A stretch of DNA of 38,204 bases from positions 1 through 38,204 of the forward strand of contig JAFGXX010000068.1 of NCBI GenBank assembly GCA_016936435.1, written 5' to 3'. A model generated the notes under the pieces. It saw nothing but the letters and a program-made list of their open reading frames with translations. It was not told where the DNA came from and ran no database searches. The position numbers and the translations under genes are program-made. The stretch comes from Bacteroidales bacterium. GTDB lineage: Bacteria; Bacteroidota; Bacteroidia; Bacteroidales; VadinHA17. Each line of letters begins with the position of its first letter. Position 1 is the first letter of the stretch. Shown in pieces: positions 1 to 38,204 of the stretch.

Positions 1-477
1 ATTCCTTCGGTGGAAAAGGGTTTCCATGAGGCAATGTCGAACGGTCCCCTTGCAGGATTTCCTCTCGAAAATTTAAAAGTGGTTTTAAAAGACGGTTCAT
101 ACCATCCGGTTGACTCCGATGCACTCTCGTTCGAAATTGCTGCAAAACAGGCATTCCGGCGTTATGCAGGCAAATGTAACCCTGTGTTGCTGGAGCCCGT
201 AATGTCGACGGAAGTGGTAACTCCCGAAGAATATGTCGGCGATGTAATAAGCGATTTCAACAAACGCAGAGGCAGGGTGGAAGGTATGGAATCGAAAGCA
301 GGTGCAAGGGTTGTCAGGGCAAAAGTACCTCTGGCAGAAAAATTCGGCTATGTTACTGTACTCCGGACCCTTACCTCGGGAAGAGCTACTTCAACCATGG
401 AGTTCTCACATTATGAAGAGGTGCCTGCAGAGATAGCTAACAGAATTGTCGAACTTACAAAAGGAAAAATTCTTTAA
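1..477 (+). CDS. fusA: Elongation factor G, C-terminal part (truncated by window start)
   Basis: Frame open from base 1; '[33 protein letters not shown]' and '[27 protein letters not shown]' are EF-G domain IV/V motifs; lies directly upstream of rpsJ. Confidence 0.97.
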
Positions 478-479
478 AG

Positions 480-785
480 ATGAGTCAGAAAATCAGGATC
501 AAATTAAAATCTTACGATCATAACCTCGTGGATAAATCTGCCGAGAAGATCGTTAAAACCGTAAAATCTACAGGTGCGGTTGTCAGCGGCCCGATACCGC
601 TTCCTACCCACAAAAAGATCTTTACTGTTCTGAGGTCGCCGTTTGTCAACAAGAAAGCCAGGGAACAATTCCAGCTGTCATCATACAAGCGTCTGCTCGA
701 TATCTACAGCTCAACGCCCAAAACAATCGATGCTCTCATGAAACTTGAGCTTCCCAGCGGGGTTGAAGTTGAAATCAAAGTGTGA
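480..785 (+). CDS. rpsJ: 30S ribosomal protein S10
   Basis: '[21 protein letters not shown]...[28 protein letters not shown]' S10 signature. Confidence 0.98.
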
Positions 786-806
786 AACCAGTAAAGTAAT
801 ACCAAG

Positions 807-1427
807 ATGCAGGGATTAATAGGAAAAAAGGTGGGAATGACATCCCTCTTCGACGAAGAAGGGAAAAATATCCCGTGTACGGTTCTGCAGGCCGGTCCGT
901 GTGTTGTAACACAGATCAAGACTGTTGAAAGAGATGGTTACTTTGCCGTACAGATAGGATTTGACGAAAAGAAGGAAAAACATTCTACAAAGGCTGAAAT
1001 AGGACACTTCAAAAAAGCCGGTACCACTCCCAGGAAGAAAGTTGTCGAATTTGATGGATTCAGAGAGGGCCAGGTCAGGGAAGGAGAAGTACTTACCGTT
1101 GACCTTTTTAAGACTGACACTTTTGTGGATGTCAGAGGATGGTCGAAGGGAAAAGGATTCCAGGGCGTCGTGCGGCGTCATGGTTTCGGTGGTGTAGGCG
1201 GACAGACCCACGGTCAGCATAACAGGGGCAGAGCTCCCGGTTCGCTTGGCGCATCGTCTTTCCCCTCACGGGTGCTCCCGGGTATGCGTATGGCAGGCCG
1301 TATGGGAGGCAATAAAGTTGCTTCCATAAGTATGGAAATAATGAAGCTTATGGAAGAGAACAATATTCTTATAGTTAAAGGATCGGTGCCCGGTCCTAAA
1401 GGTGGTTACGTAATAATAACAAAATAA
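807..1427 (+). CDS. rplC: 50S ribosomal protein L3
   Basis: '[17 protein letters not shown]', '[15 protein letters not shown]' motifs. Confidence 0.98.
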
Positions 1428-2056
1428 TGGAATTAGCTGTTGTCAATATTAACGGTAAGGAAACCGGAAGGAAAGTTAATCTTAACGATTCCATTTTCGG
1501 CATTGAGCCAAACGACCATGCCATATACCTCGATACAAAACAGTACATGGCAAAGCAGCGTCAGGGAACCCATAAATCGAAGGAAAGAGGTGAGGTTTCA
1601 GGAAGTACCCGTAAGATCAAAAGACAGAAAGGTACAGGTACGGCTCGCGCAGGGAGCATCAAGAACCCTCTCTTCAGAGGTGGCGGCCGTGTTTTCGGTC
1701 CGCAGCCAAAAGACTACGAGTTCAAACTGAACAAAAAAGTGAAGCAACTGGCAAGAAAATCAGCTCTTTCGTACAAGGCATCTTCACAAAATATCATCGT
1801 GGTGGAAGACTTCTCCCTTGAAGCTCCCAAAACAAAAGAAATTGTCAAAATAGAGACGAATCTGAATCTCAGCAAGAAAAAATCGCTTATTGTTTTATCG
1901 GAACCAAATAAAAATGTATATTTGTCAGCCCGAAATACACAAGGGCTTGAAGTTGTAACGGCCAATGCGTTAAATACTTATGAGATAATGAGGGCTTCAA
2001 CTTTGGTGCTTGTGGAGAGTGCAATTGACGTTTTGCAGGCAACTTTTGAAAATTAG
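1427..2056 (+). CDS. rplD: 50S ribosomal protein L4
   Basis: '[38 protein letters not shown]'; start ATG overlaps rplC stop (TAATG). Confidence 0.98.
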
Positions 2057-2069
2057 AAAAATTTAAGTG

Positions 2070-2360
2070 ATGAATATTCTGCTTAAACCCTTAGTAACTG
2101 AAAAAATGACAGCCCAGGGCGATAAATTCAACCGTTATGGATTTATTGTCGATAAAAAGGCTAACAAGTTACAGATCAAAAAAGCCGTTGAGGATTTATA
2201 CGGAGTAACTGTTGACTCGGTTAACACTCTTCGCTATGGCGGAAAAGTGAAGACACGAAATACAAAATCAGGACTCCTGACAGGGAAGACAAATGCTTAT
2301 AAAAAAGCTGTTATTACCCTTGCCGAAGGAAGTAAGATAGATTTCTATAGCAATATTTAA
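2070..2360 (+). CDS. rplW: 50S ribosomal protein L23
   Basis: '[13 protein letters not shown]...[24 protein letters not shown]'. Confidence 0.97.
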
Positions 2361-2368
2361 AAACCAGT

Positions 2369-3193
2369 ATGGCAGTCAGAAAGATCAAACCTGTAACACC
2401 AGGTCAGAGACACAAGATCATCAGCGCTTTTGACAATATCACAAGCGCTGCGCCGGAGAAATCCCTCCTCATGCCGCTGAAAAAATCAGGAGGAAGGAAT
2501 GTTAACGGCCACAGGACTATGAGGTACATCGGCGGCGGTCATAAAAAGATGTACAGGGTCATCGATTTCCACAGAAATAAAGATGACGTGCAAGCAACCG
2601 TAAAAACGATAGAGTACGATCCCAACAGATCATCGAGGATCGCACTCGTTGTTTATGAGGATGGAGAAAAGAGATATATCATTGCCCCTGCAGGACTGAC
2701 TGTCGGAAGCCATATTCTCTCAGGGAAAAATGCAGCTCCCGAAATAGGAAATACAATGTTCCTCAGCGACATACCTCTCGGAACCATAGTTCATAACATT
2801 GAACTGAAACCGGGCAAGGGAGCAGCTCTGGCCCGCAGCGCAGGAACTTATGCGCAGCTGTCAGCCCGTGAAGGTAAATATGCTACCATAAAGCTTCCTT
2901 CGGGCGAAACCAGGATGGTGCTTACTGAATGCCGTGCAACCATAGGTACTGTTTCAAATGCCGATCATAACCTGGAGAAGTCAGGTAAGGCAGGCCGCTC
3001 GCGCTGGCAGGGAAGAAGACCCAGAGTCAGAGGCGTCGTCATGAATCCCGTCGATCACCCAATGGGCGGTGGCGAAGGAAGAGCATCAGGAGGTCACCCG
3101 CGCTCACGTAAGGGGATGCCGGCTAAAGGATTTAAAACCAGAGACAGGAAAAAGTATTCCGCCAAACATATTATTGAAAGAAGGAAAAAATAA
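2369..3193 (+). CDS. rplB: 50S ribosomal protein L2
   Basis: '[17 protein letters not shown]', '[28 protein letters not shown]'. Confidence 0.98.
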
Positions 3194-3203
3194 CTGATAT
3201 ACT

Positions 3204-3467
3204 ATGAGCAGATCAATTAAAAAAGGACCCTTTATTGATTTTAAGCTTGAGAAGAGAGTTCTTGAGATGAATGACAGCGGGAAGAAATCAGTGGTCAAGA
3301 CCTGGTCGAGAAGGTCGGTTATATCGCCTGACTTCGTCGGACATACTATAGCAGTTCATAACGGCAATAAGTTTATACCTGTTTACATTACCGAGAACAT
3401 GGTGGGCCACAAGCTCGGAGAATTTGCGCCTACACGTACCTTCAGAGGTCACTCGGGTAATAAGTAA
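3204..3467 (+). CDS. rpsS: 30S ribosomal protein S19
   Basis: '[19 protein letters not shown]...[21 protein letters not shown]'. Confidence 0.98.
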
Positions 3468-3497
3468 TAAATGTAAACACCGAAAATATCTTAAAAA

Positions 3498-3917
3498 ATG
3501 GGTGCAAGAAAAAGAAATACAGCTGAAGCCAGGAAAGAGGCAGCCAGGACAAATTACCAGGCAGTACTGAGAAACTGTCCCACCTCCCCCAGAAAAATGA
3601 GACTGGTAACAGGTCTTATCAGTGGCAAGGAAGTGAACAAAGCCCTTGATATACTGAAATACAGCTCACAGGAAGCATCGCGCCGGCTGGAGAAGTTGCT
3701 TCTTTCAGCCATTGCAAACTGGCAGGCAAAAAATGAAGGCGTGAGAGTCGAAGACAGCAACCTTTATGTCAAAAACATTCATGTCGACGGCGGCCGGACG
3801 CTGAAAAGACTGCAGACAGCGCCACAGGGAAGAGCATACAGACTGAGGAAAAGATCAAATCATGTTACTCTTGTGCTCGACAGCAGAAATAAGGAAGTTG
3901 AAAATACAGCAAAATAA
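3498..3917 (+). CDS. rplV: 50S ribosomal protein L22
   Basis: '[27 protein letters not shown]', '[31 protein letters not shown]'. Confidence 0.97.
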
Positions 3918-3922
3918 TTCAA

Positions 3923-4621
3923 ATGGGACAGAAAGTTAATCCGATAGGCAACAGGCTGGGTATAATAAAAGGCTGGGACTCAAATTGGTACGGAGGAAAA
4001 GACTTTTCCGGGAAACTGGTTGAAGACACGAAGATCAGGGAATACCTGAATGCCAGGCTCGCCAAAGCCAGTATCTCAAAAATCGTTATTGAAAGAACAC
4101 TGAAGCTTATCACAGTAACCGTTAATACCGCACGTCCGGGGATAATAATCGGAAAAGGCGGACAGGAAGTTGACAAGCTTAAGGAAGAACTCAGGAAGAT
4201 CACCAAAAAAGAAGTCCAGATAAATATTTATGAGGTTAAACGCCCCGAACTTGATGCAAATATTGTAGCCAGTAACGTAGCCCGCCAGGTTGAAGGCAAA
4301 ATATCATACAGGCGTGCAATAAAAATGGCCATCGCATCCACAATGAGAATGGGTGCCGAAGGTGTCAAGATGGTTATCTCGGGCCGTCTGGGTGGTGCTG
4401 AAATGGCACGTACCGAAACCTACAAGGAAGGCCGGATACCTCTCCATACTTTCAGGGCCGATATCGATTATGCCCTGGCTGAAGCACATACCAAGGTCGG
4501 ACTTATAGGTATCAAAGTCTGGATTTGCAATGGCGAGGTGTATGGCAAAAGAGACCTTAGCCCCAACATAGGAGCAAGGAATGCCAAAGGAAAGAACATG
4601 AAGAGGAAAGGGAAGAAATAG
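3923..4621 (+). CDS. rpsC: 30S ribosomal protein S3
   Basis: '[23 protein letters not shown]', KH motif '[15 protein letters not shown]'. Confidence 0.98.
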
Positions 4622-4653
4622 AGAGTTCAAAATAATTTTTAAGATATAAAGCA

Positions 4654-5073
4654 ATGTTACAACCAAAAAGGTCCAAATACAGGAGAGCCCAGAAAGGGAG
4701 AATGAAAGGCAATGCACAGCGTGGCAACCAGCTGGCATTCGGATCATTTGGCATCAAGGCTCTGGAACAGAGCTGGATCACCGGCAGGCAGATAGAAGCA
4801 GCCCGCCAGGCTGTAACCCGTCATATGAAACGTGAAGGACAGCTATGGATCAGGGTGTTCCCGGATAAACCCATAACAAAAAAACCGGCTGAAGTGAGAA
4901 TGGGTAAGGGAAAAGGAGCACCTGAAGGATTTGTGGTTCCCGTTACCCCGGGAAGAATAATACTTGAGGCTGAAGGAGTCTCCTTCCAGGTTGCAAAGGA
5001 AGCACTGATGCTTGGTGCCCAGAAACTTCCGGTGACAACAAAATTTATTGTGCGCCGCGATTACGTTGAGTAA
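4654..5073 (+). CDS. rplP: 50S ribosomal protein L16
   Basis: '[19 protein letters not shown]...[42 protein letters not shown]'. Confidence 0.98.
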
Positions 5074-5090
5074 TACAAAATATCAGAGAG

Positions 5091-5294
5091 ATGAAAATAT
5101 CAGAAATAAGGGAATTAAGTACTCCTGATCTTCTTGAAAGGATCGACACGGAGAAAACAATGCTCGTCAGAATGAAGATGAACCATGCTATTACTCCTCT
5201 CGACAATCCTCAGAAAATCAAGCAGGTAAAGCTCACCATCGCACGCCTGCTTACCGAACTGAGAGCCAGGGAATCAAAACAAAATACTAATTAG
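5091..5294 (+). CDS. rpmC: 50S ribosomal protein L29
   Basis: Small alpha-helical ORF '[18 protein letters not shown]...[16 protein letters not shown]' in the L16-S17 slot. Confidence 0.95.
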
Positions 5295-5305
5295 CCGTAT
5301 CAGCA

Positions 5306-5560
5306 ATGGAAAGGAAATTAAGAAAAGAACGAATCGGTGTCGTTTTAAGTAATAAAATGGACAAATCTATCGTGGTTGCGGTAAGAAGAAAAGTAAAGCA
5401 TCCTATTTACGGCAAGTTCATCAATACCACAAAGAAGCTGATGGCACACGATGAGGAGAATTCATGCAACGTCGGCGATACGGTTCGTATATCGGAGACC
5501 AGGCCTCTGAGCAAAAATAAATCCTGGAGAGTGGTTGAAATAATTGAAAGAGCTAAGTAA
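5306..5560 (+). CDS. rpsQ: 30S ribosomal protein S17
   Basis: '[30 protein letters not shown]...[32 protein letters not shown]'. Confidence 0.97.
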
Positions 5561-5562
5561 TC

Positions 5563-5928
5563 ATGATACAGCAGGAAACAAGGCTAACAGTAGCCGACAA
5601 TTCAGGTGCCAAGGAAGTGTTATGCATCAGGGTTCTGGGAGGCAGTAAAAAAAGATATGCCACTGTCGGCGACAAGATTGTAGTGAGTGTAAAATCAGCG
5701 CTCCCGTCAGGAGAAGCAAAGAAAGGCACAGTAAGCAAGGCTGTCGTGGTAAGGACCAAAAAGGAGATCCGCAGAGCCGACGGATCCTATATCAGGTTTG
5801 ACGACAATGCCGTGGTATTGCTTAACAATCAGGATGAAGTCCGCGGAACCCGTATTTTCGGCCCGGTGGCAAGAGAACTGCGCGAAAAATTCATGAAGAT
5901 AGTTTCACTCGCACCTGAAGTATTGTAA
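5563..5928 (+). CDS. rplN: 50S ribosomal protein L14
   Basis: '[33 protein letters not shown]'. Confidence 0.98.
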
Positions 5929-5947
5929 TTTTTATATCAAAGAAACA

Positions 5948-6271
5948 ATGCAAAAGAAAATAAATATAAAAAAGGGCGATACGGTTATGGTAATAACCGG
6001 AGAGTCGAAAGGTCAGAAAGGACGTGTGCTTACTGTTGACAGGGATAAGGAAAGGGCTATAGTTGAAGGAGTTAACCTGGTATCCAAACACACCAAACCT
6101 AATTCCAAAGCCCCCCAGGGAGGTATCATAAGAAAAGAAGCCCCTGTTCACCTGTCAAACCTGATGCTCATAGATCCGACATCGGGAAAACCGACACGTA
6201 TCGGACGCAAACCCGGTCAGAAAGGTAAACTAGTACGTTATTCAAAAAAATCAGGAGAGGAGATCAAATAA
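5948..6271 (+). CDS. rplX: 50S ribosomal protein L24
   Basis: KOW motif '[23 protein letters not shown]'; '[12 protein letters not shown]'. Confidence 0.97.
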
Positions 6272-6822
6272 TGTATACACCTGCACTGAAAACGAAATAT
6301 AGCAGCGAGATTATACCTGCATTAATGAAGGAATTCGGCTACAAGACCGTTATGGAGGTCCCCAGGCTGGAAAAAATTGTGTTAAACCAGGGTGTCGGAC
6401 AGGCTATAGCCGACAAGAAATTACTCGAATCAGGAGTTAAGGAACTTTCCGATATAGCCGGACAGAAAGCAGTCCTTACATATTCTTCCAAGGATATATC
6501 AAATTTCAAACTGAGAAAGAATATGCCTATCGGAATAATGGTCACACTCAGAAAAGAAAGGATGTATGAATTCCTTGAGAGGCTTATCTCGGTAGCACTG
6601 CCGCGAATCCGCGATTTCAAGGGTATCAACGCCAAACTTGACGGAAGGGGTAATTATACCCTGGGAATTACCGAACAGATCATTTTCCCCGAGATAGACC
6701 TCGATAAGATCACAAAGATCATGGGACTCCAGATAACCTTTGTCACCTCGGCGAAAACTGACGAAGAGGCACTGTCGCTGCTCAAAAATTTCGGATTACC
6801 ATTCAAAACATCTAAAAACTGA
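6271..6822 (+). CDS. rplE: 50S ribosomal protein L5
   Basis: '[18 protein letters not shown]', '[11 protein letters not shown]'-type motif, '[22 protein letters not shown]'. Confidence 0.98.
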
Positions 6823-6826
6823 TAAT

Positions 6827-7096
6827 ATGGCCAAGGAATCAATGATAGCCCGGGAGGTTAAACGTGCCAGAATGGCACAGAAATATTCAGCCAAAAGAGC
6901 CCAGCTTAAAGCAGCAGGCGATTATGTAGGGCTGAGCCGTATTCCCAGGAACTCTAACCCCAACCGCCAGCGTAACCGCTGTAAAATAACAGGTCGTACC
7001 AGGGGTTACATGAGACAGTTCGGGATCAGCAGAATAACCTTCAGGGAAATGGCTTCATTCGGACTGATACCCGGTGTGAAAAAAGCCAGCTGGTAA
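6827..7096 (+). CDS. rpsN: 30S ribosomal protein S14 (89 aa, no CxxC zinc motifs)
   Basis: ATG at 6827 inside the longer 6740 ORF; '[16 protein letters not shown]...[39 protein letters not shown]'. Confidence 0.97.
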
Positions 7097-7131
7097 TTGA
7101 GGAAAATATAAACAAATAATTTGAACAGAAA

Positions 7132-7530
7132 ATGACTGATCCAATTGCTGATTTACTGACCAGAATAAGAAACGCCATAATGGCCGGTCATAAAATTGTT
7201 GAGGCACCTGCTTCCGGTCTTAAAAAGGAAATAGCAAGAATACTTTTTGAAAAAGGATATATACTGAGCTATAAAGTTGTTGAAGGCAAAAATCCTCAGG
7301 GCATTCTGAAGATAGCCCTCAAGTACAATCCAAGGAGCAAGAAACCTGCAATCAAGGAACTGCAGCGTGTAAGCCGTCCAGGATTAAGGAATTATGCCGG
7401 TGCCGAAGACCTGCCGCGAATTTTGAACGGACTGGGAATAGCAATTATTTCCACCTCAAAGGGGCTGATGACCGATAAGGAAGCCAGAAAAGAGAACATT
7501 GGCGGTGAAGTGTTGTGTTATGTTTATTAA
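7132..7530 (+). CDS. rpsH: 30S ribosomal protein S8
   Basis: '[20 protein letters not shown]', '[31 protein letters not shown]'. Confidence 0.98.
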
Positions 7531-7542
7531 AAGGAGAAAACA

Positions 7543-8097
7543 ATGTCACGAATAGGAAAATTACCTGTAAACCTGCCCGCGGGGGTCACTGTGAACATCA
7601 GCAGCGACAACTTGGTCAGCGTGAAAGGGCCTCTGGGTGAACTTACCCGTGTTGTTGATAAAGATATTAATATTGAAATTAAAGACAACCAGGTTGTGAT
7701 AACCAGGCCTTCGGAATCAAAGAGACATAAGTCTATGCATGGGCTTTACCGTGCGCTCATAGCCAACATGGTTACGGGTGTTTCGGAAGGATACAAAAAG
7801 GAGCTTGAACTTGTAGGAGTAGGCTACCGTGCCGAGGCAAAAGGACAGCAGCTTGAGATGAGCCTGGGTTACTCGCATGATATTATAATGATGCTCCCCG
7901 ATGAGGTTAAGATTGAAACAAAAACCGAAAGGAGAAGTAACCCGATAATAACTCTCAAAAGTATCGATAAACAGCTCATCGGTCATGTGGCAGCAAAGAT
8001 CAGGTCTCTTCGTCCGCCTGAGCCCTACAAGGGAAAGGGGATCAAATTCGTGGGCGAACAGCTGAGAAGGAAAGCCGGTAAATCGGCAAGTGTGTAA
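7543..8097 (+). CDS. rplF: 50S ribosomal protein L6
   Basis: 'MSRIGKLPVNLPAGV', 'RPPEPYKGKGIKFVGEQLRRKAGK'; unusually strong AAGGAG just upstream. Confidence 0.98.
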   Translation: MSRIGKLPVNLPAGVTVNISSDNLVSVKGPLGELTRVVDKDINIEIKDNQVVITRPSESKRHKSMHGLYRALIANMVTGVSEGYKKELELVGVGYRAEAKGQQLEMSLGYSHDIIMMLPDEVKIETKTERRSNPIITLKSIDKQLIGHVAAKIRSLRPPEPYKGKGIKFVGEQLRRKAGKSASV

Positions 8098-8129
8098 CAG
8101 GTATGTTAATCTGGTAAAAGTTTAAAAAA

Positions 8130-8492
8130 ATGGCCTTAACGACGTTGGAACGCAGGACAAGGATCAAAATGAGGATCCGGAAAAGAATAAGCGGCACTGC
8201 AGATGTCCCGAGACTCGCAGTATTCCGCAGCAACAAACAGATATATGCACAGGTTGTTGACGACCTGGCCCGGGTAACCCTTCTTTCAGCTTCATCGAGG
8301 GAGAAGGACGTTGCCGCAAAATCGGCAGGTAAGAATAAAACAGAACAGGCAAAGATGGTCGGTGAACTGCTCGCTTCAAAATGCCGCGAAAAAGGCATTG
8401 AGAGAGTGGTGTTCGACAGGAGCGGATATAAATATCATGGCAGAGTAAAATCATTGGCAGATTCAGCCCGCGAAGGCGGATTAAAATTCTAG
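8130..8492 (+). CDS. rplR: 50S ribosomal protein L18
   Basis: '[35 protein letters not shown]', '[27 protein letters not shown]'. Confidence 0.98.
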
Positions 8493-8498
8493 TTGATC

Positions 8499-9014
8499 AT
8501 GGCAGAAGGTATAAGAAAAGTGAAAACCAGCGACCTGGAACTTAAAGACAGGCTTGTAAGCATTCAGAGAGTTACCAAGGTTACAAAAGGTGGAAGAACA
8601 TTCAGTTTCTCGGCTATAGTGGTTGTGGGAAATGAAAACGGTGTAGTCGGACATGGCCTCGGTAAGGCCAGTGAAGTAACCACCGCCATAGCCAAGGGAA
8701 TTGAAGATGCCAAGAAAAACCTCATAAAGGTTCCCGTGATCAATGGCACCATACCGCACGAGCAGATTGCAAAGTTCGGTGGTGCAAGGGTATTTATCAA
8801 ACCGGCTTCTCCCGGTACCGGCGTTAAGGCAGGAGGTGCTATGCGTGCCGTCCTCGAAAGCGTCGGAGTAAAGAATGTCCTCGCCAAATCAAAGGGATCT
8901 TCAAATCCGCACAACCTTGTTAAGGCAACATTTGCTGCTTTGCTTGAAATGCGCGATGCATACAACATCGCCGAGCACAGGGGAGTAAAACTGGAAAAAG
9001 TGTTTAATGGTTAG
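8499..9014 (+). CDS. rpsE: 30S ribosomal protein S5
   Basis: '[42 protein letters not shown]'. Confidence 0.98.
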
Positions 9015-9028
9015 CAATAATTGATACT

Positions 9029-9208
9029 ATGGCAAAGATTCGTATCACCCAGGTGAAAAGCAGGAACGGTAAACCTGAAAGACAAAAGCGGACACTCGAT
9101 GCTCTCGGTATCCGTAAACTTAACCACAGTGTGGAGAAGGAAGCTACTCCTCAGATACTGGGAATGGTTGCCAGGGTAAGTCACCTGGTTAAAGTTGAGA
9201 ACATTTAG
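9029..9208 (+). CDS. rpmD: 50S ribosomal protein L30 (59 aa; absent from the ORF track)
   Basis: ATG 9029 to TAG 9208 read by hand: MAKIRITQVKSRNGKPERQKRTLDALGIRKLNHSVEKEATPQILGMVARVSHLVKVENI; expected position between rpsE and rplO. Confidence 0.96.
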   Translation: MAKIRITQVKSRNGKPERQKRTLDALGIRKLNHSVEKEATPQILGMVARVSHLVKVENI

Positions 9209-9239
9209 GTATTAAATTTTATTTGAAAGATATAACATC

Positions 9240-9686
9240 ATGGATTTGAGTAACTTAAAATCTGCCAAAGGCTCTGTCAAAAAGAGCAAGCGTTTAGGCC
9301 GCGGTCAGGGTTCCGGAAATGGCGGTACGTCGACCAGAGGTCATAAAGGAGCAAAGTCCAGGTCAGGCTTCAGCAAAAAGATCGGATTTGAGGGAGGACA
9401 GATGCCACTGCAGAGACGTGTTCCGAAGTTCGGGTTCAAAAATATCAACCGCAGGGAATACAAAGGCATAAATATTAATGTACTTCAGTCGCTGGCTGAG
9501 AAAAATAACCTTGATAAAATCGATATTGACGTTCTTGTGAAGTCAGGTCTTGTTTCAAAAAATGCCCTCGTAAAGATACTGGGAAGAGGAACACTTGACA
9601 GAACACTGGAAGTTCATGCCCATGCCTTCAGCAAATCGGCTGTTGCTGCTATTGAAGCCAGGAAAGGAACTGTTGTAAAACTTTGA
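9240..9686 (+). CDS. rplO: 50S ribosomal protein L15
   Basis: 'KSKRLGRGQGSGNGGTSTRGHKGAKSRSG', 'GGQMPLQRRVPKFGFKN'. Confidence 0.98.
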   Translation: MDLSNLKSAKGSVKKSKRLGRGQGSGNGGTSTRGHKGAKSRSGFSKKIGFEGGQMPLQRRVPKFGFKNINRREYKGININVLQSLAEKNNLDKIDIDVLVKSGLVSKNALVKILGRGTLDRTLEVHAHAFSKSAVAAIEARKGTVVKL

Positions 9687-9690
9687 TCTC

Positions 9691-11028
9691 ATGAGATTCA
9701 TTCAGACCATTAAGAACATTTTTAAGATCGAGGACCTTCGTGCAAGGTTGATATATACTTTCGCCATAATAATGCTGTACAGGCTTGGCAAATATGTAAG
9801 CCTCCCCGGTATTAACCCGCAGTTCCTCGGAAATCTTCAGGACAGCACTTCGCAGGGTATTATGGGGCTCCTCGACATGTTCTCGGGAGGCGCATTCTCC
9901 CAGGCTTCCATATTTGCCCTGGGTATCATGCCCTATATCTCAGCCTCGATCGTGGTCCAGCTGCTGGGGATCGTCTTTCCCTACTTTCAGAAACTCCAGA
10001 GGGAGGGCGAGAGCGGCAGACGTAAAATGAATCAGTATACACGTTATCTGACAGTTATAATACTTGTACTCCAGGCTCCTACTTACCTTATAAGTCTTTC
10101 CAGAACCCTCGACCCCCAGGCTTTTGTACTCACCGGTAACTATCAGCGCTTTTTTATGATATCCTCGACGGTAATCCTTACCGCGGGTACCATCTTTGTT
10201 ATGTGGCTTGGTGAAAAAATCACCGACAAAGGTATCGGGAACGGTATCTCACTATTGATAATGATAGGTATCATCGCCAGGCTGCCGCAAAATTTCCTCT
10301 TTGAGTGGGGAACAAGAATGAACGGAACCGGTGGACCTGTTGCTCTTATCGTGGAGATAATATTCTGGTTCGTGGTAATAATAGGATGTATTATGCTGGT
10401 ACAGGGAACACGAAGGGTTCCGGTTCAGTATGCCCGCCGTATAATTGGAAACAAGCAGTACGGGGGGGTCAGACAGTATATCCCTCTCAAGGTGAACGCT
10501 GCAGGGGTAATGCCGATAATATTTGCACAGGCGATTATGATGCTTCCCATGCTTCTGGCAGGCTTCAGGGATGAGAGTTCAGGATTTGTGGTTACATTTT
10601 CGAATATATACGGATTCTGGTATAACATGGTGACCGCATTGCTGATAATCGCCTTCACATATTTCTATACCGCCATAACAATAAATCCCGTTCAGATGGC
10701 TGAAGATATGAAGAAGAACGGAGGCTTTATTCCTGGAATAAAACCCGGAAGGAAAACTGTTGAATTCTTCGACATGATCATGTCGAGGATAACTCTTCCC
10801 GGTTCAATATTCCTTGCAATTGTTGCAATACTGCCCGCTATCGCGGTAATAGCAGGTGTCACACCCCAGTTTGCGCAGTTCTACGGAGGAACTTCGCTGC
10901 TCATACTTGTGGGTGTTGTTCTCGATACGCTTCAGCAGATTGAAAGTCATCTGCTCATGAGGCACTATGACGGTCTGATGAAATCGGGCCGTATAAAGGG
11001 AAGAACAGGCGCTGTAACAGCGATATAG
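9691..11028 (+). CDS. secY: Preprotein translocase subunit SecY
   Basis: Multi-TM; 'PGINPQFLGN', 'FALGIMPYISASIVVQLL', 'GIGNGISLLIMIGI', 'LKVNAAGVMPIIFA'. Confidence 0.98.
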   Translation: MRFIQTIKNIFKIEDLRARLIYTFAIIMLYRLGKYVSLPGINPQFLGNLQDSTSQGIMGLLDMFSGGAFSQASIFALGIMPYISASIVVQLLGIVFPYFQKLQREGESGRRKMNQYTRYLTVIILVLQAPTYLISLSRTLDPQAFVLTGNYQRFFMISSTVILTAGTIFVMWLGEKITDKGIGNGISLLIMIGIIARLPQNFLFEWGTRMNGTGGPVALIVEIIFWFVVIIGCIMLVQGTRRVPVQYARRIIGNKQYGGVRQYIPLKVNAAGVMPIIFAQAIMMLPMLLAGFRDESSGFVVTFSNIYGFWYNMVTALLIIAFTYFYTAITINPVQMAEDMKKNGGFIPGIKPGRKTVEFFDMIMSRITLPGSIFLAIVAILPAIAVIAGVTPQFAQFYGGTSLLILVGVVLDTLQQIESHLLMRHYDGLMKSGRIKGRTGAVTAI

Positions 11029-11050
11029 ACAAGGCAGAATACGTTCTTTG

Positions 11051-11827
11051 ATGTTGTACTTAAAGACCGATGAAGAGGTAGAGTCCCTCAGGGAAAGCAA
11101 CATGCTGGTGTCGCGGACACTTGCTGAAGTTGCCAGGCATATAAGGCCGGGTGTTACCACTCTTTATCTCGACAGGATTGCAGAAGAATTCATCCGTGAT
11201 CATTCGGCAGTTCCGGCATTCAAGGGTTATGGTGGTTTCCCCGCCACACTCTGCACATCGGTCAATGAAGAGGTGGTCCATGGTATCCCTTCAGCTTATC
11301 AGCTACGCGAGGGAGACATCATCTCAGTGGATTGTGGTGTAATACTTAAGGGCTGGTATGGCGACAGTGCATACACTTTCGCGGTGGGGGATATATCCGT
11401 TGAGGTGAAAAAGCTTATCGACTACACCAGGGAATCGCTTGAAGAAGGTGTGAGGTCGGCAGTAGCAGGAAACAGGGTAGGAGATGTCTCATACTCTGTT
11501 CAGAAAAAAGCCGAAAGCGGAGGATTCTCAGTAGTAAGGGAGCTTGTTGGTCACGGCCTGGGACGGAAATTGCATGAGCCCCCTGAGGTTCCGAACTTCG
11601 GTAAAAGGGGGACAGGACCAAAGCTGGAGAAAGGGCTGGTGATCTGCATCGAACCCATGATAAACATGGGAAGAAAAGAAACACGTCAGATGAGCGACGG
11701 CTGGACCATCAGGACTCTCGACGGCAAACCATCGGCACATTTTGAATATGCTGTTGCCGTAAACAGGGAGAAGGCTGACGTGCTGACGACATTTGAATTT
11801 ATTGAGGAAGTAATTAATAAAATCTGA
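11051..11827 (+). CDS. map: Type I methionyl aminopeptidase
   Basis: '[42 protein letters not shown]', '[18 protein letters not shown]', 'IEPMINMG'. Confidence 0.98.
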
Positions 11828-11831
11828 TTGT

Positions 11832-12050
11832 ATGGCCAAGCAACCATCAATTGAACAGGACGGCACTATTATTGAAGCCCTTTCCAATGCCATGTTCAGG
11901 GTTGAACTCGAGAACGGGCATGTAATCACCGCGCATATCTCAGGTAAAATGAGAATGCACTATATTAAAATACTTCCCGGAGACAGGGTAAAGGTCGAAA
12001 TGTCACCTTACGACCTGACAAAAGGCAGAATAACATTCAGATATAAATAG
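11832..12050 (+). CDS. infA: Translation initiation factor IF-1
   Basis: '[72 protein letters not shown]'. Confidence 0.98.
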
Positions 12051-12064
12051 AAATAGATACGGTA

Positions 12065-12181
12065 ATGAAAGTAAGAGCATCTGTAAAGAAGCGCAGCGCT
12101 GACTGTAAGATAGTCAAGAGAAAAGGGCGCATTTACGTTATCAATAAGAAAAATCCCAAGTTCAAACAGAGACAGGGATAA
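12065..12181 (+). CDS. rpmJ: 50S ribosomal protein L36 (38 aa; absent from the ORF track)
   Basis: Read by hand: [38 protein letters not shown]; between infA and rpsM. Confidence 0.96.
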
Positions 12182-12187
12182 AATAAC

Positions 12188-12195
12188 TATTTTTG
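12188..12195 (+). promoter_or_regulatory. Candidate Bacteroidota -7 box (TATTTTTG) between rpmJ and rpsM
   Basis: Exact match to TAnnTTTG; no good -33 TTG (TTC at about the right distance). Confidence 0.45.
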
Positions 12196-12220
12196 CAACT
12201 CAATTTTAAGAAAGTAAAAT

Positions 12221-12598
12221 ATGGCACGAATCATTGGTGTTGATTTACCAAGAAATAAGATAGGAGAAGTAGGACTGACCTATATTTACGGCGTTGGAAG
12301 AAGTACAGCACAAAAGGTACTTGACCAGGCCGGTGTTGACAGGAGCATTAAAGTAGAGGAGTGGACGGACGAGCAGATTAACTCCATTCGCCGGATACTG
12401 AGCGAAAATTACAAGCTTGAGGGAGAACTCCGTTCGGAGACACAAATGAATATCAAGCGTCTGATGGATATTGGCTGTTACCGTGGTGTCCGCCACAGAC
12501 TGGGACTTCCCGTGAGGGGGCAAAGTACCAAGAACAATGCCAGGACCCGCAAGGGCAGAAAAAAGACTGTTGCAAACAAGAAGAAAGCTACTAAATAA
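12221..12598 (+). CDS. rpsM: 30S ribosomal protein S13
   Basis: '[34 protein letters not shown]', '[37 protein letters not shown]'. Confidence 0.98.
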
Positions 12599-12605
12599 AT
12601 AAACT

Positions 12606-12995
12606 ATGGCAAAGAAGACCGGAGCATTAAAGAAGAGGGTAGTAAGGGTAGAACCTCAGGGTCAGGCACATATTCATTCATCATTCAATAATATCATCAT
12701 TACTCTGACCAACAATTCGGGGCAGGTCATATCGTGGGCTTCTGCCGGGAAGATGGGATTCAAGGGTTCCAAGAAGAATACCCCCTATGCAGCTCAGATG
12801 GCATCGGAGGAGTGTGGTAAAGTGGCATTCGATCTGGGACTTAGAAAGGTAAAAGTCTTTGTGAAAGGGCCAGGATCGGGACGTGAATCGGCTATCAGGG
12901 CAATATCGAATGTGGGAATAGAGGTAATGGAGATCGTCGATGTGACGCCACTGCCTCATAATGGCTGCCGTCCTCCCGGAAGAAGAAGAGTCTAA
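12606..12995 (+). CDS. rpsK: 30S ribosomal protein S11
   Basis: '[44 protein letters not shown]', '[18 protein letters not shown]'. Confidence 0.98.
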
Positions 12996-13032
12996 AAATA
13001 TTTGAAGTCAGGATTTTAAAAACAGAATAACA

Positions 13033-13641
13033 ATGGCAAGATATACAGGTCCAAGATCAAGAGTCGCAAGAAAATTTGGAGATCCTATTTATGGCCCTGA
13101 CAAGTACCTCGACAGGAAAAACTTCCCTCCGGGGCAGCACGGGCAGAACAAGAAAAGAAAGAAGACATCTGAATACGGTATCCAGCTCCGTGAGAAGCAG
13201 AAGGCAAAATATACATACGGTATCCTCGAGCGTCAGTTCAGAAACACATTTGAGAAAGCTTCAAGGTCGAAAGGCGTCACAGGCGAAGTCCTCCTGCAGA
13301 TGCTGGAATCGAGGCTCGACAATGTTGTATACCGTCTGGGTATAGCTCCTACAAGAGCCTCTGCGCGCCAGCTCGTCTCTCACCGTCATATCACCGTTAA
13401 CGGTGCGGTGGTGAATGTTCCTTCATCACAGGTGAAGCCCGGAGATATTATTGGCGTCAGGGAAAAATCAAAATCACTCGAAACGATAGTCGATTCTCTT
13501 ACAACAAGAAAAACATCAAAGCTGTCATGGCTGGAATGGGACGACACTCAAATGGCAGGAAAATTCATGAGCATTCCTGAAAGGGCTGATATACCCGAAG
13601 ATATTAAGGAGCAACTTATCGTTGAATTGTATTCAAAGTAA
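13033..13641 (+). CDS. rpsD: 30S ribosomal protein S4
   Basis: '[24 protein letters not shown]', '[33 protein letters not shown]'. Confidence 0.98.
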
Positions 13642-13659
13642 TTATTTAAGATAAAATCT

Positions 13660-14652
13660 ATGGCCATATTATCATTCCAGAAACCCGATAAAGTAATAAT
13701 GCTGGAAGCGGACAACAAGCTCGGCAAGTTCGAGTTCCGTCCACTTGAACCTGGCTATGGTATTACTGTTGGTAATGCTCTAAGAAGGATACTTCTCTCT
13801 TCACTCGAAGGCTATGCTATCACAACCGTAAGGATTGATGGTGTAGATCACGAATTTTCCACCATCAAAGGTGTAATGGAAGACGTTACGGAGATCATCC
13901 TTAAACTGAAACAGGTCAGATTCAGAAGAACTGTTGATGACGTTGAACACGAAAAAGTTTCTGTAAAAATAAGTAACAAGGAGATCTTTAAGGCCGGTGA
14001 TCTTAACGGTGTGCTCAGCAGCTTCGAGGTGCTAAACCCCGAACTGGTTTTGTTCAGGATGGAACCTGCGGTAAAACTACAGGTTGAGTTTACCATAAAC
14101 AAAGGCCGCGGATATGTTCCTGCTGAGGAAAATGAACCCGAGGAAAGCGAATTCGGACTTATTGCAATAGATTCAATATTCACGCCGGTCAGGAATGTGA
14201 AATATTCCATTGAGAACTATAGGGTTGAAGAAAAAACCGACTACGAAAAACTGCTTTTCGAAATAGAGACCGACGGCTCAATACATCCCAAGGAGGCCCT
14301 TAAGGAAGCTGCCAAAATCCTCATATACCACTTTATGCTCTTCTCCGACGAAAAGATCACTATCGATTCCGACGATAAGCTGGCAAACGAAGAGTTTGAT
14401 GAGGAAGTACTTCATATGAGGCAGCTCCTGAAAACCAAGCTCATCGACCTCGATCTTTCGGTCAGGGCACTTAACTGCCTTAAGGCTGCTGAGGTTGAGA
14501 CACTCGGAGACCTGGTCAAATTCAATAAAAATGATCTCCTGAAATTCAGGAACTTCGGGAAAAAATCACTTACTGAGCTTGATGAACTGCTTGATTCAAT
14601 GAGCCTTTCGTTCGGGATGGACGTGAGCAAGTACAAGTTAGAGAAAGATTAA
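13660..14652 (+). CDS. rpoA: DNA-directed RNA polymerase subunit alpha
   Basis: '[60 protein letters not shown]'; C-terminal '[43 protein letters not shown]'. Confidence 0.98.
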
Positions 14653-14678
14653 TCTGAAAACGGGAAGGGAACAAAGCA

Positions 14679-15260
14679 ATGCGACATTCAAGAGTTATAA
14701 ATCATTTAGGAAGAACGAGTTCACACAGGAAATCGATGCTTGCCAACATGGCATCGTCACTGATATTGCATAAGAGGATCACTACCACCACCGCCAGGGC
14801 GAAAGCTTTGAGAACCTATGTGGAGCCTCTGATAACAAAATCAAAGGAAGATTCAACTCACTCCAGAAGAGAGGTCTTCAGCTTTCTTAAGGACAAGCAG
14901 GCTGTAGCCGAGCTTTTCAGGGAGATATCACCCAGGATCACCGACAGGCCGGGCGGCTATACCCGTATACTCAAGACAGGTAACAGAATCGGTGATAACG
15001 CTGAAATGTGTATCATGGAGCTCGTGGATTACAATGAGAACATGCTCGGAACGGCTGAGACAACTAAGACGAAAGGCCGCAGGAGAAGACCCTCCTCAAA
15101 GAAAAAAGCCGAGGCAGAAGACTCACAGAAAAAATCAGCCCCTGTAGCAAAAAAGACAGCTGAGGAACCTGTCGCTGAAGCACAGTCAGAAACCGCAGGT
15201 GCTACCGGAGAAGATACAGCCGCCGGTGAAACGGAGGAGACTCAGGAGGACAGTAAATAA
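14679..15260 (+). CDS. rplQ: 50S ribosomal protein L17 with ~60-aa low-complexity C-terminal extension
   Basis: '[56 protein letters not shown]'; tail rich in K/A/E/T/G. Confidence 0.97.
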
Positions 15261-15328
15261 AATTGAAATACATTATCATTTTTACCTGTTCTGTTTTTAA
15301 TTTCAATATTATATAACAAAAAATTTAG

Positions 15329-16609
<1,281 letters not shown>

Positions 16610-16623
16610 TGGTATCTTCCGAC

Positions 16624-16645
16624 GTTATTAACAATTGTTAATAAC
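16624..16645. repeat. Perfect 22-bp palindrome GTTATTAACAATTGTTAATAAC
   Basis: Sequence equals its own reverse complement over all 22 bases; intergenic. Confidence 0.9.
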
Positions 16646-16670
16646 TTATGTTGATATCGGGTTTACAACA

Positions 16671-16720
16671 TAGCCCCTCTAAAGTTGCATGAAGCTCTTT
16701 TAGGGGCTATATTTGTTTTA
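16671..16720 (+). terminator. Intrinsic terminator downstream of eno
   Basis: TAGCCCCT(16671-16678)...AGGGGCTA(16702-16709) 8-bp arms plus inner AAAG/CTTT, followed by T-rich TATTTGTTTTAT. Confidence 0.75.
16685..16715 (+). promoter_or_regulatory. Bacteroidota-type promoter (TTG -N20- TATATTTG) driving the structured RNA locus
   Basis: TTG 16685-16687; TATATTTG 16708-16715; centre spacing ~26 as expected for the -33/-7 elements; predicted start ~16719. Confidence 0.65.
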
Positions 16721-17228
16721 TCGGGTGAGCGATAAAGGGCTGCTCGAAAGATGTGGAGCCGGTTTAGGTTACTTAATTGAAGCACAATCCGGTTCATTCA
16801 GACCTCCGGGTCTGCTCATCAAGAGAGCCGAAGTCTGAACTAAAAACCCCGGTCATTGACCAGAGTCGGATGTTCAGGAGATCGACGAAAACCGGAAACG
16901 TTCTTTCAACGATCAGGTCTGAGGGCCTCAGGGAAACAAAGAGTTTCGGCTCCGAGTCAACTGAAACTGATGCCACATCCTCCGGGAAATGAGCATCGGA
17001 ACCTGAAAGACACTTCGTCCTGGAAAATCCCGCCGAAAGACGGGAAAAAAAGGACAGCCGGAAGGTCCTGCCTTAAACAGCAGAACCTGAAAGCCATGGG
17101 TTGCAGGAACAGATCGTAAGACCTGGAATGCAGCCGGCCAGAATAACAGTAACCCGACGCCGATTGCGGCTTCGGTTGCAAAAGGTGAATGGGAACTACT
17201 CCTCGCGAATAGTTCCCATTATTGTTTT
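16718..17228 (+). ncRNA. Candidate ~500-nt structured non-coding RNA of unknown family
   Basis: Own promoter, strong terminator, many local hairpins (e.g. 16799-16814 CAGACC-TCCG-GGTCTG; 17017-17055 GTCCT..TCCCG..CGGGA..AGGAC), no convincing ORF on either strand. Confidence 0.6.
17188..17228 (+). terminator. Intrinsic terminator at the 3' end of the structured RNA locus
   Basis: Perfect 11-bp inverted repeat AATGGGAACTA(17188-17198)/TAGTTCCCATT(17210-17220) followed by ATTGTTTT. Confidence 0.85.
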
Positions 17229-17308
17229 ATACATATCAATAACCCCTTTTATCCTGTTCCCATAAAACCTGTTGTTTTATCTTATATCTTTGAAAATAAA
17301 CCTTTATT

Positions 17309-19213
17309 ATGTCCTGCTCAGGCCTTTGTAAATTTATTTCCAGTCTTGAAAAGCGCGATGACATAATCAGAATAAGCACTTTTGTAAATCCTGTACTTGA
17401 AATATCCGAAGTTGCCGACAGGATGATAAAGAATGACGGAAAAGCTTTACTGTTCGAAAATACGGGAACTGCCTTCCCTGTCCTGATAAATGCCTATGGA
17501 TCAGATAAAAGAATGGCTCTGGCCATGGGCAGAGATGAGCTCGGCGATGCTGCCGCCGAAATAACAAGCCTGTTGACAGGTCTGGCGGGAAACAAGGAAG
17601 GCCTCCTGAATATGCTATCTTCTCTGCCTGCACTCTTAAAAGTGGCCCGCTTCTTCCCAAAAAGAAGTAAAAGAAAAGCCCGATGCCACCAGGTTGTCCA
17701 CCGGGATCCCGACCTTTCAATGCTTCCGGTATTGAAATGCTGGCCTCACGATGGTGGAAGGTATGTCACCCTGCCGGTTGTACATACCCTGAACCCTCTG
17801 ACACTGAAACCCAACGCCGGCATGTACAGGATGCAGGTAATAGACAGTAAAACAACGGCAATGCACTGGCAGCTTCATAAAACAGGAGCAAATCATTTTG
17901 CCGAATGGAAAAAACTGGGCAGGAAGATGCCGGTTAGTGTGACACTCGGAGGAGACCCGGTTTATGCCTATGCTGCATCTGCCCCCCTGCCCGAAGATGT
18001 TGATGAGTTTATACTGTCCGGTTTCCTGCGTGGACGCAGAGTCAGCCTTGTGAAATGCCTGACAAATGACCTTTATGTACCGGCCGATGCCGACATAGTG
18101 ATCGAAGGTTATATCGACCCCGCCGAAGAACCTTTTTATGAAGGCCCCTTTGGAGATCATACCGGTTTTTATTCCTTAACGGATTACTATCCGAAGTTCC
18201 ACCTTACCTGCATAACTCATGCCCGCAAAGCCGTGTATCCGGCTACCATTGTCGGTATTCCTCCAATGGAAGATGCATGGATAGCTAAAGCCACTGAGAA
18301 ACTCTTCCTGGCACCCCTGAAACTTGCACTGCTGCCCGAAATTGAAGATATTCATATGCCCACAGCAGGTGTTGCACACAATCTTGTAGTCGTTAAAACA
18401 AGAAAATCATATCCGGGTCAGGGTAAAAAAGTCATCGGATCGCTCCTGGGAGCCGGACAGATGATGTTCACAAAATATATTGTTGTTGTGAGCGGTGACG
18501 TTGATATACGCAACTACAGACAGCTTATTGCCCACATCAGACTGAATACGGATACGGTTAATGATCTGCAGTTTACGACCGGTCCTCTCGATGTTCTCGA
18601 TCATGCCTCAGATGTTTATACCCTCGGAGGCAAGCTGGGGATAGATGCTACTGAAAAAATGCCCGGAGAGATAATTGCCGGTACCGGCAGAAGAGAGCGG
18701 ACTTTCGGTATGGAAGTTCAGCTAAAAAATGATTTTCCCGATATGCCTGAATGTATCCGGCGTGTCAGTACTTCCGAAAAGCTGGGGATAGTTGTGCTGG
18801 CTGTCGACCAGCTATCAGATAGAATGGCTGTCAGAAAAGCAGAAGACTATTGCTCGGAGAAGAGTCTGATGTTTCAGAGCAGCGTGGTGCTGGTTGTCGA
18901 TTCCGGAGTGGATGTTGATGATCTTTATACCGTCACCTGGCAGGTACTTGGTAACTCAGATCCGGGGAGAGACATAAGACTGCTGGAGGAACAGGTTCTC
19001 TTCGTTGATGGCACTGCCAAGGTTTTGGGTGACAGGCACTTCCCGCGGAGATGGCCAAATGCGGTATGTTCTGATATTAAAACCATTGATGCCGTTGATG
19101 GAAAATGGGGCTCTCTTGGCTTAGGAGATCTTATAGTGTCGCCCTCGTTAACAAGGCAAAACTTATTATTGCCCGGAAATGAAGAGGTACGGATAGAAAA
19201 ACACCCGGGATGA
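17309..19213 (+). CDS. UbiD family decarboxylase
   Basis: 'PVLKCWPHDGGRYVTLPVVHTLNP', 'YEGPFGDHTGFYSLTDYYPKFHLTCITHARKAVYPATIVGIPPMEDAWIAKATEKLFL' are UbiD family motifs. Confidence 0.93.
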   Translation: MSCSGLCKFISSLEKRDDIIRISTFVNPVLEISEVADRMIKNDGKALLFENTGTAFPVLINAYGSDKRMALAMGRDELGDAAAEITSLLTGLAGNKEGLLNMLSSLPALLKVARFFPKRSKRKARCHQVVHRDPDLSMLPVLKCWPHDGGRYVTLPVVHTLNPLTLKPNAGMYRMQVIDSKTTAMHWQLHKTGANHFAEWKKLGRKMPVSVTLGGDPVYAYAASAPLPEDVDEFILSGFLRGRRVSLVKCLTNDLYVPADADIVIEGYIDPAEEPFYEGPFGDHTGFYSLTDYYPKFHLTCITHARKAVYPATIVGIPPMEDAWIAKATEKLFLAPLKLALLPEIEDIHMPTAGVAHNLVVVKTRKSYPGQGKKVIGSLLGAGQMMFTKYIVVVSGDVDIRNYRQLIAHIRLNTDTVNDLQFTTGPLDVLDHASDVYTLGGKLGIDATEKMPGEIIAGTGRRERTFGMEVQLKNDFPDMPECIRRVSTSEKLGIVVLAVDQLSDRMAVRKAEDYCSEKSLMFQSSVVLVVDSGVDVDDLYTVTWQVLGNSDPGRDIRLLEEQVLFVDGTAKVLGDRHFPRRWPNAVCSDIKTIDAVDGKWGSLGLGDLIVSPSLTRQNLLLPGNEEVRIEKHPG

Positions 19214-19246
19214 AGGTTTCGCGGTATGTTTAACAAATGTGATCTC

Positions 19247-20596
19247 TCAGATCAGTTTCTTTATTTTTTCAATCAGGACAGCAGGCTGGAATGGCTTGCT
19301 GATATAGTCATCCATTCCTGCAGCAAGGCATTTTTCCTTGTCGCCTATCATGGCGTTGGCAGTAATAGCAATGATGGGAACATGTGCATTGCTGCTTTCC
19401 TCAAGAATACGTATTTCCTCAGTGGCAGTGATCCCGCTCATGACAGGCATCTGTATATCCATCAGGATAAGATCATAGGCTGAAGAGCCGAATTTCTCCA
19501 GAGCCTCCCTGCCGTCAGCCGCTGTATCGATGCTATGGACCAGTGGCTGTAAAGTCAGCAGGGTTATTTTTTGATTTATCAGGTTGTCTTCCACGAGGAG
19601 TATCCTGATGTTTTTCAGTTCCTTGTGTACTTTACCCCTCATGAGCGGTTCGGCAGTGACCAGCGATGCATTGTTTTGTTTTGTATCTGCCACCACTTTT
19701 GTGAAGGGAAGGGTTATGTTTATGGCTGTGTAGCCGCTGCCGTCCTCCTGATTGAAGTATCCTTTGCAGGCAGTAATAAGACGTGCTGAGAGAGATATTT
19801 CACCTCTGGCAGGATCATCAGTCAGGACTCTCGCTGTATCAGCCTGTATTCTGATATTTATCAGGTTCTCATTCTCCGGTCCCTTTTCCGGAAAGGGTGT
19901 AATGGTCACTTTGACTTTCCTTTCTGAATGGCGACTTTCTATTGTGTTGAAGATATCGAGGAGAATCTGTTTAACTATTACAGGATCACCAAGATATTCA
20001 GATGTCTGGAGATCCTTTCTGTCAAGGATGAAATCCAGGTTTGCGTTGTCCTTGAGACTGTAGAGTTCAATAGTGTTCTCGATGGTGTCGGGGAGATTAA
20101 ATCTTATATGTTCTCTTTTCTCGTAGGCGAGGTTACCGGCCGATTGCATTGTCAGTTCATTAACAGTGGTAACCATGTTCTTCGTCGAGGCCATAAATGT
20201 TTCAACTAGTTCTTTCTGTTTTTTCTTAAGGCCCGACTCCATGAGAATATCCGTTATTATTACGAGATTGTTGAGCGGTTCCCGTATTTTGTGCGAGAAA
20301 TCGGTTATCACATCATCCTTTTTAACGCTTGAGGTTGAAATGTCGTCGAGAGAATGTTTCACCGAGTCCATTACCTTCAATATTTTCCTGATAAGATAGG
20401 AGGTCAGCAGTGCTGCCAGGATAATAACGATTCCGGCTGCCAGATATACTTTCAGCATGATAAGGATAAGACTGCCTATCAGGGCAGACAGGATCAGGAT
20501 CGCGTACCTGATAAATTTTTCACGGTTCCCCGGATCAGTATTATCTCGGTCACTGTGAATGTTCCCGTTGCCGTAAGGTGTACCCTGGGCTACCAT
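19247..20596 (-). CDS. Hybrid sensor histidine kinase/response regulator with degenerate HATPase domain
   Basis: Two N-terminal TM segments; H-box 'DFSHKIREPLNNL'; C-terminal REC 'ILLVEDNLINQK...DLILMDIQMPVMSG...IIAITANAM...DDYISKPF'; N and G1 boxes degraded. Confidence 0.88.
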   Translation of the reverse strand: MVAQGTPYGNGNIHSDRDNTDPGNREKFIRYAILILSALIGSLILIMLKVYLAAGIVIILAALLTSYLIRKILKVMDSVKHSLDDISTSSVKKDDVITDFSHKIREPLNNLVIITDILMESGLKKKQKELVETFMASTKNMVTTVNELTMQSAGNLAYEKREHIRFNLPDTIENTIELYSLKDNANLDFILDRKDLQTSEYLGDPVIVKQILLDIFNTIESRHSERKVKVTITPFPEKGPENENLINIRIQADTARVLTDDPARGEISLSARLITACKGYFNQEDGSGYTAINITLPFTKVVADTKQNNASLVTAEPLMRGKVHKELKNIRILLVEDNLINQKITLLTLQPLVHSIDTAADGREALEKFGSSAYDLILMDIQMPVMSGITATEEIRILEESSNAHVPIIAITANAMIGDKEKCLAAGMDDYISKPFQPAVLIEKIKKLI

Positions 20597-20627
20597 TGTT
20601 ATTTGTTTCGATATGATAAAACTCTAA

Positions 20628-20635
20628 CAAATATA
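20628..20635 (-). promoter_or_regulatory. Candidate -7 box (TATATTTG on minus strand) for the hybrid kinase gene
   Basis: CAAATATA on plus = TATATTTG on minus; no matching -33 TTG seen. Confidence 0.4.
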
Positions 20636-20658
20636 TAATAAATATACTATTAACTAAG

Positions 20659-20690
20659 TTGATACCCTATCGGGGAAATGGTTAAATTTG
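20659..20690 (+). promoter_or_regulatory. Bacteroidota-type promoter (TTG -N21- TAAATTTG) upstream of the 20724 gene
   Basis: TTG 20659-20661 and TAAATTTG 20683-20690 with ~26-nt centre spacing. Confidence 0.6.
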
Positions 20691-20723
20691 TCCTGCGGTA
20701 TGATTTTTGAACGTAAGGAATAA

Positions 20724-21488
20724 ATGACTTTTGTTATGAACAGGAATTTCAGGATACTTATTCTCGCTGCCGTCATATTGTCAATGCTTACCGGTACGGG
20801 CCTGGTTGCCCAGGACACTTCAGGGATGGTAAAATACACTCCTGATTTCAGGTTCAAAGATGGGATATACGTTAATTTTGAGCAGGTTAAGCTTAATAAC
20901 CCTATACCCAAAGCCCGTCTTCTTACATCAACCGACTACAACGACAAGGAGTTTTTCAGGAAGCTCTTTGAGTCGGACAAGCTATACTACTATGACGGGA
21001 TGGGGGTGAGGCAGGAGATCCCGGTTAGCAGCATCTGGGGATATGCAAGGAACGGAGTTTTATACATTCAGGTCCAGAATAATTTTAACAGGATAACCTT
21101 CGTAGGAAGCATCTGCCATTTCGTGGCCGATATTACAACGGTTGACAACCGCTATTATTCACCTTATGGAGGTTACTATGATCCTTATTACTATTCTCCC
21201 TATAACTATGGATACGGCAGCTATTATTCACCCTACGGATCGTATTACTCTCCATATTCACGCGGTAGTATGACAAGGAATGAGCTGAAACAGTATCTTA
21301 TTGATTTTGAAGAGGGAAAAATTATTGAGTTTGATCAGAAAAATACCGAGTTGCTGCTGATGAAGGATGCGGAGTTGTATGAAGAGTATGTGAAACTTTC
21401 AAGAAAGGAGCGCAAAAACCTCATGTTCGTTTACATAAGAAAATTTAACGAGAGAAATCCCTTGTATATACCTGTTAATCAGAACTGA
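20724..21488 (+). CDS. Putative secreted protein with Tyr-rich low-complexity segment; function unknown
   Basis: Signal-peptide-like N-terminus 'MNRNFRILILAAVILSMLTGTGLVAQ'; internal YYSPYGGYYDPYYYSPYNYGYGSYYSPYGSYYSPYS. Confidence 0.8.
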   Translation: MTFVMNRNFRILILAAVILSMLTGTGLVAQDTSGMVKYTPDFRFKDGIYVNFEQVKLNNPIPKARLLTSTDYNDKEFFRKLFESDKLYYYDGMGVRQEIPVSSIWGYARNGVLYIQVQNNFNRITFVGSICHFVADITTVDNRYYSPYGGYYDPYYYSPYNYGYGSYYSPYGSYYSPYSRGSMTRNELKQYLIDFEEGKIIEFDQKNTELLLMKDAELYEEYVKLSRKERKNLMFVYIRKFNERNPLYIPVNQN

Positions 21489-21489
21489 T

Positions 21490-22338
21490 ATGAAAAAATA
21501 TTTACTCTTTCTGCCGCTTTTCATGCTGGCAGGGTTTCTGAACGGACAGGCTCCATTCCCGTCGGGGGAAGAGATAAAGCAATTCGGCGACTCAAAAACC
21601 TGTGTCGTTCTTGAAGAAGATCTGTTCTCCGCATATAACGTCATCATCCGTGATGCAATGAAGCAATTCTGGACGATAACACCTTTTGAATTCATTGATG
21701 TAGGAGAATTCAATACCAGGAATACTGATAAAAACTATTCCTTTATAGTCCTTACTGAGACAAATTACCAGAAAGACAAGACAGGTTCGGTTTATAAGTT
21801 CATTAATCTTCTCCAGGGAAAGAGAGTTGAAAAGCTCGGACAGATGCCGGAAATATGTGCCGTGCCTCTTGCATATGCCGGAGAGGATGATGTTGAATAC
21901 GGATATAAGCTGGGAGCCATCCTTCAGTTTATTCAGAAGCATGCGCGGCTTATAATGGAAGACCCCTCTAAAACGGGAAGAAAATATCTCAAATATTATA
22001 ATGAGAATGTTCCGGGTCTTTCGGGAAAAACTATACTGGCAATGGAAAAAGACCTGGCTCCCCAGATTAATTCACCTGAGAAAATACAAGCTTATTATTC
22101 GGGGGAAATAGATATAGTAAGTGAAGATGAGATAGTTAAGGCAATAGAGAACAGGAGCCCGGGAGTGGTGATCCTTCATAAAGTAGGGCCTGAAGGTGAG
22201 AAAAGTGATATGGGATATTGTTTCAAAATGCTGATTGGAGCCGATGATGCCGAAATGTATTATTATGATATGCATACCATCAGCAAAGCCAATCCGAATG
22301 GTTTTCTTCCTGCCGATCTTAAACGGATCGGAAAATAG
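21490..22338 (+). CDS. Putative secreted protein of unknown function
   Basis: 'MKKYLLFLPLFMLAGFLNGQ' signal peptide; long open frame directly after the 20724 gene. Confidence 0.78.
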   Translation: MKKYLLFLPLFMLAGFLNGQAPFPSGEEIKQFGDSKTCVVLEEDLFSAYNVIIRDAMKQFWTITPFEFIDVGEFNTRNTDKNYSFIVLTETNYQKDKTGSVYKFINLLQGKRVEKLGQMPEICAVPLAYAGEDDVEYGYKLGAILQFIQKHARLIMEDPSKTGRKYLKYYNENVPGLSGKTILAMEKDLAPQINSPEKIQAYYSGEIDIVSEDEIVKAIENRSPGVVILHKVGPEGEKSDMGYCFKMLIGADDAEMYYYDMHTISKANPNGFLPADLKRIGK

Positions 22339-22389
22339 CCAGGATGCAGCAACGGAAAGAAAAAATCGTCTTTAAATAAAAAAATGATC

Positions 22390-22746
22390 ATGGAGGATAA
22401 TAGAGTTTTAACCGAAGCTGACAGAAACTGGGCGATGCTCTGTCATCTCTCTGCATTTGCAGGTTTTTTCTTCCCTTTCGGAAGTATAATTGGTCCTCTT
22501 ATCTGCTGGCTGTCAAGGAAGGATGAGTCGCTGTGGGTAGATCTTAACGGGAAAGCTTCGATGAATTTCGAGCTCTCAATTTTGCTTTACATGGTTCTCA
22601 CCATCCCTCTTCTCTTTATAATAGTGGGGATACCCATAATCATGTTCCTCTTAACATTCAAAGTTGTGTGCATTATCATTGCAAGCATAAAAGCTTCTAA
22701 AGGTGAAACCTTCAGATATCCGCTTTCCATTCCTTTCATCCAGTAA
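22390..22746 (+). CDS. DUF4870 domain-containing membrane protein
   Basis: 'LTEADRNWAMLCHLSAFAGFFFPFGSIIGPLICWLSRKDESLWVDLNGKASMNFELSILLY' typical DUF4870 pattern. Confidence 0.9.
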   Translation: MEDNRVLTEADRNWAMLCHLSAFAGFFFPFGSIIGPLICWLSRKDESLWVDLNGKASMNFELSILLYMVLTIPLLFIIVGIPIIMFLLTFKVVCIIIASIKASKGETFRYPLSIPFIQ

Positions 22747-22774
22747 TAATTCATAAACGGGTCTCATATTTTAC

Positions 22775-22805
22775 ATCCTGAAAGCTCTCTCTTTCAGGAT
22801 TTTTT
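22775..22805 (+). terminator. Intrinsic terminator after the DUF4870 gene
   Basis: ATCCTGAAAG(22775-22784) CTCTCT CTTTCAGGAT(22791-22800) followed by TTTTT. Confidence 0.9.
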
Positions 22806-22839
22806 ACTATCTTTCTCTTTTACCCCAATTGTTCAGCCC

Positions 22840-23703
22840 ATGGTATCAAAAAAAAGTGAAAAGGAAGAAAAGGCAAAGAAATTCAGTACTGAGGATCTGT
22901 ATCATGATATCAAACCTGAGAAAAAGCAAAAGCTGACCGACAAGGATTACGAAAAGCATCTTCTGAAGCTGGAGATTGAAATGGTAAAGCTTCAGGAATG
23001 GGTGAAGGCCAGGAAGCTTAAAGTAGTTGTGATCTTCGAAGGAAGGGATGCTGCAGGCAAGGGCGGGGTTATAAAAACAATAGCAGGATGTCTGAATCCG
23101 AGGATATGCAGGATAGTGGCTCTCGGTGTTCCCACAGAAAAGGAAAAATCGCAGTGGTATTTTCAGCGTTATGTTGCACATCTGCCTGCGGCGGGTGAAA
23201 TAGTCCTTTTTGACCGGAGCTGGTACAACAGGGCAGGGGTGGAAAAGGTCATGGGATATTGCAGCCCCGAAGAGTATGAGGAGTTTCTCCGTTCCTGTCC
23301 TGAGTTTGAAAAAATGCTCATACGTTCGGGGATTATTCTTGTCAAGTACTGGTTCTCGGTAAGCGACCATGAGCAGGAAAAGAGATTTCAGGACAGGATC
23401 AAGGATCCTACAAAAAGATGGAAGATAAGTCCCATGGATGTCGAATCGCGTGATAAGTGGGTTGAATATTCGATGGCAAAGGACAGGATGTTTTCTTATA
23501 CCGATACAAAGCTTTCACCCTGGTATGTTGTTCATGCCGACGACAAGCGAAGGGCAAGGCTGAATACTATGAGTCATCTTTTGTCTCTGATCCCTTACGA
23601 AGATCTTACGCCGAAGCCATTTAAGCTGCCGCCACTTAAACACGACGTAGCATATGTACGGCCTCCGGTTACCGACCAGACATTCGTTCCGGAACTATAC
23701 TGA
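22840..23703 (+). CDS. ppk2: Polyphosphate kinase 2 family protein
   Basis: Walker A 'FEGRDAAGKGGVIKTIA', Walker B-like 'VLFDRSWYNRAGVE', 'KYWFSVSDHEQEKRFQDRIKDPTKRWKISPMD'. Confidence 0.95.
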   Translation: MVSKKSEKEEKAKKFSTEDLYHDIKPEKKQKLTDKDYEKHLLKLEIEMVKLQEWVKARKLKVVVIFEGRDAAGKGGVIKTIAGCLNPRICRIVALGVPTEKEKSQWYFQRYVAHLPAAGEIVLFDRSWYNRAGVEKVMGYCSPEEYEEFLRSCPEFEKMLIRSGIILVKYWFSVSDHEQEKRFQDRIKDPTKRWKISPMDVESRDKWVEYSMAKDRMFSYTDTKLSPWYVVHADDKRRARLNTMSHLLSLIPYEDLTPKPFKLPPLKHDVAYVRPPVTDQTFVPELY

Positions 23704-23719
23704 AAAAATTATTCCGCCC

Positions 23720-23752
23720 TGACAGCGTCCGGATGTAGGATCGTCAGGGATC
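23720..23752 (+). terminator. Possible stem-loop after ppk2 (CCCTGAC/GTCAGGG)
   Basis: CCCTGAC...GTCAGGG inverted repeat around a ~19-nt loop; no T-tract follows, so termination is uncertain; coordinates approximate. Confidence 0.35.
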
Positions 23753-23786
23753 TCCGCGGAGTTTATCCCGCTCTGCATGACTACGA

Positions 23787-23932
23787 CACGCTTGCCCGCC
23801 GTAACGTAGTGAAGGTGGGATTGCCAGCCTTCGCTACCACCTTCGCTTGTGGCTTCGGTGGTCAAAGAAAGCTACGGCTGGTAAAACATGATTGCACGCT
23901 TGCCCTCCGTAACATAGTGAAGGTGGGATTGC
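23787..23932. repeat. Intergenic repeat element: two 38-bp near-identical direct repeats flanking a long imperfect hairpin
   Basis: CACGCTTGCCCGCCGTAACGTAGTGAAGGTGGGATTGC (23787-23824) and CACGCTTGCCCTCCGTAACATAGTGAAGGTGGGATTGC (23895-23932), 2 mismatches; between them CCAGCC...ACCACC...GGTGGT...GGCTGG. Confidence 0.85.
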
Positions 23933-23935
23933 ATG

Positions 23936-23963
23936 ATTGCACGATTGCACGATTGCACGATTG
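23936..23963. repeat. Tandem octamer (ATTGCACG)x3.5
   Basis: ATTGCACG ATTGCACG ATTGCACG ATTG read directly. Confidence 0.95.
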
Positions 23964-23999
23964 TTTATACTTTTACCGGCAGAATTCAAATTTATCATC

Positions 24000-25373
24000 A
24001 TGGCAAATAAGCCTGGCATACCTAAGGGAACCCGCGATTTCTCTCCTTCTGAGCTGCAAAAGAGAGAATTTATCTTCAATACTGTAAGAGGGGTCTTTCA
24101 GTTGTATGGCTATCAGCAAATTGAAACGCCTGCAATGGAAAACCTGACGACTCTTCTTGGCAAATACGGTGATGAAGGCGACAGGCTTATTTTCAGGATT
24201 CTCAATTCGGGTGATTTCCTGTCGGCTGTCAGCGAAGAAGAAATTTCAACTCTCGGTTCTGCCAGGTTATCTCAGAAGATATGTGAGAAAGGTCTGAGGT
24301 ATGATCTTACAGTGCCTTTTGCCAGATATGTGGTACAGCATCGCGAAGAAATCGTATTTCCTTTCAGAAGGTATCAGATACAGCCTGTGTGGAGGGCTGA
24401 CAGACCGCAGAAAGGAAGATACCGTGAATTCTTTCAGTGTGATGCAGATGTAATAGGCAGTGACTCCCTCCTTAATGAATATGAGCTCATCAGGATCATA
24501 GATGATGTCTTTGAAAAGCTGAACCTGTCGGTGCAGATAAAAGTTAACAACCGCAAGGTACTCGCCGGTATAGCAGAATACATAGGTGAGAGTGCAAGGA
24601 TTACCGACATAACCGTTGCTATCGACAAGCTTGAGAAGATCGGGATAGAAGCGGTAAATGATGAACTGAGGGAGAAGGGTGTTTCTGAGGATGCTGTCAG
24701 GAAGCTGCAGCCTGTTTTTGAGCTTAAAGGACCGATAAGTTCAAGACTTTCAGGGATTGCCGGGATGTTGGCAGGATCTGAAACCGGGCTGCAGGGTATA
24801 TCCGAGCTGCAGACACTCTTTTCATTCATGTCGGAAGGATCTCTTTCTGCTGATGTCGATCTTGATCTTACCCTGGCAAGAGGCCTTAATTACTACACAG
24901 GCGCTATAATTGAAGTGAAGGCGGCAGATGTGGCCATTGGCAGTATATGCGGAGGAGGTCGCTATGATGATCTTACAGGCATTTTCGGCTTGCCTGGTGT
25001 TTCGGGTGTCGGTATTTCCTTTGGTGCCGACAGGATCTATGATGTGATGGAGAAGCTTAATCTGTTTGAAAAAGTTACCGGCTCACCGGCCGATGTGCTG
25101 ATCATTAATTTCGGAGGAGATGAGTTGAAATATGCACTCCGGCTTGCAGCGATGCTAAGGGCAGCAGGGATTAAAACCGCCTTTTATCCCGACGCTGCGA
25201 AACTCAAGAAACAGATGTCATATGCCGACTCGTCAAATATCCCTGTTGTAATCATTGCCGGAGAAGGAGAGATCAAGGCCGGCGAGGTTACACTGAAAAT
25301 CATGTCAACGGGAGAACAAAGGAAAGTCAGCCCCGGCGATATTCCCGGTGAGTTATCGAAGATCGGGATTTAG
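24000..25373 (+). CDS. hisS: Histidine--tRNA ligase
   Basis: '[26 protein letters not shown]', '[14 protein letters not shown]', '[26 protein letters not shown]', '[15 protein letters not shown]'; ATG at 24000. Confidence 0.97.
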
Positions 25374-25814
25374 TCTTTCTTCGCGCCTTTCCTGCAGTTG
25401 TTTCAGCAGCATTGTTTTAAACTGATTTTCGGCTCTGTAGAACCTGAAGACTTTTATCGGGGGCAGGACTCTTTTTATCTGTTCATGAAATTTAACTGTC
25501 AGATCGCTTTCCCTTACTTCAAGTTCGACAAGTTTGTCACATATGGCTGTAAGTTCTTCATCACCAAGTTTATCAGGTTGCTGGTTCACCCTTCGGTTAA
25601 GTTGTGCCCTCTCGGTCTGTATAGCGGCCCTTTTTCCCTGAAGTTCATTATATAATGGCCAGAATTTAGTGGCTTCGCCAGGTGTCAGATTCAACCTCTG
25701 TGTGAAAAAGGCGATTTTGTAGGATTCCATCCTTTCCATTGCTGGGTTCTGTGCTGAGAGCCAGGGTGTTGCCAGCAAGGCTGTCAGCGCTGATATCAGA
25801 ATTAGTTTTTTCAT
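25353..25814 (-). CDS. Putative secreted/periplasmic protein (Spy/CpxP-like or ECF-cluster-associated)
   Basis: '[22 protein letters not shown]' signal peptide; '[24 protein letters not shown]' LTPxxAxxFWP pattern; third gene after sigma and anti-sigma genes. Confidence 0.75.
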
Positions 25815-25824
25815 GATGCTGTAA

Positions 25825-26247
25825 TTATAACATTTCATATATCTCATCTATCGCAATGTTTTCAGCTAACAGATATTCAATGATTTCACCGCTGCTGATC
25901 TCATCAATCACATACAATGAGGGTGTGGCAGCAACAGTTTCTTCCAGTGTGAGAAGATCGATCTCATGGAGGTAGTTGTCAGTGAACTCCTGAAAGCTTA
26001 GAACAGGCATTTCCATGATACTGTCGCCGCGGTCAAAGTACCTAAGGGCAGCGACGGTAAGTACTGCCAGCGCTGCGATGGATGCGGCAACAGCCATATA
26101 AGGTCTCATCCGGTACAGGAAGCCTGAAGCTTTTGTTTCAGACTCTCTCCCGGCTGTTGATTCGATTATCCTGCCAGTTACTTGTTCAAAGTAATTGTCC
26201 GGTACTCTGAAGGGATTCCTGTCTTTTATGTTTTTAAACTCTTCCAT
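25825..26247 (-). CDS. Putative single-TM anti-sigma-like protein
   Basis: 'NPFRVPDNYFEQVTGRI' N-terminus followed by one TM 'MAVAASIAALAVLTVAAL'; directly downstream of an ECF sigma gene. Confidence 0.65.
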   Translation of the reverse strand: MEEFKNIKDRNPFRVPDNYFEQVTGRIIESTAGRESETKASGFLYRMRPYMAVAASIAALAVLTVAALRYFDRGDSIMEMPVLSFQEFTDNYLHEIDLLTLEETVAATPSLYVIDEISSGEIIEYLLAENIAIDEIYEML

Positions 26248-26279
26248 CGTAATATTAGATGTTAATTGAGTTAAAAAGT

Positions 26280-26867
26280 TTAATCGTTATTCAGCAGGCT
26301 CTGCTCAATTTTTTTCACGGCATGATGGTATGAGGCTTTGAGTGCTCCGCCTGAAGTTCCCAGAACTTTGCTCATTTCCTCATAGGGCATCTCCTCGTAA
26401 TATCTGAGGTTGAACACAATACGTTGTTTCTCAGGTAGTCTGAGTATGGCGTTCTGTAATTTCTTCTGAGCTTCATCGCCGTCGAACCATGAAGCGCCCT
26501 CTTCTGAACTTTCAAGATAGTTACTTATTTCATCGAGAGAGACTGCTGAATTTCTTTTTCTTTTGTTCATTGCAGCAAGAGCTTCGTTTGTGGCTATTGT
26601 ATAGAGCCATGTGTACAGTGAACTTTCATTTCTGAAAGCACCTATATTTTTCCATGCATTCATGAAGGTGTTCTGAAGCGCGTCATCGGCATCTTCGTGC
26701 AGGATAACAAGACGGCGGATATGCCAGTAAAGTCTTCTGCTGTAATGCTCGACAAGCATCCTGAACCCTCTGCCGCTATCCTCTTTCAGCAGGGCTGCTA
26801 TCTCATTATCCTTTCCGGTGACTCCCAAACTGCCTTCTTTAAATTTATTTGATGAAAGATAATACAA
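26280..26867 (-). CDS. RNA polymerase sigma factor, ECF subfamily
   Basis: Region 2 'DADDALQNTFMNAWKNIGAFRNESSLYTWLYTIATNEAL'; region 4 'LPEKQRIVFNLRYYEEMPYEEMSKVLGTSGGALKASYHHAVKKI'. Confidence 0.95.
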   Translation of the reverse strand: MYYLSSNKFKEGSLGVTGKDNEIAALLKEDSGRGFRMLVEHYSRRLYWHIRRLVILHEDADDALQNTFMNAWKNIGAFRNESSLYTWLYTIATNEALAAMNKRKRNSAVSLDEISNYLESSEEGASWFDGDEAQKKLQNAILRLPEKQRIVFNLRYYEEMPYEEMSKVLGTSGGALKASYHHAVKKIEQSLLNND

Positions 26868-26915
26868 AAGGTTTAACTGAGTAAGAGGCAGATTTTACAT
26901 CACTAAACTAAATTG

Positions 26916-26923
26916 TACCTTTG
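26916..26923 (+). promoter_or_regulatory. Candidate -7 box (TACCTTTG) upstream of ychF
   Basis: Exact TAnnTTTG match ~25 bp before the ATG. Confidence 0.5.
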
Positions 26924-26947
26924 CATCGTATCCGAAATTATTTTATT

Positions 26948-28045
26948 ATGGCTTTGCAATGCGGAATTATTGGTATAACAAATGTGGGAAAGACCACGAT
27001 ATTTAATTGTATTTCGAATACTAAAGGAGAAACAAATGCCTATGCCTTCAGTGCAACAAAGTCAAACATCGGGGTTGTACAGGTTCCCGATGGCAGGCTC
27101 TATGAGCTTGAAAAGCATCAGGTTACTGAGAAGATAGTTCAGACTACCGTCGAAATTGTCGACATTCCGGGCCTGGCCAGAGGGTCCAACAGGGGAGAAG
27201 GTGTCGGAAACAAATTTCTGGGCGACATAAGAAATACAGACGCCCTGATCCATGTTCTTAGATGTTTTGATGATGAAAATCTACCTCATATTGACGGTTC
27301 TGTTGATCCTGTGAGGGACCTTGAAACCATTGACCTTGAGCTCCAGGTAAAGGATGTTGAATCTGTTATGAGGAAGATGGAAAGACTTCAAAAGTCATCC
27401 AGGGCAGGCGATAAGGAGGCTCTCCGCGGGCTGGAGGTACTGGAACGCTACAGAGATCATCTGGAGAACTTTAACAACACCCGTACCCTTGATGTCAGTG
27501 ATGATGAAAGGGCTTTTATAGATGATCTTTTCCTTCTTACCATGAAGCCCGTACTGTATGTCTGTAATGTCGACGAAAAATCGGCAGTTAAAGGAAATGC
27601 CTATGTTGAAAAAGTGCAGGATTTCCTCAAAGGCAGAAATGCTGAGATCCTTATAATAGCAGGGGCAACCGAAGCTGAAATAGCCGATCTGGAAAATATT
27701 GAAGACCGCTTGGCTTTCCTTAAAGATGCAGGGCTTGAGGAACCAGGAGTGGATAAGCTCGTGAGGTCGGCCTACAGATTGCTAAATCTTCAGACATTTT
27801 TCACGGTAGGGCCAAAGGAGATAAGGGCATGGACGATAAAGAAAGGAATGACGGCTCAGCAGGCGGCAGGGGTTATTCACAGCGACCTTGAAAGAGGTTT
27901 TATAAGGGCTGAAGTGATGAAGTACAATGATTTTATTGCCCTGGGTTCGGAACATGCATGCAGGGAAGCAGGGAAATTTTACATCGAAGGGAAGAATTAT
28001 GTGGTGGAAGATGGCGATATTCTTCACATCAGGTTCAACGTCTGA
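26948..28045 (+). CDS. ychF: Redox-regulated ATPase YchF (Obg-family)
   Basis: 'GIIGITNVGKTTIFNCIS', 'VDIPGLARGSNRGEGVGNKFLGDIRNTDALIHVLRCF', C-terminal TGS 'FFTVGPKEIRAWTIKKGMTAQQAAGVIHSDLERGFIRAEV'. Confidence 0.97.
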   Translation: MALQCGIIGITNVGKTTIFNCISNTKGETNAYAFSATKSNIGVVQVPDGRLYELEKHQVTEKIVQTTVEIVDIPGLARGSNRGEGVGNKFLGDIRNTDALIHVLRCFDDENLPHIDGSVDPVRDLETIDLELQVKDVESVMRKMERLQKSSRAGDKEALRGLEVLERYRDHLENFNNTRTLDVSDDERAFIDDLFLLTMKPVLYVCNVDEKSAVKGNAYVEKVQDFLKGRNAEILIIAGATEAEIADLENIEDRLAFLKDAGLEEPGVDKLVRSAYRLLNLQTFFTVGPKEIRAWTIKKGMTAQQAAGVIHSDLERGFIRAEVMKYNDFIALGSEHACREAGKFYIEGKNYVVEDGDILHIRFNV

Positions 28046-28047
28046 TC

Positions 28048-29748
28048 ATGTACAAAAGGCTGACCGTTAATATTATTTTCTTTTTGATTTGTTCTTTTTC
28101 AGCTCTTGCGCAGGAGAACACCGGGGATGATCACCTGAGAAATCTGGTAAAGAAATATGGACAGGCAACAGTTACGATTCCTTTCCCCGGTAATCAGGAG
28201 ATGAGTCAGATTTCTTCACGGGTCTCAGTCAGCTCGTTAAGGGGGAAAGAACTCGAGATAGTGCTGTCGCCGGTGACCCTTGAGTGGTTTATATCCTGTG
28301 GATATGAATATACTGTATGCAGTGATACTGTTCCGAAAGGAGTCTTTATGGCTTCTTCTGTCGGGCAGGCTTTGGAATGGGAGACTTACCCGACCTATAT
28401 TCAGTATGATTCCATAATGAGGAGTTTTGCCTCCTTGTATCCGGCTCTTTGTGTTCTGGATACAATTGGAACATCGAACTACGGGAAGCTTGTGCTGGCA
28501 CTTAAGATATCGGACAATGCGTCAGTTGATGAAGATGAACCTGAAGTGTTCTATTCATCAACGATGCACGGCGATGAGACAGGCGGATTCATTCTTATGC
28601 TTCGTCTTGCCGGATATCTGTTACAAAATTACACTACCGACAGCAGGATAAAGAACCTGGCCGACAACCTTGAAATATGGATAAATCCTCTTGCCAATCC
28701 CGACGGAACCTACAGGACCGGGAACATTATTTCGTCACCTACAAGGTTTAATGCAAACGGCTACGATCTTAACCGTAACTTCCCCGACCCTGTTGATGAT
28801 GATCCGGCAAAACAGCTTGAGACCCTCGACATGATGAAATTCATGAAGGAGCATCATTTCGTCTTATCTGCCAATTTTCATGCAGGTGTTGAAGTGGTGA
28901 ATTATCCGTGGGACCGATGGGAGAGGCGTCATCCTGATGAGGAGTGGTTTTACCGTATCAGCCGGAAATATGCCGACACTGTTCATTCTCATGCTGTTGC
29001 AGGCTATATGACATTTATGGAAAATGGTGTCACCAACGGCTGGGACTGGTATTATGTGTATGGGGGGAGGCAGGATTACGTTACATGGGAGTTGCGGGGC
29101 AGGGAGCTTACCATAGAGCTTGACGATACCAAGCTGACACCTGCGTCAAACCTCAATGCTTTATGGGAATACAACTACAGGTCGCTTCTGGACTATCTCG
29201 AAAATGCCCTTGCCGGAGTTCACGGACAGGTTACTGATATTTACAGCGGAGATCCTGTAGCGGCACAGATACTGATCCCCGGTCATGATGCTGATAATTC
29301 AGATGTGTTCTCCGACACGCTTACAGGCAGCTTCATAAGATTTCTTCCGGCAGGCGCATGGACCTTGCAGTTTACGGCAGAAGGTTATAAAAGCAAAACT
29401 GTCACCGTTGATGTGATTAATGATGTATCTCAGTGGATTGATGTCAGGATGGAACCTCTTTTTAATCCCGTTGACACCATCCGCAGGAACACTCTTTTTA
29501 TCTATCCCAACCCTGCAGATTCATATATGAAGGTTGTCCTGCCTGAGTGGCATACAGGTGTTGTAAAAGTTGAAATCTACGGCAGTGCAGGTCAGAAACT
29601 TACCCGGTTTTATGATACCGCTGACAGAAATATTCCGTTAACAATAAATGTAGGGAACCTGCCGGGTGGGGTATATTACATTTCGGTTACCAGCGTGGAC
29701 ACACAAGTTTCTGACAGAGCTAAATTTATTGTCGTACGGCGGAATTAA
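28048..29748 (+). CDS. M14 family zinc carboxypeptidase with T9SS type A sorting domain
   Basis: 'STMHGDETGGFILMLRLAGYL' HxxE; 'WINPLANPDGTY', 'NANGYDLNRNFPDP', 'SANFHAGVEVVNYPWD'; C-terminal 'FIYPNPADSYMKVVL...GGVYYISV...KFIVVR'. Confidence 0.93.
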   Translation: MYKRLTVNIIFFLICSFSALAQENTGDDHLRNLVKKYGQATVTIPFPGNQEMSQISSRVSVSSLRGKELEIVLSPVTLEWFISCGYEYTVCSDTVPKGVFMASSVGQALEWETYPTYIQYDSIMRSFASLYPALCVLDTIGTSNYGKLVLALKISDNASVDEDEPEVFYSSTMHGDETGGFILMLRLAGYLLQNYTTDSRIKNLADNLEIWINPLANPDGTYRTGNIISSPTRFNANGYDLNRNFPDPVDDDPAKQLETLDMMKFMKEHHFVLSANFHAGVEVVNYPWDRWERRHPDEEWFYRISRKYADTVHSHAVAGYMTFMENGVTNGWDWYYVYGGRQDYVTWELRGRELTIELDDTKLTPASNLNALWEYNYRSLLDYLENALAGVHGQVTDIYSGDPVAAQILIPGHDADNSDVFSDTLTGSFIRFLPAGAWTLQFTAEGYKSKTVTVDVINDVSQWIDVRMEPLFNPVDTIRRNTLFIYPNPADSYMKVVLPEWHTGVVKVEIYGSAGQKLTRFYDTADRNIPLTINVGNLPGGVYYISVTSVDTQVSDRAKFIVVRRN

Positions 29749-29772
29749 TAGATCCTTTAAGTTTTTTTAAAC

Positions 29773-29802
29773 TTGCCCGTACGCATAAATCCATTACTTT
29801 TG
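29773..29802 (+). promoter_or_regulatory. Bacteroidota-type promoter (TTG -N19- TACTTTTG) upstream of the PafA-like gene
   Basis: TTG 29773-29775 and TACTTTTG 29795-29802. Confidence 0.55.
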
Positions 29803-29852
29803 AGGCTTTATTAACCCACCGGCACATTCCGGTAGTGTATGTTTTCTGGTAT

Positions 29853-31526
29853 ATGGCGAGTAAAGAGATATTCAAAAGGACATTTTTTGTCGTTGCGGCA
29901 ATATTCATTTTTAACATTCTTCAGGGGCAGGGTGCCTATATTCCGCCTGAGAAGCCACGGCTGGTTGTCGGGATAATTGTTGAACAGCTCCGCTACGACC
30001 AGATAGAAAGGTTCAGGGACCGCTTTGGGGAGAATGGAATTAGAAGACTTCTTAACGAAGGTACTTTCTTTCAGAATGCATCTTTCCAGTACCTTCTCCT
30101 GCAGTCGGCTCCGGGTCATGCTACCTTGGCGACAGGTGCAGAGCCTTCCTCACACGGGATCACATCCGACAGTTGGTATCTGCCGTTAAGGGATGAGCAG
30201 ATATATTGTACGGCAGATGCTGGAGTAACTCCCGTTGGCGGCAGTATCGGGTCGGGTCTCCATTCGCCTGCTAACCTTCAGGCATCCACTTTCACCGACG
30301 AGTTGAAGATAAGTACCGGAGGCAGGGCAAAAGTTTATGCCGTAGGTATTAAAGAACACGCTTCCATTTTCTCCGCGGGTCATGCCGCTGATGGGGCTTT
30401 CTGGTACGACAGCATAAGCGGTAACTGGATGACAAGCTCATATTATATAGATTCCCTGCCTTCATGGGTTAACGATTTCAATGCCACCCGTCAGGCAGAA
30501 ACATGGCTTAACGGAACATGGACATTGTTCAGGCAGCGAAAAGATTATTATGATTGCAGCCCCGATACAAGCAGATATGAAACAGGCTTTGCCGGTCAGA
30601 ACTATTTTCCTTACGACCTGAAGAAACTGAGTGCCAGGGGCAGGACCAGGGATGCCTCGAACCGTAATTTTTCGTTCCTCTCAGAAACACCTTTCGGAAA
30701 CAGCTATACAACTGCTTTTGCCACAAAATTGATTGCCAGTGAAAATCTTGGAGCCGATGATGTAACAGATTTTCTGGCAGTGTGTTATACGTCGACCGAC
30801 TATATTGGTCACCGTTTCGGGCCCTCGTCTTTCGAAACTGCTGATGCTGTGATGAGATTAGACAGGGAGATTGAGGACCTCCTTAATTACCTCAATGAAA
30901 ATATCGGGAAAAGAAATATCCTTGTGTATTTTACCTCAGCTCACGGAGTGTCGGAGGTGCCGGGTATTCTGGCCGAGATGAAGGTTCCGTCGGGCTATTT
31001 CAGGCAGGATCAGGCTCTGTCGCTTCTTAAAAGTTATCTTAAGGCGGTATATGGTGACGGCGACTGGGTAAAAGGTTATTCCGAGAAGCAGGTATTTCTT
31101 AACAGGACTCTTATTGAAGACGCGAGAATCTCTCTTGAAGAGATACAGAGAAAGGTTGCAAGGTTTCTGATCCAGTTCTCGGGGGTGTCTGCTGCTTATC
31201 CTTATTACGCATTCGAAACCGGGGCTTTCAGTAATGGAAATACCGGAAGGATCATCAGAAATTTTAATCCCCTTCGTTCGGGTGATGTCATAGTTACGCT
31301 CAGTCCGGGGTGGGTAGAAAGAGAAGGTGATTATGTTACGAACCATAATTCTTCTTACGATTGTGATGCGCATGTTCCGCTGATATGGTATGGGTGGAGT
31401 GTCAGCAGGTCTGCGGTGACAAGGAAGGTCAATATGGCAGATGTAGCAGCTACGCTATCTTCTCTTTGCAAGGTTCGTTATCCGAATGCCTGTACGGGTG
31501 AACCTTTATTTGAATTATTCAGGTAA
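29853..31526 (+). CDS. PafA-like alkaline phosphatase superfamily protein with non-canonical active-site residues
   Basis: 'VVGIIVEQLRYDQIERF', 'SAPGHATLATGAEPSSHGI', 'STDYIGHRFGPSS', 'TSAHGVSEV', 'SYDCDAHVPLIWYGW'; signal/anchor N-terminus; ATG at 29853 or upstream start at 29835. Confidence 0.9.
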   Translation: MASKEIFKRTFFVVAAIFIFNILQGQGAYIPPEKPRLVVGIIVEQLRYDQIERFRDRFGENGIRRLLNEGTFFQNASFQYLLLQSAPGHATLATGAEPSSHGITSDSWYLPLRDEQIYCTADAGVTPVGGSIGSGLHSPANLQASTFTDELKISTGGRAKVYAVGIKEHASIFSAGHAADGAFWYDSISGNWMTSSYYIDSLPSWVNDFNATRQAETWLNGTWTLFRQRKDYYDCSPDTSRYETGFAGQNYFPYDLKKLSARGRTRDASNRNFSFLSETPFGNSYTTAFATKLIASENLGADDVTDFLAVCYTSTDYIGHRFGPSSFETADAVMRLDREIEDLLNYLNENIGKRNILVYFTSAHGVSEVPGILAEMKVPSGYFRQDQALSLLKSYLKAVYGDGDWVKGYSEKQVFLNRTLIEDARISLEEIQRKVARFLIQFSGVSAAYPYYAFETGAFSNGNTGRIIRNFNPLRSGDVIVTLSPGWVEREGDYVTNHNSSYDCDAHVPLIWYGWSVSRSAVTRKVNMADVAATLSSLCKVRYPNACTGEPLFELFR

Positions 31527-31537
31527 GATCACAGAGT

Positions 31538-32263
31538 TCACACACCCCTGAGTAAGTCTCTGGCCAGACATGCTTCGGCAAGAAGGCCCGGGTCATTTTC
31601 GCACCCGTTTCCCAGTATGATCATGTCGGCACCGGCATTGAAAAGCCCCAGAGCTTCTTTCCTGCTTCTTATGCCTCCTCCCACAGCAAGAGGGACTGAT
31701 ATATTTTTCCTAACTTTTTTCACTATCTCCAGCGGAACATGATGTGTCGCTCCGCTTCCTGCTTCAAGGTATATCATACTAAGACCCAGCATTTCTCCTG
31801 CCATAGCTGTAGCTACTACTATTTCAGGTTTATCCGACGGTATCGGTTCTGTCTGGCTCATATATTCCACAGAAGTCCTCGTTCCGCAGTTTACGAGGAT
31901 GTAACCAGTTGAAACAAGCTTGTCTTTAAGTCCGCTGAGAAAAGGCGCGGCTATAACATGATTGCCGATGAGTAATTCGGGATTTCTGCCCGAGATAAGT
32001 GACAACAGAAGAATATGATCGGCTTTCCCTGTTAACTGAAGCAGGTTTCCGGGAAAGAGGACGACAGGTATCGTACACAGTTCCCTTATCTTGTCGATGA
32101 GTGAATCGATGCCGTTGAATGTAAGGCTCCCGCCGGTCATGATATAGTCGGCCCTGTAGTCCACTGCCTTTTCAATGAGTGAACGAAGCGCTTTATCCCC
32201 GGTTTTGTCGGGATCAAGAAGAAGTGCCACACTCTTTTTACCCGGAAATCTGTTTGCTGCCAT
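31538..32263 (-). CDS. Geranylgeranylglyceryl/heptaprenylglyceryl phosphate synthase family (GGGPS/PcrB-like)
   Basis: 'SVALLLDPDKTGDKALRSLIEKAVDYRADYIMTGGSL', 'VVLFPGN', 'YLEAGSGATHHVP', 'PLAVGGGIRSRKEA', 'GADMIILGNG'; ATG at 32263 chosen (track starts at 32329). Confidence 0.9.
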   Translation of the reverse strand: MAANRFPGKKSVALLLDPDKTGDKALRSLIEKAVDYRADYIMTGGSLTFNGIDSLIDKIRELCTIPVVLFPGNLLQLTGKADHILLLSLISGRNPELLIGNHVIAAPFLSGLKDKLVSTGYILVNCGTRTSVEYMSQTEPIPSDKPEIVVATAMAGEMLGLSMIYLEAGSGATHHVPLEIVKKVRKNISVPLAVGGGIRSRKEALGLFNAGADMIILGNGCENDPGLLAEACLARDLLRGV

Positions 32264-32897
32264 AGTCTTTCTTAGTCCAAACGATCGCATAATTGTCATA
32301 TCTTGAATACCACAGATCAAAGGAGTCATTGATTTTTTTTGTTTTTACGGATCCCCTTATCAACCCTGATTCATTCACTTCGAATGGTTCAATTGTAATA
32401 TTTCTTCTTATGCTTATTCCTTCTTTGTCGCAGATCTTGTAAAGTGACTCCTTTGCACACCAGTGAATATAGAGATGATATTTACGATTTTCTTTATTCC
32501 TCGTTATTTTTTCTTTTCTGTTAATGAATTTAAATGCGAATGCACCTATGTTCTGGTTCATATATTCGAGGTCGATGCCCACCTTTTCGGTTATACTTGT
32601 GATAATAGAGGTCAGTTTGTGAGAATGTGATATTGAGATGAATCTCGAGCCGTCTTTCAGGAAGGGCTTGTTGTTTTTGTTGTAGACGATACGGGCATCC
32701 TTTCCGAGGAGTTCAGCAAGAAGGGCTCTCACACTCAGGAATTCAAGTTTTCGTGATGTGCTGGCAAAGCCCCTGAAACGTTTTTTGTCTTCAGGGTCAA
32801 GTACGGCCATCCTGAGCAGGGTGTTTATATCCTCCTCGATTTTCCAGACTCCGAGAACCGTGTTTTCGTTAAGATAATGTTTCGTTATACAGCCCAT
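32238..32897 (-). CDS. 4'-phosphopantetheinyl transferase superfamily protein
   Basis: 'KPFLKDGSRFISISHSHKLTSIITS...VGIDLEYMNQ', 'HWCAKESLYKI'. Confidence 0.92.
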   Translation of the reverse strand: MGCITKHYLNENTVLGVWKIEEDINTLLRMAVLDPEDKKRFRGFASTSRKLEFLSVRALLAELLGKDARIVYNKNNKPFLKDGSRFISISHSHKLTSIITSITEKVGIDLEYMNQNIGAFAFKFINRKEKITRNKENRKYHLYIHWCAKESLYKICDKEGISIRRNITIEPFEVNESGLIRGSVKTKKINDSFDLWYSRYDNYAIVWTKKDYGSKQISG

Positions 32898-32911
32898 TTA
32901 TAAGCATGAAT

Positions 32912-33529
32912 TTACTCTTTTTTCCATCTCAGGGTTTCAATGATCCTGATAATATCCTGCCTGAAGAATTCGGTTACCGGAGCCAGGGAGTCAGGATTGG
33001 GTTCTGTAAAAAAATAAAGTGAACCCCTGAAAAAATGACGGGTGCTGTCGGTAACAAAAAACTGAACGGCAGTTGCAGTATTACCTTTAAGGTCGTATAG
33101 AATTCCGTAGACCTTCCGTCCGGTATCAGCTATCATATGTTCAGTTATTGCATCTGCCTTGGGGATATGGTTTTTAACGTTCATCCTGTATGTTTGTTCC
33201 ATGAGCCCTTCGAGGTTGTTTTCTACTTCCTTGTAGGTAAGATATATCTTTGCCCTGTAAGGACGGAATTCAATATTGAACCAGCCGGGTCCGGAATATT
33301 CGTCTGAATCCAGGGAAATGTTGCCATAGGAAGGGTATTCGAATGAAACGGGGAGCTCTTCTGCTTCCCTGAAGTCGTTGTTAAAAATAATATAGTTCTT
33401 TTCAGGCAGATCGATCCGGAAAAAACCTTTAGGCCGTGGTGATGGCGTATCACGGCAACTGGATGAAATGACTGCCACCAGGATCAGAAAATAAACATTA
33501 ATCGTTTTCAGTTGTGGTATTTTCTTCAT
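32912..33529 (-). CDS. gldD: Gliding motility lipoprotein GldD
   Basis: Lipobox 'VISSSC'; 'PSPRPKGFFRIDLPEKNY'; 'SYGNISLDSDEYSGPGWFNIEFRPYRAKIYLTYKEV'; adjacent to gldE. Confidence 0.93.
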   Translation of the reverse strand: MKKIPQLKTINVYFLILVAVISSSCRDTPSPRPKGFFRIDLPEKNYIIFNNDFREAEELPVSFEYPSYGNISLDSDEYSGPGWFNIEFRPYRAKIYLTYKEVENNLEGLMEQTYRMNVKNHIPKADAITEHMIADTGRKVYGILYDLKGNTATAVQFFVTDSTRHFFRGSLYFFTEPNPDSLAPVTEFFRQDIIRIIETLRWKKE

Positions 33530-34844
33530 GTATTTCAACCTTTATTTCCTTGATCCTTCTTCTGTCGGCAGATTCTATCCTGAAGGTGAAATTCCTGTAA
33601 TTTATTGTCTGGTTTTTGTGAGGTATCTCCCCGGTCAGTTCAAGTATCAGACCTGCAAGTGTTTCCGATTCTCCTTTGACATGCTCAAAAGGATCATCCT
33701 CAAGGTTCAGGACCTTGTTGAAATCATTAAGAAGGGTCTTTCCCTCAAAAATCCAGGTGTTCTCATCCAGTTTTCTGAACATAGGTTCTTCCTCATCGCT
33801 TTCGTCGGTGATTTCGCCCACTATTTCTTCCAGGATATCTTCCAGGGTTATTACGCCTGAAGTCCCTCCGTATTCATCAATAACTATTGCCATGTGTATT
33901 TTTTTTATCTGGAATTCCTTCAGCAGGTCATTTATTTTTTTTGTTTCAGGCACGAAATAGGGAGGCCGCAGGAGCGTCTGCCACCTGAAGTCGGAAGTAT
34001 TATCCATATAGGGCAGGACATCTTTTGCATATAGTATGCCTTTCACGTTGTCGAAAGATCCTGAATAGACAGGTATCCTTGAGAATCCTGATTCAATTAT
34101 GACAGGTATAATGTTGCTGAATTTTTCCCTTATATCTACAGCGGTTACATCTATTCTCGGGCACATAATTTCTCTTACGTTGATGTTCCCGAAATTGACT
34201 ATTCCTTTAAGGATTCTTTCATCTTCTTCGAATTCCTCAGGGGATGTCATTTCGAGGGCATCAGAAAGATCGTCCATACTTATTGCCGACCGGTGTGCAG
34301 CCGTTCTCTTCTTTACGAATGAAGTCGACAAAATCAGGAGTGACGTAGCCGGTCTTAATAATTTATCAAGAAGGGTCAGGGGCCGGGCCATAAAGAATGC
34401 CATCCTGAGATTATTATGCGTTGCATATACCTTGGGCAGTATCTCTCCGAAAAGGAGCAGGATAAAAGTAATGATGACAGCCTGGACAATAAAACCCAGC
34501 ACCGGTTTTCCGGAGAAATCGAAAAGCTTTGTACTTATGAATGCAGCAAGGAGTACAATAGTAATATTGACAATATTATTTCCTACAAGGATGGTGCTCA
34601 GGAGTCTCTCAGGCATATTCAGAAGTCTGAGGAGACAGGCTGCTCTTTTTGATTTGTCGTTTTTTACCTTCTCCAGGTCATCAGGTTTTAGCGAGAAATA
34701 GGCAACTTCGGAACCCGACATTAGTGCTGATCCGAGCAGGAGGATACCAAGTATGATGAATTCAATTATTGTGACGATATCGGGAGCATTCATCATTTCT
34801 CCCGTAATAAGAGCAGATTGTGGAAATGAGATATCCGTTTCCAA
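33498..34844 (-). CDS. gldE: Gliding motility-associated protein GldE (CorC/HlyC-type, CBS domains)
   Basis: 'LLGSALMSGSEVAYFSL', 'REIMCPRIDVTAVDI', 'IHMAIVIDEYGGTSGVITLEDILEEIVGEI', 'ETLAGLILELTGEIPHKNQ'. Confidence 0.93.
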   Translation of the reverse strand: METDISFPQSALITGEMMNAPDIVTIIEFIILGILLLGSALMSGSEVAYFSLKPDDLEKVKNDKSKRAACLLRLLNMPERLLSTILVGNNIVNITIVLLAAFISTKLFDFSGKPVLGFIVQAVIITFILLLFGEILPKVYATHNNLRMAFFMARPLTLLDKLLRPATSLLILSTSFVKKRTAAHRSAISMDDLSDALEMTSPEEFEEDERILKGIVNFGNINVREIMCPRIDVTAVDIREKFSNIIPVIIESGFSRIPVYSGSFDNVKGILYAKDVLPYMDNTSDFRWQTLLRPPYFVPETKKINDLLKEFQIKKIHMAIVIDEYGGTSGVITLEDILEEIVGEITDESDEEEPMFRKLDENTWIFEGKTLLNDFNKVLNLEDDPFEHVKGESETLAGLILELTGEIPHKNQTINYRNFTFRIESADRRRIKEIKVEIHEENTTTEND

Positions 34845-34868
34845 TGTGATCCTGATTAATTGATACAG

Positions 34869-35384
34869 CTAGAATGGGAGGTCATCTTCGCTCTGCACAC
34901 CACCCGGAGTATCATTGAAAGGATCAGCTTTTATTGATCCGGTGTCGTCTGATTCATTTTTTTGCCGGTATGCAGAATCCGGTTCGCCTGCTTCAGTCAC
35001 TTCACCCTGTGTCTTTTCAGTATTCTGTGTAGTGTCATATGTATTTCCGGCTCCCTGTTTTTTCTCCAGGACGAGCATGGTGTCGGCAAGGATTTCGGTT
35101 ATATATTTATTGTTCCCGTCTTTGTCGACGTAGGATCTGGTTTTAATTTTTCCCACAATATATAACTGTGTACCCTTTTTGACGGTTTTTTCGGCCACTT
35201 CGGCAAGTGATCTCCACAGTACAATATTGTGCCATTCTGTTGAGGTTATTGTTTCACCCTGCTGGTTTGTGTATGTTTCACTTGTGGCAAGGGGAAAAGT
35301 CGCTTTGGCCACACCCCTGTCAAAATATCTTACTACGGGGTCTTTTCCGACATTGCCTACAAGGATGACTTTATTGATTGACAT
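34869..35384 (-). CDS. ssb: Single-stranded DNA-binding protein
   Basis: 'MSINKVILVGNVGKDPVVRYF...ATSETYTNQQGETITSTEWHNIVLWRSLAEVAEKTVKKGTQLYIVGKI'; C-terminal acidic tip 'EDDLPF'. Confidence 0.97.
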   Translation of the reverse strand: MSINKVILVGNVGKDPVVRYFDRGVAKATFPLATSETYTNQQGETITSTEWHNIVLWRSLAEVAEKTVKKGTQLYIVGKIKTRSYVDKDGNNKYITEILADTMLVLEKKQGAGNTYDTTQNTEKTQGEVTEAGEPDSAYRQKNESDDTGSIKADPFNDTPGGVQSEDDLPF

Positions 35385-35655
35385 GTACTTAGAAATTAAA
35401 TTGTTATATTAAATACGGGTGTGTAAAGGTAAGAAAAAAAGCTTTATATATTTCATCTTTTACCGATAACCCTGAAATGTGCCATATTATATGTGGAGGG
35501 AGAACCCGGGGCAGGCAGGTATTAATGCCTTTACCGGCGGAAATATTGGCATCAGCGGGAGAGAAGGTTTTCTATTTCATTGTCTTTTAGGCAATAATAA
35601 AATCATTTTATAAAAATTATTATGTAAGTGTTTCTATTTAAATAAATAATATTTC

Positions 35656-35663
35656 TATATTTG
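35656..35663 (+). promoter_or_regulatory. Candidate -7 box (TATATTTG) upstream of hup
   Basis: Exact TAnnTTTG match ~58 bp before the ATG in a very AT-rich stretch. Confidence 0.5.
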
Positions 35664-35720
35664 CAGGGTTGAAAAAAAGAATATACACTATAATTTGTTG
35701 AATTTTAAATTTCATGTAAA

Positions 35721-36008
35721 ATGACAAAAGCAGACATTGTTAATGAGATTGCCAAGAACACTGGTATTGAAAAGGTAACAGTACAAAAAACTGTAGAAGC
35801 CTTGATGGAAACTATAAAACAATCTATGGTTGCTGGTAATAACGTTTATCTCAGGGGTTTCGGAAGCTTTATAGTTAAGAAGAGGGCCAAGAAAACCGCA
35901 AGGAATATTTCCAAAAATACCACCATCATCATTCCTGCACACAACATTCCGGCTTTCAAACCGGCTAAAACATTTATCACCAAGGTTAAATCACACGTTA
36001 AGAAATAA
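35721..36008 (+). CDS. hup: HU family DNA-binding protein
   Basis: 'MTKADIVNEIAKNTGIEKVTVQKTVEALMETIKQSMVAGNNVYLRGFGSFIVKKRAKKTARNI'. Confidence 0.95.
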   Translation: MTKADIVNEIAKNTGIEKVTVQKTVEALMETIKQSMVAGNNVYLRGFGSFIVKKRAKKTARNISKNTTIIIPAHNIPAFKPAKTFITKVKSHVKK

Positions 36009-36014
36009 TTCCCC

Positions 36015-36104
36015 ATGCCAAGCGGAAAAAAGAGAAAAAGACATAAGATGGCCACTCACAAACGTAAAAAACGTTTGCGGAAAAACAGACATAAGAAGAG
36101 ATAG
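36015..36104 (+). CDS. 29-aa very basic protein, bS22/mS38 (DUF1713)-like small ribosomal protein candidate
   Basis: Read by hand: MPSGKKRKRHKMATHKRKKRLRKNRHKKR, ATG 36015, TAG 36102-36104; between hup and a terminator. Confidence 0.75.
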   Translation: MPSGKKRKRHKMATHKRKKRLRKNRHKKR

Positions 36105-36137
36105 CGAATCATCGAGTGGTCTTATTCTGAACATATT

Positions 36138-36170
36138 AACCTAAAGGTCAGACGATCTTTAGGTTTTATG
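36138..36170 (+). terminator. Intrinsic terminator after the 29-aa ORF
   Basis: AACCTAAAG(36138-36146) ... CTTTAGGTT(36157-36165) perfect 9-bp stem followed by TTATG. Confidence 0.7.
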
Positions 36171-36222
36171 TATATATATGTCGGTAAACACAAATCATCT
36201 TAACTCAGCTTAATACAAGGAA

Positions 36223-37782
36223 GTGGCAAATAAGGATCTCATCATTGATGTAAGTGATTCCGAGGTCTCTTTAGCGTTGTTGGAAGACAAGCAGTTAATT
36301 GAGTTAAACAAGGAAAAGCGCAATATAAGGTTTTCGGTAGGAGACATTTACCTGGGTAAGGTTAAAAAGATCATGCCCGGACTTAATGCTGCCTTTGTCA
36401 ATGTGGGTTATGAACGGGATGCTTTCCTGCATTACCTAGATCTGGGAGCTCAGTTCAGGACCCAGCACAAATATTATCTCTCTGCCATGCAGCGGCAGGG
36501 AAAAGTTATCCCTGTCCATAAATTCAAGCCAGACCCCGACATCGACAAAGACGGAAAGATATCGGATGTACTTACACAGGGGCAGACGGTGATAGTACAG
36601 ATTACTAAGGAACCTATTTCCACCAAGGGGCCCCGGCTGGCTTCGGAGATCTCACTGGCAGGAAGAAATCTGGTTCTTATACCCCATTCCGACAAGGTTT
36701 CCATCTCATCAAAGATCGAGAATCCGGATGAGAAGAACAGGCTCAAAACCTTGTTGCAGAGCATAAAGCCAAAGAACTACGGTGTTATTGTACGAACTGC
36801 CGCTGAGGGCAAGAAGGTTGCTGTCCTTGATGCCGAGCTAAGAGAACTGGTTCAAAAATGGGAGTCGGCCTTTGCAGGGGTAAAAAAAGAAATAAAGTCG
36901 CCCCGCCTCTTTATAGGGGAGATGAACCGGACCTCGACGATAGTTCGCGACATGCTGAACGTGACCTTCAACAGCATTCATATAAATAACGAAGCTCTTG
37001 CAGAAGAGATAAGGAAATATATAAAGGAGATAGCTCCCGAGAAGGCAAAAATTGTCAGGCTTTATAAAGGTACTATTCCGATATTCGATCATTTTGGGGT
37101 CAACAAGCAGATAAAGGCGCTTTTTGGGAAAACAGTTTCATTCAGACATGGCGCCTATCTTATTATTGAACACACTGAAGCCCTGCATGTTATCGACGTA
37201 AACAGTGGCAATCGCTCACGCAAAAGCAACGACCAGGAATCAAATTCGCTTGAGGTAAACATGGAAGCCGCGGTCGAAATTGCCAGACAACTCAGGCTGA
37301 GGGATATGGGAGGTATAATCGTGATCGATTTCATTGATATGCAGGCGGCCGAACATAAACAGGTCCTTTTTGAAAAGATGAAGGAAGTGATGGCCGGTGA
37401 CCGTACCAAGCATAACATCCTGCCTCTCACCAAATTCGGGCTTATGCAGATAACACGTCAGAGAGTAAGGCCTGAAATGAGTATTGTAACCGACGAAAAA
37501 TGTCCTGCCTGTCAGGGTACCGGTACTACCAGACCCACAATTCTATTTCCGGATGAAATAGAAAAGAACCTTGCATTCATCCTCGACAAAATAAAAACAA
37601 GGAGACTAATACTTAACCTTCATCCATTCCTGGCTGCCTGGTATACCAGGGGATTGTTCCCGATAGCCCTGAAATGGAGTCTGAAATACAGGATCCTTAT
37701 TAAAGTCCAGGCAGTAACTGCCTATCATATGCTGGAATACCACTTTCTGGACTGGCAGGGCAACGAGATCGACCTGGAATAA
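36223..37782 (+). CDS. rng: Ribonuclease E/G family protein (RNase G), GTG start
   Basis: 'SVGDIYLGKVKKIMPGLNAAFVNVGYERDAFLHYLDL', 'HVIDVNSGNRS', 'RLRDMGGIIVIDFIDMQ', 'CPACQGTGTT'. Confidence 0.95.
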   Translation: MANKDLIIDVSDSEVSLALLEDKQLIELNKEKRNIRFSVGDIYLGKVKKIMPGLNAAFVNVGYERDAFLHYLDLGAQFRTQHKYYLSAMQRQGKVIPVHKFKPDPDIDKDGKISDVLTQGQTVIVQITKEPISTKGPRLASEISLAGRNLVLIPHSDKVSISSKIENPDEKNRLKTLLQSIKPKNYGVIVRTAAEGKKVAVLDAELRELVQKWESAFAGVKKEIKSPRLFIGEMNRTSTIVRDMLNVTFNSIHINNEALAEEIRKYIKEIAPEKAKIVRLYKGTIPIFDHFGVNKQIKALFGKTVSFRHGAYLIIEHTEALHVIDVNSGNRSRKSNDQESNSLEVNMEAAVEIARQLRLRDMGGIIVIDFIDMQAAEHKQVLFEKMKEVMAGDRTKHNILPLTKFGLMQITRQRVRPEMSIVTDEKCPACQGTGTTRPTILFPDEIEKNLAFILDKIKTRRLILNLHPFLAAWYTRGLFPIALKWSLKYRILIKVQAVTAYHMLEYHFLDWQGNEIDLE

Positions 37783-37862
37783 GCCTCCGGCCTCTTAACA
37801 TTTTTTCTTCCCGATTGTTATTGTTTTATTACTTTTGCAGGGCTATTATTTAATCGCATCAT

Positions 37863-38204
37863 ATGAAACGACTGATTAGCAGATCATTAATAATGGTTGT
37901 TTTCCTGTCATCCCTCTCTCTGAGTGTTGCAGGACAGATATTCGATCCGGTCACCTGGACCTTCACATACGAAAAAAAAGGTAGCGGATCTTATGAACTT
38001 GTGTTCACGGCGGAGATAGAAGAAGGATCATACCTCTATGCTATGGATGTACCCAATGGGGGGCCGATTCCCACATCCTTCAGCTTCGACACGGTTCCGG
38101 AATTTTCATTTGACGGCAGTGTTTACCAGGTTACAGTACCAAAGGAGAAGTATGATGAAGCCTTTGGGTTTAATATCAGGACATTCAGCGGTAAAGCCGA
38201 ATTC
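37863..38204 (+). CDS. Secreted protein with DsbD N-terminal-like domain (truncated by window end)
   Basis: Read by hand: MKRLISRSLIMVVFLSSLSLSVAGQIFDPVTWTFTYEKKGSGSYELVFTAEIEEGSYLYAMDVPNGGPIPTSFSFD...; frame open to window end. Confidence 0.7.
   Translation, partial: MKRLISRSLIMVVFLSSLSLSVAGQIFDPVTWTFTYEKKGSGSYELVFTAEIEEGSYLYAMDVPNGGPIPTSFSFDTVPEFSFDGSVYQVTVPKEKYDEAFGFNIRTFSGKAEF

Follow-up and report, generated by a model that had tools for sequence, protein, structure and literature searches.

An uncommonly basic reading frame between hup and rng in a Bacteroidales genome as a predicted gene for the small-subunit ribosomal protein bS22

Between hup, which codes for an HU-type DNA-binding protein of 95 residues (35721-36008, + strand; Pfam Bac_DNA_binding, E = 7.1e-27), and rng, which codes for a ribonuclease of the E/G family of 519 residues (36223-37782, + strand; Pfam RNase_E_G, E = 1.5e-95), a Bacteroidales contig carries a very short and strongly basic open reading frame, raising the question of whether it is a gene at all and, if so, what its product does. 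The DNA analysed here, hereafter the window, is a stretch of 38,204 nucleotides (contig C121) from a genome of 3.2 Mb in 257 contigs, estimated to be 98% complete. The first-pass annotation had described a basic frame of 29 residues placed 6 bp after the hup stop codon, and both statements are borne out: the frame runs from 36015 to 36104 on the + strand, from ATG to TAG, its translation, read directly from the sequence and exactly as proposed, being MPSGKKRKRHKMATHKRKKRLRKNRHKKR, and the hup stop codon TAA (36006-36008) is followed by a spacer of 6 bases (36009-36014). Lysine and arginine make up at least 45% of the peptide, a proportion reached by no other of the 179 small ORFs (25-60 aa) of the window and by none of the 4403 small ORFs of the same size range found in 20 shuffled windows. 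As set out below, matches to chains of deposited structures, purifying selection and conservation across the phylum make it almost certain that this is the gene of the 29-residue small-subunit ribosomal protein bS22, most likely carried on the hup message and probably translated from hup, whose product would be a helix in a pocket of the 30S subunit, stabilising rRNA and adding an intersubunit contact.

The way in which the frame varies bears on whether it is a gene. Across 24 members of the genus, the variable codon positions comprise 25 third positions vs 3 first and 1 second; variation is purely synonymous in 24 codons, and one codon varies in the encoded amino acid (R29K). In the same 24 genomes, 23 amino-acid changes with respect to the window are observed vs about 123 expected from a random placement of those base changes, the 23 changes being the single last-residue difference R29K counted once for each of 23 relatives. 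Strong purifying selection acts on the segment 36015-36104, a genuine gene. A chance open frame within the 3' untranslated region of hup might be suspected from the length of only 29 codons and from the fact that no Shine-Dalgarno sequence precedes the ATG; such a reading is nevertheless at odds with the 24 codons varying only synonymously, with the retention of the ORF throughout the phylum and with the failure of shuffled sequences to reproduce a frame so basic, and its probability is practically nil, the substitution pattern having already refuted it.

The identity of the product emerges from solved structures. Searched as a single sequence, the peptide gives three matches, all of them full-length and gap-free, to chain 10 of 9i5v (E = 2.4e-10), chain 5 of 7jil (9.6e-10) and chain V of 8fmw (1e-5); a profile of 25 relatives retrieves the same chains at 2.1e-14, 3.3e-15 and 8.1e-11, respectively. 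Chain 10 of 9i5v is deposited as an AURKAIP1/COX24 domain-containing protein, while the five PDB entries sharing the 7jil chain 5 sequence (7jil, 9oz9, 9ozn, 9ozz and 9p0e) name it either 30S ribosomal protein S22 or 50S ribosomal protein L38. Entry 7jil is the ribosome of Flavobacterium johnsoniae, in keeping with PMC10618245 and PMC10085706. All 29 residues of the window peptide align without gaps to the F. johnsoniae chain, which has V for M12, A for L21, A for K23 and K for R29, together with one extra terminal K; its 30 residues are encoded identically in a Bacteroidota relative (locus L067), where the gene is again located between hup and rng. Chain 10 of 9i5v/9i5x differs from the window peptide at 3 of the 29 positions, carrying N3, K22 and K29, plus one extra K. 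The Borrelia burgdorferi protein (8fmw chain V, bb0822) belongs to a different phylum and its gene starts with GUG, whereas that of the window starts with ATG; the match is still full-length, with a shared MP-G-K...THKRKK...RKNRHKK frame. On these alignments the window peptide is orthologous to the solved Bacteroidota bS22. The earlier suggestion of an easily missed Bacteroidota ribosomal protein beside hup and rng was thus correct, since three sets of ribosome structures include orthologues among their modelled chains; the reading frame is conserved in relatives, and the peptide is present on the ribosome in 7jil and in two further structure sets. The find is, at the same time, not new: because structures and papers describe orthologues, the identity of the Bacteroidota bS22 is both right and already published.

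Published structures of these orthologues also indicate where the protein should bind. The F. johnsoniae and Borrelia bS22 occupy a 16S rRNA pocket between h2, h27, h44 and h45 and touch H68 of the 23S rRNA, the Borrelia protein being closest to that of F. johnsoniae (PMC10618245); the site matches that of bS22 in mycobacteria, mS38 in mitochondria and eL41 in eukaryotes, and the protein is described as an analogue of mS38 and eL41 (PMC10618245; PMC10085706), and in Cutibacterium acnes (C. acnes) bS22 lies at the same site and forms a new intersubunit bridge (PMC10085706). By analogy with its close orthologues, the window bS22 should bind in the h2/h27/h44/h45 pocket; it would fold there as a bent basic helix, contact H68 in the 70S ribosome, stabilise the packing of rRNA, steady the neck/bridge region of the 30S subunit and add an intersubunit contact. 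A second role outside the ribosome, such as an antimicrobial activity, is suggested by the growth inhibition that the C. acnes protein caused in disk assays with E. coli and staphylococci (PMC10085706), but any free cationic helix may be inhibitory in an assay of this kind, no export gene adjoins bS22 and no hydrophobic signal is found within the 29 residues, so that a dual function of the window peptide is very unlikely.

The relationship to the better-known members of the family is less straightforward than the common site would imply. The first-pass annotation had noted a likeness to actinobacterial bS22 and mS38. According to published structures, mycobacterial and C. acnes bS22 and mS38/AURKAIP1 share the same pocket, while the sequence itself stays below the cut-offs of both family models. 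In particular, the Pfam model PF08213 COX24_C (mS38/DUF1713) aligns weakly and co-linearly with the window peptide over profile positions 3-29 of 33 (12.7 bits, E = 0.12), below its gathering cut-off of 23 bits; among 25 relatives it picks up 9 at E values of up to 10 (the best being 0.0014), and 10 shuffled peptides gave no match to it, so that the likeness, although marginal, is probably genuine. Used as a query in a genome search, COX24_C finds a match in 1 of 21 genomes (E = 0.6), though several of these carry bS22 according to the profile of relatives built here. The NCBIfam equivalog NF047430 ribo_bS22 (cut-off 34 bits) does not match the window, 7jil or 9i5v peptides; it recognises mycobacterial bS22 (query in agreement with the deposited chain letter for letter) at 62.6. 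The profile-profile comparison proposed earlier reached, against actinobacterial bS22, a score of 16.7 and E = 8.4e-4 with hhalign, yet 14 of 200 column-shuffled profiles scored as high, and for this reason sequence homology to the actinobacterial protein is not claimed. Shared ancestry with bS22 of actinobacteria and with mS38 is argued from structural position, the link in sequence being marginal; in size and architecture, too, the proteins differ, mycobacterial bS22 having 33 residues vs 29 in the window and the mitochondrial counterpart being the C-terminal domain of a longer protein.

The genomic surroundings were surveyed in a sample of named genomes scanned with the rng protein, rather than the peptide, as query. 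In all 80 loci so obtained bS22 lies about 170-570 bases upstream of rng, and in 78 of them hup lies upstream of bS22, the remaining two (L088 and L157) being at contig ends; the hup-bS22-rng order anticipated for relatives is thus kept, and is typical of the class without being a published criterion for bS22 membership. The distance between hup and bS22 is mostly 5-8 bases in the genus of the window and mostly 15-95 bases in other families, and in 4 of the 80 loci it widens to 529-996 bases, space enough for another gene; at locus L039, from another family, a 281-residue protein with TPR-like repeats, recognised by eye, is encoded between the two (618-1463). Tight coupling of hup and bS22 is therefore not general, given the longer gaps and the intervening gene seen elsewhere. 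Proteins with TPR-like repeats (again by eye) separate hup from bS22 in several families, including at locus L034 (about 640-1381). In other classes of the phylum hup often adjoins bS22, while rng was not found beside it; since the linkage to hup extends to these classes, it looks ancestral to the phylum. This adjacency in most members, and the very basic character of the peptide, might be taken to indicate a nucleic-acid-binding peptide working with HU in nucleoid packaging, off the ribosome; against such a function, the orthologues have been built into the ribosome models of three sets of structures, at about one copy per 30S subunit in those of F. johnsoniae and Borrelia, and, where another gene interrupts the linkage to hup, the peptide sequence is unchanged. 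It was rejected on these two grounds and is extremely unlikely.

For bS22 as a ribosomal protein, the short distance from hup bears on its expression. The terminator announced at 36138-36165 (+ strand) is indeed represented there by a terminator-like hairpin of 12 pairs with a T-rich tail, closing the hup-bS22 unit and preceding rng; a scan for such hairpins returned 2 sites in the region vs 0.8 expected in shuffles, and a similar hairpin (AAACCTAAAG...CTTTAGG) occurs 3' of bS22 in almost every relative within the genus. The -7 promoter element of Bacteroidota has the consensus TAnnTTTG, matched upstream of hup by TATATTTG (35656-35663, + strand), a putative promoter element of hup-bS22 proposed from this match, for which no convincing -33 element was identified. 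A search of 35380-36300 against Rfam found nothing. The short gap, the downstream hairpin and TATATTTG as a possible promoter element argue for co-transcription, hup and bS22 being most likely carried on one short two-gene message that ends at the 36138-36165 hairpin; likewise, the missing Shine-Dalgarno sequence and the 6-base gap point to translational coupling, bS22 being probably translated by ribosomes coming from hup.

How far the protein can be dispensed with is illustrated by its distribution. Of 297 near-complete genomes taken from the whole phylum, 289 gave a match to bS22 (E <= 0.01), nearly always in single copy, and a match was also obtained in 55 of 60 near relatives (39 of 40 in the good-quality subset); Labilibaculum and Marinifilum, cultured relatives within the Bacteroidales, carry the gene as well (L100 and L102). 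In the eight phylum genomes without it, a more sensitive profile gave nothing at a meaningful E-value. Three of these, G286, G334 and G346, are different species of one genus (loci L170, L168 and L169), in which hup is kept, no basic ORF follows it and the downstream convergent gene is apparently the same as in the bS22-bearing congeners (L077 and L078); bS22 has apparently been cleanly lost between hup and the convergent gene. In three other near-complete genomes (G206, G254 and G258, three species of genus g122 in family f60; 2-30 contigs) bS22 was undetected even with the phylum profile, while in the fragmented G308 and G355 its absence may reflect incompleteness. As some near-complete genomes have no detectable bS22, the protein is not universally needed, and the few lineages with a clean loss are natural deletions in which its contribution to the 30S subunit could be probed. 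It could be speculated, though this is rather improbable, that throughout the phylum the shared message makes a nucleoid protein and an intersubunit-bridge protein together, thereby matching chromosome packing to ribosome number, and that the lineages which lost bS22 rewired this arrangement or compensated for it in h44/h45 of the 16S rRNA.

The locus matters mainly for annotation: nearly all sampled genomes of the phylum carry bS22, yet gene callers tend to miss it, its size of about 29-35 codons being under common gene-calling limits. The Borrelia gene had likewise been overlooked in annotation (PMC10618245). At their cut-offs, the curated bS22/mS38 models NF047430 and PF08213 both miss 36015-36104 of the window, and this gap likely affects much of the phylum; a Bacteroidota-specific model, combined with the position relative to hup and rng, would mend it. 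On the same contig, a large cluster of ribosomal protein genes, running from S10 to L17 and including secY, map and rpoA, fills positions 1-15260 of the window, about 21 kb from bS22.
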